From Cutibacterium modestum (GTDB taxonomy: Bacteria; Actinomycetota; Actinomycetes; Propionibacteriales; Propionibacteriaceae): DNA of 64,000 nucleotides. The notes beneath the pieces were generated by a model that searched no databases, was not told where the DNA came from, and was given only the letters and a program-made list of their open reading frames with translations. Shown one piece after another: positions 1-64,000 of the stretch; the first letter of the stretch is position 1, and every line of letters begins with the position of its first letter. A program made the translations under genes and the position numbers. Where the stretch lies: NCBI RefSeq assembly GCF_008326345.1, contig NZ_BJEN01000001.1:496001-560000 (forward strand), given 5' to 3'.

Positions 1-343
1 TGAGGCGAGTGCGCTGATGATCGGTGGGATGGACGACAACCTGAGTTTTGCCAGCCAGCCGTCGGAACGACGTGGAATGGACGATGCGATCCCGGTCGCG
101 CTCAAAACAGGTACGTTCCGGATCGGGTTCCTCGGCAAGGCCACGGTTGCCGGCACCCATAGCGCGGGTGGCTCCTGGGCGCAACAGTAGATTCTCGCGC
201 TCCTCGCGGGCTTGACGCCCAACGACCTCGCCGGTGTCGACCCGGGCGATACCCGACGGATGGGCGTGGACAACGTCGTCAAGGTCACGGTGACCGGCCA
301 TCGTCAGGGCCCAGGCTCGGGCCCGCTCCCCTACTTCGGACAT
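1..343 (-). CDS. dgt: deoxyguanosinetriphosphate triphosphohydrolase, N-terminal part
   Basis: This is the first ~114 codons of a dGTPase-like HD-domain protein that hydrolyses dGTP to deoxyguanosine and triphosphate; the rest lies beyond the window edge. The reading frame from the ATG at 343 contains the family signature [20 protein letters not shown] followed by [15 protein letters not shown], the start of the HD phosphohydrolase domain. A long N-terminal segment with no obvious motif precedes it. It lies 49 bp downstream of dus in the same direction, so the two may be co-transcribed. The family assignment rests on the signature; the metal-binding HD residues lie outside the window. Confidence 0.85.
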
Positions 344-391
344 GTTCCCATCCTGTCTTAACCAGGGGCGTAGGGCCAGCCCCAGATGGAA

Positions 392-1537
392 TCAGCCCCC
401 GGAAGCGTCGATTTCGGCAGCGGACAGATCATCATCGTCAAGGGTGCGGGAATCCAGCCATCCGTGCGGCATGACGACTTTTCGCCGGGGGGTGCCCTGA
501 CGGCCCCTGGCCTTACCAAGTTCCTTAACTGGGAAGGGGGCATCGTGGTCAAGGGTGGCCAGCAGGGCGTCAAGTTCCTCGAAACTGGAAATCTGGCCGA
601 GGGCATGACGGATTTCCCCACCTACCGGGAACCCCTTAAGGTACCAGGCCATATGCTTGCGCATGTCTACCAGACCATGCATTCCCTGATACTTCACCAG
701 AAGCTCGGTATGACGGCGAATCATGGCGCACACCTCACCCAAGCTCGGTAGCGTAGTGGTGCCACGGCCGGCGAAAGCATCGGCGAGGTCACGGAAGAGC
801 CACGGACGACCCAGGCAACCCCGGCCAACCTCGACGCCGGCACAACCCGTTCTCTCGACCATGGCCATCGCGTCACTGGCCTCCCAGATGTCACCATTTC
901 CGATGACAGGAACATCTACGGCTTTGACGAGGTCACCGATGGCATCCCAGTGGGAGTGCCCGGCGTAAGCCTCAGCGACAGTGCGGGCGTGCAGGCATAC
1001 CGCGGCGGCACCGGAGTCGACGGCGGCCCGGGTCGAGTCCATGTAGGTGATGTGGTCGGGGTCGATGCCGATCCGAATCTTGACGGTGACGGGGACCCCA
1101 TGGGCGTCACCGGCCTGGACAGCAGCGGAAATAACGGCCGTGAAACGGTCAAGCTTCCATGGCAGGACTCCCCCACCTCCCTTGCGGGTAACCTTCGGAA
1201 CGGGGCACCCGAAGTTAAGGTCGACGTGATTAACCCCATACTTCTCGCACAGGATCGACGTCGCCTCACCCACCATTCCCGGGTCAACCCCGTAGAGCTG
1301 GACCGACCGCACATCCTCACCTTCGGCGAAGGCAAGCATGTCGTGGGTCTTGTGGTCCCCGTACACCAGGCCGCGCGAAGTGATCATCTCGCAGACATAG
1401 AGGCCCGCACCCTGTTCGGCACAGAGCTGGCGAAACGCCGCATTAGTAACGCCGGCCATAGGTGCCAGCACCACCGGGGTATCCACCGAAACGGTGCCGC
1501 CGGAGGGTGCGGTCAGGGTAAGGGGACTGGAAAGCAC
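392..1537 (-). CDS. dus: tRNA-dihydrouridine synthase
   Basis: Flavin-dependent enzyme that reduces uridines of the tRNA D-loop to dihydrouridine. The TIM-barrel opens with PVVLAPMAGVTNAAFRQLC, carries the substrate-side NFGCPVPKVTRKGGGG motif with the catalytic cysteine, and has the FMN-phosphate motifs PVIGNGDIW and GRGCLGRPWLF. About 381 aa from the GTG at 1537. The frame stays open to 1648, but the extra residues are tryptophan/valine-rich, read through a CAC-rich repeat and overlap the divergent bluB-cobT frame, so they are probably not translated. No clear ribosome site decides the start. The C-terminal ~60 residues after the barrel are acidic and unlike the core. Confidence 0.9.
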   Translation of the reverse strand: MLSSPLTLTAPSGGTVSVDTPVVLAPMAGVTNAAFRQLCAEQGAGLYVCEMITSRGLVYGDHKTHDMLAFAEGEDVRSVQLYGVDPGMVGEATSILCEKYGVNHVDLNFGCPVPKVTRKGGGGVLPWKLDRFTAVISAAVQAGDAHGVPVTVKIRIGIDPDHITYMDSTRAAVDSGAAAVCLHARTVAEAYAGHSHWDAIGDLVKAVDVPVIGNGDIWEASDAMAMVERTGCAGVEVGRGCLGRPWLFRDLADAFAGRGTTTLPSLGEVCAMIRRHTELLVKYQGMHGLVDMRKHMAWYLKGFPVGGEIRHALGQISSFEELDALLATLDHDAPFPVKELGKARGRQGTPRRKVVMPHGWLDSRTLDDDDLSAAEIDASGG

Positions 1538-1617
1538 CAGCCCATGGTAAACGTGGTAATCCGGTTCAGCAGAAACCGTCGTGCCAACGCCAGTGGCACA
1601 ACGAGATACCACAACCC

Positions 1618-1635
1618 ACCACACCACACCACACC
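1618..1635. repeat. short CCACA tandem repeat
   Basis: Low-complexity tract of repeated ACACC units between the divergent dus and bluB-cobT genes, just upstream of the likely bluB-cobT start at 1647. It may be slippage-prone. No function can be assigned. Confidence 0.4.
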
Positions 1636-1646
1636 ATCCCAGCGAC

Positions 1647-3431
1647 ATGCCGCCGCGAACCGAGCACTACCCTCATGCTGTGACCATCCCTGACGAGAAC
1701 CCATCCACCAGCCAGCGCTGGGACCGTCCAATTCCCCGAATAGGAGACACCACCTCTTCCGCCACCCGAGCAGCCGACCCCACCGGATGGTCTTTGGGTA
1801 ACCAGGTGCAGCAGGGGCTGGACGCCGCCATCGATTCTCGGCGTGACATCCGCCGTTACCGCCACGACGACATCCCCGAAGAACTCGTCAATACCGTGCT
1901 GTGGGCCGGTCACCGCGCTCCGAGCGTTGGTCATAGCCAACCGTGGCGGTTTATCGTGGTGCGCGACGCCGACATCCGTGATCGCGCCGCCGTGATGGCT
2001 GACCGAGAGCGACTGCGTCAAGCCGACCTCCTCACCGCGGACCGCAAGGCCCGCCTCCTCGACCTCCAACTTGAGGGGATCCGCGAAGCTCCGGTCGGCG
2101 TTGTCGTCGCCTGTGACCGCCGAGCGCCGGCGTCGGGGGTATTGGGACGTAACACGTTCACCGACGCCGACATGTGGAGTTGCGCCTGCGCCGTCGAAAA
2201 TATGTGGCTGACCGCTCGCGTCTACGGTCTAGGGATGGGGTGGGTGACCCTCTTCCAGCCCGAGGAACTGGCAGAGCTCCTTTACCTTCCGGACGGCGTT
2301 GAGACCCTCGGTTGGCTGTGCCTGGGATGGCCCGATGAGCGTCCACCGGCTCCTGGGCTCGAGAGGCGCGGCTGGTCACGTCGTTTGCCGCTTGACAACG
2401 TCACCTTAGCGGACCGCTGGCCCGATACCGCCCAACCTGAAGCGCCCGTTTCGGCCCTGCGCTCCCCTGACCGTCAACAGGTAGTGGCCGCTCACGACGA
2501 CGCCGATCAGCTCCTCACCCCGCCCGGATCTCTCGGCTTGCTCGACCAGACCCTCGACCGGGTCGAGGCCGCGGGCGGAATCGAGATCACCGGTGGCACC
2601 CTCGCCCTCATCGGAGCTGACCACCCCGTCGCTAACCTCGGCGTCACAGCTTTCGACGCCTCGGTGACTCACGACGTCATGGCAGCCTCCGTCACCGGGA
2701 CTGGGCTGGGCGTCTCCACCGCAACCGCCGCCGGGCTGTCCCACCTCGTTGTCGACGCCGGGGTTGCTCAGCCGGTAAAAGGGGCCAGGTCCGTGCGCGT
2801 CCCCGGGAAGCGCGGCGACCTTCGCCACACTGACGCCATGACCCCGTCCCAGGTAGACGCTCTGCTGCGCGATGGGCGGACCCTGGGTGCAGAAGCATCC
2901 GATGGGGGACTGGTGTGTCTCGGCGAAGTTGGGGTTGGGAACACCACCGTCGCCACAGCCCTGGTCTGCGCTTTGACCGGATTAGACCCCGAAGAGGCCG
3001 TTGGTTTGGGAGCCGGAAGCGACACCGCCATGGTGGAACTCAAGGCGGAGGTCATTAGGGCTGCCCTCACCCGAACCCACGCCAACAACGACCCCGAGCA
3101 TCTTCTCGCCGCCCTGGGAGGCCCCGAGTTTGCTGTCCTGGCAGGGGTGTGCCAGGGTGCAGCAGAGGCCGGCTCCCCCGTTATCCTCGACGGTCTGGCT
3201 ACCAGCGTCGCAGCCCTTATCGCGACCAAACTCTCGCCGGGCCTCCCCGGCTGGCTCGTCGCTTCGCACGCATCACGAGAACACGCCCATCAAATTGTGC
3301 TCGCTGAATTGGGGTTGGAAGCCCTCATGGAGTTGCGGATGCGCGCTGGCGAAGGCATCGGAGCATGCCTTGGGGCTCAGATGATCCTCACCGGTTTGCA
3401 GGTTCGCCGTACCGCCGCGCGAACCCGCTAA
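1647..3431 (+). CDS. bluB-cobT: BluB-CobT fusion: 5,6-dimethylbenzimidazole synthase / DMB phosphoribosyltransferase
   Basis: One ~594-residue protein joins two successive steps of the lower-ligand branch of vitamin B12 synthesis. The N-terminal half is an FMN nitroreductase-fold BluB domain that cannibalises FMNH2 to 5,6-dimethylbenzimidazole; it starts at DSRRDIRRYRHDD (about residue 65) and includes RAPSVGHSQPWRF. From about residue 285 the CobT domain begins with LTPPGSLG, then GEVGVGNTT near 425, and ends with MRAGEGIGACLG near 564, which contains the probable catalytic glutamate. The ATG at 1647 is preferred because the alternative at 1581 reads through a CAC repeat. A BluB/CobT fusion is known in Propionibacterium freudenreichii. 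I see no cobalamin riboswitch upstream. Confidence 0.93.
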   Translation: MPPRTEHYPHAVTIPDENPSTSQRWDRPIPRIGDTTSSATRAADPTGWSLGNQVQQGLDAAIDSRRDIRRYRHDDIPEELVNTVLWAGHRAPSVGHSQPWRFIVVRDADIRDRAAVMADRERLRQADLLTADRKARLLDLQLEGIREAPVGVVVACDRRAPASGVLGRNTFTDADMWSCACAVENMWLTARVYGLGMGWVTLFQPEELAELLYLPDGVETLGWLCLGWPDERPPAPGLERRGWSRRLPLDNVTLADRWPDTAQPEAPVSALRSPDRQQVVAAHDDADQLLTPPGSLGLLDQTLDRVEAAGGIEITGGTLALIGADHPVANLGVTAFDASVTHDVMAASVTGTGLGVSTATAAGLSHLVVDAGVAQPVKGARSVRVPGKRGDLRHTDAMTPSQVDALLRDGRTLGAEASDGGLVCLGEVGVGNTTVATALVCALTGLDPEEAVGLGAGSDTAMVELKAEVIRAALTRTHANNDPEHLLAALGGPEFAVLAGVCQGAAEAGSPVILDGLATSVAALIATKLSPGLPGWLVASHASREHAHQIVLAELGLEALMELRMRAGEGIGACLGAQMILTGLQVRRTAARTR

Positions 3432-3434
3432 ACC

Positions 3435-4184
3435 TCAAGACGCCCTACCGCGCGTCCCCGGCTTCAGCACCGCAAAGGGGTCAGTGACCTCGTAGTCGCT
3501 TCGGGTAAAAGTCCAGGTGGCTGGGGGGCGGCCACCCCTCTCTCCTGACTCCTCTCGATGTCCAGTTTTGACGATCTGGCCACGGCGTCGTAGCACCCGC
3601 GAGAGATTCGTGACATCTACCTCGTGTCCCAAGCAGGCCCGGTAGATGTCACGCAGCTGCGCCAGAGTAAACTCCGCCGGGGCCAGGGAATACGCGATAT
3701 TGGTGTAGGAAATTTTGCCACGCAGCCTGACGACGGCCTCCGCAACGGCCTGGGCATGGTCAAAGGCCATCGGCATGGACTCGCGCACAGGCAACCATCG
3801 TGCGTCCCCGTGCGCCTCGGTGTCCGGGACAACCAAACTGAGATATGTCGTCGCGATGGTCCTCTCAAAGGGATCACGCCCCAGTTCTGAGCGCGTCGAT
3901 AATTGCTCCTGATGGCCTAGCAGGGAAACGTCCAGCAGGCCACCCAGATACCGCTTCACCGCCTGCTCCATAGTCTCGTCAACTTCCAGGGGCCCGCCGG
4001 GCAGGGCCGGCATTCCCGTGAATGGTTCGCGGGATCGATCTTTGACGAGCACCTCAAGATCTTCCTGAGACACTTTCATGACAACAGCGAGCACCTCGTG
4101 ACGAAACTTGGCCACCCCGCGTTGATCGCGGTAGATCGTGCGCGGCATCCCGCGCCTTGAGTCATCGTGATCCGCCGTCACCAC
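3435..4184 (-). CDS. nrtR: NrtR-family transcriptional regulator of NAD metabolism
   Basis: A 249-aa protein with a Nudix-like N-terminal domain ([11 protein letters not shown] to about residue 150) and a C-terminal winged-helix domain ([33 protein letters not shown]). The Nudix box, [20 protein letters not shown], lacks the paired catalytic glutamates of true hydrolases. That is typical of NrtR repressors, which bind ADP-ribose rather than cleave it. It is divergent from nadABC, and two repeated dyad-like sites lie between them, supporting local control of NAD synthesis. The start is uncertain: GTGs at 4184 and 4181 or the ATG at 4148 are possible. It converges on bluB-cobT with a 3-bp gap. 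Confidence 0.85.
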
Positions 4185-4253
4185 AGCATCAGCTTATCGG
4201 CAGGCATCACACAACTGGCCTACGGTTCTCATTCGCGTCAGCTCATTCAGTTT

Positions 4254-4293
4254 TCGTCTATAAGACGATTAGTTCTAGACTACAAGTCGATTA
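4254..4293. promoter_or_regulatory. tandem candidate NrtR operators upstream of nadA
   Basis: A perfect dyad TCGTCT-ATA-AGACGA occupies 4254-4268. A second, imperfect copy of its right half follows: TATAAGACGATTA (4259-4271) and TACAAGTCGATTA (4281-4293) are spaced exactly 22 bp apart, about two helical turns. They lie 20-60 bp upstream of the nadA GTG (4313), between nadA and the divergent NrtR gene. The assignment to NrtR is inferred from position and symmetry. Confidence 0.6.
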
Positions 4294-4312
4294 TCTGAAA
4301 GGAGTCGTTCCT

Positions 4313-5320
4313 GTGACCACCACCCTCCCGCCCCGCAGCGTTTTGACCCCCTGGGCCAGCGGCATCCGCCGCCTCGCGAAAGAGAGAGATACGATCATCC
4401 TCGCCCACAACTACCAAGCCCCCGAGATTCAGGACGTAGCCGACCACGTCGGCGACTCCTTAGCCCTCGCTCGGCTAGCCGCAAAAAGTTCTGCCAGCAC
4501 CATCGTGCTGGCTGGGGTTCACTTCATGGCCGAGACCGCCGCCCTGCTGTGCCCCGACAAGACCATTCTCATCCCCGACGCCCAAGCCGGATGCTCTTTA
4601 GCAAACTCCCTGACCGTCGAGCAATTGCGGGCCTGGAAGACTGAGTATCCCGACGCCGCCGTCGTCACCTACGTCAACACCACCGCTGAGGTGAAAGCGG
4701 AGTCTGACATTTGCTGCACCAGTTCCAATGCCGTCGACGTCGTCAACTCCCTGCCCGCTAACCAGGAGATACTCTTCGGGCCCGACCAGTTCCTCGGTGC
4801 CCACGTACGCCGTATGACCGGACGCCACAACATCCACGTTTGGATGGGCGAGTGCCACGTCCACGCCGACATTTCCCCCACCGAACTATGCAATCAAGTG
4901 AAGACCAACCCCGATGCCGACCTCTACATCCATCCGGAGTGCGGCTGCACCACCAGCGCCCTGTGGCTCACCAGCAATGGAGACCTCCCCAGCGAGCGCA
5001 CCCATGTGTTGTCCACCGGCGGGATGCTCAATGCCGCCCGGATGACGCGCAACCGCCATGTGCTTGTCGCCACCGAAACAGGAATGCTGCATCAGCTTCG
5101 CCAGGCCAACCCCGGCACCACGTTCACCGCAGTTAACCCGCACGCCGTCTGTCCCTTCATGAAGATGATCACCCCCGAGAAGTTGCTGCGGTGTCTGGAG
5201 GCCGGACGCGAGGTCGTCACTGTCGATCCAACCCTCGCCAACAAGGCCCGCACAGCCGTAGAACGCATGATCGCCATCGGCGGATCGGCCGCCCCCGTCA
5301 AGGAGCCGGCCCGTGCCTGA
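4313..5320 (+). CDS. nadA: quinolinate synthase A
   Basis: 4Fe-4S enzyme condensing iminoaspartate with dihydroxyacetone phosphate to quinolinate, the second step of de novo NAD synthesis. Family motifs are [19 protein letters not shown] near the N terminus, [17 protein letters not shown] and AVCPFMKM; cysteines in CCTSSNA, HPECGC and AVCPF are candidate cluster ligands. About 335 aa. The GTG at 4313 is chosen because GAAAGGAG sits 8 bp upstream; a longer frame from 4157 would run through the operators. First gene of nadA-nadB-nadC; it overlaps nadB by 8 bp, so translation is probably coupled. Confidence 0.95.
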
Positions 5321-6890
5321 GCACCAGTGTGACGTCCTCGTCGTCGGCAGTGGTGCTGCCGGCCTATCCAGTGCCCTCGCAGCTGCCAAAGCGGGACGCG
5401 CCGTAACGATCATGACCCGGGAGGGTATCGACGACTCCTCCACCGACTTGGCCCAAGGTGGCCTGGCAGCAGTTTGGGGGTCAAACGATTCCTTCTCCCT
5501 CCACCTCGAAGACACCCTTACCGCGGGAGCCGGTCTCTGCCACCGCGATAATGTCGATGATCTGGTGCGCCACGCGCCGCAAACCCTGCGCCACCTCATG
5601 GACCTCGGCGCCCACTTTGACACCAACGCCGACGGCGAACCCGATCTCCACCTTGAGGGTGGCCACCACGCCCGACGGGTCCTCCACGCCGCGTGTGACC
5701 GGTCCGGCCACGAAGTCCACCAATGCCTCAGCTCGCGCCTACAGGCGGCCGGAATAACCGTGCTTACCAATACCCGGCTCATCGAGCTCATCATCGACTC
5801 AAGCGGCACGGTGCGCGGGGTCACCGCCCTGTCCGAAGGCCACACCGTCACCATTCCGGCACGGTGTGTCATCTTGGCCACCGGGGGCATCGGCGCGCTG
5901 TGGTCAGCGACCTCCAATCCGCCGGTCTGCACCGGAGATGGCATGGCCGCGGCACTTCGAGCCGGGCTGACGATTCGGGATCCCGAATTAATGCAGTTCC
6001 ACCCAACCGTGCTCTTCGTCCCTGGTCAACGGGGACGCTCTCCTCTCATCTCGGAGGCCGTGCGCGGCGAGGGAGCGGTCCTGCTTGACGTCAACGGTCG
6101 TCGCATCATGACCGGCATCCATCCGCTCGAGGACCTTGCTCCCCGCGACGTGGTCTCCGCCGCCGAGCACGAGGCGATGCTCGCGACGGGATCCGACCAC
6201 GTCCTGCTTGACGCTACCCGGTTCGGCAAGGTGACGTGGCAGAGCCGATTCCCCACAATATTGGCCAGTTGCCGCAAGCACGGAATCGACCCGTGCACCG
6301 AGCCCATCCCCGTCTCTCCCGGTGCGCATTACCACTGCGGAGGCATCGCTGCCGATATGGACGGGTGCACCGAAGTTCCCGGTCTGCTGGCCGTCGGCGA
6401 AACTGCGTGCACCGGAGTCCACGGTGCGAACCGGTTGGCGTCGAACTCGTTGACCGAAGCCCTTATCACCGGGGAGCGCAGCGGACGCTGCTCGACCACC
6501 CCAACCCACCCTGTAGCCTCACCTAACCACATCCGCACCGTTTACCATCAACGCTGGGTTCCCGGTGAGGCGCTGGGGACCATTCGCACCATCATGGACC
6601 GTGATCTCTTCATCAGCCGCAATGCTGACGGTTTACAGCAGGCTCTTCGTAAGCTGTGTCGGATCCGGGCTACGGCCGATCTCGACGATGCTGCCCTCAC
6701 CGCAACCAATGCCGCGACAGTAGCTGCTGCCATCGCTACGGCAGCGTTGTGGCGCGCCGAGTCGCGTGGGGCGCATCGTCGCACTGACTACCCGCACCAA
6801 AACCCACTTTTCCAGGTCCACACTGACCTGCGCCTCGTTGCGGGTCGACCGACGGTGCTCTCTCAGACGTTGGAACAGAGAATCGCATGA
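5313..6890 (+). CDS. nadB: L-aspartate oxidase
   Basis: FAD enzyme oxidising L-aspartate to iminoaspartate, which NadA uses. The 525-aa product has the dinucleotide-binding motif [20 protein letters not shown] at the N terminus, the family region [15 protein letters not shown], and the active-site/FAD segment [14 protein letters not shown]...[24 protein letters not shown]. The GTG at 5313 lies inside the nadA end; the downstream nadC ATG overlaps the stop. No NifS-like nadS gene is next to it. Confidence 0.95.
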
Positions 6891-7777
6891 CCCATCTTCC
6901 TGAGTCACTAATCCGCACTCTCTCAGACCGTGGTCTAGATCCCGACCTCGTCGTCAGAATCGTCAACGCCTGCCTTGACGAGGACTTGCGCGGCGGAACC
7001 GACGTCACCACAGAGTCCATCTTCGGAGACACCGCTGGCCGAGCCGACATCCGTGCTCGTCAGCCGGGGTGTTTGGCGGGCGTCCCCGTGTCTGCAGCCG
7101 TGCTGCACGTGCTGGCTTACCGCACTGGAGCTGAGGTCAAGTTCACTACCCACCTTGACGACGCCACGCGTATCGCCCCCGACGACATCGTCGCCACCGT
7201 CTCAGGCCCGCTGCGCACCTTGCTAATCGCAGAACGCACCATGCTCAACCTCGTCAGCCACCTGTCCGGGATAGCGACAGCCACCTCGCAGTGGGCCGAC
7301 GCCCTGGCCGGCACAAAGACGAAGATCCGTGACACCCGCAAGACGATCCCCGGTTTGCGTGACCTCGATAAATACGCGGTGCGCTGCGGGGGCGGCATCA
7401 ATCACCGTATGGGGTTATCCGACGCCGCTCTCATCAAAGACAACCACATTGCCGCGGCCGGGTCTCTGATAGCTGCCGTCAACGCGGTTCGATCCCATCA
7501 GCCCGACGTGGTCTGCGAAGTTGAATGCGACACCGTCAACCAAGTACGCGAAGCTGTCGATGCCGGGATCCAGACCATTCTGCTCGACAATATGGACGAT
7601 ACCCAGATGACTGAAGCGGTCGGCCTATGTCGGCCGCACGGTGTCATTACCGAAGCATCCGGTGGGTTGACCCTCAACCGAGCCACAGAGATCGCTGCAA
7701 CCGGAGTCGACTACGTCGCGGTCGGCGCCATCACCCACTCCGCCCCGATTCTCGACCTGGGCCTGGACTTCGACTGA
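6887..7777 (+). CDS. nadC: quinolinate phosphoribosyltransferase (decarboxylating)
   Basis: Converts quinolinate and PRPP to nicotinate mononucleotide, completing the pathway started by nadA and nadB. The 296-aa protein shows the type II PRTase motifs TRKTIPGLRDLDKYAVRCGG (substrate-binding Arg/Lys), NHRMGLSDAALIKDNH and EVECDTVNQ, then LLDNM and EASGGL. It overlaps the nadB stop by 4 bp. A hairpin beginning about 38 bp after its stop may end the operon. Confidence 0.95.
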   Translation: MTHLPESLIRTLSDRGLDPDLVVRIVNACLDEDLRGGTDVTTESIFGDTAGRADIRARQPGCLAGVPVSAAVLHVLAYRTGAEVKFTTHLDDATRIAPDDIVATVSGPLRTLLIAERTMLNLVSHLSGIATATSQWADALAGTKTKIRDTRKTIPGLRDLDKYAVRCGGGINHRMGLSDAALIKDNHIAAAGSLIAAVNAVRSHQPDVVCEVECDTVNQVREAVDAGIQTILLDNMDDTQMTEAVGLCRPHGVITEASGGLTLNRATEIAATGVDYVAVGAITHSAPILDLGLDFD

Positions 7778-7814
7778 GCGCGTAACTGCATGCCAAGGAC
7801 TATGTGCTGAGGAT

Positions 7815-7839
7815 GGGTTTTCGGGGCGTCCCGAAACCC
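7815..7839. terminator. hairpin between convergent nadC and sdhB
   Basis: GGGTTTTCGGG pairs with CCCGAAACCC around a 4-nt loop, with one bulged T. It sits in the convergent nadC/sdhB gap. No U-tract follows on either strand, so it is a weak candidate bidirectional terminator. Confidence 0.45.
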
Positions 7840-7871
7840 AAACCCACCCGTAGCACTGCGCGACTAAACGC

Positions 7872-8630
7872 TCAGTTGTCTTTGCTGCGCGCTCCCCGGA
7901 ATCCGGCACGCCAGCGCTCGCGGTTGACCCGGGCGACAGCCATCAGCGGAATGTTCACTGGGCAGGCCTCAACGCATTCACCGTACAGGGAGCACGGGCC
8001 GAACTCCTCGTCAAGGGCGTTGATCATGCGTCGCGCTCGCTTCGAACGCTCCTGACGCCCCTGCGGCATCATAGCCAGATGCGAAAGCTTCGCACCAGCG
8101 AAAAGCATCGCAGCGCCGTTCGGGCACGCCGCCACGCACGCTCCACACCCAATACATGATGCAAAGTCGAGAGCTTGCTCGGCCTCGGCATGCGGCTGCG
8201 GCACCGAGTCAGCATCGGGGGCCGTACCCGTCATGACGTCAACCGTTCCGCCGGCCTGTACCAGGTGGTCCATGCTCGTGCGGTCGATGGCCAAGTCACG
8301 GATGACCGGGAAGGCTGCCGAGCGGAATGGCTCGATCTTGAAGTGGGTAATGTTGGGGAACGCCCTCAGATGCTGACGGCACGCCGGGGTGTTCGGAAGC
8401 GGGCCATGAGGCTTGCCATTGACGACAAACCCACAACACCCGCATACCCCCTCACGACAGTCAGACTCGAAAACGATCGGATCACCGTTATTCTCGACAA
8501 TCTGATCGTTGAGCCGGTCAAGCAACTCCAGCAAGCTCCACTCCGGCTCGGCGTCCTCGACAACGTGGTGCTCAAAATGTCCTTTGGCATCGGGGCCGTC
8601 CTGACGCCAGATGTCCAGTTCCACCCTCAT
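7872..8630 (-). CDS. sdhB: succinate dehydrogenase/fumarate reductase iron-sulfur subunit
   Basis: Electron-transfer subunit of the membrane complex, 252 aa. Cys58, Cys63, Cys66 and Cys84 (CREGVCGCC...TPAC) hold the 2Fe-2S centre. A ferredoxin-like CIGCGACVAACP motif (Cys159-169) and a second group in GECVEACPVN supply the 4Fe-4S and remaining cluster. It overlaps the end of sdhA by 4 bp and is the last gene of sdhC-sdhA-sdhB. In propionic bacteria this complex works with the Wood-Werkman cycle and may run in the fumarate-reducing direction. Confidence 0.93.
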   Translation of the reverse strand: MRVELDIWRQDGPDAKGHFEHHVVEDAEPEWSLLELLDRLNDQIVENNGDPIVFESDCREGVCGCCGFVVNGKPHGPLPNTPACRQHLRAFPNITHFKIEPFRSAAFPVIRDLAIDRTSMDHLVQAGGTVDVMTGTAPDADSVPQPHAEAEQALDFASCIGCGACVAACPNGAAMLFAGAKLSHLAMMPQGRQERSKRARRMINALDEEFGPCSLYGECVEACPVNIPLMAVARVNRERWRAGFRGARSKDN

Positions 8631-10753
8631 CGGTAATCCCTCACCTGCAGATCGATCAACGAGAACGACAACGGTTCGCTATGGCGCACCTTGGTGCCAT
8701 CAGGCCGCGTCTCCCACGCCGAAACCGCACACCAATCATCGTCATTGCGTTTAGCCTCACCGGCCTCGGTGGCGTACTCGGTACGGAAGTGCGCACCGGC
8801 CGATTCCCGGCGATCCAGGGCGTCAAGAATCATGACCTCGCCGAGCTCGATGAAATCGGCGACTCGACCGGCCTTCTCAAGTTCCTGATTGAGCCGGTTC
8901 CCCGTTCCGACCACCTTGACATCATGCCAGAATTCCTCCCGCAATTCGCGCACCTTCGTCAGGGCATCAAGCAGCCCAGCCTCATCGCGGGAGACCCCAC
9001 ACCCCTCGTAGAGGATGTCGCCGAGCTTGCGGTGAAACCACTCCGGTCGATGTGTTCCGCTGCAGTTGAGCAAGGCGTCAGTGCGCTTCTGTACCCTTTC
9101 GATGGCTGCACTGACCTCGGGGGCGTCCAAGGACAGCACGGGCTTTCCGACGAAACCTGCCAGGTAGTTCGGTACCGTCAGAGGCAGAGTGAACCACCCG
9201 TCGACACTGGCTGACAGCAATGAGTTGGCCCCCAAGCGGTTCGCGCCGTGGTAGTTATTCGACGCCTCGCCACCGACGAACAGACCCGGGATTGTACTCA
9301 TCTGGTCGTAGTCGACCCACAGACCACCCATCGTGAAGTGCGCTCCCGGGGCAATACGCATCGGCACTTCGTAGGGATTTTCCCCCGTGGCGTCGAGGTA
9401 CATATCAAACAGGTTGCCGTAGCGCTCCGCAATGGTCTTCTTTCCTAGACGCTGAATGGCGTCACGGAAGTCGAGGTAGACCGAATTCTTGAGCGGACCG
9501 ACTCCGTGGCCGCTCTCGATCTGGGTCCTGGCGTTGCGGGAGGCAACGTCGCGTGGCGTCAGGTTTCCGAAAGCCGGGTACTTGCGCTCCAGGTAGTAGT
9601 CGCGCTCCTCCTCCGGGATGTCATTAGCTGGACGATCATCACCGGCTTTCTTCGGTACCCAGATCCGGCCGTCGTTGCGCAACGACTCACTCATAAGGGT
9701 CGTCTTGGACTGCCAGTGCGAGCTGACTGGCAGGGCGGTCGGGTGAAACTGCACGAAGCAGGGGCTGGCAAAGTATGCACCTTGACGGTGGGCACGCCAC
9801 GTCGCGGTGGCGTTGGACCCCTTAGCCAAGGTGGACCAGTGATACACCGATCCATATCCACCGGTGCACAAGATGACGACGTGGGCCGTCCATGCCTTAA
9901 TCTCACCGGTGAGAAGGTCGCGAGTGACAATGCCCTGAGCCTTGCCGTCAGCGACAATAAGGTCGAGCATCTCGGTGCGGTTATGCATCGTCACCGAACC
10001 AGCGTCGATCTGTGCCTGTAGGGCCTGGGAGCACACTACTTCGAGCTGCTGGCCAGTCTCGCCACGGGTGTAATAGGTACGCGATACCTGCACACCTCCG
10101 AAGGATCGAGTAGCCAACTGACCGCCATACTCTCGGGCGAACGGAGCCCCAATGGCGTACATGTGGTCAATAACCCGCACCGACTCAGTACCAAGCCGGA
10201 CGACGTCAGCCTCCCGGCCCCGGTAGTCACCACCCTTGACAGTGTCCTTGACGAAACGCTTGAGCGAATCACCGTCAACCTTTCGGGCACGGGCTGCGTT
10301 GATACCTCCTTGTGCGGCCACCGAGTGGGCCCGACGCGGGGAATCGTGGAAGCAGAAAGCGTCGACGTGGTAACCGAGTTGGCCGAGAGTCGCGGCAACT
10401 CCGGAACCAGACAGCCCGGTCCCCACCACGATGACGTTCATCTTGCGACGGTTTGCAGGGTTAACGAGCTTGTACTCGCTTTGACGACGGGTCCACGCGG
10501 TGAGTGGGTCTCCTTCGGGAGCCTTGCCATCCAGTTCGTCACCGACGCGGTAGCCGGCCTTCTTCTGCGCCGGCCCGAGCGTGTCACGGGCCTTCGAACC
10601 GTTGCTCGCCCTTCTCGCCGATGACTCGGCCCGTCGGGGCTGGCTCTGCTCAGGTTTCGTCAGCTCAGCACCTTTTACCTCGGGCCCATCATCCGTGTGA
10701 CGCCCTGTAATCATCTCGAGAGGCTTCTTGACGGCCTCGATCCAGTTATTCAT
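8627..10753 (-). CDS. sdhA: succinate dehydrogenase/fumarate reductase flavoprotein subunit
   Basis: Catalytic FAD subunit, ~708 aa from the ATG at 10753, which overlaps the sdhC stop (ATGA). The FAD motif VIVVGTGLSGSGVAATLGQLG starts near residue 103; HSVAAQGGINAA contains the histidine usually linked covalently to FAD; PGAHFTMGGLWVDYDQMS and GLFVGGEASNNYHGANRLGANSL are family motifs. The first ~70 residues are an unusual Arg/Ser/Gln/Lys-rich extension before the segment GDPLTAWTRRQSEYKLVNPANRRKMN where related proteins usually begin. The start is fixed by the overlap, but an internal start cannot be ruled out. Confidence 0.92.
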   Translation of the reverse strand: MNNWIEAVKKPLEMITGRHTDDGPEVKGAELTKPEQSQPRRAESSARRASNGSKARDTLGPAQKKAGYRVGDELDGKAPEGDPLTAWTRRQSEYKLVNPANRRKMNVIVVGTGLSGSGVAATLGQLGYHVDAFCFHDSPRRAHSVAAQGGINAARARKVDGDSLKRFVKDTVKGGDYRGREADVVRLGTESVRVIDHMYAIGAPFAREYGGQLATRSFGGVQVSRTYYTRGETGQQLEVVCSQALQAQIDAGSVTMHNRTEMLDLIVADGKAQGIVTRDLLTGEIKAWTAHVVILCTGGYGSVYHWSTLAKGSNATATWRAHRQGAYFASPCFVQFHPTALPVSSHWQSKTTLMSESLRNDGRIWVPKKAGDDRPANDIPEEERDYYLERKYPAFGNLTPRDVASRNARTQIESGHGVGPLKNSVYLDFRDAIQRLGKKTIAERYGNLFDMYLDATGENPYEVPMRIAPGAHFTMGGLWVDYDQMSTIPGLFVGGEASNNYHGANRLGANSLLSASVDGWFTLPLTVPNYLAGFVGKPVLSLDAPEVSAAIERVQKRTDALLNCSGTHRPEWFHRKLGDILYEGCGVSRDEAGLLDALTKVRELREEFWHDVKVVGTGNRLNQELEKAGRVADFIELGEVMILDALDRRESAGAHFRTEYATEAGEAKRNDDDWCAVSAWETRPDGTKVRHSEPLSFSLIDLQVRDYR

Positions 10754-11520
10754 GAGATCACCCCAGCAAGAATGAGCATGGGAAGTGCGCCGTTGCACAC
10801 CACGACGGCTAGTGCGACGAGGAGGCCAATCACCATCCAAATGGCGCGCAGTCGGCGCCCGGTACCGCCGAAGTCATTGATGGTGTTGCGTACGCCCTGG
10901 GCGATGTGCAACCCAATGATGATCATGACGACGGTGTAGAAGATCGCCATCCACGGGCGTGACAAGCTCGCGATGAGGTTCTGGTATGCAGTGATGTGGA
11001 TCTCGGGCGTTCCCTTATTCACTGGCCCTCGGAAGGACGACGACTGCACCCCCATGCCTAACGTCAGGTCGAGGATGTGTACCACGACGAAGACCAGGAT
11101 GACGATTCCTGACAGCACCATTGTGCGGGCCCCCCAGCCCAAAACCTTCATGCTGTGCCGGGAGAACTTGCCGCGTGCTCGTCGCCCCCTCACCCAAATC
11201 GTCAGGCCGGCCCACACATGCAACACTAAGCACACGAGCAAAACGATCCGGAAGCACCACAAAACCCCACCGACGGGAAATAGCGGGTACAATACGGTGC
11301 GGAGGAACTCGGCGTAGGCGTTGTAATCCTCTGGGCCCATAAAAGCTTTCAAGTTTCCGACCATATGGACGAAGACGAATAACGCGAAAATCGTCCCCGT
11401 AACGGCCATGATCAACTTCAATGTGACATTGGAAGGACGTACCGCGCGACGCGCACGAACCGCTACGGCGTCCCCCCTGCGTTCAAGATCACGGCGGTCT
11501 CGAAGGTCAGGCACGCTCAT
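10750..11520 (-). CDS. sdhC: succinate dehydrogenase cytochrome b subunit
   Basis: Integral membrane anchor of the complex, 256 aa with about five hydrophobic helices (IMAVTGTIFALFVFVHMVGN, the VLWCFRIVLLVCLVLHVWAG segment, MVLSGIVILVFVVVHILDL, a segment around MAIFYTVVMIIIGLHIAQG, and a C-terminal helix). Histidines in VHMVGNLK, LHVWAG, VHILDL and LHIAQG are candidate haem b ligands, as in the single-subunit b558-type family. The N terminus is Arg-rich and cytoplasmic. It is the first gene of sdhCAB. Confidence 0.9.
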   Translation of the reverse strand: MSVPDLRDRRDLERRGDAVAVRARRAVRPSNVTLKLIMAVTGTIFALFVFVHMVGNLKAFMGPEDYNAYAEFLRTVLYPLFPVGGVLWCFRIVLLVCLVLHVWAGLTIWVRGRRARGKFSRHSMKVLGWGARTMVLSGIVILVFVVVHILDLTLGMGVQSSSFRGPVNKGTPEIHITAYQNLIASLSRPWMAIFYTVVMIIIGLHIAQGVRNTINDFGGTGRRLRAIWMVIGLLVALAVVVCNGALPMLILAGVIS

Positions 11521-11632
11521 GGAGTCATCACCCTTTCGCTGCTACATGAACAGCTTAAAGGATGACGTTTTGCACACTGACGCCGGGGGCAGGGCGCCGG
11601 TCGCGAGCGCTCTGACCCCGGTGTGGATAGAT

Positions 11633-11665
11633 GTCTTTGTGCACAGTCGTCTTATGCGCAAAGAC
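11633..11665. terminator. hairpin downstream of the glyS remnant
   Basis: GTCTTTGTGCA and TGCGCAAAGAC form an 11-bp inverted repeat with one mismatch and an 11-nt spacer, 12 bp past the end of the glyS 3' remnant. It may be the original glyS terminator left behind after the insertion, and it also insulates sdhC. Confidence 0.45.
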
Positions 11666-11676
11666 GGCTTAGTAAA

Positions 11677-12114
11677 TCAGCAGCCGAGCAGTTTGCCGCC
11701 GAGGTATTCCTTGACCTTGTCGATGCTGACGCGTTCCTGAGCCATAGTGTCGCGCTCACGAACCGTCACGGCATTGTCGTCAGGGGAGTCGAAGTCCACA
11801 GTGACGCAGAACGGGGTGCCGATCTCGTCCTGACGACGATAACGCTTACCAATAGCCTGAGCATCATCGAAGTCGACGTTCCACCACTGACGCAGCTGCG
11901 CGGCAAGGTCCCGAGCCTTGGGTGAAAGATCAGAGTTGCGACTCAGCGGCAGCCCCGCAACCTTAACCGGGGAAAGGCGCGGATCCAGTTTGAGCACAGT
12001 ACGCTTGTCAACTCCGGCCTTAGCATTGGGGGCCTCATCCTCGGTGTAAGCATCGACCATGAAAGCCATGAGGGAACGAGTGAGACCGGCTGCCGGCTCA
12101 ATGACGTAAGGCAG
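11677..12114 (-). pseudogene. glyS': 3' remnant of glycyl-tRNA synthetase gene
   Basis: An open frame encodes only the last ~145 residues of glycyl-tRNA synthetase, beginning at [18 protein letters not shown] and including the anticodon-binding domain. It has no start codon, catalytic core or motif 1/2 region of its own. It closely matches the C-terminus of the intact glyS at 16401-17792. Homology stops abruptly at 12114, matching 16838 in the intact gene. Two blocks are base-identical (11788-11922 with 16512-16646; 12038-12114 with 16762-16838), and the segment between them has about two dozen mismatches. There are no stop codons, so the duplication is recent. It is probably the original chromosomal 3' end, displaced by an insertion. 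Confidence 0.88.
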
Positions 12115-12211
12115 CAAATTATGGCAAAAAAGGTATACCATGCTACACAGTATGGTTTGTTAAGAACAACCAATTATCAGTTTTGAATCGACAGGAGGCC
12201 CCTGCATTCCC

Positions 12212-12964
12212 ATGAGAGAACAATTCACAGCTTCCGTTACGTCGACATCCCAAGTTCTCAACCTCGTCGGGCTGCATCACCGGTTCAGGTCAGGAGCCGA
12301 GGTCCTCAAAGGTATCGATCTCGATTTCACACCGGCCACGACGACTGCGATCATGGGACCGTCGGGCTCTGGTAAGACGACGTTGTTGAACTGCCTGTCC
12401 GGCATGATTCGACCGAGCTCGGGGCAGGTTCTATACCGTGGCAAGGACTTGGCTCAGATGAGCTCGTCCAAGCTTGACTCACTACGCCGCAGGGCATGGG
12501 GGTTCATCTTTCAGCAGTACAACCTCATTGACGCCTTGGACGCCATCGAGAATGTGAAACTCCCGGCCCTTTTCGATGGCACCCGAATGGATGACGCGAC
12601 GGCCACCGAGTCGTTGACACGGGTTGGGTTGGCCGAGCTCGCTCACCGCTATCCTGACAAGATGTCAGGGGGTCAGCAACAGCGCGTCGCTATAGTCCGA
12701 GCCATCGCGACCCACCGAGACATCCTCTTTGCCGACGAACCGACTGGTGCGCTGGACTCGGAGTCGCGCCGCGAAGTCATGGACAATCTCGTCACACTGC
12801 CCGAGGTGGGAACCACCCTTGTCATGGTGACTCACGACCCAGTCGTAGCTTCACAAACCCAGCGAGTCATCTTCCTATACGACGGCCACATCGTCGACGA
12901 CACGACGGGGTTGAGTTCCCGAGAGATCTCGGACCGCCTAGTGCAGATGGAGGTGCACGCATGA
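12212..12964 (+). CDS. ABC transporter ATP-binding protein (LolD/BceA type)
   Basis: A 250-aa nucleotide-binding subunit with Walker A GPSGSGKTTLL (near residue 50), Q-loop FIFQQYNLI, signature MSGGQQQRVAIVRAI, Walker B DILFADEPTGALDS and H-loop MVTHD. The close match to the LolD/MacB/BceA group, whose permeases are FtsX-like, agrees with the downstream gene. Its stop overlaps the permease start by 4 bp. AGGAGG lies about 13 bp before the ATG, a long spacing. It is the first gene inside the glyS island. Substrate unknown; antimicrobial-peptide export or resistance is a common role in this group. Confidence 0.88.
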   Translation: MREQFTASVTSTSQVLNLVGLHHRFRSGAEVLKGIDLDFTPATTTAIMGPSGSGKTTLLNCLSGMIRPSSGQVLYRGKDLAQMSSSKLDSLRRRAWGFIFQQYNLIDALDAIENVKLPALFDGTRMDDATATESLTRVGLAELAHRYPDKMSGGQQQRVAIVRAIATHRDILFADEPTGALDSESRREVMDNLVTLPEVGTTLVMVTHDPVVASQTQRVIFLYDGHIVDDTTGLSSREISDRLVQMEVHA

Positions 12965-14847
12965 TCGCCACGACGCAGCTGGCTGCTCGTCTCGTGCGGC
13001 GTCACCGGGATCTGTATGTAGGCGTCATGGTGATGATCGCGCTCACCATGATCATTGGCGGGGCTGAGGTGTCATTGGCGTCTGCCTTCTCCCACCCCCA
13101 GCAAGTCCACATGCCAGAGGTGAGCGCCGATAAGGCACCCACAATCATGGTGCAGGCACGATCTGTCTTATGGCTCATGGCGTTCCTTGCAGTGGGGATC
13201 TGCGGATTCATCTTGGTGTCCACAATCACCCAAGTTGTGTCCTACCGTCAGCGTGAGTTCGCAATGATGCGGCTGGCAGGTGCGAGTCGTCGACATCTGG
13301 GCTGGCTCGTGTTCTTGGAATGTCTCATCGTCTCATTCGTCACCGGGATACCAGCGATCCTACTCGGAGCTGCGTTGGCTCCCGTGTTCTTGCGCGGGTT
13401 GCAGGCAATCGACTTCTTCGGCCCCAATCTGTCGGTGGATGTGGGCATCAGCGCCGGACCGCTGTTCACGCTGCTTGTGACGATGACCCTGTTGGCAGGA
13501 TTCGCCGGACGATCCGCACTGCGTCGTATCCCTGATCGTGAACTTGCCGGTGCTCATGACAACACCGTTTCGACGATGTCATGGTGGTCGATGACGCTAC
13601 GTCTCATCATGGGGGTGGGCGGGATCGTGGCAATCGCGCTGCTGAATCCACAGGCCTTGGGCTCCTACGGGATGTTGGCTCTGCCGTTCCTCGCAATGAT
13701 ACCGGCAGTCGCGCTGGCGCCTCTGCTCGTCCCAGCCGGGGCATGGCTGGTGGGTCATCTCGTAGGACTCGTGGCACCGGGATCCGGGCTCCTCGCGGCG
13801 AAGCGGTCCTCAAAGGATCGTCTGCGTTACGCCCGCCTGGCAACGCCGGCCATCGTGGCGGTAGGCATGGTTGGTGGCTTCATGGTGGCCAATGTGCCCG
13901 ATGAGCAGCTCCAGGCTGCCAATTTCCGCGCAGCCGTCCAGTCGCAAACCGTGGCACAGGTCACTGGTATCTCCCAGACTGATCGTGCCGCTCAGGCATG
14001 GACTGAGCACCATGGCAAGGTAGCGCGCATGGGCATCGTCAATCGTTCGAAGGGGACGGGAGAGTTTGAAAGCTTCATGTTCGCCGATCTGCCGCGCCTT
14101 GATGCATTGACGTCATTGCATGTCGTCTCAGGTGATGCAACCGCGGTGCATGGCTCCGACGTGGCTGCCGACGCTGCAAGCCACAGGGTTGGCGACACCA
14201 TTCCCATGACCGATACACGAGGACACCGATTCAGTGCACACGTCGTGGCAACCTACACCGATCCGCTTTACCAGGCTCCAATACTCGATTGGAGACAGAC
14301 AGGTAAGTTCGTCAGGGAACCCGGCAAAATGCAGACGACGATGTACCTCGATGGTCTGGACGCCTCCACAGCGCAGCGCATTGCAGCATCAACAGGTACA
14401 CATGTCACGACATACTCCAAAGCCCAGTGGATCGACCAGGCCATTGCCACCCGCAAAGCTAACTCCTATCGCAGCAACGTGGGAATTTTCGGCACGGTCT
14501 ACCTCATGTGCCTCATCTCGGTCGTGCAGATGGCCGTCAGTGGATCGATGGCGCGCCATCGCGAGTTCCACGTGCTCCGCTCTTTGGGTGTTGGCCTGCA
14601 ACGACTGCTCAACGTCGTGGGTACGGAGACCATCATCGTCCAACTAGCCGCCGGTGTACTCATCGGCTTGAGTATCACGGCGCTCGGAACCGAGTTCGCC
14701 ACGACCAACGGCACGTCTGCTGGCTCAGCAGTGGCCGAAGTTGTTCCGCTCAGTCTCACTGCATTCATGGTGATCGCCATGCTGGCACTCATTGCTCAAC
14801 TCACCAGCGTCTGGGCCATCAGCCATCGTAGTGAAAATCGCCAGTAA
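12961..14847 (+). CDS. FtsX-like ABC transporter permease
   Basis: 628-aa membrane protein, coupled to the ATPase gene. Hydrophobic segments include residues ~18-40, ~65-90 (LWLMAFLAVGICGFILVSTI), ~115-145, ~165-185, ~210-270, ~300-315, then a long soluble stretch (~315-515, probably extracytoplasmic), then three final helices. The FtsX signature VVSYRQREFAMMRLAGASRRHLGWLVFLE appears after the second helix and again as SMARHREFHVLRSLGVGLQRLLNVVGTE near the C terminus. The double-FtsX layout resembles BceB/YtrF-type exporters. No dedicated two-component system lies in the island; one sits 3.6 kb away, beyond glyS and zur. Confidence 0.85.
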   Translation: MIATTQLAARLVRRHRDLYVGVMVMIALTMIIGGAEVSLASAFSHPQQVHMPEVSADKAPTIMVQARSVLWLMAFLAVGICGFILVSTITQVVSYRQREFAMMRLAGASRRHLGWLVFLECLIVSFVTGIPAILLGAALAPVFLRGLQAIDFFGPNLSVDVGISAGPLFTLLVTMTLLAGFAGRSALRRIPDRELAGAHDNTVSTMSWWSMTLRLIMGVGGIVAIALLNPQALGSYGMLALPFLAMIPAVALAPLLVPAGAWLVGHLVGLVAPGSGLLAAKRSSKDRLRYARLATPAIVAVGMVGGFMVANVPDEQLQAANFRAAVQSQTVAQVTGISQTDRAAQAWTEHHGKVARMGIVNRSKGTGEFESFMFADLPRLDALTSLHVVSGDATAVHGSDVAADAASHRVGDTIPMTDTRGHRFSAHVVATYTDPLYQAPILDWRQTGKFVREPGKMQTTMYLDGLDASTAQRIAASTGTHVTTYSKAQWIDQAIATRKANSYRSNVGIFGTVYLMCLISVVQMAVSGSMARHREFHVLRSLGVGLQRLLNVVGTETIIVQLAAGVLIGLSITALGTEFATTNGTSAGSAVAEVVPLSLTAFMVIAMLALIAQLTSVWAISHRSENRQ

Positions 14848-15407
14848 CACCGGCGCTGACAGCGGATCACATCTCCGGCAACCATAACCTCTATCTCCCC
14901 GACAGGAATGCAGCTCGCTTCAGGAGAAGATGAGTAGAGGACGCAGACCGCGATCGGCAAGATGTTTAGCTTGACGAGTCTGCCGCTTACCATCATGGTC
15001 CTTATATTAATCGCACACCGACTTCATAGCACTGTCACCGGACGGAACGATAGGTCTGATACACCCACAAAGCCATTCATGCATCACAGGAAAACTTCAT
15101 CTGTACACGGATCAACCCTATAACGCCAGCGAAGAACGCCGAGATCTTTTCTGATCGAGATCCAAAACCGTCATCAGACATCCACTTCATGCTGTGTTAC
15201 AGCCCTAGAATAAAATCCCTAAGCATCGTTCAGAGAATATATAGATACGTGTAAAACATCGCAACCCAAAATTTACAGGTCTAGCAGCAATATAAAATTC
15301 ATATTTGGAAAATATACTAGCACCAAATTATTCTCCAGTATATCCAATATACAGCCATAGAAATACAGCGCAAGTAAAAATAAGTCGCTAGGGTCGAACA
15401 AGTAGTT
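14848..15407. other. AT-rich gene-free stretch in the island
   Basis: 560 bp with no credible coding frame. Base composition falls sharply from about 14980 onward, with runs such as ATATATAGATA and many TA steps, unlike the GC-rich flanks. I recognise no RNA gene, repeat or terminator. It is probably horizontally acquired or eroded sequence. Confidence 0.6.
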
Positions 15408-16337
15408 TTAAGAACGTGCAGATGAAAAGCAGTATTTCCAAAAGGAGATCGCGGATGCAAAGTCACGGGTTCCATGCCCGCCATTTGAGAGATGCGGGAG
15501 CCAGACGTGTCTGTGGGAAAATATTGTCATTTTAAAAATCCAGAAAGCAACGTCAATATTTGATATCCTCGAGTCACACCCGCCAGTAGTAACGAGAATA
15601 TCAGGATAATCGATAGAGTGCGCCCCAGAGGTCGGCAGAATTGCACGAATTTTGCGGCGTGAGTATAAGCCATCTTCAGGATTACCGAACTCAATAAAGT
15701 CAGAGCGAGAAACGGGATCATAATCTCTCCGGAGAGATTGCGCAATATTAACAAACGGAGAGCAACATACGCAACCGCAGGGTCGCCAAATTCCGCGATT
15801 AACAGCACTAAGAGCGACAGCCGAGCCAGCCGAACCAGAAGATGAACCGAGCATACGAGAATCTATCCATCCAGAATCAACAAGGATTTGAGCGCATTCC
15901 TCAAGATCAGTGACAGCATTAAACTTCAAAGGAAACTGTCCACTCCTATGCCAAGCTGAGCCAAGTTCGCCTCCGCCACGTACATGAGCAAGTGCAACTA
16001 CAACTCCAGCATCAATCAGAGGGGAGAACTCGAAAGCTTCATCTGCGTCTTGCGACACGCCATAGCATCCATACACATGTAAAATACCTGAGTTTTTCCT
16101 ATTCTTGGGGAGATCTTTCCGGCGTAAGATTGTGATAGAGAGCAAAGGAACACGAGAAGAATATATTTCCTCAAAAACCACAGGATTTTTAGTTACAAAT
16201 GGCGACCAAAAATCAATAGGCACTTTAAGCAAGGAATCGACATTAACCTCAAAAATACAACCCTGTGCATCCATATTAACAACAGATATATATGCACAGC
16301 GTCGTTCAGGAACAACATCAAGAATCCGGACATAATG
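15408..16337 (-). pseudogene. 5'-truncated S9 family (prolyl oligopeptidase-like) peptidase
   Basis: The frame encodes about 310 residues equal to the last beta-propeller strand and alpha/beta-hydrolase domain of an S9 serine peptidase. RHYVRILDVVPERRCAYISV reads in frame directly after the glyS hairpin, with no start codon; a possible internal ATG is at 16274. Family marks are HVRGGGELGSAWHRSGQ, the nucleophile region SSGSAGSAVAL, an Asp in VTTGGCDSRI and the His in NGGHGTRDF, so the triad appears kept while the propeller is lost. The AT-rich codon use is foreign to the flanks. It may be a relic of a longer gene cut when the island joined glyS. Confidence 0.75.
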
Positions 16338-16379
16338 CCGCCCTGTCTGACCCCAGCAGTGTGAGACCAGACAGGGCGG
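16338..16379. terminator. strong hairpin downstream of glyS
   Basis: CCGCCCTGTCTG and CAGACAGGGCGG form a perfect 12-bp stem with an 18-nt loop, 21 bp after the glyS stop. No U-tract follows. It marks the boundary between glyS and the truncated S9 peptidase. Confidence 0.65.
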
Positions 16380-16400
16380 GCATGTCTGAAAGGCGTTGCC

Positions 16401-17792
16401 TCAGAAGCGCGGAAGCCGCTCGGCGAGGTAGTCCTCCACCTTGTCCAGTGCGATGCGCTCCTGGCTCATGGTGTCGCGGTCGCGCACCGTCACGGCATTG
16501 TCGTCAAGGGTGTCGAAGTCCACAGTGACGCAGAACGGGGTGCCGATCTCGTCCTGACGACGATAACGCTTACCAATAGCCTGAGCATCATCGAAGTCGA
16601 CGTTCCACCACTGACGCAGCTGCGCGGCAAGGTCCCGAGCCTTGGGCGAGAGGTCGGAGTTGCGGCTCAACGGCAGGACGGCAGCCTTCACCGGGGCAAG
16701 ACGCGGATCCAGCTTGAGGACGGTGCGCTTGTCAACACCACCCTTGGCGTTGGGAGCCTCGTCCTCGGTGTAAGCATCGACCATGAAAGCCATGAGGGAA
16801 CGAGTGAGACCGGCTGCCGGCTCAATGACGTAAGGCAGATAGCGCTTGTTCTGCGCCTGGTCGAAGTACGACAGGTCCTTGCCGGAGTGCTTGGTGTGGG
16901 TGCCCAGATCGAAATCGGTGCGGTTGGCGATACCCTCCAGCTCGCCCCAGTCCGAACCGGCGAAACCGAATTTGTACTCGATGTCGACGGTGCGCTTGGA
17001 ATAGTGGGAGAGCTTTTCCTTAGGATGTTCGTAGTGGCGAAGGTTGTCGGCATTGATTCCCAGGTCGGTGTACCAGTTGGTGCGCTCGTCAATCCAGTAC
17101 TGGTGCCACTCCTCGTCGGTGCCGGGTTCGACGAAGAACTCCATCTCCATCTGCTCGAACTCACGGGTACGGAAGATGAAGTTCCCGGGCGTGATCTCGT
17201 TGCGGAACGACTTACCTGTCTGCGCGATGCCGAACGGCGGCTTCTTCCGCGCGCTGGTGAGTACATTTTGGAAATTGACGAAAATACCCTGGGCAGTCTC
17301 AGGCCGTAAGTAATGCAGACCTGCCTCGTCCTCAACCGGACCGAGATAGGTCTTCAGCATCATGTTGAAGTCACGCGGCTCAGTCCACTGCCCTTTGTTG
17401 CCGCAGTTAGGGCAGTTGATCTCCTCTAGCGGGACGGAGTCCGGATCGTCCATCCCATGCTTGGCTGCATACCCTTCCTGCAAATGGTCAGCACGCATGC
17501 GCTTGTGACACGACAGGCACTCGGTCAAAGGATCGTTGAACACACCGACGTGGCCAGACGCCACCCATACCTCACGGGGCAAGATGACCGAGGAATCCAA
17601 ACCAACGACGTCATCACGGTAGGTCACCATGCAACGCCACCACTGCCTTTTAATATTCTCCTTCAGCTCGACACCGAATGGACCGTAATCCCACGCAGCG
17701 CGAGTACCGCCGTAGATTTCCCCGCATGGGAAAACGAATCCGCGCCGTTTACAGAGATTGATGACATTGTCGAGTGTGCTAGTGGAGGCCAC
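16401..17792 (-). CDS. glyS: glycyl-tRNA synthetase
   Basis: Dimeric class II enzyme that charges tRNA-Gly, ~463 aa, a normal length for the single-chain bacterial/archaeal type. It begins [25 protein letters not shown], has a zinc-binding group (CLSCHKRM ... [11 protein letters not shown]), class II motif 2 around [29 protein letters not shown], and motif 3 in [18 protein letters not shown], followed by the anticodon-binding domain. The GTG at 17792 is chosen because GAAAGGGA precedes it closely; upstream codons to 17915 are unlike the family. Its 3' part is duplicated at 11677-12114. Downstream of zur in the conserved actinobacterial order but divergently transcribed from it. Confidence 0.95.
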
Positions 17793-18006
17793 AACCGTCC
17801 CTTTCTTCCAAGTCCTCATTGGAGTGGACACCCGGATGGCGCCCACGTGGGCAGCGCCGCCTTCGGGCTGGGCGGCGAGGCCGTTCACTAGCCTATCGGT
17901 AACCACACCGCACATGACCGCGACGACAGCCGACAGACAACAACTGGGATATCCGCCGGTTACTGGGGTACATTTGGCCTAGCTCGACCCCGACAGTGAG
18001 GTGATC

Positions 18007-18423
18007 ATGGTGGAGAACCGTCGGCGTACGACCAAACAGCGCCTTGCCATTCGTGCTTTGTTTGACGACGAGTCGTTCTTCCTCACTGCCCAGCAAGTCC
18101 ATGACCAGTTGCGCGAGCGCGGAGACCAGGTTGGTCTAGCAACCGTTTATCGGAACTTGCAGACAATGACTGAGGACGGCGAACTTGATGCCATCCGCGC
18201 TGAAGACGGCGAAATGACCTATCGACGCTGTTCTTCAGCGCACCACCATCATCTTGTGTGCCGCAAGTGCGGCAAGGCTGTCGAAATTGGGCCGGAGAAG
18301 ATCCTGGAAGATTGGGCTCGCGATATCGCCGCAGAGTATGGGTTCAGCGAGACCGGTCACGAATTGGAGTTGTTCGGGATCTGCTCGAAGTGCTCCATAG
18401 CGCGCACGGAACCAGTGTCGTAA
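18007..18423 (+). CDS. zur: Fur-family regulator, probably zinc-responsive Zur
   Basis: Metal-sensing repressor of about 138 aa. The winged helix (RTTKQRLAIRALFDDESFFLTAQQVHDQL ... GLATVYRNLQTM) is followed by a dimer domain with a His-rich metal site SAHHHHLVCRKCGK and a second CSKC pair near the end, the structural zinc cysteines. The glyS-zur adjacency matches the M. tuberculosis locus where furB encodes Zur; this is why Zur is preferred to Fur. ATG 18007 follows GAGGTGA; GTG at 18001 or 18010 is possible. It converges on the response regulator with no gap. Confidence 0.88.
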   Translation: MVENRRRTTKQRLAIRALFDDESFFLTAQQVHDQLRERGDQVGLATVYRNLQTMTEDGELDAIRAEDGEMTYRRCSSAHHHHLVCRKCGKAVEIGPEKILEDWARDIAAEYGFSETGHELELFGICSKCSIARTEPVS

Positions 18424-19095
18424 TCAGCGGCGGAGCCGAGGGGTAACTAAGCCCAGCTCGCACGCTCTCACCAGCACCTCAAGACGACTGCGCACTCCCA
18501 GTTTCTTTGCTAGATGGCCAAGACGCTGCTTGACTGCGGACTCACTGAGACATAGTTCATCTGCAATGGCAGCGTTCGGTAACCCTTCGGCGAGAAGTTT
18601 CAGAACGTCGTCGTCAGCATCGGACAATTCCACCCGGGTCATATCAACCTGATGGGTCCCCCCGCCAGAGCGCCGAGCTGAAAACGCAGCAACCACACCA
18701 CGGGCGATCTCAGGAGACACTGTCACCTGACCTGCCATGACGGCGCGGACTCCAGCGATGACGGCCTCCGGCTCAGATTCTTTAAGAAGGTATCCGGAAG
18801 CACCAGCAAGAATGGCCTCAACGACGATATCCCGACGAGCAAAGGTCGTCAGGGCAACAACAAGGATCGATGGATGACGCGAGACGATCATTCGGGTAGC
18901 TGTGAGACCATTCATCTCAGGCATCTTGAGGTCCATAAGGACAACGTCGGGCAGTAGCTGATCAACAAGCTCGACTGCTTCGCGACCATTAGTGGCTTGT
19001 CCGACGACCTCCATCTCTTCGACATGAGAGAAATAGCCAGCAAGGGCCTGCCTCATGATCGGATGATCGTCAGCAACCACGAGTCGAACTGACAT
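18424..19095 (-). CDS. NarL/LuxR-family response regulator
   Basis: A 223-aa two-component regulator. The receiver domain has the acidic pair VVADDHP and the phosphoacceptor Asp in LLPDVVLMDLKMPEMNG. The C-terminal LuxR helix-turn-helix is LSDADDDVLKLLAEGLPNAAIADELCLSESAVKQRLGHLAKKLGV. The ATG at 19095 follows AAGGAG. It is divergent from a small secreted peptide gene and its neighbouring histidine kinase, the likely partner. A perfect 10-bp inverted repeat lies 36-60 bp upstream and may be its own operator. Confidence 0.9.
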   Translation of the reverse strand: MSVRLVVADDHPIMRQALAGYFSHVEEMEVVGQATNGREAVELVDQLLPDVVLMDLKMPEMNGLTATRMIVSRHPSILVVALTTFARRDIVVEAILAGASGYLLKESEPEAVIAGVRAVMAGQVTVSPEIARGVVAAFSARRSGGGTHQVDMTRVELSDADDDVLKLLAEGLPNAAIADELCLSESAVKQRLGHLAKKLGVRSRLEVLVRACELGLVTPRLRR

Positions 19096-19428
19096 CACAT
19101 CTCCTTATACTCACGCTGAACGCTATCGGGCCTAGGTGAGACCTCCTCACCTAGGTAGTCGCACGGCGCCAACAACCAGTCATACAACGCCTTCGAGGCA
19201 AGGTATACGGTCAAGCCCACACTGCCTCGCATTCTCGCATGTCCGAGCAGTTCATATGACGACAGGTTAGGCACATGGCCGCAGACGACCAATCGTTTAT
19301 GGCCTAGCCGGTCGGCCGGCCAGATGAGCAGTCAGACGGTCATCACACAGTTCCTCTCAGCACGTGTCGGCCACATCCACTCATTTTTTGCTTACCCGTT
19401 GTAGATAGCCCTTCCAAGGGGATACATT
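19096..19428. promoter_or_regulatory. divergent control region of the peptide/two-component module
   Basis: 333 bp between the response regulator and the peptide gene, holding the dyad at 19131-19155 and a GGTCGGCCGGCC tract near 19310. Just upstream of the peptide is a TTGCTT / TAGATA pair with poor spacing. No convincing gene. Both promoters of the module must lie here. Confidence 0.5.
19131..19155. promoter_or_regulatory. perfect 10-bp inverted repeat upstream of the response regulator
   Basis: CCTAGGTGAG, 5-nt spacer, CTCACCTAGG. The centre is about 48 bp before the response-regulator ATG. The 25-bp dyad suits a dimeric LuxR-type regulator; a 5'-leader hairpin is the alternative. Confidence 0.6.
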
Positions 19429-19617
19429 GTGTCCATGAAGAAAATTATCACCGGCATCGTGACTGCCTTGGCGGTCAGCTCCTTCTCGATCGCTATCCCA
19501 GCCCACGCGACCACTAGCTCTAGCCCTGTTCAGAACTCCGTCAAGACACAGCCCAAGGCCCAGGTTAAGGGGATCATTGACGGATTGTGTGCCGCTTACC
19601 CTAGATGGTGCGACTGA
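19429..19617 (+). CDS. small secreted peptide precursor, candidate signalling peptide
   Basis: 62-aa precursor. A Sec signal peptide (MSMKKIITG, then a hydrophobic core to IAIPAHA) is followed by a Ser/Thr/Gln/Lys-rich spacer and a C-terminal block GIIDGLCAAYPRWCD with two cysteines six residues apart, suited to a small disulfide loop. AAGGGG lies 7 bp before the GTG at 19429; an ATG two codons later also fits. It ends 36 bp before the histidine kinase gene and is divergent from the response regulator. Position, size and processing pattern suggest an autoinducer or cue for this kinase. No family is recognised; a toxin, bacteriocin or chance secreted peptide remains possible. Confidence 0.7.
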   Translation: MSMKKIITGIVTALAVSSFSIAIPAHATTSSSPVQNSVKTQPKAQVKGIIDGLCAAYPRWCD

Positions 19618-19626
19618 TCGTTCTTT

Positions 19627-19642
19627 TCCTCCCGGCGGAGGA
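19627..19642 (+). promoter_or_regulatory. hairpin covering the histidine kinase ribosome site
   Basis: TCCTCC-CGGC-GGAGGA is a perfect 6-bp stem with a 4-nt loop. The GGAGGAG strand is the kinase ribosome-binding site (start 19654). The stem could limit kinase translation relative to the peptide, or attenuate transcription, since GTTTTG follows. Confidence 0.5.
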
Positions 19643-19653
19643 GTTTTGCGTAG

Positions 19654-20826
19654 ATGAGTGGAGGTTCTGCAACGCACGCCTTCACCGAGAGGAAGCTCCC
19701 CGCTCGCACCGTCGGTGCGACCGCTGTGGCGATCATTGTTCTCGTGTTATCCGAGATTGATGACCTGCGTATTGCGATTCAATCAGATAACCATCCAAGA
19801 ACTGTCGTCTGGCTTGTGGTGATTTATGTTTTGGGCATCGCCGCTATAGTTTGCTCAAAGTGGCCACAGGTTCAGGAGTTTTTGCTCCTTGTTTCCCTCA
19901 TCGGCAGCGCCATTATCGGTAAGTTTGCGCTGGCTATTCCTCTGCTTGCCATCCTGGCCTTTTTAGGAAGTCATCGCAGTCTCAAACGCCATAGCCCCTT
20001 GGTCATCGTTGGTACCATCGTCCTCGCGTTGGAGTGGGCATTTCACCCGAAAGGCCCAGCGTGGAGTTCAGCACTCGCGGTGGCGTTAACTGCATCGGTA
20101 GTAGGCATTGCCTTCGGTTCTGCCTTCCGTTGGCTCGACAGGCGTCGTAAACAGGCCGAGGAGCAGGTTGCTGATGCCTTGAAACAGGCGGCTTATGCCC
20201 GTGAGGAGGAGCGTCAACAGCTGGCCGCTGAGCTCCACGACGTCGTAGCCAAAGACCTCACTGTTATCACCATGTTGGCTGGCTCCATGCGCCTCAACAC
20301 CGCTGATGAGGACGTGGTCACGACCTCCAAATCAATCGAAACCACCTCGAGAACTGCCTTGGACGATCTCCAGCGTCTGCTTCTCGTGCTGCGTAACCGT
20401 GACCTCCCGCTCATCTCCTCTCCCACGCACGAGGACTCTGTCGAGGCTACGGTAGCCGTTATGGCCGCGCGACTGGAGACGCTCGGCTGGCATGTCGAAT
20501 CGTCGGTCACATGCGCTCCGATGCCGGTAAGTGTCTCCGATGCCGTCAATCGAATCCTTGACGAGTCCACTGCCAATGCCATTAAGCACAACGGGCCCGC
20601 CACAGTCAAGATCACCGTCATGGATGATGGCGATGACGTCGTAGTAGCCGTCTCCAATCCCGTCACCGATTCGGACATAGAACCTGTTCGATCAACAGGA
20701 ATGGGTATTGCTCGGCTCAAGGAACGCGTCTCCCTGCTTCGTGGCGAGATCTCTATCGGTCTGCGCAACGGTTGGTGGGTGGTTAGTGCCCGTATTCCAC
20801 GCGCAAAACCAGTTCGCGAAACCTGA
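19654..20826 (+). CDS. sensor histidine kinase (HisKA_3 type)
   Basis: 390-aa kinase. The N-terminal half (~15-165) carries five or six hydrophobic segments with short loops and no extracellular domain, a pattern used for membrane-proximal or small-peptide sensing. A charged coiled region (RRRKQAEEQVADALKQAAYAREEERQQ) leads to the H-box AAELHDVVAKDLTVITM, with the phospho-His near residue 194. The ATPase domain has N-box DESTANAIKHNG and G-box GMGIARLKERV. The partner is probably the NarL-type regulator at 18424-19095, on the other side of the peptide gene. Start supported by GGAGGAG 10 bp upstream. Confidence 0.9.
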   Translation: MSGGSATHAFTERKLPARTVGATAVAIIVLVLSEIDDLRIAIQSDNHPRTVVWLVVIYVLGIAAIVCSKWPQVQEFLLLVSLIGSAIIGKFALAIPLLAILAFLGSHRSLKRHSPLVIVGTIVLALEWAFHPKGPAWSSALAVALTASVVGIAFGSAFRWLDRRRKQAEEQVADALKQAAYAREEERQQLAAELHDVVAKDLTVITMLAGSMRLNTADEDVVTTSKSIETTSRTALDDLQRLLLVLRNRDLPLISSPTHEDSVEATVAVMAARLETLGWHVESSVTCAPMPVSVSDAVNRILDESTANAIKHNGPATVKITVMDDGDDVVVAVSNPVTDSDIEPVRSTGMGIARLKERVSLLRGEISIGLRNGWWVVSARIPRAKPVRET

Positions 20827-20942
20827 TAATTCCCAAGAACAGCCCCTGCCAATTCCCGCGAACGACAATCAGCACCACGCCTACCGAAAAGTCGAATCGG
20901 GACTTGCCCCATCTACCGCGGGTAAGGGCGACTGATCTCCAA

Positions 20943-21683
20943 TCAACGCTCCAGATAAGGCATTGATCGCAAACCACGATCCATATGCCACGACACAAAT
21001 ACTGCTACCAACCCGGAGCCCTCACGAACCCTCGGCCACGCAACGTCGCGGGTCGCAGTCCAGTCTCCCACCAGCAAGGCCCGTAGGTACGAAATCGTCT
21101 CCTGATGGGGATGAGGAGTCCCAGGTGGCTGACAATTGATGCACACCACACCCCCCAGGCTGGGCGAAAAACCCGGGTGTGGCCCAGGCGTCCTACACTG
21201 AACACAGTCGACCAGATCCGGGGCATACCCCGCCGCTGAGAGAGAGCGCAGCAGGTAAGAGTCCAGTACCATCTCGGGTGGCCGTGGACCATCCGTCGTC
21301 CCTTGACCAAGGACCCGTAACGCCCCCGCAAGCAGTCTGTACTGAGCCGGAGCTGGTTCACGGTCTACTGGCACCAGGTGATCGGCAGCTTCAACCATAA
21401 CCTCAGCTGCCGTGAACAGGGCGTAGTCCTGCCGTAGCGGCGCTGAGTACGGATGCAGACATTCGACCTGGCTGATGACGTCGAGGTTGCGTCCCTGCAC
21501 AAGCTGCAGGTCAACCAGATTGAACGGATCCAAACGAGCACCGAATTTGCTGGAGGTGCGTCGAACCCCTCGTGCCACCGCCCGGATTTTGCCGTGCTCG
21601 CGCGACAGCATCGAGACAATCCGGTCGGCCTCACCTAGTTTGTGCGTGCGCAAAACGACGGCTTGGTCACGGTAGGTGGGCAT
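20943..21683 (-). CDS. recO: DNA repair protein RecO
   Basis: RecFOR-pathway mediator that loads RecA at gaps, 246 aa. It starts with the OB-fold signature YRDQAVVLRTHKLGEADRIVSMLSREHGKIRAVARGVRR, continues with ARLDPFNLVDLQLVQGRNLDVISQVE, and has a zinc-type cysteine group CVQCRTPG ... CINCQPPG near the C terminus. Its place near uppS and era is conserved in actinobacteria. Confidence 0.93.
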   Translation of the reverse strand: MPTYRDQAVVLRTHKLGEADRIVSMLSREHGKIRAVARGVRRTSSKFGARLDPFNLVDLQLVQGRNLDVISQVECLHPYSAPLRQDYALFTAAEVMVEAADHLVPVDREPAPAQYRLLAGALRVLGQGTTDGPRPPEMVLDSYLLRSLSAAGYAPDLVDCVQCRTPGPHPGFSPSLGGVVCINCQPPGTPHPHQETISYLRALLVGDWTATRDVAWPRVREGSGLVAVFVSWHMDRGLRSMPYLER

Positions 21684-21814
21684 GACACCTATTGTCTCCC
21701 CACAATGGCGTATAGCCGAAACATGCAGGATCGCCGTGAGAGGGTAGGAGGTGTTCGTCGCAGGTCGACGTATCTCACCCAGTACCGCCAGTGCCCCCGT
21801 ACCAGGAGATGCCC

Positions 21815-22480
21815 ATGGATTCCTTTATCGCGCTGTTCGACAGCGTCTGGTACCTGGTGCTCGTTGCTGCTGTCAGCCCCGTCATGATCCTCAACGCGAA
21901 CGCAGCAGTACACGGCCAGAAGCAGAATCACGGCTGGGCTTTCGTCTCTGGTGCCGGTTTGGTACTCGGGGCGGTCGGCGTCACGAGCTTTGGTTTGTTG
22001 GGAAACGCTGCGACCGGCTTCGCCTCGCGTCAGCTGGCGTCGCACGCCGTCGACCGTGTGCTGGGCGTCTTACTCTTCTTATTCGGGTGTTATCTGGGAT
22101 GGAAGAAATGGGGATCCCACCGCGTCCAGAAATTTCGAGGTAAGAAAATCTCAGGCCCACGGTCCGCTGGAGCTCACGGCATGTTCACCTGGGGAGCTCT
22201 TGGGATGGCTACGAACTTCACCACCATTCCGCTGTTCATCTCGTCGAGTCAGCGCATCGGGAATGCCGACCTGCCACTCATCATCAGAATTCTGACGCTC
22301 ATCATTTCCTGGTGGATCGTCCTCGTTCCGGCGTGGTTTCCCGTCGTTATTGACCGGTTGCGTCCCAATTCCTCGGGAATTTCTGGGAGAACTCGGGAAC
22401 GTATCAGTCATTGGACGAGCGTCGCCTCGATCATTGCCTGCCTCGGCTCCGGAGTCATCATCATATGGACGTCCCTGTGA
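21815..22480 (+). CDS. six-helix membrane protein, GAP/LysE-like
   Basis: About 221 aa with roughly six transmembrane segments: WYLVLVAAVSPVMILNANAAV, FVSGAGLVLGAVGVTSFGLLG, VLGVLLFLFGCYLGW, a middle segment TWGALGMATNFTTIPLFIS, IIRILTLIISWWIVLVPAW and a C-terminal helix. The early proline-containing helix and the two-part layout resemble the GAP (sulfolipid-addressing) and LysE exporter families, but I recognise no specific member. The ATG at 21815 follows AGGAGATG. Probably co-directional with uppS, about 100 bp upstream of it. Confidence 0.65.
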   Translation: MDSFIALFDSVWYLVLVAAVSPVMILNANAAVHGQKQNHGWAFVSGAGLVLGAVGVTSFGLLGNAATGFASRQLASHAVDRVLGVLLFLFGCYLGWKKWGSHRVQKFRGKKISGPRSAGAHGMFTWGALGMATNFTTIPLFISSSQRIGNADLPLIIRILTLIISWWIVLVPAWFPVVIDRLRPNSSGISGRTRERISHWTSVASIIACLGSGVIIIWTSL

Positions 22481-22581
22481 CGGCGTTGAGGCCTTGAATT
22501 TCGGATAACTTTTCTTGGTTACCGTCCCGAGGATACCGGTCTGGATCCGCGGCAGCCCCCGACGCCACTACGCTATGATCC

Positions 22582-23394
22582 ATGGCCCGAACCACATCGC
22601 GACCCCCGAAGCGCAGCCCACTGCCGCACTCGTCCGGGGCTCGTCCACCTGAACTGCCATCAGAACTTATCCCCCAACACGTCGCCATCGTCATGGACGG
22701 CAATGGACGTTGGGCCAAGCAGCGAGGTCTTAAGCGTACTGACGGTCACGCACGTGGCGAGGATGCCCTCTTCGATGTCATCGAGGGAGCCATCGAAATG
22801 GGTATTCCCTATTTGAGCGTCTATGCATTTTCCACCGAGAACTGGAAGCGCTCTCCCGACGAAGTTCGGTGGCTTATGGGCTTCAACCGCGATGTCATCC
22901 ACCGCCGTCGCGATCAACTCGATGCCATGGGCGTGCGCATCCGCTGGGCCGGGCGCCGTCCCAAGCTGTGGAAGTCCGTTATCAAGGAATTGGAGTCAGC
23001 CGAGGAACAGTCAGCTGACAACACCGTCCTCACCCTCCAGTTCTGCGTCAACTACGGCGGTCGGGCCGAGATTGTTGACGCGGTGCGTGACATCGCCCGC
23101 TTGGTTGCTGAGGGCAAGATTGATCCCGATCACATCACGGAAAAAACCTTCCGGACTCACCTTGACGAGCCCGAGATCCCCGATGTCGACCTGTTCTGGC
23201 GTTCCTCCGGGGAACAGCGCACATCGAACTTCCTATTGTGGCAATCGGCCTACGCCGAGATGGTATTTTCCGACGTGTTGTGGCCCGACGTTGATCGCCG
23301 CGACCTGTGGGATGCAGTGGTGGAATACGCCAAGCGGGATCGGAGGTTTGGTGGGGCTGTCCCCAATGAAGTCAACCCCACCCCATCGTCATGA
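22582..23394 (+). CDS. uppS: isoprenyl (undecaprenyl/decaprenyl) diphosphate synthase
   Basis: Cis-prenyltransferase that makes the lipid carrier for peptidoglycan and other wall polymers. 270 aa with [17 protein letters not shown] (catalytic Asp), [42 protein letters not shown] and the C-terminal [27 protein letters not shown] motif. A ~30-residue Arg/Pro-rich N-terminal tail precedes the core. It converges on leuA with a 4-bp gap, so the two transcripts probably overlap. Confidence 0.93.
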
Positions 23395-23398
23395 ATCC

Positions 23399-25129
23399 CT
23401 AATCCAGGCGACGGGAGCGGTTCACCGCGCTGACGACCGCTTTGAGGGAGGCCTGGGTGATATCAGGGTCAATGCCAACTCCCCAAAGGATCTGTGAGGT
23501 TTCGCCGTCCCCAATTTCACATTCAACGTAGGCGGCGGCCTTTGCGGCATCCCCGGCCGTCATGGCGTGTTCGGAGTAGTCGAGCACTTGGACAACGATA
23601 TCGAGACAAGCCAAAGCGTCGATGAATGCCGACACCGCACCATTGCCTTCGCCACGGATTTGAACATCATCTCCATCAATCCGAAGATTGGCGGTGAGCT
23701 GATGGGTCCCGGTCTCAGTGGACGTCATGCGGCTCACCAACTCGATACCGGGCACTTGCAAGTACTCGCGATTAAACAGATCCCAGATCTCGTCGTGGCT
23801 GACCTCACGGGCCTGGTCGTCGGTGTAGTGCTGCACAGCGCGGGAGAACTCAATCTGTAGACGACGCGGCAGATCGACTTGATGTTCAGTCTTCAAGAGG
23901 TAAGCCATGCCGCCTTTACCGGACTGGCTGTTGACGCGGATGACGGCTTCGTAGGTACGCCCGACATCGTGCGGATCGATGGGTAGGTACGGCACCTGCC
24001 AGGCTATCTCGTGGATACCGATGCCCTGTTCCTGGGCCTGGCGTTCGAGGTCCTCCAGGCCTTTCTTGATGGCGTCCTGGTGGGAACCTGAGAAAGCTGT
24101 GAAGACGAGGTCGCCGGCGTAAGGTTGACGTGTCGGCACCGGCAGTCCGGTGCAGTACTCGACGGTGCGGCGAATCTTCGGCATGTCAGAGAAGTCGATA
24201 CCCGCGTCGATACCCTGGCTGACAAGGTTCATACCCAAGGTGACGAGGTCAACGTTGCCAGTACGCTCACCGTGGCCAAAAAGGCAGCCCTCGACACGAT
24301 CGGCGCCCGCCATCTGAGCAAACTCGGCGGCCGCGACTGCGGTGCCACGGTCGTTGTGCGGGTGCAAAGAAACGCACACGTGCTCACGGTCGCGAATATT
24401 GCGACAGAAATACTCGATCTGGTCGGCGTAGGTGTTCGGCGTACTCACCTCGACGGTAGCCGGCAAGTTGAGGATGATCTCACGGTCAGGCCCGGGCTGC
24501 CAGACGCCCATAACGGAGTGGCATACCTCGAGGGCGAAGTCAGTGGGAGTCTGGCTAAAGATCTCCGGAGAGTACTCATAGCCGAACTCGACGTCACTGA
24601 GGTACTTCTCGGCGTACTTAACGACCCACTCGGTACCCCGGTGGGCGAGGTCGATGCACTGTCGTTCGTCAACCTTGAAAACGACGCGTCGGAAGAGCTC
24701 AGCGATCGCGTTGTACATGTGAATAGTGGCACGGTGAGCGCCGACTAAGCTCTGCGCAGTACGGTCAATGAGGTCCTCACGAGCCTGAGTCAGCACCGAG
24801 ATGGTGACGTCCTCGGGAACAATGTCGGACTCGATGACCTGACGGACGAAGTCGAAATCGGTCTGAGAGGCTGAGGGGAAGCCAACTTCAATCTCCTTAT
24901 ACCCCATCCCAACGAGAAGTTCGAACATCCGCATCTTGCGGGCCGGGGTCATGGGATCAATGAGGGCCTGGTTGCCGTCACGCAAATCGGTGGACAGCCA
25001 ACGCGGGGCATGGCCCAAGGTTTTGTCTGGCCAGGTGCGGTCAGGCAGCTTCTGCGGAACGAAAGGCTTGTTACGCTCGATAGGCATTGAACTGGTCAGC
25101 TGGCAGGGGCGGAGCTGGATTCCCGTCAT
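23399..25129 (-). CDS. leuA: 2-isopropylmalate synthase
   Basis: First committed enzyme of leucine synthesis: condenses acetyl-CoA with 2-ketoisovalerate. About 576 aa, the long actinobacterial type. The HMGL-like TIM barrel opens at WLSTDLRDGNQALIDPM, contains SLHPHNDRGTAVAA and GCLFGHGERTGNVDL (metal/substrate motifs), and is followed by the C-terminal leucine-binding regulatory domain from about residue 450. The ATG at 25129 follows GGGGGATACC. The open frame reaches 25228 but those codons overlap a leader peptide and attenuator hairpins. Leucine control is expected both through the regulatory domain and through the leader. Confidence 0.95.
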   Translation of the reverse strand: MTGIQLRPCQLTSSMPIERNKPFVPQKLPDRTWPDKTLGHAPRWLSTDLRDGNQALIDPMTPARKMRMFELLVGMGYKEIEVGFPSASQTDFDFVRQVIESDIVPEDVTISVLTQAREDLIDRTAQSLVGAHRATIHMYNAIAELFRRVVFKVDERQCIDLAHRGTEWVVKYAEKYLSDVEFGYEYSPEIFSQTPTDFALEVCHSVMGVWQPGPDREIILNLPATVEVSTPNTYADQIEYFCRNIRDREHVCVSLHPHNDRGTAVAAAEFAQMAGADRVEGCLFGHGERTGNVDLVTLGMNLVSQGIDAGIDFSDMPKIRRTVEYCTGLPVPTRQPYAGDLVFTAFSGSHQDAIKKGLEDLERQAQEQGIGIHEIAWQVPYLPIDPHDVGRTYEAVIRVNSQSGKGGMAYLLKTEHQVDLPRRLQIEFSRAVQHYTDDQAREVSHDEIWDLFNREYLQVPGIELVSRMTSTETGTHQLTANLRIDGDDVQIRGEGNGAVSAFIDALACLDIVVQVLDYSEHAMTAGDAAKAAAYVECEIGDGETSQILWGVGIDPDITQASLKAVVSAVNRSRRLD

Positions 25130-25151
25130 GGTATCCCCCGTGGGTGATGTG

Positions 25152-25206
25152 TCGGGCAGCCCGATTACCCGCAGCGAGGAGGCCACCCTTTCAACGGGCC
25201 TCGCTA
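25152..25206 (-). promoter_or_regulatory. leuA attenuator stems
   Basis: Downstream of the leader peptide's Leu codons an imperfect stem forms at about 25172-25206 (AGCGA and GGCC on one side, GGCC and TCGCT on the other, with a 3-nt bulge). The leader stop codon sits in its loop. A compact TCGGG-CTG-CCCGA hairpin follows at 25152-25164, 23 bp before the leuA ATG. The arrangement suits leucine-dependent attenuation of transcription or translation. No long U-run is present. Confidence 0.6.
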
Positions 25207-25235
25207 CGGCACGCAAGGAGGAGTGCACTCGACAT
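25191..25235 (-). CDS. leuL: leuA leader peptide with three consecutive Leu codons
   Basis: A 14-codon frame from the ATG at 25235 encodes MSSALLLACRSEAR and stops 61 bp before the leuA ATG. CTC CTC CTT supply three Leu in a row. Ribosome stalling here when charged tRNA-Leu is scarce would change pairing of the hairpins just downstream. Leucine leader peptides upstream of leuA are established in Corynebacterium and Streptomyces; assignment here rests on composition and position. No clear Shine-Dalgarno is seen. Confidence 0.7.
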   Translation of the reverse strand: MSSALLLACRSEAR

Positions 25236-25329
25236 GACGGTCACAGTACACCGAATCGATCAAGCGTGGGATACTTCTCAAAACCGTTCAAGGTGCGACA
25301 TCGTCCGCTGTCGGTGAGAGCATCTGGGT

Positions 25330-26821
25330 GTGTTGTTACTTCACGACGCCAGAATTCTCGATCTCATTGACGGGTCGGCAAGCGAACCCACCGACGTGCT
25401 GCTGTCGGATCGCGTCCTTGCACTCGGCCCCGATGCGCAGCAGCAAGCCAATAGTGTGAAGGTGCGAAGCATTGATCTTAATGGTCGGCTCCTCATGCCT
25501 GGTTTGTGGGACGAGCACGTCCACGTCGGACAGCGGGCGTTGGCGACACGAAAGTTCCGTGTCAGCCAAACCGCAAGCTGCGAGACGGTGCTCGAGGAGG
25601 TCGCCACCCACGTCAGACGGCGTGATGACAGCGACGAGCCGATCCTGCAGGGATTCGGGTTCCGTCCCTCGCTATGGGGCTCAAACCCTGACGCCCGTCA
25701 GCTTGACACCGTCACCGGTGATCGTGCCGTCGTCCTCGTCTCCGCGGATCTGCATTCCTCGTGGTGTAATACCGCGGCTATGCGCAAACTCGGTATCGAG
25801 GGAGATGGATTTCTGCGTGAGCAGACCAGTTTCGATGTCCAAACCCAGCTCTCGCACGTCGATCCTCATGTTTTGGACGGTTGGGTGGGAAGCTGCAGCG
25901 GCGCCGCGGCACGCCTAGGAATCACTGGCATCCGCGATATGGAGTTCAACACCGATGTGGAGACGTGGCTACGGCGCGAAGCCGATGGTCGGTGTCCGCT
26001 ACGGGTCGAGGTGAGTGTGTATCCGGAACGGCTGGATGAGGCAATTGCCCAGAGATTAGCTACTGGCCAGTCCCCCGTCACTGATAAGCCTGGCCCAAGC
26101 CGAGTGGCTATGGGCCCGCTCAAGGTCATCGTCGATGGGTCGATGTCGACGCGCACTGCCTGGTGCATGGACTCTTACCCGACAGGCGGCGGGCCCAACG
26201 GGGCCGGAATTGACTCAGTAAGGCCGGAGGATCTGGTCAACCTTATGAGGCGAGCTAAATCTGCCAACCTTCAGTGCGCGGCCCACGCCATTGGAGACCG
26301 AGCGGTCAAAGAGGTCCTCAACGCCTTCGAGGTGACCGGGGTCTCCGGTCCCATCGAACACGCTCAGGTGCTCACCGACGAAGACGTTCCCCGTTTTGCG
26401 GCTCTCGGGGTGCGAGTGAGCGTCCAACCCCCTACACCTTATCGACGATCGAGACGCTACCGACGTCATGTGGGCTGACCGCGCCGACCGCTGTTTCCGG
26501 TTCGCCGACATGGTGCGTGCCGGGACCGAGTTGTCGCTGGGATCAGACGCCCCAGTCTCCCCTATCGATCCGTGGGGTGCGATCCGAGTGGCTGTCGAAA
26601 GAACCAATGACCAGCGCCCACGTCGGCACCCCGAACAAGCCCTCACCCTGTCCCAGGCCATTATGGCCAGCACTCGTCACGTGGCTCAGGTAGTTCAGGG
26701 CGGGCCAGGAGACGTCATCGCTGTAGCCCACAACCCCTTCGACCTATCCGGTGACGCGTTGGCAGGCCTCACTAGCGACCTGACGGTCGTCGGCGGAGAG
26801 GTGACGGCCGCAGCCCTATAA
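25330..26821 (+). pseudogene. amidohydrolase (YtcJ-like), frameshifted
   Basis: A metal-dependent amidohydrolase split in two frames. The first frame (GTG 25330 to 26478) has the family start and metal motif LMPGLWDEHVHVGQRA, then LKVIVDGSMSTRTAWCMD and AAHAIGDRAVKEVLNAFE ... PIEHAQVLTDEDV. It then turns into PYRRSRRYRRHVG and stops. The second frame supplies the missing end, LIDDRDATDVMWADRADR ... LSLGSDAPVSPIDPWGAIRVA, to 26821. Dropping one C from the CCCCC run at about 26429-26433 restores a 496-residue protein. It is a broken gene, a phase-variable gene or a sequencing error. Natural substrate unknown. Confidence 0.8.
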
Positions 26822-26841
26822 GACCGCCACCTCCCGATAAC

Positions 26842-27867
26842 TCAGAACCCCAACCGATTGAGGTATTTCGGGTCGGACTGCCAGTTCGGCAACACCTTGA
26901 CCTGGAGGTCTAAGTGGGTTGGTGTTCCCAACAGGGCCGCGATCTGTCGTCTGGCGTGGGTACGGACCTGCTTGATATGGGAACCATGGTGACCGATCAT
27001 GATGCCCTTCTGGGAATCACGTTCCACGATGAGGGATGCGTAGACGTCCAGTAGGGGATGATCGTCCGGCTGACCCTCTCGGAGCCCCATTTCCACGATC
27101 TCCACGGCCAGAGAGTGAGGAAGCTCCTCGCGCACGCCTTCAAGCGCTGCCTCACGGATCAGCTCGGCGACAAGGGTATCAGTCGGTTCGTCGGTCACCT
27201 CGCCGTCAGGATAGTAGGCCGGTCCTTCCGGTAGCAGAGAGACGATGGCGTCACGAACCTCGTCGACCTGCTCACCGGAAACAGCGGAGCACGGGATGAT
27301 TTCAGCGAATTCAATGCCGACCTCCTCCTGCAACTTGCCAATAGCGACCAGATGCTCAGCCATCCGCGCCTTGGACACAAGGTCGGACTTCGTTGCCAGA
27401 GCGATAAGCGTGGGACGCCGAGGAAAATCGGCGATCTGGGAGACAAGGTAGGTATCCCCTGGCCCGATCCGCTGGTTGGAGGGCAAACACACTCCAATGA
27501 CGTCGACCTGGGTCCAGGTGTCGAAGACCAGGTCGTTAAGTCGCTGGCCCAGCAGGGTGCGCGGCTTATGGAGACCGGGGGTGTCGATGACGACGATCTG
27601 GGACTTCTCGCCAGTAACTACGCCACGGATGACATGACGGGTGGTCTGGGGCTTCGAGGAGGCAATGGCGATTTTCGAGCCGACCAAGGCGTTCGTGAGG
27701 GTCGACTTACCGGCATTTGGGCGCCCGACGAAGCACACGAAGCCGGAGTGGAATCCGGCACGGGTAGATTCAGCCACCCTCGCGGCAACATAATCGACGA
27801 CGGAAATCTCCTCGTCATCGCCGTCCATGAGATCAGCCAGCGAGGGCATCTCGTCGTCACTCATCAT
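26842..27867 (-). CDS. era: GTPase Era
   Basis: Ribosome-assembly GTPase that binds the 3' end of 16S rRNA. 341 aa: a ~40-residue acidic N-terminal extension, then G1 GRPNAGKSTL, G2 SSKPQTTRHVIRGVV, G3 DTPGLHKPRTLLGQRL, G4 in ALATKSDLV, and a C-terminal KH domain ending around KGIMIGHHGSHIKQVRTHARRQIAALLG. GGAGG precedes the tandem ATGs. It overlaps the upstream corC-like gene by 11 bp and is the last gene of phoH-ybeY-corC-era. Confidence 0.95.
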   Translation of the reverse strand: MMSDDEMPSLADLMDGDDEEISVVDYVAARVAESTRAGFHSGFVCFVGRPNAGKSTLTNALVGSKIAIASSKPQTTRHVIRGVVTGEKSQIVVIDTPGLHKPRTLLGQRLNDLVFDTWTQVDVIGVCLPSNQRIGPGDTYLVSQIADFPRRPTLIALATKSDLVSKARMAEHLVAIGKLQEEVGIEFAEIIPCSAVSGEQVDEVRDAIVSLLPEGPAYYPDGEVTDEPTDTLVAELIREAALEGVREELPHSLAVEIVEMGLREGQPDDHPLLDVYASLIVERDSQKGIMIGHHGSHIKQVRTHARRQIAALLGTPTHLDLQVKVLPNWQSDPKYLNRLGF

Positions 27868-29158
27868 TATCCTCCTGTTCGGGGGTTGCCTCGGGAGCGC
27901 GCTTCACCAAGCAGGTATCCACCTGGTGACGTCGACCGGTCGCCTTCTCTGCGGTGATCTCTAGCCCCTCCCAGATGATGACAGATCCCGGGATGGGCAC
28001 GACGGACAGTTCCTTGGCCATAAGGCCACCAACCGTCTCGACGTCGTCATCGTCGACCTTAAGGTCAAACAGTTCTCCTAGGTCATCGACCGGCAAACGC
28101 GAGGAAATACGGAAGACACCATCTTTGATCTCTTCGGTAAGGGTCGGCTCGGCGTCGTATTCGTCAACAATCTCGCCAACGATCTCCTCGACAATGTCCT
28201 CGATCGTCACCAAGCCAGCCGTACCGCCAAACTCGTCGACGACAATGACGAGATGGTTGCGGTCTCGCTGCATTTCGTGCAGCACTTGGTCGACCGGTTT
28301 AGAGTCTGGGCAGAGCACAGCAGGCCGCATAATTGATTCGACGCTTTCGGTAGCATAACCGTCAGGATTGTCGAGCACTCGCCGAGAAAGGTCCTTGAGA
28401 TAGGCGATGCCACGGATGTCGTCGAAACCTTCGCCGACGACCGGAACCCGGGAGAAGCCAGATCGCAGGGCCAAGGTCAAGGCCTGACGCAGATTCTTAG
28501 TCCGGGGAATATAAACCACGTCGGTGCGCGGAACCATGACCTCCTTCGTGAGGGTGTCACCCAGCTCGAATACTGAGTGAATCATTTCCCGCTCGCCGGC
28601 CTCAATGAGGTCCGAGGCCTCGGCGTAGTCGACCATCTCGCGCAGCTCAGCCTCAGAAGTGAAGGGGCCCTCGGCGTATCCCTTGCCGGGAGTCAGGGCA
28701 TTGCCGATGAGAATTAGCAGGGCCGCGATGGGGCCGAGGACGTGGGCAAGCACTCCCCAGGGACGCGACCAAAAGGTGCAGATATTGGTGTCATGTTGGC
28801 GCCCCAAGGTGCGCGGAGCCACTCCCCATGTCAAGAAGTCAACGAGCACCATGATCGCCACGACGATGAACACCTGTTGCCAGAGCAGGTCGAAGTGGCT
28901 GAAAATAAGCAGCGCAACAAGTGCCGTCGCCGTCACCTCGGAAATAACCCTCACCAGCATCGCGGTATTGATGAAGGGTGCCGGGTCGGCAACCATGTCA
29001 AGCACCCGTTGATGAGCAGCCTTACCGTCGGCAGCAAGCTCCTCGGCCTTCGAATGGGACATGTGCTGAAGGGCCGTCTCCATAGCCACATTGAGACTTG
29101 CCAACACTGTGAAAACGAAGGCGATCGCCAGAACGAGCCATTCTTGCTGTGTCACCAC
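27857..29158 (-). CDS. CorC/HlyC-type membrane protein with CBS domains
   Basis: 433-aa protein: a DUF21/CNNM membrane domain with about four helices (LVLAIAFVFTVLASLNVAME, the VISEVTATALVALLIF segment, VFIVVAIMVLVDFLTW, VLAHVLGPIAALLILIG), then two CBS domains (MVPRTDVVYIPRTKNLRQAL; MRPAVLCPDSKPVDQVLHEM with VDEFGGTAGLVTIEDIVEEIVGEI), then a C-terminal CorC_HlyC domain. The family is linked to magnesium/cobalt efflux or homeostasis. The first CNNM helix has NVAMETALQHMSHSK instead of the common SAAETA pattern. GTG start; it overlaps ybeY by 7 bp. Confidence 0.88.
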   Translation of the reverse strand: MVTQQEWLVLAIAFVFTVLASLNVAMETALQHMSHSKAEELAADGKAAHQRVLDMVADPAPFINTAMLVRVISEVTATALVALLIFSHFDLLWQQVFIVVAIMVLVDFLTWGVAPRTLGRQHDTNICTFWSRPWGVLAHVLGPIAALLILIGNALTPGKGYAEGPFTSEAELREMVDYAEASDLIEAGEREMIHSVFELGDTLTKEVMVPRTDVVYIPRTKNLRQALTLALRSGFSRVPVVGEGFDDIRGIAYLKDLSRRVLDNPDGYATESVESIMRPAVLCPDSKPVDQVLHEMQRDRNHLVIVVDEFGGTAGLVTIEDIVEEIVGEIVDEYDAEPTLTEEIKDGVFRISSRLPVDDLGELFDLKVDDDDVETVGGLMAKELSVVPIPGSVIIWEGLEITAEKATGRRHQVDTCLVKRAPEATPEQEDNDE

Positions 29159-29619
29159 TGACCTGTCTGTTCTCGATGATCATCCCATGCCGCGATGATT
29201 TCGTCATTGAGTCCGAACATGACGCGCTTCTCTTCGGGTTCGGCATGGTCGTGGCCGAGCAGGTGCAACAATCCGTGGATGAGGAGGTATTCCGCCTCCC
29301 CATCGGGGGTGCGACCGTTCTCAGCGGCTTGCCGAGCTGTAACTGTCGGACACAGCACGATGTCACCGAGTAGCCCGGAGGGCGGGTCCTCGCGGTCGAC
29401 GGGAGCACGCATCTCGTCCATCGGGAAGCTCAGGACGTCGGTCGGCCCGGGAAGACCCATGAACTTTTCGTGGTAGGCCTCCATCGTTTGCTCGTCGATG
29501 AGGATGATCGATAGCTCCGACGAGGGGTGGATGCGCAACCAATCAAGGGCAAATGTCGCCAGACCGACGAGTCCCTCCTCATCGGCCGGGGAGCCAGACT
29601 CATTAGTGATGTCGATCAT
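29152..29619 (-). CDS. ybeY: endoribonuclease YbeY
   Basis: Zinc RNase for 16S rRNA 3'-end maturation and ribosome quality control, 155 aa. The metal motif H-x3-H-x5-H is seen as HGLLHLLGHDH near residue 120. Upstream are MEAYHEKFMGLPGPTDVLSFPMDE and GDIVLCPTVTARQA, typical of the family. It overlaps phoH by 4 bp and corC by 7 bp, so the operon is translationally coupled. Confidence 0.95.
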   Translation of the reverse strand: MIDITNESGSPADEEGLVGLATFALDWLRIHPSSELSIILIDEQTMEAYHEKFMGLPGPTDVLSFPMDEMRAPVDREDPPSGLLGDIVLCPTVTARQAAENGRTPDGEAEYLLIHGLLHLLGHDHAEPEEKRVMFGLNDEIIAAWDDHREQTGQW

Positions 29620-30644
29620 CGGGTCTTCCTGTTCTTGCGCGGATTTTTGGCGCCATACGGCTCGGTGACGATGTCGTAACGGTCGTAGGCGGCGACGATT
29701 TTGCCCACCAGACGGTGGCGGACAACATCGCGGCTGGTGAGGTTACAGAAAGCGATGTCGTCGATGCCGTCGAGGATGCCCTGCACTACTCGTAGCCCAG
29801 ACTTCACACCGGGGGGCAGATCGACCTGGGTGACGTCGCCAGTGACGACGATCTTTGAACCGAAACCGAGGCGAGTGAGAAACATCTTCATCTGCTGCGG
29901 TGAGGTGTTTTGGGCCTCATCCAAGATGACGAAGGCGTCATTGAGAGTGCGGCCCCGCATGTAGGCCAACGGTGCCACCTCAACAGTTCCGGCACTAAGA
30001 AGACGTGGCACAGTATCGGAGTCGACCATATCGTGTAGGGCATCGTAGAGCGGGCGCAAATAGGGGTCAATCTTCTCCGACAAGGTACCAGGTAAGTAAC
30101 CGATTTTCTCTCCCGCCTCAACGGCCGGACGAGTGAGGATAATCCGGCTCACCTGCTTGGTCTGGAGAGCTTGCATTGCTTTGGCCATTGCCAGATATGT
30201 CTTACCCGTGCCAGCCGGACCGAGGCCAAAGGTGACGGTGTTGGCGTCGATCGCGTCAACATACCGCTTCTGGTTCAGGGTTTTAGGACGAACTATCTTG
30301 CCGCGGTTTTTGAGGACGTCCGCCGTCATGACTTCGGCCGGGCCTTCTCCATTGCGGGTCATGGCCACGACCCGGTCGACATCATCGACGGACAGGCTCT
30401 GACCGGTACGGATGATCGTCATCATCTCCGACAGAATGTCGCCGGCATCGACCAGATCTGCGGGATGCCCCGCGAGGTGAATCTCATTACCGCGTACCAG
30501 AATATCGGCATCCAGGGCGTCCTCGAGACGTTTGAGGAATTCATCATTGGGCCCGACTAGGGTCACCATGGGAATCGATGTAGGCACCGCGACAACGCGC
30601 CGCGCCGCGCCTTCTTTGCCAGTATCGGTGTTGTGAGTCTGCAA
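29616..30644 (-). CDS. phoH: PhoH-like ATPase
   Basis: P-loop ATPase of the PhoH family, which has been linked to RNA metabolism; adjacent to ybeY as in many bacteria. About 342 aa. N-terminal KH-like segment (VGPNDEFLKRLEDALDADILVRGNEIHLAG), then Walker A FGLGPAGTGKTYLAMAKAMQAL, RIILTRPAVEAGEKIGYLPG, Walker B NDAFVILDEAQNTSPQQMKM and KIVVTGDVTQVDLP. The frame is open to 30785, but the first ~47 codons look unrelated. The TTG at 30644 is one guess; the exact start is unclear. First gene of its operon. Confidence 0.9.
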   Translation of the reverse strand: MQTHNTDTGKEGAARRVVAVPTSIPMVTLVGPNDEFLKRLEDALDADILVRGNEIHLAGHPADLVDAGDILSEMMTIIRTGQSLSVDDVDRVVAMTRNGEGPAEVMTADVLKNRGKIVRPKTLNQKRYVDAIDANTVTFGLGPAGTGKTYLAMAKAMQALQTKQVSRIILTRPAVEAGEKIGYLPGTLSEKIDPYLRPLYDALHDMVDSDTVPRLLSAGTVEVAPLAYMRGRTLNDAFVILDEAQNTSPQQMKMFLTRLGFGSKIVVTGDVTQVDLPPGVKSGLRVVQGILDGIDDIAFCNLTSRDVVRHRLVGKIVAAYDRYDIVTEPYGAKNPRKNRKTR

Positions 30645-30754
30645 AGTTGTGGTCAGGGTTCTCTCCGGTGTGACGGGAATGTGTACCCTCCTACTGTAGA
30701 CGTAGCCAACGACGGCGCAGCGCGCTGGCAGGTGCAGCGTGCCAGGAGGTAGTG

Positions 30755-31876
30755 ATGGGACGGGGCTGGCTCGACGATGCGGCATTCACCCTGGGTACTG
30801 AATTGTCATTGGACAAGGTACTTCGCGAAGGGGTGCGCACCAGCGTGGCCCGGTGCTGGGTGGATGGTTCTACGACGGCCTCTTCGGGCGCGCGAATGGT
30901 TGTGGCGAAATGTTTCCGATCAACATCGATGGCGCACAATTCCGGCGGACTGGGGATTGTCCGGGAGGTAGCTGGTTTGGGCTGTCTGCCGGAGGCACCG
31001 CGGCTATACGCCGCCGACCTCGATCTAGGCGTAGTGGTCATGGAGAATGTGCCGGGGACGACCTTAGAAACGATCTTGGCCGGCAACGACCCCTCAGCTG
31101 CTCTCACTGCCGCTGAGATGTGGGGACGGGCGATGGCGTCTGTTATGGCGGCATCGATGCGGGAGGCGTCTGATCGGCAGGTAAGCAACGAGGTCATCCC
31201 AGCGTTCCAGGATGCCGTCCGTTGCCTTGACCCACGGACGCGCTCGGCGGGTGGCCCAGCCTCACCCCGTCTGCCAGGGAGGGGCCTACAGAAAATGTGC
31301 GCGGCACTAGAGATCGAGGTACCCGATGATGCGGAGCTCGAATTGTTTGAGTTACTGCGCGGGACCGACGGGGCCGAGGTCGTCACCCAAGCTGACCCGA
31401 GCCCCGGCAATGTGCTCGTCGCCGACGATAAAGCCAGATTTGTCGACTACGAAGCGACCTCCGTTCACCATCCGGCAGTTGACGTCGTCAACCTAATCAT
31501 GCCGTGGAGCAGTTGTGATGGGCTCGTTGGAGTCCCCGCAGAGTTCGTTGACGCCGTCCGCGAAGAATTCCTGAGCGGGTCTCGTTATGCAGGTTCCTGG
31601 TTGTCCGATGAACCGATGATCGGTCTGGCAGGTACGGCCGCCACCCTTCAACTCACCGAGCTGTCTTTGGACTCTCTTCGTCGACACCATCTGAATCAAC
31701 GGGGCGACATGGCTAAGAGTGCGATGGTGTACCGCTGGACATGGGCGGCAACACATGGAGTGCTGACACCTGTTACCGCGGATCTATGCGGGCGAATGGC
31801 GCATCGCGCAGTCCACGACTGGGGATGGCCCGAGCATCCGACTGTCGCGAACTGTTTCGCCCCGGTTCCGCTGTGA
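30755..31876 (+). CDS. phosphotransferase/kinase-like protein of unknown role
   Basis: About 373 aa, distantly like the aminoglycoside-phosphotransferase/choline-kinase fold. A nucleotide-binding-like N-lobe (MVVAKCFR, LGIVREVAGLGCLPEAPRLYAADLDLGVVVMENVPG) is followed by the catalytic loop QADPSPGNVLVADDKARFVDYE. Here Gln-Ala replaces the usual His-Gly of HGDxxxxN, while the catalytic Asp, Asn and the metal-binding Asp (VDYE) remain. The substrate cannot be guessed. The ATG at 30755 follows GGAGGT. It is divergent from phoH and ends at a strong hairpin. Confidence 0.65.
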   Translation: MGRGWLDDAAFTLGTELSLDKVLREGVRTSVARCWVDGSTTASSGARMVVAKCFRSTSMAHNSGGLGIVREVAGLGCLPEAPRLYAADLDLGVVVMENVPGTTLETILAGNDPSAALTAAEMWGRAMASVMAASMREASDRQVSNEVIPAFQDAVRCLDPRTRSAGGPASPRLPGRGLQKMCAALEIEVPDDAELELFELLRGTDGAEVVTQADPSPGNVLVADDKARFVDYEATSVHHPAVDVVNLIMPWSSCDGLVGVPAEFVDAVREEFLSGSRYAGSWLSDEPMIGLAGTAATLQLTELSLDSLRRHHLNQRGDMAKSAMVYRWTWAATHGVLTPVTADLCGRMAHRAVHDWGWPEHPTVANCFAPVPL

Positions 31877-31883
31877 CCTCCTT

Positions 31884-31933
31884 AAGGTCCAGTCGATTTG
31901 ACCGTGAGTACATGGTCAAATCGACTGGACCTT
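31884..31933. terminator. perfect 20-bp inverted repeat between convergent genes
   Basis: AAGGTCCAGTCGATTTGACC and its exact reverse complement flank a 10-nt loop. It starts 7 bp after the kinase-like gene and ends 17 bp before the stop of the convergent peptidase. No U-tract follows; probably a bidirectional terminator. Confidence 0.75.
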
Positions 31934-31950
31934 CGCCCGCCATCCCTCAA

Positions 31951-32959
31951 TCATCGCCAGGCGAACTCGTCACACACCTTCACCAGTTCGGAGGCAATCA
32001 ACGGCTCGAACGCAGAGTGACCTGCCATCACGATTCGCAGGTCGACGCTCGGCAGAACCCGCGATAAATCGACAGCCGTGATGTCAGGGCAGCACATGTC
32101 GTAGCGGCCCTGGACGATAACCATCGGGATGTCGGCCAGCTTGTGGGCGTTACGCAGCAGCTGTCCCTCGACCATGAACCCGTGATTGACGAAGTAGTGG
32201 TTCTCAATGCGGGCGAAGGCCAGTGCGAAGTTCGGATCCGAGAACTCCTCAACGTGAGACGGATCGAAGGACAACGAGGTTGTCGCACCCTCCCACGTCG
32301 TCCAGGCCACCGCAGCGGGACCGTGGACGCCGGGATTGTCATCCCAAAGCAGGTCGTAGTAGGCGGCGATGTTGTCGCGAGAGAAGTCATACCCAGCACG
32401 GCGCAACGGCTCACAGAACTTGTCCCATAATTCAGGGAAGACCTCGGAGGCACCGAAGTTGTAGTACCAGTCCAACTCCTGTTCACGCAGGGTAAAGATG
32501 CCGCGAAGCACAAGTTCAGTTACACGATCAGGGTGGGTCTCGGCGTAGGCCAACGACAGGCAGGATCCCCATGATCCGCCAAAGACCTGCCAGCGCTCAA
32601 TGCCGAGCAGCTCCCGGATCGTCTCGAGGTCCTCAACAAGTTTCCACGTCGTGTTGGTAGCTATCTCGCCTGGTGTTCGGGCCTGAGAAATGTGCGGGGT
32701 CGACGAACCGCAACCCCGCTGATCCAAGACAACAATACGGTAGGCATCGGGGTTAAAAAAAGCGACGTCGCTCGGTACCACCACCGCCGCCAGGGCCACC
32801 ATGGAGGAAGACTACTGGTTTGCCATCAGGGTTGCCGCACTGCTCGACGTAGAGCTGCTGGCCGTCACCCACGTCCACCATTCGGGTGTCGTAGGGTTCG
32901 ATCGGCGGATAGAGATCCCGCTGCGGGGTGATGTCCAACTCCGAGGTGGCAAGGGTCAC
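31951..32959 (-). pseudogene. pip: proline iminopeptidase, frameshifted
   Basis: Alpha/beta-hydrolase that removes N-terminal proline (S33). The N-terminal frame from the ATG at 32959 (YPPIEPYDTRMVDVGDGQQLYVEQCGNP ... VFLHGGPGGG) stops after RRRFF. The body continues in another frame as FFNPDAYRIVVLDQRGCGSSTP, with nucleophile GGSWGSCLSLAYAE, Asp in VQGRYDMCCP and His in MAGHSAFEP. Removing one base from the run of seven A/T at 32755-32761 restores ~335 aa, a normal length. Contingency switching, recent loss or a sequencing error are all possible. Confidence 0.85.
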
Positions 32960-33023
32960 GGAAACCTCCTGTGGTCATAGTCGTCACCTCGATGATATGC
33001 GCCAACACAGTTACCATTTCGCC

Positions 33024-33749
33024 GTGACGTCAGACTCCACCAGCCACAAATTATCTGCGACAGTTCGCCCTGCGTATGCCGATCGAGGGTCGGGACATTA
33101 CGACATCCTGCTCACCCTCATGTGTGTGGTAGTCATCCTGTCGAATATCGGCGGTTCGAAGGGGGTGCAGCTCGGTCCCATCACTACCGACGGCGGCTTC
33201 TTCCTGTTCCCGCTGGCCTACGTCATGGGAGACATCACCACCGAGATCTACGGGATTAAGGCCGCGCGCCGCGCAATCATCATGGGGTTTATCTGCGCAA
33301 TTCTCTCCGTGCTGTGTTTCTGGGCCATCATCGCCCTCCCCGGATTCACCGACTCCTACTCGGTGTCCCATGACGCCGCCCTCGAGATAGCGCTCGGTCC
33401 GCTGTGGCAGATGGTGCTTGCCGGAGTATGCGGATTCCTCGCCGGGCAGTTCACGAATTCAGTCATCATGGTTCGGCTCAAGGCCAAGTGGCTGGAGCGC
33501 GGTTTGGTCGGTCGATTGATGGGGTCCACCGGTGCCGGTGAAGCCGTCGACACTATCATCTTCTGCGCCATTGCCGCCCCGGTTGTCGGGATCAGTAGTT
33601 TCGGCCAGTGGTGCAACTACGCCTTCTTCGGGTTCCTGTGGAAGACCCTCGCTGAGTACGCCTGCGTCCCCATCACGACCCGGGTTATTGCCTGGATCAA
33701 GAAGCATGAGCCGAGCTATCAGGAAAAACTGACCCATCAAGAGGGCTAG
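33024..33749 (+). CDS. yhhQ: queuosine precursor transporter (YhhQ family)
   Basis: About 241 aa with six hydrophobic segments. Family marks are ILLTLMCVVVILSNIGGSKG, FFLFPLAYVMGDITTEIYGIKAAR, the long VLCFWAIIALPG helix, and LMGSTGAGEAVDTIIFCAIA. This family imports queuosine precursors (queuine/preQ0/preQ1) in other bacteria. The window also carries tgt at 38380-39630, the enzyme that would use the import. The start is uncertain: GTG 33024 is used; ATG 32997 is possible. It is divergent from pip. Confidence 0.85.
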   Translation: MTSDSTSHKLSATVRPAYADRGSGHYDILLTLMCVVVILSNIGGSKGVQLGPITTDGGFFLFPLAYVMGDITTEIYGIKAARRAIIMGFICAILSVLCFWAIIALPGFTDSYSVSHDAALEIALGPLWQMVLAGVCGFLAGQFTNSVIMVRLKAKWLERGLVGRLMGSTGAGEAVDTIIFCAIAAPVVGISSFGQWCNYAFFGFLWKTLAEYACVPITTRVIAWIKKHEPSYQEKLTHQEG

Positions 33750-33937
33750 CCCTTTCCATGGTCTGACGGAATCACAGAGGTGGTTGCGAAGCCACGCCAC
33801 AGCAGCCGGGGACGGGCAGACCCTTAGCGGAACTATTTCTGGTGCAGCGCTGTCATTCAACTACCGAGGTTTTCTGTTCGTTCCTGTCAAAGAACATCGA
33901 TAGCAGCGTCACCATCACCGCTCAGATCGGAGAGGGG

Positions 33938-35197
33938 CTAGGCAACCGACTCGTCCTGACGCCATGCCTTTCGCAAGCTGACGCGACCCCCGGTCTGCAG
34001 GATGGAGCGTCGATAGATCCTCTCCCCCACCAACACGGCTCCCACCGTGAAGCCAATCGTCACTAGGATCGAGAGGACCGGCTCCCACCATGCGGCATTT
34101 CCAATTGACATCCGTAGCGGCATCCATACCACCGAGGCTATCGGCACGTAGCTACCGACACGGCCACTAATACCGTCCAGGTTCGACATCGAGAACACCA
34201 CCCAGGCGTACACCGCCATGATGAGGTACATCACCGGTGATGCTGTTACCTGAACATCCTCGGTACGGGATGCCAAGGCACCGGCTGCCGCAAAAAGACT
34301 GGCCAAGGCGACGAAGCCCACCAGGAAGAACACCAGAAACCACATCACCGACCACGACAGCGCTGCAGTAACGAAGTATGACCACGACGAAAACGACAGT
34401 GCGAGCAATCCTCCTGCACAGATGATGATGAGTTCCCCAAAAGCTAACACCGTGTTGCCCACGAGCTTGCCAAAGAGCAGATGCCGGGCACGCATCGCTG
34501 TCAATAGGATTTCCACGATTCGCGACTGCTTCTCCTCAACAACGGACCCAGCAATCACGTACCCAAACTGCACCGCCAGCACCATAAACAACACTCCGGT
34601 GACCATTCCCACCACCGGTGCGATCACTGAGTGGTCCTTCCCATCGGCCTTGATCTGACCGGTCTTCAGCGACATTCTTGAGGTGAGAGATTTCGGGTCA
34701 ATACCGGCAGCCTTGGCGCTGTCTGCCACGACAGTCGAAGCAACGGCCGACGACATTGCTCGGGTCGCGGACTCACGATCTGAGGGGGTGTCGACGTATC
34801 CGTCGAGGCGCCACTGACCACCCTTGCGGTACAAGTAGACGAGGTCGTCGTCCTGTTGCAGTCTCTGACGGGCCTCAGCCTGATTGGCCACCCGGACCGC
34901 CTCGACGGTGTCCGACGCCCCCTGCGATGACAAGTCATGCTGGGCCGCCGAGACAACAGCGGCCGCACGGTCATCTGTCACTATGACTCGGTTATGGTCG
35001 GATCCCGAATCGAACAGGGACGACAGCAAGGGCGCCCCTATGATGATCACCAGGGTGATGAGCATCGAAATGACAAATCCTTTGTCGCGCAACTTCACAT
35101 CAATTTCGCGTGCAGCAACAGTGCGCCACGCTGATGCCGAGCGAGTCTTGAACGCCGGGGTTGTCCTGAATGTGGATTTGGGCATGGGATTAGTCAT
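33938..35197 (-). CDS. ABC-2 type exporter permease (NatB-like)
   Basis: 419-aa permease. One helix near the N terminus (FVISMLITLVIIIGAPLLSSLF), a large external domain (~70-205), then at least five helices including VIAPVVGMVTGVLFMVLAVQFGYVIAG, the NTVLAFGELIIICAGGLLAL region and FLVFFLVGFVALASLFAAAG. The motif VVEEKQSRIVEILLTAMRARHLLFGKLVGN is typical of NatB/YhaP permeases. It overlaps the ATPase gene by 4 bp and forms an operon with it and a two-component system. Substrate unknown; sodium or drug export is usual for the group. Confidence 0.85.
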   Translation of the reverse strand: MTNPMPKSTFRTTPAFKTRSASAWRTVAAREIDVKLRDKGFVISMLITLVIIIGAPLLSSLFDSGSDHNRVIVTDDRAAAVVSAAQHDLSSQGASDTVEAVRVANQAEARQRLQQDDDLVYLYRKGGQWRLDGYVDTPSDRESATRAMSSAVASTVVADSAKAAGIDPKSLTSRMSLKTGQIKADGKDHSVIAPVVGMVTGVLFMVLAVQFGYVIAGSVVEEKQSRIVEILLTAMRARHLLFGKLVGNTVLAFGELIIICAGGLLALSFSSWSYFVTAALSWSVMWFLVFFLVGFVALASLFAAAGALASRTEDVQVTASPVMYLIMAVYAWVVFSMSNLDGISGRVGSYVPIASVVWMPLRMSIGNAAWWEPVLSILVTIGFTVGAVLVGERIYRRSILQTGGRVSLRKAWRQDESVA

Positions 35198-36147
35198 GAC
35201 TGGGCCACCTCTCGGTAGATCTCGCCCAGGCTAGGGCGAATACGGGACAATTCGACGAGACCGCCGCGCTTCATCGTCTCGGAGACAATGAGGTCGAGGA
35301 GACGGCCAATCCGATTAGGCTCGTCGGTATCAGGCTGGTCGGAATGCGGGAATTCGATGATGGCTGTAGTGCCGTCGATGTCGATGGCGGTTAGCCCCGG
35401 CACCGACCGCAGCCAGCCCACATCACCACGACCTTCCACGCGGTATCGCAGCGGACCAACGTCACGCAATTCCTCGGTGGTGCCATTGGCCACCATCCGG
35501 CCATGGTGCAAGATCACCATGCGGTCACAGAGCCGATCGATGAGGTCGAGCTGGTGAGAGCTAAAGAGCACCGGAACCCCCCGCGCGGTCTGCTCACGCA
35601 GCACATTGGCCATGGCGTCGACGGCGACCGGGTCCAACCCCGAGAACGGCTCATCAAGGATAAGAGCAGCCGGTCTGGCCAGTAAGGACGCCGTCACCTG
35701 AACTCTTTGCTGGTTGCCCAAAGACAGCTTCTGCACCTGTTCGCGAGCACGATCAGCCAGACCGAACCTCTCCAGGTACTCCATCGCCTCAATGCGCGCG
35801 GCCTGCGCTGATTCTCCCTTGATTCGGGCCAGATAGACCAGTTGATCGATGACCGGCTGCTTGGGATACAGCCCTCTTTCCTCCGGCATGTAGCCGATAG
35901 CGCATCGGTGTGCAGCCGTGATCGGTTGCCCCGACCACGACACCCGCCCCGAAGTGGGCGAGAGTACCCCGACGATCATGCGCATCGTCGTCGTCTTGCC
36001 AGCGCCATTGGCTCCGACGAATCCCGTCATCTGGCCCGCCGGGATCTCAAAATCCAAATGATCGACGGCCACCAAATCCCCAAAGGTCCGGGTGAGTCCC
36101 TCGACCTGGATCGAGACGGGGTTTGCTAAGCCGGTGTCCTGTTCCAT
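35194..36147 (-). CDS. ABC transporter ATP-binding protein (NatA-like)
   Basis: 317-aa ATPase for the downstream permease. Walker A GFVGANGAGKTTTMRMIVG, Q-loop YMPEERGLYP, signature LSLGNQQRVQVTASLL, Walker B ALILDEPFSGLDP, H-loop FSSHQ, then a ~90-residue C-terminal domain. The EERGLYP pattern is typical of NatA/YhaQ proteins. The ATG at 36147 is chosen because AGGAG precedes it; earlier codons to 36249 do not look coding. Confidence 0.88.
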   Translation of the reverse strand: MEQDTGLANPVSIQVEGLTRTFGDLVAVDHLDFEIPAGQMTGFVGANGAGKTTTMRMIVGVLSPTSGRVSWSGQPITAAHRCAIGYMPEERGLYPKQPVIDQLVYLARIKGESAQAARIEAMEYLERFGLADRAREQVQKLSLGNQQRVQVTASLLARPAALILDEPFSGLDPVAVDAMANVLREQTARGVPVLFSSHQLDLIDRLCDRMVILHHGRMVANGTTEELRDVGPLRYRVEGRGDVGWLRSVPGLTAIDIDGTTAIIEFPHSDQPDTDEPNRIGRLLDLIVSETMKRGGLVELSRIRPSLGEIYREVAQS

Positions 36148-36257
36148 CACCTCTCCTACTGTGTCGACGCTCGTGTTGGACGCATACTTGAATTTCCCAA
36201 CCACATGACCATGACACTCGATCGGCAGCGACCGGCACACCGGCCGCACGACGGATT

Positions 36258-36911
36258 TCAGCTCGATTCGGATTCCCCCACATGAATGAGCCCCGACTCG
36301 TAGGCCAATACGACGAGTTGCACCCGGTCACGTAGATCACACTTGGTCAGGCAACTAGACACGTGGGTCTTGACAGTGGCCTCGGAAACAGTGAGTTCAG
36401 CGGCGATTTCGGCATTAGAGAGTCCCCGCGCTACCAATCTGGTCACCTCGATCTCTCGGGAGGTCAGATTTTCGACCCGTCGATCTAGTTTGGCGAGTCG
36501 GGAAGCTGATCTCGCTATCACCCGACGAGTGACCTCGGGAGCAAGCAGAGCATGGCCTTCGGCGACTTGTCTCAACCCCGTCACCAGCAAATCGGCCTCA
36601 GCGTTCTTAAGCATGAATCCACTGGCTCCGGCATCCAAAGCGTCAAAGAGGTAATCGTCACGGTCGAAGGTCGTAAGGATAACGATCTTGACGTCACTGA
36701 ATTCCCTGATTCGCGTGGTGGCCTCGATGCCGTCCATGACGGGCATCTGAACATCCATAAGAACGACGTCCGGAGTAGCCTGCCGCACCACGTCGATCGC
36801 CTCAACACCATTGGACGCCTCCGCGACCACCGTGATGTCAGGCTCGGCTGCAAGAATGAGACGAAATCCTTGTCGGACCAGTTTCTGGTCGTCCGCAAGC
36901 GCGATGCGCAT
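36258..36911 (-). CDS. NarL/LuxR-family response regulator
   Basis: 217-aa regulator: receiver with acidic residues in IALADDQKLVRQGF and phospho-Asp in TPDVVLMDVQMPVMDGIEA, then a LuxR domain LTSREIEVTRLVARGLSNAEIAAELTVSEATVKTHVSSCLTKC. The start codon shares one base with the stop of the upstream kinase gene (TGATG). It probably controls the ABC exporter just downstream. Its cognate kinase gene is broken in this sequence, so the regulator may be unphosphorylated or driven by another kinase. Confidence 0.92.
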   Translation of the reverse strand: MRIALADDQKLVRQGFRLILAAEPDITVVAEASNGVEAIDVVRQATPDVVLMDVQMPVMDGIEATTRIREFSDVKIVILTTFDRDDYLFDALDAGASGFMLKNAEADLLVTGLRQVAEGHALLAPEVTRRVIARSASRLAKLDRRVENLTSREIEVTRLVARGLSNAEIAAELTVSEATVKTHVSSCLTKCDLRDRVQLVVLAYESGLIHVGESESS

Positions 36912-38273
36912 CAGTCCTCCTGCGGCATATTGTTGACTTGCCAGTTCGTCGTACGGGCATCTGGAGTACCTGCTCCCGACATCCTGTGCTCTTTCACAGC
37001 TTCGCCATCCCCAGCCCGGCTGCGAATAGGGATGACGGCCCGGACTCGCCATCCACCAATCCTGCGAGGCCCGACCTCGAGGGTGCCACCTAAAGCTTCA
37101 ACTCGCTCGGACATACCGATAATTCCTACACCTGTGGAAGGCACGGAGTGGACGGGACGGCCATTGTCGGTAACCTCGACCTCGACCGAGTTCTCATCGC
37201 AGCGCCCAGATACGGTCACCTCGCTGGCGCTGGAATGGGCCTCCACATTATTGAGGGACTCCTGAACGATCCGGTAACAGGTATGCCCTTGCAATGGGCC
37301 CACTATGGAGTCATCCCCAACTCGCAGTAGTCGGACCTCGGCCCGCCGAGGGGCCGCGCAGAGACGATCCACGTCCGCCAGGCCGAGTTGGACGCCGGCT
37401 TCATCCCGGTCCCGCAGCGATCCTAGCAAGGAACGCATTTCGGCTACTGCTTCCCGGGATTCCGATTCCACCGTCGATAATGCTTCTTTCGCCAAGGTCA
37501 AATCGACGCCGAGAGCGCGACGCACCCCAGCGGCATGAATGCCGATGATCGATACATGATGAGCCACTGAATCATGCATCTCCCGAGCGATCCTCAGCCT
37601 TTCGGCGAGAACGGCTTGCTCAGCAAGCTGGTTACGCTGTCGTCGATCGTCGCCGCCTGACTCCTCAAATTGGCCAGGTCACGGGCCCACAGCCACGATA
37701 CCTGGCCGACGAGGGCCGCGCCCACCACGAAGGGATATTGACGACGACATAGGTAAGGACGAGGTAAATAATCTCGTCCCCTTTACTGTCAGGGCTGATA
37801 GCCCTCAGCCGTTCACTCAACGAGTGGCCGAAGGCCAGGACGACCGTAACCCACCCCATAATCACAACGAATACCCCAAGCATCGACCCCCAAGCAGCAC
37901 GCCGGGTTCGTGCCCAAACCATCAAGGAATAATAGGAAAAGAAGAATGCCAGGGTAGAAGCCCAATTATTGACCATGTACGGCGTCACGTAGGTGCCAAC
38001 AATCCAAATGAGAGTTACGCCAGCGGCCGACGCGATCGGCAGCCTCCGACGGAGGAAGAAAACCACGGCCAAACCAGCTACAACAATGACGTCACAGGAT
38101 CCCAAATCACCCAGATGATTCTGCACAGCGGCAATCAACACCCCCGCCGCACCAACAGCTAAAGCCACTAATACTCCGACGACCGCGTCGACAATCGGCA
38201 CCAGCCCTACAATTGGAATCCGCCAAGTCTTCCCCTCTGGCACCCGACGATGCCACATATCATCCATTGCCAT
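36911..38273 (-). pseudogene. sensor histidine kinase with two frameshifts
   Basis: The N-terminal membrane half (about residues 1-190, six hydrophobic segments such as IVDAVVGVLVALAVGAAGVL and STLAFFFSYYSLMVWA) is in one frame. A short bridge (FVVGAALVGQVSWLWARDLANL) is in a second. The kinase half (RNQLAEQAVLAERLRIAREMHDSVAHHV ... ESLNNVEAHSSASEV ... GVGIIGMSERVEALGG) is in a third. Two single-base losses, one in the CCC at about 37730 and one near 37640, explain it. The H-box, N-box and G-box are kept. The ATG at 37579 could give a free cytosolic kinase fragment, but it would lack the sensor. Confidence 0.82.
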
Positions 38274-38379
38274 GAAGGACACGACCGACTCACGCACACA
38301 TCAGAGCTTAACGATCAGCGCTAGGCGTCTCCTCCGTCATGAGGATGAGATTTGCCCGTTACCTTATGAATAGTCTCGA

Positions 38380-39630
38380 TCAACCGACTCGCGCCAGCCG
38401 ACCACCATTAGCGTTCCATCGACCCATGAACTCGACCTCAAAAGCATCGAGGTCCCCGCTACGCATGGCAACCCGGATCTGGTCGACCAGTCTCACCGTC
38501 CAACGTTCATTGTGGATGGTTGCCAAAGTGTTGGCAAGCATCTCCTTGGCCTTAAAGAGATGGTGGATATAGGCGCGGGAATAGTGGGTACATGTGTAGC
38601 AGTCGCAACCGTCCTCTAATGGGCCGAAGTCTCGCCGAAACCGGGCTGTATCGACGTTATAACGCCCATCAACGGTGTAAATGGCGGCGTTGCGGGCCAC
38701 CCGGGAGGGGTTAACGCAATCGAAAGTGTCAGCTCCCGCGCGACAAGCAGCGAAGAGGTCATCAGGCTCCGAGATCCCCAGCAGATGACGAGGACGGTCC
38801 TCGGGAAGCTCCTCGGCACACCACGTGACGATGCGTCCTAGGTTCACCTTCTCGATTGCTCCACCCAGGCCGAAGCCGTCAAAGCGCTGACCGTCAACGT
38901 CCATGGCGGCCAGATCGCGGCAAGCCTTGCGACGCAGATCCTCGTACTGGGCCCCCTGAATGACTCCATAGAGGGCCTGATAGGGCTTTTCAGGCCGAAC
39001 CTCGGTGAGACGACGATGCTCGGCCAGACAACGCTCGGCCCAGCGTCGGGTGCGCTCCAAGGCCTCCTCTTGGTAGGCGCGGGTATTCATAAGAATGGTC
39101 AACTCGTCAAAGGCCATCATGACGTCGGCGCCAAGGTGGTGCTGAATCCCCATTGATACCTCGGGGGTAAAACGGTGCGAGTCGCCATTGAGGGGATTAC
39201 GGAAGGTGACACCGTCGTCATCGACCATAGCCTTGCGATCGGCATCGGCTGCGATAACGTCGGCCTGCGTAAGCTGGGAAACGTCCATCGCGAGGGTCTT
39301 CTTGAACCCAGCGCCAAGGCTAAGCACCTGGAAGCCACCCGAGTCAGTGAAGGTCGGGCCAGACCAGTTCATGAACCGCCCGAGTCCCCCCGCCTCGTCG
39401 ACGAGTTCCGGACCAGGTCGTAAGAAGAGGTGATACGCGTTGGCCAGCACCGCCTGGGCACCTAGCTGCGCCACCGATTCAGGCAACAGGGACTTGACGG
39501 TCGCCTTAGTCCCGACGACCACAAAAGCGGGAGTCTCGATAGAACCATGCGGGGTGTGAATGATCCCGGTGCGCCCGCAAGCATCGTCCAGACGAGACGT
39601 GACCTCGAAGTCAAATGGCATGGTCGCCAT
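38380..39630 (-). CDS. tgt: tRNA-guanine transglycosylase
   Basis: Exchanges guanine-34 for queuine or preQ1 in tRNAs with GUN anticodons. About 416 aa: GSIETPAFVVVGTKATVKSLLPE, the substrate motif TFTDSGGFQVLSLG, GFGLGGAIEKV, the FDCVNPSRVARNA region, and the zinc site DCYTCTHYSRAYIHHLF near the C terminus. ATG 39630 is used (39621 also possible); the frame is open further upstream but into unlike sequence. It pairs functionally with yhhQ 5 kb away. I see no queCDE/F genes here, so salvage is likely. Confidence 0.93.
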   Translation of the reverse strand: MATMPFDFEVTSRLDDACGRTGIIHTPHGSIETPAFVVVGTKATVKSLLPESVAQLGAQAVLANAYHLFLRPGPELVDEAGGLGRFMNWSGPTFTDSGGFQVLSLGAGFKKTLAMDVSQLTQADVIAADADRKAMVDDDGVTFRNPLNGDSHRFTPEVSMGIQHHLGADVMMAFDELTILMNTRAYQEEALERTRRWAERCLAEHRRLTEVRPEKPYQALYGVIQGAQYEDLRRKACRDLAAMDVDGQRFDGFGLGGAIEKVNLGRIVTWCAEELPEDRPRHLLGISEPDDLFAACRAGADTFDCVNPSRVARNAAIYTVDGRYNVDTARFRRDFGPLEDGCDCYTCTHYSRAYIHHLFKAKEMLANTLATIHNERWTVRLVDQIRVAMRSGDLDAFEVEFMGRWNANGGRLARVG

Positions 39631-39709
39631 TCTTGCAGGATGTCCGAATCTCGTCGTCACCTCAGGTTCGCAAGCCCACCCAGGTAGTGAACTTGGCAAC
39701 CACGTCGTT

Positions 39710-40561
39710 ATGGTGGCGTTTATGCGCGGAGCGATCTTGGTGTTCATGGCCATCCTCTCGGTGCAGTTCGGGGGTGCTTTCGCTGCGACCCTCATCCCCC
39801 GTATTGGAGCGTTGGGCACTGTGGCGCTGCGGATGTCCTTGGCGGCGATCCTCCTCGCGCCGATCGTCCAGCCCCGCATGAAGGGCCACACCTGCGCTGA
39901 CTGGAGGAAGGTGTTGGCCCTGACCATCGCCTTGACTGGCATGAATACCGTGTTCTACTTCTCGCTGGAACGCCTGCCCCTCGGTGTCGCGGTCACCGTT
40001 GAGTTTCTGGGGCCATTGGGCATGGCAGCCCTCGGAAGCCGATCCTTACGCGACTGGCTCGCCATCCTGCTGGCTCTGTGCGGAGTTGTGGGAGTCTCGG
40101 GTGCGCTTACCGCCGACTGGGCCCACCTCAGTTTCCTCGGTCTGGTGCTCGCCCTCACCGCAGGTGTTTTCTGGACCCTCTACGCCAAGTCCGCCCAGTT
40201 AGTTGGGATGAACTGGTCGAAGCTGGAGGGGTTGTGGTGGGCCATCCTGTTCAGTTCGCTCGTGCTGGTGCCATCCGGTTTCGCTACTGCGGGGATACAC
40301 CTCGTCGCGCCGTACAGCCTCCTTGCTGGTGCGGTTGTGGCCGTAATGTCGTCGGCCCTGCCCTACAGCCTGGAAATGTATGCGCTGCGCCACATCGACA
40401 CCACGGTCTACGGCGTCCTGACTGGTGTCGAGCCAGCCGTCGCCGCAGTCGCAGGATTCCTCATCCTTGGCCAGAACCTCACCGTGCCGCAAATGCTCGG
40501 GATGGCATTCGTCATCACCGCAGCCTGGCTCGTCATGGCCCGCGGTCGACAACGGAAGTGA
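39710..40561 (+). CDS. EamA/DMT-family exporter, RhtA-like
   Basis: 283 aa with ten hydrophobic segments and the two-repeat EamA layout. First repeat FMAILSVQFGGAFAATLIPRIGALGTVALRM and VFYFSLERLPLGVAVTVEFLGPLG; second repeat LGLVLALTAGVFWTLYAKSAQL and LEMYALRHIDTTVYGVLTGVEPAVAAVAGFLILGQ. The pattern resembles the RhtA threonine/homoserine exporters. It is divergent from tgt; the ATG at 39710 keeps it clear of the tgt start. Confidence 0.82.
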   Translation: MVAFMRGAILVFMAILSVQFGGAFAATLIPRIGALGTVALRMSLAAILLAPIVQPRMKGHTCADWRKVLALTIALTGMNTVFYFSLERLPLGVAVTVEFLGPLGMAALGSRSLRDWLAILLALCGVVGVSGALTADWAHLSFLGLVLALTAGVFWTLYAKSAQLVGMNWSKLEGLWWAILFSSLVLVPSGFATAGIHLVAPYSLLAGAVVAVMSSALPYSLEMYALRHIDTTVYGVLTGVEPAVAAVAGFLILGQNLTVPQMLGMAFVITAAWLVMARGRQRK

Positions 40562-40603
40562 CTAGGCTGGCGGCAACGGATCACGACCTCGAAAGGACCA
40601 TCG

Positions 40604-41821
40604 ATGGACGTCAACTCCCGTGCGCTTGAACCGCGCGGTCTGGAGAAGGTGACCAAACTCATCGACAGAGGGGTGCACATTCCGAATCCGCTGACCGTCG
40701 ACATTGATGAGGCAGTCGACATCGACAACATCAGTAGTGATGGGGTGATCATCGGGCCCGGATGCCGAATCCGTGGCCGTCGGACCGTCATCTCGGCCGG
40801 ATGTGTGCTCGGAGATGAAGTCCCCATGACGATCCAGGACTGCCAACTTGGCACCGATGTCAAGCTCAAAGGTGGGTTTGCCCAGGATGCCGTCTTCTTA
40901 GCTGGTTCGAATATGGGTTCAGGGGCCCACGTCCGAGCGGGAACTATACTCGAAGAGGAAGCTGGCGGGGCGCACACTGTCGGCCTCAAACAAACCATCC
41001 TCATGCCCTTTGTCACCTTGGGAAGTCTCATCAACTTCTGTGACGTCCTTATGGCCGGTGGCACCTCGAGCTCCAACCACTCCGAGGTCGGTTCCTCTTA
41101 CATTCATTTCAACTTCACTCCCGACGGTGACAAGACGACAGCCTCCCTTTTCGGTGATGTACCGCACGGAGTGTTGCTTAACCGTCATCCGATCTTCCTC
41201 GGTGGTCAGGGAGGCACCGTTGGGCCAGTAAGGGCTGGGTTCGGCACTGTCGTCGGGGCTGGATCGATCCTGCGTGACGACGTCGTCGACGAAGACCAGC
41301 TCGTGCTGTCTGCTCCCCCAGCTGGGCGTCAGCGTCCCCTCGTCCCAAACAGTTACGGCAAGCTCGATCGCATCATCTCTCATAACGTCACGTATCTGGG
41401 CAACCTGTCTGCTCTGCAGGCCTGGTACTACCAGATTCGTCGTCTCTTCATGTCCCGTGACCGCCTCTCCGGACTAGTCTGGCAAGGCGCTCTCGACAAC
41501 CTCGTCTCAGCACGACAAGAGCGAGTCAAGCGGCTCAAGTCTCTCATCAGCAAGGTTCAGCCGACCGACGCCGGGCGTGCCCAACTCATCGAGAACGCTG
41601 ACGCATTCCTCACGTCCCTCGACGCGGTCGACTCCCCTGCTCCAGCCGAGATTGTGCGACACTGCGGCGCCGCTGCCAATGCTGGCGGCGAATACCTCGA
41701 CGTAATCCAGGCTCTTGACGAGACCGCCCGAGATCAGGTTGTCGCATGGTTAACGGGAATCGTCACTGCCCAGCAAGACCAGGCACAAAAAGTTATTGAG
41801 CACTTGCCTTTGCCTTTCTGA
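40604..41821 (+). CDS. left-handed beta-helix (hexapeptide-repeat) protein
   Basis: 405 aa. Two regions (about 25-150 and 200-240) have hexapeptide-like strands (DGVIIGPGCRIRG, RTVISAGCVLGDE, AHVRAGTILEEEAGG, FGTVVGAGSILRDD), the fold of GlmU C-terminal domains and acyltransferases. In between lie NHSEVGSSYIHFNFTP and HGVLLNRHPIFLGGQGGTVGPVRAG. There is no N-terminal nucleotidyltransferase motif, so it is not a full UDP-GlcNAc pyrophosphorylase. The C-terminal third is helical (WYYQIRRLFMSRDRL; ARQERVKRLKSLISK). GAAAGGA precedes the ATG. It could act on sugar nucleotides or be a wall-polymer modifier; function unknown. Confidence 0.6.
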   Translation: MDVNSRALEPRGLEKVTKLIDRGVHIPNPLTVDIDEAVDIDNISSDGVIIGPGCRIRGRRTVISAGCVLGDEVPMTIQDCQLGTDVKLKGGFAQDAVFLAGSNMGSGAHVRAGTILEEEAGGAHTVGLKQTILMPFVTLGSLINFCDVLMAGGTSSSNHSEVGSSYIHFNFTPDGDKTTASLFGDVPHGVLLNRHPIFLGGQGGTVGPVRAGFGTVVGAGSILRDDVVDEDQLVLSAPPAGRQRPLVPNSYGKLDRIISHNVTYLGNLSALQAWYYQIRRLFMSRDRLSGLVWQGALDNLVSARQERVKRLKSLISKVQPTDAGRAQLIENADAFLTSLDAVDSPAPAEIVRHCGAAANAGGEYLDVIQALDETARDQVVAWLTGIVTAQQDQAQKVIEHLPLPF

Positions 41822-41903
41822 CAACGCTGTTCTCCTGCTGCGGCGGAGCCGTCCTATGAAACTGTCATGAGCCCCAGAGACAATGGCAGCAGAAGGAGGG
41901 GCC

Positions 41904-43952
41904 ATGACGGCAGACACCGAAGCAGTACCGAACACACAGAATTTGCGAGCCCAAGGGCTGGCCATCCTTCGCCGTCTCGTCGGTCGCGCCGATGCTGATT
42001 TCCACCCCGGCCAATGGGAGGCAATCGAGGCTCTCGTCGCTCATAACCGTCGAGCGCTCGTCGTCCAGCGCACCGGCTGGGGAAAGTCGGCGGTGTACTT
42101 TGTTGCTACCCTGCTTCAGCGTGCCATGGGTTCGGGACCCACCCTCATCGTGTCACCCCTCATCGCCCTCATGCGCGATCAAGTGGCTGCCGCAACACGG
42201 GCTGGAGTGCGCACGGCGGCGATCTCGTCAGCGAATGCCACCGAGTGGTCCAAAATTGCCCAACGCCTCGACGCTGACGATCTCGATATCCTCTTGGTAT
42301 CCCCCGAACGCCTCGTCAATCCCACATTCGCCAGTCGGCAACTACCCGAGTTGGTGAAGAGAATGGGCATGTTGGTTATTGACGAGGCCCATTGCATCTC
42401 AGACTGGGGACACGACTTTCGTCCTGATTATCGACGCATTCGCACACTGGTTTCCGCGCTGCCGCTCACGATTCCAGTACTCGCAACGACAGCAACCGCA
42501 AACTCGCGTGTCGTCGAGGATGTGGCCGAGCAAATTGCCCCCAGCTCTGATGATGTGTTCATCCTACGTGGGCCACTAGCCCGGGCATCACTGCGGCTCG
42601 GAGTCCTCAATTTGCCTGATCCCTCCAACCGGCTCGGTTGGCTCGTCCAGCACCTCGGTGAGCTTCCGGGGTCGGGAATCATCTACTGCCTAACTGTGTC
42701 GACGGCCGAAGATACCGCCCGAGCTCTGGCAATGGCCGGTCACAATGTGAAGGAGTACACCGGGCGTACCGATGCCGAAGCAAGGAGCGACCTTGAGGAA
42801 GCGCTGCGCGATAACCAGGTCAAAGCCTTAGTGGCAACCAGCGCCTTAGGTATGGGATTCGATAAGCCGTTGCTTCCCGGCCCAGAGGATCCCGACATCT
42901 GGAGCTACTTCGCCACTGCTTCGATGCCGACCCAGGAACGAGCTGATGGTGTGCTCGAAGCTCTAGCTGGCGGCCAAGTGCTTTCTATCCCGGCACTGGA
43001 GACGCGGGTCAACATGAGGCGTAGCCAGTTGGGGTTACTGCTGAAGATCATGGCCGTTGACGGCTCAGTTACGAAAGTCCGAGATGGGTGGCAGGCCACT
43101 GGCAAGCCGTGGGTGCTCGATACTGAGCGATACGAACGTATCTACTTGTCACGACTCGGGGAGCAGCAGGCCATGCTCGACTACGAGCACTCACAGACCT
43201 GTCGCATGACCTTTCTCACTAGGCAGCTTGACGATCCGTCGACGACCCCATGCGGACGCTGCGACGTCTGTGCTGGCCAGTGGTACCCAACTGGCGTCAA
43301 TCGGTCAGCCTATGAAACCGCCATTGAGTCCCTGCGGAGGGTGGGGGTTCCGGTAGAGCCACGCACCACCTGGCCATCGGGAATGGATGCCCTCCAGGTA
43401 GGGCTGAAAGGGCGCATTCCTGCCGAGGAAATTGCTGAAGAGGGTCGTGTCATTGCCAGACTCACTGATCTTGGTTGGGGAGAGGCACTGCGCGCACTAC
43501 TGCGCTCCGACACCGATGGTGTCCCTATCGACGCCGAGATCACCTCGACGTTGGCGCAGGCGTGCTTACAGGTGTTGGCCGAATGGGATTGGGAGCAGCG
43601 ACCAGCCGCGGTCGTGCGCGTCCCGTCACGTACCCGTCCGCATCTCATTGATTCACTGGCTTCGGGGATTGCCCGGGTCGGCCGACTGCAAGACCTTGGC
43701 TGGCTCGATCTGGCAGAGGGAGCCAGTCGCCTCCAGTCGTCCACCAACTCGGCCTACCGACTCCGTGACGTCCATGATCGATTCAGCGTCGGGCCGGAAC
43801 TGATGTCTCGACTATCTCATCTTGGCGGGGCGTCGGTCCTCCTTGTCGACGATGTCATCTCTAGCCGATGGACCATGACAATCGCTGCACGGTCGTTGAG
43901 ACGAGCTGGAGCCGGGCACGTTTTCCCACTGGCTCTCGCCCTTTCTGCTTAA
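41904..43952 (+). CDS. RecQ-like helicase with PRTase-like C-terminus, motif VI missing
   Basis: About 682 aa. Superfamily 2 motifs: I RTGWGKSAVYF, II VIDEAHCISDWGHDFRPDYRRI, III ATTATAN, IV GIIYCLTVSTAEDTARAL, V VATSALGMGFDKP. Immediately after GFDKP the sequence jumps to LLPGPEDPDIWSYFATASMP. The usual stretch with the VxHLGxPSSPVAYYQQVGRAGR core (motif VI) is absent, an in-frame loss of ~34 residues. RQLDDPSTTPCGRCDVCAG is the zinc group. A phosphoribosyltransferase-like end (SVLLVDDVISSRWTMTIAARSLR) is typical of the actinobacterial form. Without motif VI arginines, ATP-driven unwinding is probably lost. ATG 41904 follows AAGGAGG. Confidence 0.88.
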   Translation: MTADTEAVPNTQNLRAQGLAILRRLVGRADADFHPGQWEAIEALVAHNRRALVVQRTGWGKSAVYFVATLLQRAMGSGPTLIVSPLIALMRDQVAAATRAGVRTAAISSANATEWSKIAQRLDADDLDILLVSPERLVNPTFASRQLPELVKRMGMLVIDEAHCISDWGHDFRPDYRRIRTLVSALPLTIPVLATTATANSRVVEDVAEQIAPSSDDVFILRGPLARASLRLGVLNLPDPSNRLGWLVQHLGELPGSGIIYCLTVSTAEDTARALAMAGHNVKEYTGRTDAEARSDLEEALRDNQVKALVATSALGMGFDKPLLPGPEDPDIWSYFATASMPTQERADGVLEALAGGQVLSIPALETRVNMRRSQLGLLLKIMAVDGSVTKVRDGWQATGKPWVLDTERYERIYLSRLGEQQAMLDYEHSQTCRMTFLTRQLDDPSTTPCGRCDVCAGQWYPTGVNRSAYETAIESLRRVGVPVEPRTTWPSGMDALQVGLKGRIPAEEIAEEGRVIARLTDLGWGEALRALLRSDTDGVPIDAEITSTLAQACLQVLAEWDWEQRPAAVVRVPSRTRPHLIDSLASGIARVGRLQDLGWLDLAEGASRLQSSTNSAYRLRDVHDRFSVGPELMSRLSHLGGASVLLVDDVISSRWTMTIAARSLRRAGAGHVFPLALALSA

Positions 43953-44165
43953 CTCTCATCTCTGCAACCGTGACCGCCACCGAATTGTGGCCCCGAAAAT
44001 CGAGGTGCTCAAACCGTAAAACGGCAACGAGACGTGATGCTCGATCGACAAAAGGGGGATTCATCACCTACACGCGAACGTTGCCGTCCCAACGAGCCCC
44101 TCACCGCGCATGGCGAGCCACTATGGGGCACGATAGAAATAGCATCAAACCAGCCAGGAGGATCA

Positions 44166-44567
44166 ATGTCTTTTGCCAAGTTCACCGCCCGTTCCCTATT
44201 GTCTGCCATCTTCATCACCGGCGGCCTCGGGGAATTTAAGAAGGCCGATCAGCTTTCCGGAGTTGTCGACGGGTTGCTCGCCAAGCTCCCCGAGTCGGCC
44301 CGCTCTCAGATCCCTGAGGTTGACTCTGAGTTGCTGGTCAAGGTCAACGGAGCCTCCATGCTGACCGCTGGCTCCCTGCTGGCACTCGGCATCAAACCTC
44401 GACTGGCCGCCACCGTCTTAGCAGCCCAGCTCGTCCCGGTCACCGCTGCTGGTCACGCCTTCTGGGAGAAGGAAGGCGCCGAGAAGCAGGGTGATCAGAT
44501 CCAGTTCTTCAAGAATCTTGGCCTTATTGGTGGTTTACTCGCCGTCGCGCTTGATGGCGCTAAGTAA
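44166..44567 (+). CDS. DoxX-family membrane protein
   Basis: 133 aa with three or four hydrophobic stretches: FTARSLLSAIFITGGLGEF, ASMLTAGSLLALGIKPRLAATVLAAQLVPVTAAG and FFKNLGLIGGLLAVALDGA. The final FxKNxGLxGGLLxVALD motif is typical of DoxX proteins, a broad family of redox-linked or quinone-associated membrane proteins. The ATG at 44166 follows AGGAGG; upstream codons are not used. It is followed by a good intrinsic terminator. Function not clear. Confidence 0.85.
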   Translation: MSFAKFTARSLLSAIFITGGLGEFKKADQLSGVVDGLLAKLPESARSQIPEVDSELLVKVNGASMLTAGSLLALGIKPRLAATVLAAQLVPVTAAGHAFWEKEGAEKQGDQIQFFKNLGLIGGLLAVALDGAK

Positions 44568-44590
44568 GCCTTCGCCCGAACGGAGCATAC

Positions 44591-44630
44591 GGGGTCGGAC
44601 AGATGTCATCTGTCCGACCCCGTTGTTTTT
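44591..44630 (+). terminator. intrinsic terminator of the DoxX gene
   Basis: GGGGTCGGACAGAT, 3-nt loop, ATCTGTCCGACCCC: a perfect 14-bp stem at 44591-44621, followed by GTTGTTTTT. The canonical layout 24 bp after the stop makes it the clearest Rho-independent terminator in the window. Confidence 0.9.
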
Positions 44631-44748
44631 GACTTCGCAAAACCAACACAACGCAACTCTTTGACAACATAAACAAACAGATCCAGACTTGTTCGCAGAT
44701 CGATGAGGATCCTGCCGCCAATCGGCAGCTAAGCGCATTGGAGTTGCG

Positions 44749-46529
44749 ATGTCACTACCTGACGCTATTGCCTGGGGCCTGCTGACGGCTCTGTTCATCG
44801 AAACAGGGTGGGCCCCCAACGCGACCCTCGCCAAGCTTGTCGATCCAACGCTGACCTATCTGCTTCCCATCCTCATCGGCTACACCGGTGGAAGAATCGT
44901 CAATGGGACACGCGGTGGAGCCATCGGCGCGATCACCACAATGGGCGTCATCGTCGGCGCCGATATCACGATGTTTCTGGGCGCCATGGTGATGGGCCCA
45001 TTCGCCGCGTGGCTCCTCAAGCAGGTCGACAAACTCCTCGAAGGCCGAGTCCATTCCGGGTTCGAGATGCTCGTTGACAACTTCGAGGTCGGCATCCTCG
45101 GTATGATCCTCGCGATTATTGGGCATCTGGGCGTTGAACCCATCGTCACGGCCCTCATGGGCTGGATGGCAGCTGGGGTTGGATTCCTGGTCCACCACGG
45201 CTTGCTGCCACTCGCGTCCCTCCTCGTCGAACCGGCAAAGGTGCTCTTCCTGAACAATGCCGTTAACCACGGCATCTTGACTCCGCTCGGCACCCAGGAG
45301 GCTCACACCACCGGGCGCTCGATCCTCTTCATGGTTGAGTCGAATCCCGGCCCTGGCCTCGGCCTCCTGCTCGCCTACCAGTTTTTCGGTTCCCGCCAGA
45401 TCCGTCAATCGGCTCCAGGTGCCATCATCATTCACCTCTTCGGCGGCATTCACGAGATCTTTTTCCCATACGTGCTCATGAAGCCCAAGACGATTTTCGC
45501 TACCATTGCCGGCGGCATGAGCGGTCTGGCTGTTGGCGTCGCACTCCATGCCGGCCTCGTTGCCCCAGCCTCCCCAGGATCGATCATCGCGTGGTTCCTG
45601 ATGTGTCAGCCTGGTCACTACCTGGCCATGATTGCCGACGTCCTCGTCGCAACCGCTGTCTCCTTCATCGTGGCGATGCTGCTCGTCCGCACGGATCGGG
45701 ATAAAGACGACGCAGCCGCCGAAGCTGCAGGCCAGACAAGCACCGCCGCATCCGAGGCTGAGGCTCCGCTAACCAACATCTCAAAGGTCGTTATTGCCTG
45801 CGACGCTGGCATGGGCTCCTCGGTTATGGTCGCCTCTGCCATGAAGAAAAGACTCTCCCAGTATGGGGTCGAGGTCGCGCACACAGCAGTCGACCAAATT
45901 CCCGCGGACGCGTCACTCATCCTCGCCCAGGAGGGCCTCGTCGACCGGGCCCGCAGGCGCATACCGCATGCCCGCGTCATCCCTTTTACGAACTACATGA
46001 ACGATCCGGCTTTCGACCGGGTCGAGGCCGAGGTTCGTGCTGCACGTGGTGGAACCACGCCTGCCGACGAGGAGCTCCCCCAGTCGCCGACTGCCAGCAC
46101 CAATACTCGCGTAGCCACCAGCGTGCTGCCCCGTGGCGCCATCCGGTTGGGACAGCGCGCCGCCAGCAAAGAGGAGGCCATCACCATGGCTGGCCAGGTG
46201 CTCATTGATGAAGGCGCCGCAGACGACGTCTACGTCAAGGGCATGCTCGCCCGAGAGCACGAAATTTCCACCTATATGGGCGAGGGAATCGCGATCCCCC
46301 ACGGCGTCAATGAGGTCCGCGATCACATCAGCAAGGCCACCCTGGGGTTCCTCCATGGGACGGGAACACGTGCACCGTCGTCATTCCGATCGCGTCGTCT
46401 AGCGACGAGCACCTCGACATCATGGCGGCCCTGGCAAGAATCTTGTCCAATCCCGAAACCGCCCGACAGCTTCGCGAGGCACCATCGGCCGACGAGGTCC
46501 TCGACCTTCTCGGTTCTCAGCAGGCATAA
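44749..46529 (+). pseudogene. mtlA: mannitol-type PTS EIICBA, frameshifted in EIIA
   Basis: Sugar-alcohol PTS permease. The EIIC domain has the hallmark GGIHEIFFPYVLMKP and the early IAWGLLTALFIETGW helix; the usual ~15-residue amphipathic start is missing. EIIB follows (VVIACDAGMGSSVMVASAM, active Cys), then EIIA (active His in EGIAIPHGVNEV). After KATLGF the frame shifts at about 46346-46349, where one G is missing from the GGGG run. The shifted frame reads to 46560 and ends in unlike sequence, while the correct frame gives WDGNTCTVVIPIASSSDEHL ... and stops at 46529. EIIA lacks its last ~60 residues if the sequence is right. Confidence 0.85.
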
Positions 46530-46556
46530 CCACCGGATCACAGAAAGGCACACACT

Positions 46557-47603
46557 ATGAAGGCATTGAGGTTCCACGCACCCGAGGACGTTCGCCTAGA
46601 GGACGTCCCCGAACCGGAGTGCAAGCCCGACGAGATCAAGATCAAGGTTCGCAACTGCTCAACCTGCGGCACTGACGTCAAGATCCTCCACAATGGCCAC
46701 CAGAACATCACCGGAGTTACGACGATGGGCCACGAGGTTGCCGGTGAGATCGTTGAGATCGGCTCCGAGGTGGCTGGAGACTGGAAGATCGGTGATCGAG
46801 TCCAGTCGATCGCGGCCGTCCCCTGCGGAGAGTGCCACGAGTGCCGTAAGGGGTGGATGCAGGTTTGCCAGAACCAGACCAGCGTTGGCTACCAGTACGA
46901 CGGTGGATTCGCCGAGTACATGATCGTCCCGCCGCAGGTGCTCAAGGTGGACGGCCTCAACCGCATCCCCGACGGCGTCGATTTCGACGAAGCAAGCGCT
47001 GCTGAACCCTTCGCGTGCGCGATTAATGCCCAGGAGCAACTCGGCGTCGAAGAAGGTGATTTCGTCGTCATCTTCGGTGCCGGCCCCATTGGGTGCATGC
47101 ACACCCGCATTGCGCGTGGCGTGCATCAGGCCGGCACCATCGTCATGGTCGACATCAACGCCGAGCGCCTCGCGATGTCCGCCGCTGCCGTCAAGCCCGA
47201 CATCACCATCGACGCCTCTCACGACGATGTCGTTGCCAAGGTCATGGCGCTCACTGGCGGTCGCGGTGCCGACGTCATCATTACCGCAACCCCGGCCAGC
47301 ATCACTCAGGAGCAGGCGTTGGCTATGGCGGCCCGCAATGGCCGTATTTCATTCTTTGGCGGGCTGCCGAAGACGAATCCGACGATCACGTGTGATTCGA
47401 ACCTGGTCCACTACCGTCAACTCCATATTCATGGCGCTAATGGCTCGGCCCCCGAGCACAATAAACGCGCGTTGCAGTACATCGCCTCGGGACAGGTTCC
47501 GGTCAAGGACCTCATCACCCGTCACGTGAAACTCGACGACGTTATGACGGTTTTTGACATCGTCGCTAAGGGCGAAGCCATCAAAGTAACCGTCCAGCCC
47601 TGA
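46557..47603 (+). CDS. zinc-dependent polyol/alcohol dehydrogenase
   Basis: 348-aa MDR dehydrogenase. The catalytic zinc ligands are in NCSTCGTDVK and MGHEVAGEI; the structural zinc-type cluster is in PCGECHECRKGWMQVCQNQ. The Rossmann motif VVIFGAGPIGCMHTRIARG follows, with VDINAERL for NAD(H). It resembles sorbitol/ribitol/threonine dehydrogenases. It follows the PTS gene by 27 bp and probably forms an operon with it, oxidising a polyol or polyol phosphate taken up by that PTS. The exact substrate is inferred only from context. Confidence 0.85.
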   Translation: MKALRFHAPEDVRLEDVPEPECKPDEIKIKVRNCSTCGTDVKILHNGHQNITGVTTMGHEVAGEIVEIGSEVAGDWKIGDRVQSIAAVPCGECHECRKGWMQVCQNQTSVGYQYDGGFAEYMIVPPQVLKVDGLNRIPDGVDFDEASAAEPFACAINAQEQLGVEEGDFVVIFGAGPIGCMHTRIARGVHQAGTIVMVDINAERLAMSAAAVKPDITIDASHDDVVAKVMALTGGRGADVIITATPASITQEQALAMAARNGRISFFGGLPKTNPTITCDSNLVHYRQLHIHGANGSAPEHNKRALQYIASGQVPVKDLITRHVKLDDVMTVFDIVAKGEAIKVTVQP

Positions 47604-47621
47604 TCCCAACCCACGACGTTC

Positions 47622-48362
47622 TCAACGGCAGGCGGTGAGGTTGGCCATGGCCCGCAACTGGGCTAAGCCAACCACACCGGCGGTCGAAGTTCTCAACACC
47701 CCATCCGACACCGTCACAGGGCGTGCACCAGCCGCGACGAAAGCGTCCACTTCTTGGTCGGTGATGCCCCCCTCTGGGCCGACAATGAAGATCACCTCAC
47801 CGAATGCCGGCAATTCCTGATGCACCAGTGGTTCGGTGGCCGTCTCATGCAAAATATAAGCGGCTTCGGCACTGCGAATCCGCTCAACAACCTCACGAGT
47901 CTGCGCCAGTTCTACCTGCGGTATACGAAAACGTCGAGACTGTTTGGTGGCCTCACGGGCAGCCGACTGCCACTTCGCGACCCCCTTGGCTTGCTTGTCG
48001 CCTTTCCATCGCACGATGCTCCGACCAGCCTGCCATGCGAGGATCTCGTGGACACCCATCTCGGTGAGGGTTGCCACGGCCAACTCAGCTCTATCGGACT
48101 TCGGCAATGCCTGGACAGCTACCCACCAATGCGCGGTCGCGGGAGTTTCGAGAATCTCAACGACCTCGACGTTAACTGACCCCTTCGTCACCTCAATGGC
48201 GGGACCCCGCACAGCGTGACCCTGCCCGTCGGTGACGAAAACAGACTCGCCCACCCGGATACGTCGAACCGATCCAGCATGATGACCTTCTGCACCGGTG
48301 ATCTCCACCACCGATCCGGGAGCAGCTGCGGCAACCTCGCCAAGGAAGCAGGGGTCACTCAT
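47622..48362 (-). CDS. rsmE: 16S rRNA m3U1498 methyltransferase
   Basis: SPOUT methyltransferase modifying U1498 of 16S rRNA, 246 aa. N-terminal PUA-like segment [23 protein letters not shown], conserved [23 protein letters not shown] and [13 protein letters not shown], and the SAM knot [19 protein letters not shown] ... [15 protein letters not shown]. It overlaps the dnaJ stop by 4 bp. Third gene of hrcA-dnaJ-rsmE, a usual actinobacterial order. Confidence 0.95.
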
Positions 48363-49531
48363 CCGCCAAAAGCCTCCTTAATGCGAGAAAACATGCCGCG
48401 ACCTCCCGACTTTTCCACCGACGCCGAAGCCTTGGTCTCTCCCCGAGCCTCAGCTAGCTGATGCAGCAAATCCTTCTGGTGGGAGTCGAGTTTCGTCGGT
48501 GTCTGGACGATGAACGTAACACCAAGATCGCCGCGCCCGTTGCGACGCAATCTCGGCACACCACGTTCAGCAATGACGATTCGGGTTCCCGACTGAGTGC
48601 CGGACGGCACCTCGACGGTGACCGTCTTGGCGTCCTCGGGAAAGTCCTCGCGATCAGCCTCCAACGTGTGCACCGGAACCTTCGTCCCCAGCGCTGCCGC
48701 CGTCATCGGAATGGTGACAACCATCTCGAGGTCGTCACCATGACGGGTAAAGACGTCATGGGGGCTGACCGTCATCTCGATATACAGGTCACCGGCCGGG
48801 CCGCCGCCTGGGCCGACTTCTCCCTGGGAATCAAGATGGATGCGGTTGCCATCAGCCACTCCGGCGGGGATCTTGACATTGATCGTGCGGGTAGTGCGCA
48901 CCCGTCCCTCACCAGAGCATTCCTGGCATGGATCCGGAATGACCGTGCCGTAACCATGGCAGGTCGGGCAGGGCTGGCTGGTGCGGATATCGCCGAGGAA
49001 GGAGCGCTGCACGGTGATAACCTCGCCGCGCCCCTGACAGGTATTACAGGTCACAGGTTCGGAACCGGACTGAGCACCCTTGCCCTGGCATTTCGGACAG
49101 ACCACTGCGGTGTCGACTTCCAACGGTGTGGTGACGCCAAAAACCGCCTCGGCGAGGCTGAGGCGCATTCGGACCAGGGCGTCCTGGCCACGGCGGGTGC
49201 GCGAGCGCGGACCGCGGCCACCACTAGAACCGAAGGGAGAGCTACCGCCGAACATAGCGTCAACAAGGTTGGTGAAATCAAATCCAGCGCTACTGAATCC
49301 GCCGTCACCGAACCCGCGAGTGTTGGGATCGCCGCCACGATCAAAAACGGCACGCTTCTGCGGGTTCTGAAGGACTTCGTAAGCCTCTTGGACCTTCTTG
49401 AACTCCTCCTCTGATCCAGGCCCGGCAACATCGGGATGGAGTTTCATAGCCTTGCGTCGATACGCCTTCTTGATCTCGTCGGCACTCGCATCATGGGAAA
49501 CGCCAAGAATCTCGTAGTAGTCGTTACTCAA
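48359..49531 (-). CDS. dnaJ: chaperone DnaJ
   Basis: Hsp40 co-chaperone stimulating DnaK. 390 aa: J domain with HPD ([11 protein letters not shown], ~residues 3-70), a Gly/Phe-rich linker, four CxxCxGxG zinc repeats ([32 protein letters not shown]) and two C-terminal beta domains. It lies 3 bp after hrcA. The coupling to HrcA and a CIRCE-like site upstream indicate heat-shock control. Confidence 0.95.
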
Positions 49532-49534
49532 GAA

Positions 49535-50554
49535 TCATCCTTCTGCCAGGAACCGGCCCACATAACGGGCCACGGCTCGCACAGCTGCCATGGTTGAGGG
49601 GTAGTCCATTCGGGTGGGCCCGACGACGCCAAGACTTGACAAGGCATCTTCGGGTCCGTAGGTGCTCGCCACCAGCGAGGTCGATTGGAAAGGCACATCG
49701 GTGTTCTCGGCACCTATGCGAACCGTGACCTCGCCGGCTTCCCCCGCAGTCGCCTCGCCGAGCAGTCGCATGAGGACGACCTGCTCTTCAAGGGCCTCCA
49801 GGACGGGACGCACTGTCGTCTCCCACTGTGCACCGAATACGGTGAGATTGGGAACCCCAGCGACCACAACCCGAGCAGATGGGTCGACGGCGAGGATTTC
49901 GAGAATGGTGGCGATCACCGAGGCCGCTAGCGACCCTTCGGCCGGCCCCAGGTCGTCAAGAAGCCGGTTGAGGGAGTCAGCCGCCTCAACGACTGTCAAT
50001 CCGACGAGTGCCTCATTCAGCCGGGTGCGAAGTGCAGCGAGATTCTGCTCGTCGTGGCCGGGAAGCTCAACGATCTGCTGCTCCACCGATCCCGACGACA
50101 TGATGAGCACGATGAGGACGCGGTCGGTCGACAAACTCACCAATTCCAGGTGACGAATCGTCCCCGTCGTCGCCACCGGGTATTGCATGATCGCGACCTG
50201 GTGGGTGATTTGAGCAAGCAGACGCACAGTACGGCGCACAATGTCGTCGAGGTCTACCGCCCCAGTCATAAATGCCTGGATGGCTCGACGCTCAGGCGCC
50301 GACAACGGTTTGAGGGTGGCAATGCGATCGACAAAGAGGCGATACCCCTTGTCTGTGGGGATCCGCCCGGCACTGGTGTGGGGATGGGTGATGTACCCCT
50401 CCTCCTCTAGCACCGCCATGTCGTTACGGATGGTAGCCGGGGAAACGCGCAACCCGTGGCGTTCCACTAGGGCTTTTGAACCAACTGGCTCCTTGCTGGA
50501 GACGTAATCGGCGATGATGGCTTTGAGCACGTCGAGCTTGCGGTCGTCGAGCAC
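49535..50554 (-). CDS. hrcA: heat-inducible transcription repressor HrcA
   Basis: 339-aa repressor that binds CIRCE and controls heat-shock genes. N-terminal winged helix DRKLDVLKAIIADYVSSKEPVGSKALVERHGLRVSPATIRNDMAVLEEEGYI, followed by a GAF-like core (GTIRHLELVSLSTDRVLIVLIMSSGSVEQQIVEL) and a conserved end (VTVRIGAENTDVPFQSTSLVASTY). The gene begins hrcA-dnaJ-rsmE, with a candidate operator 40-66 bp before its start, consistent with autoregulation. Confidence 0.96.
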   Translation of the reverse strand: MLDDRKLDVLKAIIADYVSSKEPVGSKALVERHGLRVSPATIRNDMAVLEEEGYITHPHTSAGRIPTDKGYRLFVDRIATLKPLSAPERRAIQAFMTGAVDLDDIVRRTVRLLAQITHQVAIMQYPVATTGTIRHLELVSLSTDRVLIVLIMSSGSVEQQIVELPGHDEQNLAALRTRLNEALVGLTVVEAADSLNRLLDDLGPAEGSLAASVIATILEILAVDPSARVVVAGVPNLTVFGAQWETTVRPVLEALEEQVVLMRLLGEATAGEAGEVTVRIGAENTDVPFQSTSLVASTYGPEDALSSLGVVGPTRMDYPSTMAAVRAVARYVGRFLAEG

Positions 50555-50594
50555 AACCCCTCCTCACACGATTCGACTGGATGCACATCCCACT

Positions 50595-50621
50595 TTGGCA
50601 CTCTCGAGTGCCGAGTGCCAC
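50595..50621. promoter_or_regulatory. CIRCE-like operator upstream of hrcA
   Basis: TTGGCACTC, 9-nt spacer, GAGTGCCAC matches the CIRCE layout (TTAGCACTC-N9-GAGTGCTAA) with eight of nine arm positions paired. Location just upstream of hrcA supports HrcA autoregulation. Confidence 0.85.
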
Positions 50622-50697
50622 CTTATCGCGTTCGCCCTTAATCCTCCGGCGGCTCTCGTTGGCAGCGCATTCCTGCAGACGTGCCAGACTGGTGGCC

Positions 50698-51381
50698 ATG
50701 TCGACGAATCCCGAGACCCCCCAATGGTCCGCCCTCACAACTCGGGTGTGGACGACCACTGTCGAACCGGAGAGCGTTACCTGCGGGCTCGTAGCAGGCG
50801 AGGACCACGTCCTCCTCATCGATACCGGATCGACTCCCGAGCAGGGGCACTCCTTGGCGATGTCTGCGGTGTGCATGCTGGGCCGTCCCGTAGATCGGAT
50901 CGTCGTCACCCATCACCACTATGACCACAGCGGTGGCCTATCTGGGATCAACGACGCCGAAGTATGGATGCACGAAGCCGCCTTAGCTCACTGCCCCGAC
51001 CTCCATGTCGACCACCCCGTCTCTCTCATGGCGTATGTGGACTTGGGCGGATTAGGCGCCGAAGTTATCCATCCTGGCCCGGCCCACACCGACGGCGACC
51101 TCATTGTCATTGTGCGCGACGAAAAGATTACCTTCGCCGGGGACCTCGTGGAGACCGCCGGGGAGCCACAATCTGACGAGACGACCGACGTCCGTGGTTG
51201 GCCGCGAGCGATCGATTCGGTCATTACTGGCACCGACGGGGCCGGCCTTTATGTTCCTGGGCACGGCCATCCCATTGACGCGACCACCGTTATGAATCAG
51301 CGCGCCCGGCTTGCCGAGCGAGTCCCCATGAATATCCCGCTCACTCCGGTGGGACGACACATCCCTCCCCAACTATCCTGA
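50698..51381 (+). CDS. metallo-beta-lactamase fold hydrolase
   Basis: 227 aa with the family motifs LIDTGSTPEQGHSL, VVTHHHYDHSGGLSG (metal HxHxDH-like, with Tyr for the fifth residue), HPGPAHTDGDLIVIV (third His), FAGDLVET (bridging Asp) and VPGHGHP. Most members of this compact group act as glyoxalase II-like or other hydrolases; substrate unknown. The ATG at 50698 is preferred because the earlier frame would pass through the hrcA operator. It is divergent from hrcA and converges on the IMPase-like gene with an 18-bp gap. Confidence 0.85.
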   Translation: MSTNPETPQWSALTTRVWTTTVEPESVTCGLVAGEDHVLLIDTGSTPEQGHSLAMSAVCMLGRPVDRIVVTHHHYDHSGGLSGINDAEVWMHEAALAHCPDLHVDHPVSLMAYVDLGGLGAEVIHPGPAHTDGDLIVIVRDEKITFAGDLVETAGEPQSDETTDVRGWPRAIDSVITGTDGAGLYVPGHGHPIDATTVMNQRARLAERVPMNIPLTPVGRHIPPQLS

Positions 51382-51399
51382 GGCCACAACTTGGACAAC

Positions 51400-52158
51400 T
51401 CAGCGCAACAGCCCGGCAACCGTCTCGTAAGCCTCTTCATCAGCAGCAACAAGCTTTCCCGAGGTCTCCTGCGGCCCATATTCAACACCATCGACGGTGC
51501 GTACGACCCCACCGACTTCACGTACCATGAGTGCGCCAGGAAGGTGATCCCACGGGTAAGAATGCTGATAAACGGTGACGTCGTTCTCGCCCAGGCACAC
51601 CAGCGGATAGTCCACCGCACAGCACCATTTCGCCATCCGCCATTCCACCACCGGTGAGGCAATCTTGTAGGCCTCATGGGTGGTCGCAGCCCGAACTGGA
51701 GAGTGGGAAACCCCACGTGTCACCTCATCGCCGTCACATGTCACTCCAGTGCCGCGCTCAGCGAACCACATGTGTCCGTGTTGTGGCTGCCAAATCCATC
51801 CTCGGACTGTTTCACCCCGGTTGAGTTGAGCAAGCATAACGCCGTGATCGACAGACCCGCGCACGAAGTTCTTGGTGCCATCAATGGGGTCGATGACCCA
51901 GGCCAGGTCAGCATGGGGAACAGCCGCAAGGATCGTCGGGTCGGCGAAGGCTGATTCCTCTCCCACGACGACACCTCCGACATACTTCATCAGAGCGGCC
52001 CCCAATTCGTGTTCGGCCTGACGATCAGCGTCAGTAACGAAGTCTCCAGGCTTTTTCTGATGGATCTGGTGATCGTGAAGGGCCCGAAACCGAGTATCGA
52101 TAACCCTGGCACCCACGTCCCGGATGAGGTCGGACACCGTGTCGACATCGATACTCAT
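51400..52158 (-). CDS. inositol monophosphatase family phosphatase
   Basis: 252-aa lithium-sensitive-type phosphatase. Metal motifs: VVVGEESAF, WVIDPIDGTKNFVRG and the C-terminal PWDHLPGALMVREVGG. These support a Mg-dependent sugar- or inositol-phosphate phosphatase; a histidinol-phosphatase role (HisN-like) is possible and cannot be excluded. Its start overlaps the end of the DUF3097 gene by 4 bp, so they are probably co-translated. Confidence 0.85.
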   Translation of the reverse strand: MSIDVDTVSDLIRDVGARVIDTRFRALHDHQIHQKKPGDFVTDADRQAEHELGAALMKYVGGVVVGEESAFADPTILAAVPHADLAWVIDPIDGTKNFVRGSVDHGVMLAQLNRGETVRGWIWQPQHGHMWFAERGTGVTCDGDEVTRGVSHSPVRAATTHEAYKIASPVVEWRMAKWCCAVDYPLVCLGENDVTVYQHSYPWDHLPGALMVREVGGVVRTVDGVEYGPQETSGKLVAADEEAYETVAGLLR

Positions 52159-53054
52159 GCCATCTCCTCATCTCCCAGCTCGTCGACGTGGTCGCATGTG
52201 ACAAAGTCAATGAGCTTCTCCATCTCGGTGTTAAACCGGGGGTCCAAATCGTGCCAGTCGCGCACTCGCGCCAGCATGGCCTGCCAGGCTTTACCGACGT
52301 CAGCTTGGGTCGAGTGAGGCAGACCGAGACGTTTCAGGGTGCCGAGTTTAAAGTCTTCGTCCATCGGGACCTCAGGCCATTCTTGACAGCCAATGCGCTG
52401 AGGTTTAATAGCCTGCCAAATGTCTATAAAGCGATGACCGGTAATCATGACGCACTCGCCATACCCACCACGACGCACATCGTCCGCTACCCGCGACTCT
52501 TTAGTGCCAGCGACGAGATGGTCGACCAACACACCAAGGCGATACCCCGGACCAGGTTTGAACTCGGCGACGATCCCGACGAGGTCGTCTATGCCACCCA
52601 TGTACTCCACAACGACCCCGACGTGGCGCAGGTCGTCGCCCCATATCTTTTCGACGAGCTCAGCGTCATGGCGTCCCTCGACGTATATCCGGCTAGGAAG
52701 AGCGACTCGGGCCGGTTCAGCCCTGCCGGCAATGGACCCAGACGCAGTGTGGTTGACGCTTGCACTGCCCTGCCGAGGGGGAATACAGAGATTGACGGGT
52801 TGACCGTCCACCCAGAATCCCGGACCGATAGGGAAGGATTTACGCTTGCCCTTGCGGTCCTCAAGCACAACCAGGCCGTTCTGCCACGCGACAACGGCCC
52901 CCACGTATCCGCTGGAAGGATCCTCAACGACCACGTCAAGTTCCAGTGGCACGTCAACACTCTTCTTCATGTGGGAGGTGCGCCAGCCGCTTGCGAGGAC
53001 ATCGTGAGAGTACGGGTCAATCACGGTAGTCACTGTATTGCCACGCATGGCCAT
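52155..53054 (-). CDS. DUF3097 family protein
   Basis: About 299 aa, restricted to actinobacteria as far as I recall. N-terminal beta-rich half (YVGAVVAWQNGLVVLEDRKGKRKSFPIGPGFWVDGQPV) followed by a Toprim-like half: IYVEGRHDAELVEKIWG, MGGIDDLVGIVAEF, LGVLVDHLVAGTKESRVAD and MITGHRFIDIWQAIKP. The E-G-H-D pattern and LVDH resemble Toprim metal sites, so nucleic-acid work is conceivable, but no function is established. ATG 53054 or 53048 is the likely start. Confidence 0.75.
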   Translation of the reverse strand: MAMRGNTVTTVIDPYSHDVLASGWRTSHMKKSVDVPLELDVVVEDPSSGYVGAVVAWQNGLVVLEDRKGKRKSFPIGPGFWVDGQPVNLCIPPRQGSASVNHTASGSIAGRAEPARVALPSRIYVEGRHDAELVEKIWGDDLRHVGVVVEYMGGIDDLVGIVAEFKPGPGYRLGVLVDHLVAGTKESRVADDVRRGGYGECVMITGHRFIDIWQAIKPQRIGCQEWPEVPMDEDFKLGTLKRLGLPHSTQADVGKAWQAMLARVRDWHDLDPRFNTEMEKLIDFVTCDHVDELGDEEMA

Positions 53055-53106
53055 GACGACAAGCCGTTCAGACAACCGACCTGGCGAAACTGTTAGATGA
53101 AGACTG

Positions 53107-54288
53107 CTAGATAAGGAGATCGGCGATGATCCGGTCAGCCACCATTCGGCCAGATAAGTTGAGCACCAGCCTCCCCTCCTCAATCGTCCCTAGCCCCTGC
53201 TCAACGACCTTGGCAGCCCGCATACGTTCAACCCTAGGCAGATCCGTCATAGGCAAACCATCAGACAGGCGCAACCGAAGAAGCACCGTCTCCTCATGGC
53301 GCTGCACATCGTCGAGAACCTCATAGCCGTCAACAGGCAGCTTCCGCTCACGTAGCAGACTCCGGTAGGTGGCAGGATGTTTCACGTTCCACCATCGGGT
53401 GCCGGCAATGTGAGAATGGGCCCCCGGACCAACTCCCCACCAGTCGTGCCCCAGCCAGTACGCCATGTTGTGCCGACAACGATGGTCACGGCCATTGCGA
53501 GGACGGGCCCAATTCGAAACCTCGTAGTTGACGTACCCAGCCTCGGTGAGGATCCTCTCAGCGAGCAGGTATTTGTCTGCGAGATCGTCCTCGTCAGTCA
53601 TCGGCAACTCTCCCCGACGAATTCGGCCCGCCAACCGAGTTCCCTCTTCAATGATGAGGGAGTATGCGGAAATGTGGTCCGGCTCAGCCGTCAACGCGAC
53701 GTCAAGACTGTGCCACCACGAATCGAGGCTCTCCCCCGGAGCGCCGAAGATGAGATCCAAACTGACGTCGTCGAAACCCATCTGACGTGCCAGCTGTGCC
53801 ATCTCGACGGCACGTCCCGGCCGGTGGCGACGATCTAAGACCGTCAAGACGAACTCGTCGGCGGACTGCATTCCCATGGACAACCGATTGATCCCGGCTT
53901 TCAAGAGACCGGCAAGGACCTCTCCACTGAGAGTCTCCGGATTGGCCTCTGTGGTGATCTCGGCGTTGAGGTCAGTCCCCCACAACGTACGGATGTGATC
54001 GACGAGTTCCCCCAGCTGGACCGGGGAGAGCATCGTCGGCGTTCCGCCCCCAAAGAAGATCGTTGACACTGGAGGCTGACCAGCCCCCAGCACATCCGCA
54101 GCCAATTCGAGTTCCCGGTGGACAGCCTTCAGATACCCCGCCACCGCGACATTCCCCATCGCCGACAGCACGTAGGTATTGAAGTCGCAGTACCCGCACC
54201 GCGACACGCAGAAGGGAACGTGGAGATAGATACTCCATGGCCCGTCAGCTGGATGAAGCTCTGGAAAGCTACTGTCGGAGTGCGTCAT
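53107..54288 (-). CDS. hemW: HemW, radical-SAM haem chaperone
   Basis: About 393 aa, related to HemN but lacking its N-terminal extension. The radical-SAM cysteines are in YLHVPFCVSRCGYCDFNTYV (C-x3-C-x2-C-x-F). Then IFFGGGTPTMLSP, EITTEANPETLS, GINRLSMGMQSADEFVLTVLDRRH and SLDLIFGAPGESLDSW; the C-terminal domain follows. CxxCDF suits HemW, which hands haem to proteins, rather than coproporphyrinogen oxidase. The ATG at 54288 follows AAGGAGGACC. Conserved near hrcA in actinobacteria. Confidence 0.93.
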   Translation of the reverse strand: MTHSDSSFPELHPADGPWSIYLHVPFCVSRCGYCDFNTYVLSAMGNVAVAGYLKAVHRELELAADVLGAGQPPVSTIFFGGGTPTMLSPVQLGELVDHIRTLWGTDLNAEITTEANPETLSGEVLAGLLKAGINRLSMGMQSADEFVLTVLDRRHRPGRAVEMAQLARQMGFDDVSLDLIFGAPGESLDSWWHSLDVALTAEPDHISAYSLIIEEGTRLAGRIRRGELPMTDEDDLADKYLLAERILTEAGYVNYEVSNWARPRNGRDHRCRHNMAYWLGHDWWGVGPGAHSHIAGTRWWNVKHPATYRSLLRERKLPVDGYEVLDDVQRHEETVLLRLRLSDGLPMTDLPRVERMRAAKVVEQGLGTIEEGRLVLNLSGRMVADRIIADLLI

Positions 54289-54523
54289 GGTCCTCCTTGT
54301 CATGCGGGGGCACAAGGTGCGTCTTGCATGATGCCACCTGATGCCTGCCTCTGTAGTTGCACAAGGCGTCTGCTAGGACCATAACCACACGATTCACTCC
54401 GCACGTCATCGTGGCACGGCGGCGAGACGACGATCTAGACAGCTTTATTCTGATAAGTATCCACATGGCAGGCACCAGCCTCGACGCGTGAATTTTCAAC
54501 AGTTAGAGGATTAAGCTGTCGTT

Positions 54524-55816
54524 ATGGGGTTTTCTCGCCGTCATTTCCTTAGTGCATCCGCTGGCATGGCCACTGCTGCAGTCCTGACTGGGTGCGGATC
54601 GAACACCGGTGACGTCTCAACCGGTTCGAATTCCAGCGCCACGTCCGGCGGCACCGGAAAGATCGTCCAGTGGTACCACGAGTACGGCGAGAGGGGCGTT
54701 CAGCAGGCCGTCAAGCGCTACGCCAAAGACTACAAAGACGCTACCGTCACCGTGAAGTGGAATCCTGGCACCGATTACATGAAGCTACTCGCCACCACCT
54801 TGCTGTCTGGCTCTGGCATTCCGGACGTCTTCGAATCAGAATACGGCGCCACCCTCGATATGATCCAAAGAGGTCAAGTCGTCGACCTCACCGAGGTCAT
54901 CGGTGACGCCAAGTCAAAATTCTCCCAGCCAGTCCTCGATCGTATGACGCTCGATGGCAAGATCTATGCCATCCCGCAGGTCGTCGATATGCAGCTCCTC
55001 TACTACCGTAAATCCGCACTGGAAAAGGCCAAGCTCTCGGCTCCGACCACCTTCGAGCAGCTTGTCGAGGCGGCTAAAGCTGTCAAGACCAGGGACATGG
55101 GCGGATTCTTTGCCGGAAATGACGGAGGCGTTGGTGTGCTGGGCAACCTCCTCATCTGGTCGTCCGGCTTCGAGCAGCTCAACACCGATCACACTGACGT
55201 CGCCTTCATGGAACAAGCCTTCTTTGACGGCGTTGCTGCCTACCGTGATTTCTACAAGTCCGGTGCTCTACTGACCGCCGCCTCCAAAGATTGGTTCGAC
55301 TCATCCCCTTTCGTCAATGGCGAGACCACCATGCAGTGGGGCGGTCTATGGTCCCTAAGCGACATCTCCAAGAAATGGAAGGACGACTTCGGCGTCATCC
55401 CGTTCCCGGCCATCGGCAAGTCCGGTAGGCAAACAGTGGTCTTCGGCGCCTACGGATCCTGCGTTGCCGCCAAGGAAGTCAGCAACGACGTTGAGGCTGC
55501 TAAAAAGTTTGTCAAGTGGCTGTGGATTGACCAAACGGATAAGCAAGTCGATTTTGTCAACTCCTACGGCACCCATATCCCGTCGCAACCTGATCTCACT
55601 GACAAATGCTCACAGATCAGTAGCGGCGCTGGCAAGGAGGCCGCTGAGATGGTCGACAAGCACGGCAAGGCCACGAGCCTCTTCTGGACCTCAAAGATTT
55701 CTGACGCCTACACTGCCGCATTTACCAACGTCGTCAAGAAGGGCGCCGACCCAAAATCAGCCTTCGCGGAAGTGCAGTCGACTGCCAAAACCGAACTCAA
55801 ACGCGTCAGCAAATGA
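54524..55816 (+). CDS. sugar ABC transporter substrate-binding lipoprotein
   Basis: 430-aa CUT1-type binding protein. The signal peptide starts MGFSRRHFLSASAG and ends at a lipobox LTGC, so it is a lipoprotein; the twin arginine suggests Tat export. The body (IVQWYHEYGERGVQQAVKRYAKDY, GIPDVFESEYG, INGE-like FVNGETTMQWGGLW) is typical of family 1 sugar-binding proteins. Its stop overlaps the first permease by 4 bp. About 235 bp of non-coding DNA upstream, with GCACAAGG repeated near 54310 and 54359, must hold the promoter. Sugar unknown. Confidence 0.9.
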   Translation: MGFSRRHFLSASAGMATAAVLTGCGSNTGDVSTGSNSSATSGGTGKIVQWYHEYGERGVQQAVKRYAKDYKDATVTVKWNPGTDYMKLLATTLLSGSGIPDVFESEYGATLDMIQRGQVVDLTEVIGDAKSKFSQPVLDRMTLDGKIYAIPQVVDMQLLYYRKSALEKAKLSAPTTFEQLVEAAKAVKTRDMGGFFAGNDGGVGVLGNLLIWSSGFEQLNTDHTDVAFMEQAFFDGVAAYRDFYKSGALLTAASKDWFDSSPFVNGETTMQWGGLWSLSDISKKWKDDFGVIPFPAIGKSGRQTVVFGAYGSCVAAKEVSNDVEAAKKFVKWLWIDQTDKQVDFVNSYGTHIPSQPDLTDKCSQISSGAGKEAAEMVDKHGKATSLFWTSKISDAYTAAFTNVVKKGADPKSAFAEVQSTAKTELKRVSK

Positions 55817-56802
55817 GTACAGTCTCGAAACCCCCGGCTCGCAGCTTCTGGCGGCGGTTTCGGGGGCGTCAGGGGCACAATCTCTGGTTCGCGTTATTTG
55901 TTGCGCCATTCCTTACCGGGTTACTGGTCTTTGTTTACATCCCGATTCTATGGAGCGCGTACCTATCGTTCTTCGATGCTCAAGCTACGCTGTCCCCCAC
56001 GAAGTTCGTCGGTTTCGCGAATTACCAAAATTTATTGTCGGACACCCTGTTCCGCAACTCAATGCTGGTTTTCGCCATCTTCGCGATCTTCATCGTCCCG
56101 CTCACCTACGCCTGTTCCTTGGCCCTGGCCTTGGCGCTCAACAACGTCAATCGCTTTCGGGCCTTTTTCCGATCGTCCTTCTTCATCCCGACGGCCTGTT
56201 CCTACGTCGTCGCGGCGATGGTCTGGCGCCTCAGCTTCTTCAATGGGGCCCGCTTCAGCCTGGCAAATTCCTTGCTGCGTAAGTTCGGTGGAACCAACAT
56301 CGACTGGCTATCAGGCGTCGGCTATTGGTACTGGATCGCATTAATCTCACTTCGGCTGTGGCTCCAGATCGGGTACTACATGATCCTGCTCACCGCGGGA
56401 CTCAACCGCATCCCTACCGACACTTATGAAGCGGCTGCCATTGACGGCGCCGGGCGATGGGCAACTTTGCGTCACGTCACCATGCCACAGCTGCGCGGGA
56501 TGAGTGCTGCCGTCCTCATGCTACTGCTCATCGGCGCTTTCCAGGCCTTCGACGAGTTCTACAATCTGTTGTCCTCTTCGGGCACGTACCCACCCTACGC
56601 CCGCCCCCCGCTAGTGCACCTGTACCTCGTGAGCGTCGGCGGCGCCGATCAGGACCTCGGCATGGGAGGCGCCGGAACCGTCATCCTCACCGCCATCATC
56701 GTCCTTTTCGGACTAGCTCAAAACTGGCTTATGAACGGGCAGGAGCGCCGAGAAAGGAAGGCCATCAAGCGAGCAGGACCTCGAGAGGTGTCCCATGGCT
56801 GA
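55813..56802 (+). CDS. sugar ABC transporter permease 1 (MalF type)
   Basis: 329 aa with about six transmembrane segments (WFALFVAPFLTGLLVFVYIPILW, MLVFAIFAIFIVPLTYACSLALALALN, and others). The EAA loop DTYEAAAIDGAGRWATLRHVTMP contacts the ATPase. It begins inside the binding-protein stop and overlaps the next permease by 8 bp. The operon has no ATPase gene; a shared MsiK-like ATPase elsewhere is likely. Confidence 0.92.
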   Translation: MSTVSKPPARSFWRRFRGRQGHNLWFALFVAPFLTGLLVFVYIPILWSAYLSFFDAQATLSPTKFVGFANYQNLLSDTLFRNSMLVFAIFAIFIVPLTYACSLALALALNNVNRFRAFFRSSFFIPTACSYVVAAMVWRLSFFNGARFSLANSLLRKFGGTNIDWLSGVGYWYWIALISLRLWLQIGYYMILLTAGLNRIPTDTYEAAAIDGAGRWATLRHVTMPQLRGMSAAVLMLLLIGAFQAFDEFYNLLSSSGTYPPYARPPLVHLYLVSVGGADQDLGMGGAGTVILTAIIVLFGLAQNWLMNGQERRERKAIKRAGPREVSHG

Positions 56803-57649
56803 GGAATGCCCCCATATGGTTACGAACCGCCCCGGACACATTCTGCACGGCCTCAAGATTATCGTGCTATTTATCCTGTCCCTGCTGTTCCTGTTGCCTT
56901 TCTATGTCATTTTCCGCAATGCTTTCACCAGCTCTGATGCCTTCGTATCCTCTGACTGGCAGTGGCTGCCCGATAACCTCGACTTTTCGGTCCTGCGTGA
57001 CCTTTTCTCAGACACTGACCTCAACCTGCCGGGGGCAATGATCCATTCAGCTATTCAGGCCGTCGGCCAGACAGCACTGACCGTCTTCGTCAGTTTCATG
57101 GCTGGCTACGGGTTGGCGAGGTACCGCAACAAGGCTGCCACCGTGATGCTGCGTCTGACTGTGCTTACCCTCATGGCGCCGACGGCGGTGACCTTTGTGC
57201 CAAGTTTCATCATGACGACCCGGTTTGGCTGGATTGACTCTTATCGGGGCCTTATTATCCCGATGATGTTTTCGGCATTCGCGACCTATATGTTCCGTCA
57301 GTCTCTGCTGGAATTCCCCCGGGAGTTGGAGGAAGCGTCTAACCTCGACGGCGCCAATCCTTGGACGACGATGTGGCGCATTGTCGTCCCCAATTCTAAG
57401 GGGATCATCGCGGCGGTCTCGACGATCACCTTCATCGGTGCCTGGAACTCCTTCCTATGGCCGCTGCTGGTGGCACGCGAGAACACCACAACCATGCAAC
57501 TCACTTTGAGTCGATTTATGACGAGTCAAGGAGTCGAATACTCCGAGCTCTTCGCCGGTGCCCTGGTGGCGATCGTGCCGGTCGTCTTCGTTTTCCTCGT
57601 GTTGCAGCGCTACCTGGTGCAAGGCTTGGAAACCTCAGGCATGGACTGA
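56795..57649 (+). CDS. sugar ABC transporter permease 2 (MalG type)
   Basis: 284 aa, six predicted helices beginning ILHGLKIIVLFILSLLFLLPFYVIF. The EAA loop ELEEASNLDGANPWTTMWRIVVPNSKG is clear. Completes the CUT1 importer with the lipoprotein and first permease. The gene ends 40 bp before a decayed acetyl-CoA synthetase on the other strand. Confidence 0.92.
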   Translation: MAEECPHMVTNRPGHILHGLKIIVLFILSLLFLLPFYVIFRNAFTSSDAFVSSDWQWLPDNLDFSVLRDLFSDTDLNLPGAMIHSAIQAVGQTALTVFVSFMAGYGLARYRNKAATVMLRLTVLTLMAPTAVTFVPSFIMTTRFGWIDSYRGLIIPMMFSAFATYMFRQSLLEFPRELEEASNLDGANPWTTMWRIVVPNSKGIIAAVSTITFIGAWNSFLWPLLVARENTTTMQLTLSRFMTSQGVEYSELFAGALVAIVPVVFVFLVLQRYLVQGLETSGMD

Positions 57650-57689
57650 GATAATTTCTCTACCCTGACTTACCCTTATAAGCGCCGAG

Positions 57690-59190
57690 AGGGTTTCGGC
57701 GACATGTCCACGAATATCAGAGCGGTCCGCATCCTTATACAGGGTGCCATGGCCGGCCACGCGTCCTTGAGGACGAGGAAGCCCTCTTTACCCGCAGGCA
57801 ACTCGTTACCTTCCCCGTCGACAACGACAGCCTCTTGACCAAAGACCGGACAGTCAGCGGCACCTGGCTTAAGTGGCATCGACGACACCGTAGTGATCTG
57901 GAACATGGCTGTCTCGGTCTGCCACCAGGTGTCAGTAATCGGACGCTTGCCGTCGCCGACGACGTCACGGAGTCAGCGCCAAGCCTCCGGGTTGATGGGC
58001 TCGCCAACCGAACCAAGTATGCGCAAGTGTTTGCGCCCCCAGGCGTCGCCAAAGCGCATGAGAGTGCGGATGGCGGTTGGAGCGGTATAAAAGCTCGTGA
58101 TGCCGTAGTGCCCAATAAGCTGCCCCTCAGGGTATGGGTACGCCGGACCACCCTCATGCACGAAAACGGTGGCACCGCTAAGCAGCGGGCCGTAGACAAG
58201 ATAGAAATGGCCGGTAATCCAGCCCGGATCAGCGGTACACCACCAGTAGTCCTCCTCCTTGATATCAAAGCATTGCTCGAGAGTGACGTAGGTGCCAGCC
58301 TGGTAGCCACCGTGGGTGTGAACGGTAGCCTTCAGTTTGCCGGTGGAACCAGAGGCGCAGGGGACGAACAGTGGATCCTCAAGTCCACCTGAACGAACTC
58401 GCCCTTGCCTTTAGCGATCGGAAGTTTGCACAGTTCGTCGCACCAGTGGTCACGAATTGAATCTATCGAGACCTCGGAACTGGCGTTGCGCGCCACAATG
58501 ACATTCTCAACCGTTGGGGAGAATTTCACGGCGCCGTTGATGATCTGCTTCATCGGGAAGACCTTACCGTTAATCCATGGCCCGCCAGCGGTGTTGACGA
58601 CCTTCGACTCCGAACCGTCAATACACGCGTTAGGCGCCTAATGACCCGCGAAGACCACCGAATGCACGGCACCGCTCTTGACACAGGCCAGCATGACAAA
58701 GGAGATCTCCAGAATACGGGACAGATAAGTGGCGACGACATCACCCTTGCGCACGCCCATAGCCTTAAGAACATTGGCCATCTGCTCGACTTCTCAGTTG
58801 AGGGCGAAATAAGAATAAGTACGCACCTCGTCGGTATCCTCGCCGACCCAAATAAGGGCCAGCTTATTGCGGCGTGCAGTACTGAGGTGATTTCCCACCG
58901 CGTTGGTGACAATGTTGGCTTGAACGCCGGTGAACCACTTAAAGAAGAGCTTATTCGAATCCTCGAGAACTTTATCCCGCGCCACCGATCATCCCAGCTC
59001 CTGGACCTGCTCCTCCCAGTACGCAATTGAGCCGACCTCGGCCTTATTCTCCAGCCTAAGACCCCAGGCATTGTCGACGATGCTCTGGGCAGGTTCGAAG
59101 ACATCCTGCTGGTCTCTCCTATGGTCTTCCTTGGCCTTCCGCCACTATTGCGGCATCCGACATGGGGGAACGGTAGAGCCACACCAACGG
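57690..59190 (-). pseudogene. acs: decayed acetyl/propionyl-CoA synthetase
   Basis: Pieces of an AMP-forming acyl-CoA synthetase lie in order but in several frames: [54 protein letters not shown], an in-frame TAG after the SVVFAGH segment (near 58640), [46 protein letters not shown] with [15 protein letters not shown], then MPLKPGAADCPVFGQEAVVVDGEGNELPAGKEGFLVLKDAWPAM. The C-terminal AMP-binding lid domain is missing. At least three frame changes and one stop exist, so it is a true pseudogene. No start is assigned. Confidence 0.88.
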
Positions 59191-59246
59191 GCACCATGTG
59201 AACAAAATCACAGAATTTTTTGATTCTTCTTTGACACACTGGGTAC

Positions 59247-59864
59247 ATGACTTACTACCCGCCTCTGTCGTCTGCCCCTGTCCGCCGGCGTCAGGCCGAA
59301 CCCCCGCGCCGCACCAACTCCATCGCCAGCAGCGCAGGCGTGATGGCCGTCGCCGTCGCGATCATGTGGATCCTCGAGGCCATCGACACCATGCTTGGCA
59401 ATACCCTTGATCACTTCGGTATCCATTCCTGGACCGGGCAGGGACTGTGGGAGATCTTCACTGCCCCGTGGCTGCATTACGGCTGGGCACATCTGGCGGG
59501 TAATTCCATACCACTGTTCATCCTCGGAATGCTCGTGTACCTAGAGTCGACGCGAACCTGGCTCATATCAGGGCTGATGATTATGGTGTGCTCGGGCCTT
59601 TTCGCGTGGTGTTTCAACTCTCCTGGGACAATCACTCTAGGCGCGTCCGGAATAGTCTTCGGGTGGTTAGCCTATCTGCTGGTCCGCGGCCTGTTCACCA
59701 AGAGATTGCGCGACATCCTGGTAGCGATCGTCGTATTCCTCATCTACGGATCAGTGCTGTGGGGGGTACTGCCCGGCGCGGCGGGAGTCTCCTGGCAAGC
59801 CCACCTCGGCGGGGCGATCGGCGGCGTCATTTCGGCGTCGTGGCTAGCTCGTCATCCCAAGTAA
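59247..59864 (+). CDS. rhomboid family intramembrane serine protease
   Basis: 205 aa with about six helices. The active serine lies in TLGASGIVFGWLAYLL and the catalytic histidine in WQAHLGGAIGGVISA; WLHYGWAHLAGNSIPL is the second conserved loop. Short cytoplasmic Pro/Arg-rich N terminus. Client proteins cannot be named. It precedes menB by 20 bp in the same direction. Confidence 0.9.
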   Translation: MTYYPPLSSAPVRRRQAEPPRRTNSIASSAGVMAVAVAIMWILEAIDTMLGNTLDHFGIHSWTGQGLWEIFTAPWLHYGWAHLAGNSIPLFILGMLVYLESTRTWLISGLMIMVCSGLFAWCFNSPGTITLGASGIVFGWLAYLLVRGLFTKRLRDILVAIVVFLIYGSVLWGVLPGAAGVSWQAHLGGAIGGVISASWLARHPK

Positions 59865-59883
59865 GAGTGGTAGCTTCCATCGG

Positions 59884-60873
59884 GTGAGCACCCTTCCGTT
59901 CGTTTCCGACACTTTTGATCCAGCTCGCTGGCGAAATGTTGATCTTCCCGGTGACCCGCTGACCGACATGACCTTCCATCGCCTCGTGTCGCGGGGCAAA
60001 TCTGACCACACCCCGGCTGGAGAAGATCTACCGGTGGTGCGCATTGCCTTCGACCGCCCGGCGATCCGTAACGCCTTCCGTCCGCACACCGTTGATGAGC
60101 TGTACCGCTGCATCGACGCAGCCCGTTGCTCCCCAGACGTTGCAGCAATCATCCTCACTGGCAACGGCCCCTCCCCGCGAGACGGCGGGTATTCCTTCTG
60201 CTCGGGAGGCGACCAGCGCATCCGTGGAGCCGCTGGGTACCAGTACGAGTCACAGGAAGCCGCCGGTGACGAGGACCTAGCCACCGACGCTCGCAGGGAG
60301 CGAATCACCAAAGGACGGCTGGGGCGTCTCCACATCCTTGAGGTACAGCGCCTCATGCGCGCCACCCCGAAGCCCATCATCGCCGCCGTCCCCGGGTGGA
60401 CGACCGGCGGCGGGCACTCCCTCATGGTGGTAGCCGATATGGCCGTGGCTAGCCGCAAGTACGCCAGGTTTAAGCAAGTCGACGCCAACGTCGGTTCCTT
60501 CGATGCCGGATACGGTTCGGCCCTACTGGCACGCCAGATCGGCGACAAGAGAGCCCGCGAAATCTTCTTCCTCGCCGAGACATATGACGCCGAACAGGCC
60601 GAGAAGTGGGGCGTCATCAACCGGGCCGTTGACCACGCTGAGCTGGAGAACACCGCCGTTGAGTGGGGCCTGACGGTTGCTGGTAAATCCCCGCAAGCCA
60701 TCCGAATGTTGAAGTACGCGTTCAACATGGTCGACGACGGCATCGCCGGTCAGCAGGCATTCGCTGGGGAAGCTACTCGGATGGCATATATGACTAACGA
60801 AGCCCAAGAGGGACGCGACGCGTTCCTCGAGTATCGCGAGCCCGACTGGTCACCTTACCCATATTACTTTTAA
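59884..60873 (+). CDS. menB: 1,4-dihydroxy-2-naphthoyl-CoA synthase
   Basis: Crotonase-fold enzyme closing the naphthoate ring in menaquinone synthesis. 329 aa from a GTG, with a ~45-residue actinobacterial N-terminal extension. Motifs: FCSGGDQRIRG (oxyanion hole), AVPGWTTGGGHSLMVVADMAVAS and the MenB-specific VDANVGSFDAGYGSALLARQIGD. Followed by menE after 29 bp. Confidence 0.95.
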   Translation: MSTLPFVSDTFDPARWRNVDLPGDPLTDMTFHRLVSRGKSDHTPAGEDLPVVRIAFDRPAIRNAFRPHTVDELYRCIDAARCSPDVAAIILTGNGPSPRDGGYSFCSGGDQRIRGAAGYQYESQEAAGDEDLATDARRERITKGRLGRLHILEVQRLMRATPKPIIAAVPGWTTGGGHSLMVVADMAVASRKYARFKQVDANVGSFDAGYGSALLARQIGDKRAREIFFLAETYDAEQAEKWGVINRAVDHAELENTAVEWGLTVAGKSPQAIRMLKYAFNMVDDGIAGQQAFAGEATRMAYMTNEAQEGRDAFLEYREPDWSPYPYYF

Positions 60874-60902
60874 TTTCGACTGGAACCACGGAGGGGATCG
60901 TC

Positions 60903-62087
60903 ATGTCAATTGCCGAGACGTCGCGGGTGCGCGTCGTGCGAGTGGGGCGCACCACTACCGACGTCACCTGGCTGATGGGAAGACTGGCGCGTTTTTTGGA
61001 CGGGGAGACGTCAGTCTTGGTACCAGTCGGCGATGACAGACTGCCCCCGGCCGTGGTGCACGATGTTGAGGATCGGGTCGTGTGGCTGCCCGAAGAAGTC
61101 GGGTTGGTTGTGCGGACCTCGGGATCGACGACGGGAACCGGGCGCCTCGTCGGATTGTCTGCCGGCCAAATGCGGGCATCGGGAGCAGCGACGCGGCAAC
61201 GTCTAGGGGGCCCATGCACGTGGATACTGGGCCTTCCCCCACACCACATTGCTGGATTGCAGGTCGTGGCCCGCGCTGTCGCCGACGGGCGAGACGTCGT
61301 GACAATCGAAGGTCACGTTGACCCACCCTCGGTGACTGCGGCGATCGAACAGGCCGAAAAGCGTCATTCCGACGGTCGGGTGGCGATCTCGCTGGTACCC
61401 ACCCAGTTGGCCCACCTCGTCGACGACCCGCGATGCTCTGCGACGCTGGCTCGGTGTGTGGCGGTTCTGGTGGGTGGCGCACCCCTCACCGCCACCCTAT
61501 TGGAGAAGGCCCGCGACCTCGGTATTCCAGCGACCGTGACCTACGGCATGAGTGAAACATGTGGGGGGTGCGTCTACGATGGTGTGCCGCTTGAGGGGGT
61601 ACGAATCGAGGTGGCGGACGATTCCCGACTTTCGATTGCCGGCCCGATGGTCATGAGCGGCTATCTCGACGAAGGGCCGGTAGGGCCTTGGCTGCGCACT
61701 CAGGACCTGGGCCATTGGGCAGGCGGACGGCTTATCATTGACGGCCGTGTCGACGACGCCATCAATTCCGGCGGGCTGAAAATCTCAGCACATGAGGTCC
61801 TCAGCCATATCCGAGCCAGTCAGATGGTGCTCGACGGCATCGTCGTCGGGATGGACGACGAGACGTGGGGCCAGGTTGTGGCGGCTCTGGTCGTACCGAG
61901 TCGGCAATGGCGGGGAGAGCAGGCTCTGCGCGACGCGGTGGCCGCCAGATTAGAGCGCACCCATGCGCCGCGAGTTGTTGTTGAGACGTCTTCCCTGCCT
62001 CTGTTGGCTTCGGGCAAAATAGATCGGGCGAGAGCACGTCGCCTGATAGCTCAGGCACTTTCGGATGGGAGCGCGTGGCAGCGGTGA
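60903..62087 (+). CDS. menE: o-succinylbenzoate-CoA ligase
   Basis: Adenylate-forming ligase that makes OSB-CoA, the substrate of MenB. 394 aa, on the short side for the family. P-loop-like VVRTSGSTTGTGRLVGLS, TYGMSETCGGCVYDGVPLEG, hinge LIIDGRVDDAINSGGLKISAHEV, and the catalytic lysine in ASGKIDRARA. The N-terminal domain is reduced compared with longer MenE proteins but has all core motifs. Confidence 0.93.
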   Translation: MSIAETSRVRVVRVGRTTTDVTWLMGRLARFLDGETSVLVPVGDDRLPPAVVHDVEDRVVWLPEEVGLVVRTSGSTTGTGRLVGLSAGQMRASGAATRQRLGGPCTWILGLPPHHIAGLQVVARAVADGRDVVTIEGHVDPPSVTAAIEQAEKRHSDGRVAISLVPTQLAHLVDDPRCSATLARCVAVLVGGAPLTATLLEKARDLGIPATVTYGMSETCGGCVYDGVPLEGVRIEVADDSRLSIAGPMVMSGYLDEGPVGPWLRTQDLGHWAGGRLIIDGRVDDAINSGGLKISAHEVLSHIRASQMVLDGIVVGMDDETWGQVVAALVVPSRQWRGEQALRDAVAARLERTHAPRVVVETSSLPLLASGKIDRARARRLIAQALSDGSAWQR

Positions 62088-62163
62088 AGGGATTGCGGGC
62101 AGGTTACGATGCCAATCATCTCCCGTCACTTTTCTGACCGCTTCTTAACCTGGTGTCCGCGGT

Positions 62164-63399
62164 ATGGCACTGTTGCGTTCTTGGCTACGGCTAGAGTCAG
62201 GCTTCGTGCCCACACTTTCATGTTCCGACGCCATCTCCACCCTCCCTGGTGCGGAGTGGCTAGCCGAGGTCCTGCATTGGGTGCCCGACGGCATCGATCC
62301 GTGGATCTGGCTCGCCCCCGACTCCGACGATGTACCAGCCATGGTTGGTTGGGGGGTCCAACGGCGATTCGTCGCCTCGGGGCACCGGGCCGTGGAATGC
62401 GCGTGGCACCACATGGCGTCATGGGCCAACGACCACGTCGTCGCCTTCGGATCCTTTCCTTTCTCCAAAACGCAGGAAGGGTTCCTCGTCGTGCCGCAGG
62501 TACTCATCGCTCGTCAACACCTGGGATCGCCAACCATGGTCACCGGAGATGCCTCGTCGCTGACACGTCGCGATCTCTATCTGAAACCTCCTCACATCTA
62601 CACCAGTGCCCCAGCCATATCCGAAGCGCAGTGGACCGCCTCGGTCAAGGCAGCCACCCGCCGTCTGCGAGAGGATTCCGAACTTGAGAAAGTCGTCCTA
62701 GCTCGAGCAGTCGACGTCGAGGCCGACGCGCCAGTGAGCCGAACCGCCGTAGCGTCACGTCTGGCTTCACAGTTCCCAGGGTGCTGGACTTACAGCCATG
62801 ACGGCCTCGTTGGGGCCACGCCAGAACTACTAGTCGACTGCCGGGATGGGTTGTTTCGTGCCCGTGTCCTGGCCGGCACCCGCAAACCTGAATGGGCCGA
62901 CGAGCTGTTGTCCAACCTCAAAGAACGCCGCGAGCACGAACTTGCCGTCGCCTCGGTCACTGGCAAGCTCACCGAGGCGGGCTTAAGTGACGCCACAATT
63001 CGAGGTCCGTTCCGCCTCGAGCTGCCCAATGTCGTGCACTTAGCAACCGATGTCACCGCTCGGGTGAACGGGTCCAACGCGGCGCGAATTGTTGACGCTA
63101 TGCACCCCACCGCCGCCGTGTGCGGCACGCCCAGAGAAGGTGCTTACCGACTCATCGCCGAGGTAGAGAGCCTGGACCGCGAACGGTTTGCCGGCCCGGT
63201 TGGCTGGATGAGTTCCGATGGATCGGGGCAATGGGCGCTTGCGTTGCGCTGCGGACAGTTCAGCGACGACTCACGACAGATACGCTTATATGCAGGAGCG
63301 GGGATCATGCCAACCTCCGATCCGGCCAAGGAATGGCTCGAGGTCGGCGCCAAGATGGCTGCTTTCAACGGCTGTTTGAGACAGCCCACGGACTCGTGA
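62164..63399 (+). CDS. menF: isochorismate synthase (MenF type)
   Basis: Converts chorismate to isochorismate for menaquinone (or a siderophore). About 411 aa with the chorismate-binding C-terminal domain: LEKVVLARAVDVEADAPVS, GATPELLVDCRDGLFRARVLAGTRK, LPNVVHLATDVTARVNG, MHPTAAVCGTPREGA, GWMSSDGSGQWALALRCGQF and YAGAGIMPTSDPAKEW. Next to menB and menE, so a menaquinone role is favoured. The start may lie a few codons later (GTG near 62206). Confidence 0.9.
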   Translation: MALLRSWLRLESGFVPTLSCSDAISTLPGAEWLAEVLHWVPDGIDPWIWLAPDSDDVPAMVGWGVQRRFVASGHRAVECAWHHMASWANDHVVAFGSFPFSKTQEGFLVVPQVLIARQHLGSPTMVTGDASSLTRRDLYLKPPHIYTSAPAISEAQWTASVKAATRRLREDSELEKVVLARAVDVEADAPVSRTAVASRLASQFPGCWTYSHDGLVGATPELLVDCRDGLFRARVLAGTRKPEWADELLSNLKERREHELAVASVTGKLTEAGLSDATIRGPFRLELPNVVHLATDVTARVNGSNAARIVDAMHPTAAVCGTPREGAYRLIAEVESLDRERFAGPVGWMSSDGSGQWALALRCGQFSDDSRQIRLYAGAGIMPTSDPAKEWLEVGAKMAAFNGCLRQPTDS

Positions 63400-63434
63400 T
63401 GGCGCCGGCCTCAAGAGCGGTCATTCCTTAATTT

Positions 63435-63860
63435 TATTTTGAGCGTTAATCCACCCGGGGTCTTGTTGACGACTTGATCACGGGCGGCGTCGTTGAAGAT
63501 CTCGTGCATGAGGCCCGTCCAGACAATCGCGGTTTTATCCTTCGAATCAGTCGCGTTGCACCAGTTACTATCGTTAAAACGACGGTGCCATCCCGTCGGT
63601 CTCTCCATGCATGATGAAGCTCGGAGTCGTGAAATCGCAGGGAAGGCGATGTACAGCTGGCCGATTACCATCTAAGTGCAGAAGCTCTGCCGTCATGTAC
63701 TTGTTATTGAGCAAGTCGTAGGCAAGCTCTCGTAGGATCGAGGATCGGTGCGCACCCCGTCGTATGTGGTCCTTAAGGAAGACAGCCAATGTGCCGGGAA
63801 TCTTGACCTTGGCCGAGGCCACGTAGAGCGATAACGGCAGGTGGGCTCCCCCTCGGATTC
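63435..63860 (-). pseudogene. decayed lysophospholipase/monoacylglycerol lipase-like hydrolase, C-terminal part
   Basis: Two frames give parts of the C-terminal half of an alpha/beta hydrolase. One has KVKIPGTLAVFLKDHIRRG and FTTPSFIMHGETDGMAPSF (Asp region); the other has NATDSKDKTAIVWTGLMHEIFNDAARDQV (His region). They join by a frameshift near 63590. No nucleophile-elbow half is visible upstream, so the gene is truncated as well as shifted. The weak motifs make the family name tentative. Confidence 0.6.
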
Positions 63861-64000
63861 TTCTTGTGCTGTGACAGCAGCGGGCGCTCGTATTCTGGTC
63901 TAGCAGAACTTGTGAGACGGCGGCTTAGCGTGCCTCTCGACCCCGGTAAGGCTCCTCGCCACGATCACCTCGGGCTTGAGGGGTGCCGTTGCCATAGCGA

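Follow-up and report, generated by a model that had tools for sequence, protein, structure and literature searches.

Background

Several described systems join a peptide signal to a histidine kinase. In the ComQXPA system of Bacillus, the ComX pheromone is paired with ComP, a kinase of the HisKA_3 type, and with ComA, a regulator of the NarL type, while the signal of the Agr/AIP systems is a cyclic thiolactone peptide. The closest described system is the pqsA-pqsB-pqsC locus of Propionibacterium (Cutibacterium) acnes, which encodes a kinase (PPA0945), a peptide (PPA0946), and a regulator (PPA0947), and which is called "likely involved in P. acnes quorum sensing" in a 2013 report (PMC3848588). 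According to the same report, which cites the Leeds thesis of Guan (2011) for the locus, the start sites were mapped with 5' RACE and RNA-seq; the pqsB mRNA is leaderless, its start site overlapping the start codon, with a second start site upstream and a possible antisense RNA (PMC3848588). Quorum sensing by pqs is put forward there as a proposal only, and no functional test of it is found among the matches listed in a search of the literature. Among the papers searched, the three locus tags occur in PMC3848588 alone, and passages on C. acnes in two reviews of quorum sensing name AI-2 and no peptide system.

The window, that is, the whole stretch of 64,000 nucleotides analysed here, carries the same three genes as the C. 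acnes locus, in the same order and with the same divergence. By sequence and position, the window locus is an ortholog of the known C. acnes pqs locus. Its genes occupy the same place as their orthologs, between fur and recO, and in all seven Cutibacterium copies, including that of the window, the peptide gene stands directly before the kinase gene with the regulator gene divergent. The original prediction had presented the circuit as possibly undescribed, a claim that has to be withdrawn because the orthologous locus of C. acnes has already been proposed as a quorum-sensing peptide system in the 2013 report (PMC3848588). One of the genomes compared, G001, is taken as C. acnes because both published primers match it at the pqs locus with no mismatch (21/21 and 20/20). 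Relative to this copy, the window peptide is 73% identical and the kinase membrane half 47%, and the regulator, intact in the window, is frame-broken in G001, where the receiver and DNA-binding parts lie in different frames (L094). In our main reading, which is given a probability of roughly 0.7, the window locus would be a pqs peptide-signalling module whose peptide is sensed by the neighbouring kinase.

Layout of the locus and start of the peptide gene

The features of the three-gene module (18424-20826), which is flanked by a Fur-family gene on one side and recO on the other, are collected in Table 1. Open reading frames and Pfam matches bear out the arrangement first described from the letters alone: a regulator, a small ORF, and a kinase, with the regulator divergent and 36 bp between the other two. 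The regulator ORF (18424-19098, - strand), which holds receiver and GerE/LuxR domains, reaches as far as GTG 19098. The small ORF ends in ...GIIDGLCAAYPRWCD, and its stop at 19617 lies 36 bp ahead of the kinase ATG.

Table 1. Features of the pqs module, in window coordinates
Feature	Position	Strand	Remarks
LuxR/NarL-type response regulator (pqsC ortholog)	18424..19095	-	Pfam Response_reg and GerE; conserved start ATG 19095
Putative promoter	19399..19428	+	-35 TTGTAG (19399-19404), 18-bp spacer, -10 TACATT (19423-19428); would give a leaderless peptide mRNA; boxes assigned by the authors
Peptide precursor, 60 aa (pqsB ortholog)	19435..19617	+	Sec-like signal, predicted A-H-A cleavage site, 35-residue mature part, C-terminal C-x3-P-x2-C core
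Putative signal core LCAAYPRWCD, precursor residues 51-60	19585..19614	+	C52, P56, and C59 invariant in 13/13
Gap, 36 bp	19618..19653	+	RNA hairpin possible over kinase GGAGG
Sensor histidine kinase, 390 aa (pqsA ortholog)	19654..20826	+	Six predicted membrane helices, DDL closing helix 1, HisKA_3 and HATPase

The precursor had been predicted to be 62 aa long. The small ORF and its C-terminus are as described, but the length is probably not, since the most likely start, judged from the sequence, is ATG 19435, which would give 60 aa. This ATG fits better than GTG 19429, the start of the 62-aa form, because the promoter-like block stops 6 bp before it and because the published pqsB mRNA is leaderless; GTG 19429 was ranked second, as the putative -10 box stops directly ahead of it. 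By eye, the promoter-like block is seen upstream of all seven Cutibacterium copies, the -10 sequence being exactly TACATT in five of them and the gap to the ATG being 6 bp in six copies and 7 bp in one. The leaderless peptide mRNA that the 2013 report describes for C. acnes fits this block kept in Cutibacterium (PMC3848588). Downstream, an RNA fold over the 36-bp gap and the kinase start codon is predicted at -12.7 kcal/mol. It includes a hairpin (19626-19643) over the likely ribosome-binding site of the kinase, which is weak evidence because its form is not kept in relatives.

A lipoprotein reading of the precursor was rejected (LPAM_1, 14.4 bits with a cut-off of 20), as were the WGxxGxxG, Phr, and AimP families, for which every score fell under the cut-off, and the best match in a PHROGs search had an E value of only 0.08.

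Elsewhere in the window, an ORF of 288 aa (15408-16274) that carries a prolyl oligopeptidase domain (Peptidase_S9) adjoins an ABC transporter with an FtsX permease (12212-14847).

Distribution of the module

Among nine Cutibacterium genomes, seven encode the peptide (E 1.5e-13 to 5.3e-36), and the other two give E values of 0.2 or worse. The same seven carry orthologs of the kinase (at least 69% identity) and of the regulator, the latter being 86-92% identical to that of the window in the six others. In the remaining genomes, G004 and G008, all three pqs orthologs are missing, and only distant paralogs occur: kinases at E 1e-12 or worse in G004 and 3.4e-15 or worse in G008, and regulators at 41-42% identity. 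The small gene has therefore come through the comparison on which the original prediction could have failed; no genome was seen that has orthologs of the kinase and regulator but lacks the peptide gene.

The two genomes without the module are more distant relatives, since their RecO proteins are 75-79% identical to that of the window, whereas RecO and UppS are at least 91% identical among the seven. In G008, recO and the Fur-family gene that comes next are 46 bp apart, so the pqs module is absent from its place. However, this locus also lacks the gene for a 221-aa membrane protein on the far side of recO; the difference thus goes beyond the three genes, and the empty site is ambiguous as evidence that they form a unit. 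In G004, inspection of the 1.5 kb after recO showed no Fur gene. The 221-aa ORF (window 21815-22480) is membrane-protein-like, has no Pfam family, and lies between recO and uppS in all seven module-bearing Cutibacterium loci; no counterpart was found in the loci retrieved from G008, G004, and a second genus. It is possible that it represents a further component or just a linked gene.

Beyond Cutibacterium, kinase relatives at 31-33% identity were found, three of them in this second genus (G011 and G012) and one in G109 (33%). Directly upstream of each of the three lies a 60- or 61-aa peptide with a signal-like N-terminus, ending in CYWLPNYCR or CFWLPNYCR; upstream of the G109 kinase there is no such peptide. 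When a profile of the kinase membrane half was run against a sample of 391 genomes of the order, it matched 12 genomes, namely the seven of Cutibacterium and all five of the second genus, with 13 kinases in total. The three further second-genus kinases have upstream peptides ending in CFWLPAYCR, CYFFPRIC, and CYFFPRICR. A peptide thus stands directly upstream of all 13 kinases; for three of these, the kinase was found first and the peptide was sought afterwards. Because of the second-genus copies, a pqs-type module is not the quirk of one genus.

A profile built from the Cutibacterium peptides alone gave seven strong matches in 198 genomes of the family, the rest of the matches listed having E values of 2.7e-4 or worse. 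The peptides of the second genus were not picked up in this way; they were recognised in the neighbourhoods of the kinases. A profile of all 13 peptides, run against 394 genomes of the class, matched 46 genomes at E 0.002, two of Cutibacterium and 44 others. The matches in these 44, mostly in long frames, all end at or before model position 52, ahead of the end of the loop, and they were set aside as matches to the signal sequence. The corresponding 13-row profile of the kinase membrane half, in the same number of class genomes, matched two of Cutibacterium and, weakly and in part, five others (E 4.2e-5 to 7e-4). No like peptide was found at these five loci in a scan of ORF ends for C-x3-P-x2-C. 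Over 126 loci (518,033 bases, overlapping), that scan returned the 13 peptides and five other ORFs (L032, L071, L072, L092, and L125), which were judged unrelated. It should be noted that in most searches, full scoring was given to the best candidates of a first look (up to 9, 16, or 32 per genome where the lists were large) and that the order and class sets are samples; absence elsewhere is consequently not proved.

The kinase and its variable membrane half

The kinase scores over the cut-off for HisKA_3 in Pfam and just under the gathering score for HATPase_c. Its membrane half, for which five or six helices had been predicted, has six with short connections in an AlphaFold model whose quality is modest (mean pLDDT 69, pTM 0.36). 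Two aspartates, D36 and D37, are invariant in 13/13 kinases and close the first membrane helix near the first outer loop; the motif is DDL in 12 and DDI in one. The C-terminal end of one kinase, in G009 (L119), departs from those of its relatives, possibly through a frame break.

Within Cutibacterium, the two halves of the kinase differ in conservation, the membrane half being 37-74% identical (mean 51) and the catalytic half 82-92% (mean 87). In a pair of control kinases, each compared on six genomes, the mean identities are 64/86 and 88/91 (membrane/catalytic), against 48/87 and 53/87 for pqsA on the same genomes. The first control omits G001, where the frame has 252 aa, and the second omits G000, where a 222-aa frame is not a clear ortholog. 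The membrane half of the kinase is therefore unusually variable in Cutibacterium, with the catalytic half near the controls. No such contrast is seen in the second genus, where the two halves have diverged to a similar extent (52/55%, with the last 45 alignment columns of the kinase left out here and in the G011 comparison below).

A second HisKA_3 two-component system lies at window 36258-38297. Its kinase looks broken, since the membrane part (37665-38297, no Pfam match) and the catalytic part (36911-37579) are separate ORFs.

The peptide and its possible covariation with the kinase

Four residues of the peptide, G46, C52, P56, and C59 in the numbering of the window, are fixed in 13/13 peptides from two genera, and a C-x3-P-x2-C core is common to all 13. 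The mean peptide pN/pS over 21 pairs is 0.43, a value that is uncorrected and partly saturated. Together with the occurrence of the peptide in seven of nine Cutibacterium genomes, these features mark the small ORF as no mere chance reading frame. The signal and cleavage site were called from inspection and hydropathy. LCAAYPRWCD is the putative core of the released signal. A disulfide made by an enzyme is uncertain, because VKOR had no match in 9/9 Cutibacterium genomes, though DsbA-like Thioredoxin_4 proteins occur in all nine.

It had also been suggested that the loop might vary together with the membrane half of the kinase. In the seven Cutibacterium genomes, distances between mature peptides do correlate modestly with those between membrane halves (Mantel r 0.60, p 0.038, n=7, 193 of 5040 permutations; partial r 0.53, p 0.031), and the peptide does not correlate with the catalytic half (r 0.18, p 0.25). 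However, the signal sequence correlates with the membrane half just as strongly (r 0.68, p 0.021), which means that the loop does not stand out in this test; linkage or shared history may account for the correlation. Given in addition that the two halves diverge alike in the second genus, and that the two module copies of G011 (L100 and L103) have near-identical kinases (97/95%, membrane/catalytic) with peptide cores only 73% alike, the covariation is suggestive only.

A model for the circuit and its alternatives

Taken together, these results lead to a model in which the precursor, given its signal-like N-terminus, would be exported by the general Sec route, cut at A-x-A, and possibly trimmed further to yield a C-terminal peptide. 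The two cysteines would probably close a C-x6-C loop around the fixed proline. The peptide might then dock onto the kinase at its membrane half, possibly close to the conserved aspartate pair beside the first outer loop, and alter kinase activity, and the kinase, to go by adjacency and family, would control the divergent LuxR/NarL-type regulator. The small peptide is thus probably the ligand of the neighbouring kinase, and the cross-species comparison makes a role in peptide signalling more likely without proving it.

Counted in favour of the circuit are gene linkage, joint presence and absence, the peptide core, the variability of the membrane half, and the independent proposal for C. acnes in the 2013 report (PMC3848588). 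Counted against it are the weak and unspecific Mantel result, the broken regulator frame of G001, the lack of a VKOR match, the G109 kinase without a peptide, and the unclean G008 site. Of the circuit as originally predicted, the linking of peptide, kinase, and regulator is supported by co-occurrence, by the arrangement and C-x3-P-x2-C core shared across genera, and by the divergent membrane half; its novelty is what has been lost.

Other roles for the peptide have to be weighed against this one. The peptide could act on its own cell only, as an exported or membrane-held accessory subunit or as an inhibitor of the kinase, with no signal passing between cells. Linkage, co-occurrence, and kinase variability would be equally expected in that case, the peptide and kinase genes are close and on the same strand, and the neighbours tested, among which no dedicated protease or modifying enzyme was noticed, are of housekeeping types or lack a Pfam family. 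Nevertheless, such a role is considered unlikely, since the A-x-A that follows the hydrophobic stretch in 13/13 peptides suggests release, and tails of 0 to 9 residues beyond the second cysteine would be odd for a fixed subunit.

Alternatively, the peptide might be antimicrobial or directed at the host, with a two-component system that regulates or monitors its production. Small exported peptides with two cysteines can be bacteriocins, and the mature peptide varies fast among species. However, the neighbours tested (a class II tRNA synthetase, fur, recO, uppS, and a gene of the isopropylmalate-synthase type) include no modification or bacteriocin gene, a negative that is qualified by the nearby membrane protein of no Pfam family, and the unusually strong divergence in the membrane half of the kinase would not be expected from an effector role; this explanation is accordingly held to be quite improbable. 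Least credible is a kinase that senses the state of the membrane like DesK beside a peptide gene with no functional link to it, for although the nearest solved sequences are DesK catalytic cores and the predicted outer loops are short, peptide and kinase are jointly present in 13/13 cases in two genera and jointly absent in two genomes, and the peptide core is conserved.

Comparison with other peptide systems

The module, read as a peptide-signalling circuit, resembles ComQXPA in that a peptide, a multi-pass HisKA_3 kinase, and a LuxR/NarL-type regulator are encoded together, but it differs in the signal-like N-terminus, which the ComQXPA precursor lacks, in the two cysteines and the divergent regulator, and in having no ComQ-like partner, whereas ComQXPA has a prenyl transferase gene adjacent. 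No prenyl transferase of the ComQ type was seen on inspection between fur and recO in the window, and uppS was set aside as such a partner, as it adjoins recO in G008 too, where there is no module. With Agr, a possible parallel is a cyclic peptide sensed by a multi-pass kinase. Here, however, the kinase is of the HisKA_3 plus HATPase_c kind, there are two cysteines rather than one, and the N-terminus is signal-like with an A-x-A; none of the neighbour genes tested by Pfam matched the AgrB family, all having other families or none. Likewise, inspection found no double-glycine leader of the ComC/BlpC type in 13/13 peptides, which have A-x-A instead.

These comparisons allow the tentative suggestion, which we hold as possible but somewhat doubtful, that the pqs modules form a distinct actinobacterial pheromone family. 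In such a family, the peptide would leave through Sec with no exporter or modifying enzyme of its own, and its C-x3-P-x2-C loop would be recognised by the membrane half of a HisKA_3 kinase with six helices and a conserved DD by the first outer loop. The signal would have split into species-specific types within Cutibacterium, and a C. acnes-like genome (at least one), keeping signal and receptor with a frame-broken regulator, could send a signal to which it can no longer respond in the ordinary manner. If pqs is a working peptide pheromone, the Cutibacterium species of the skin would own a species-specific peptide language, for which the present comparison supplies defined peptides together with their conserved core and a region of the receptor. 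What is added to the published pqs locus is a family that crosses genera, with a conserved core and with genes that are present or absent jointly, and a receptor half that diverges to an unusual degree in Cutibacterium.
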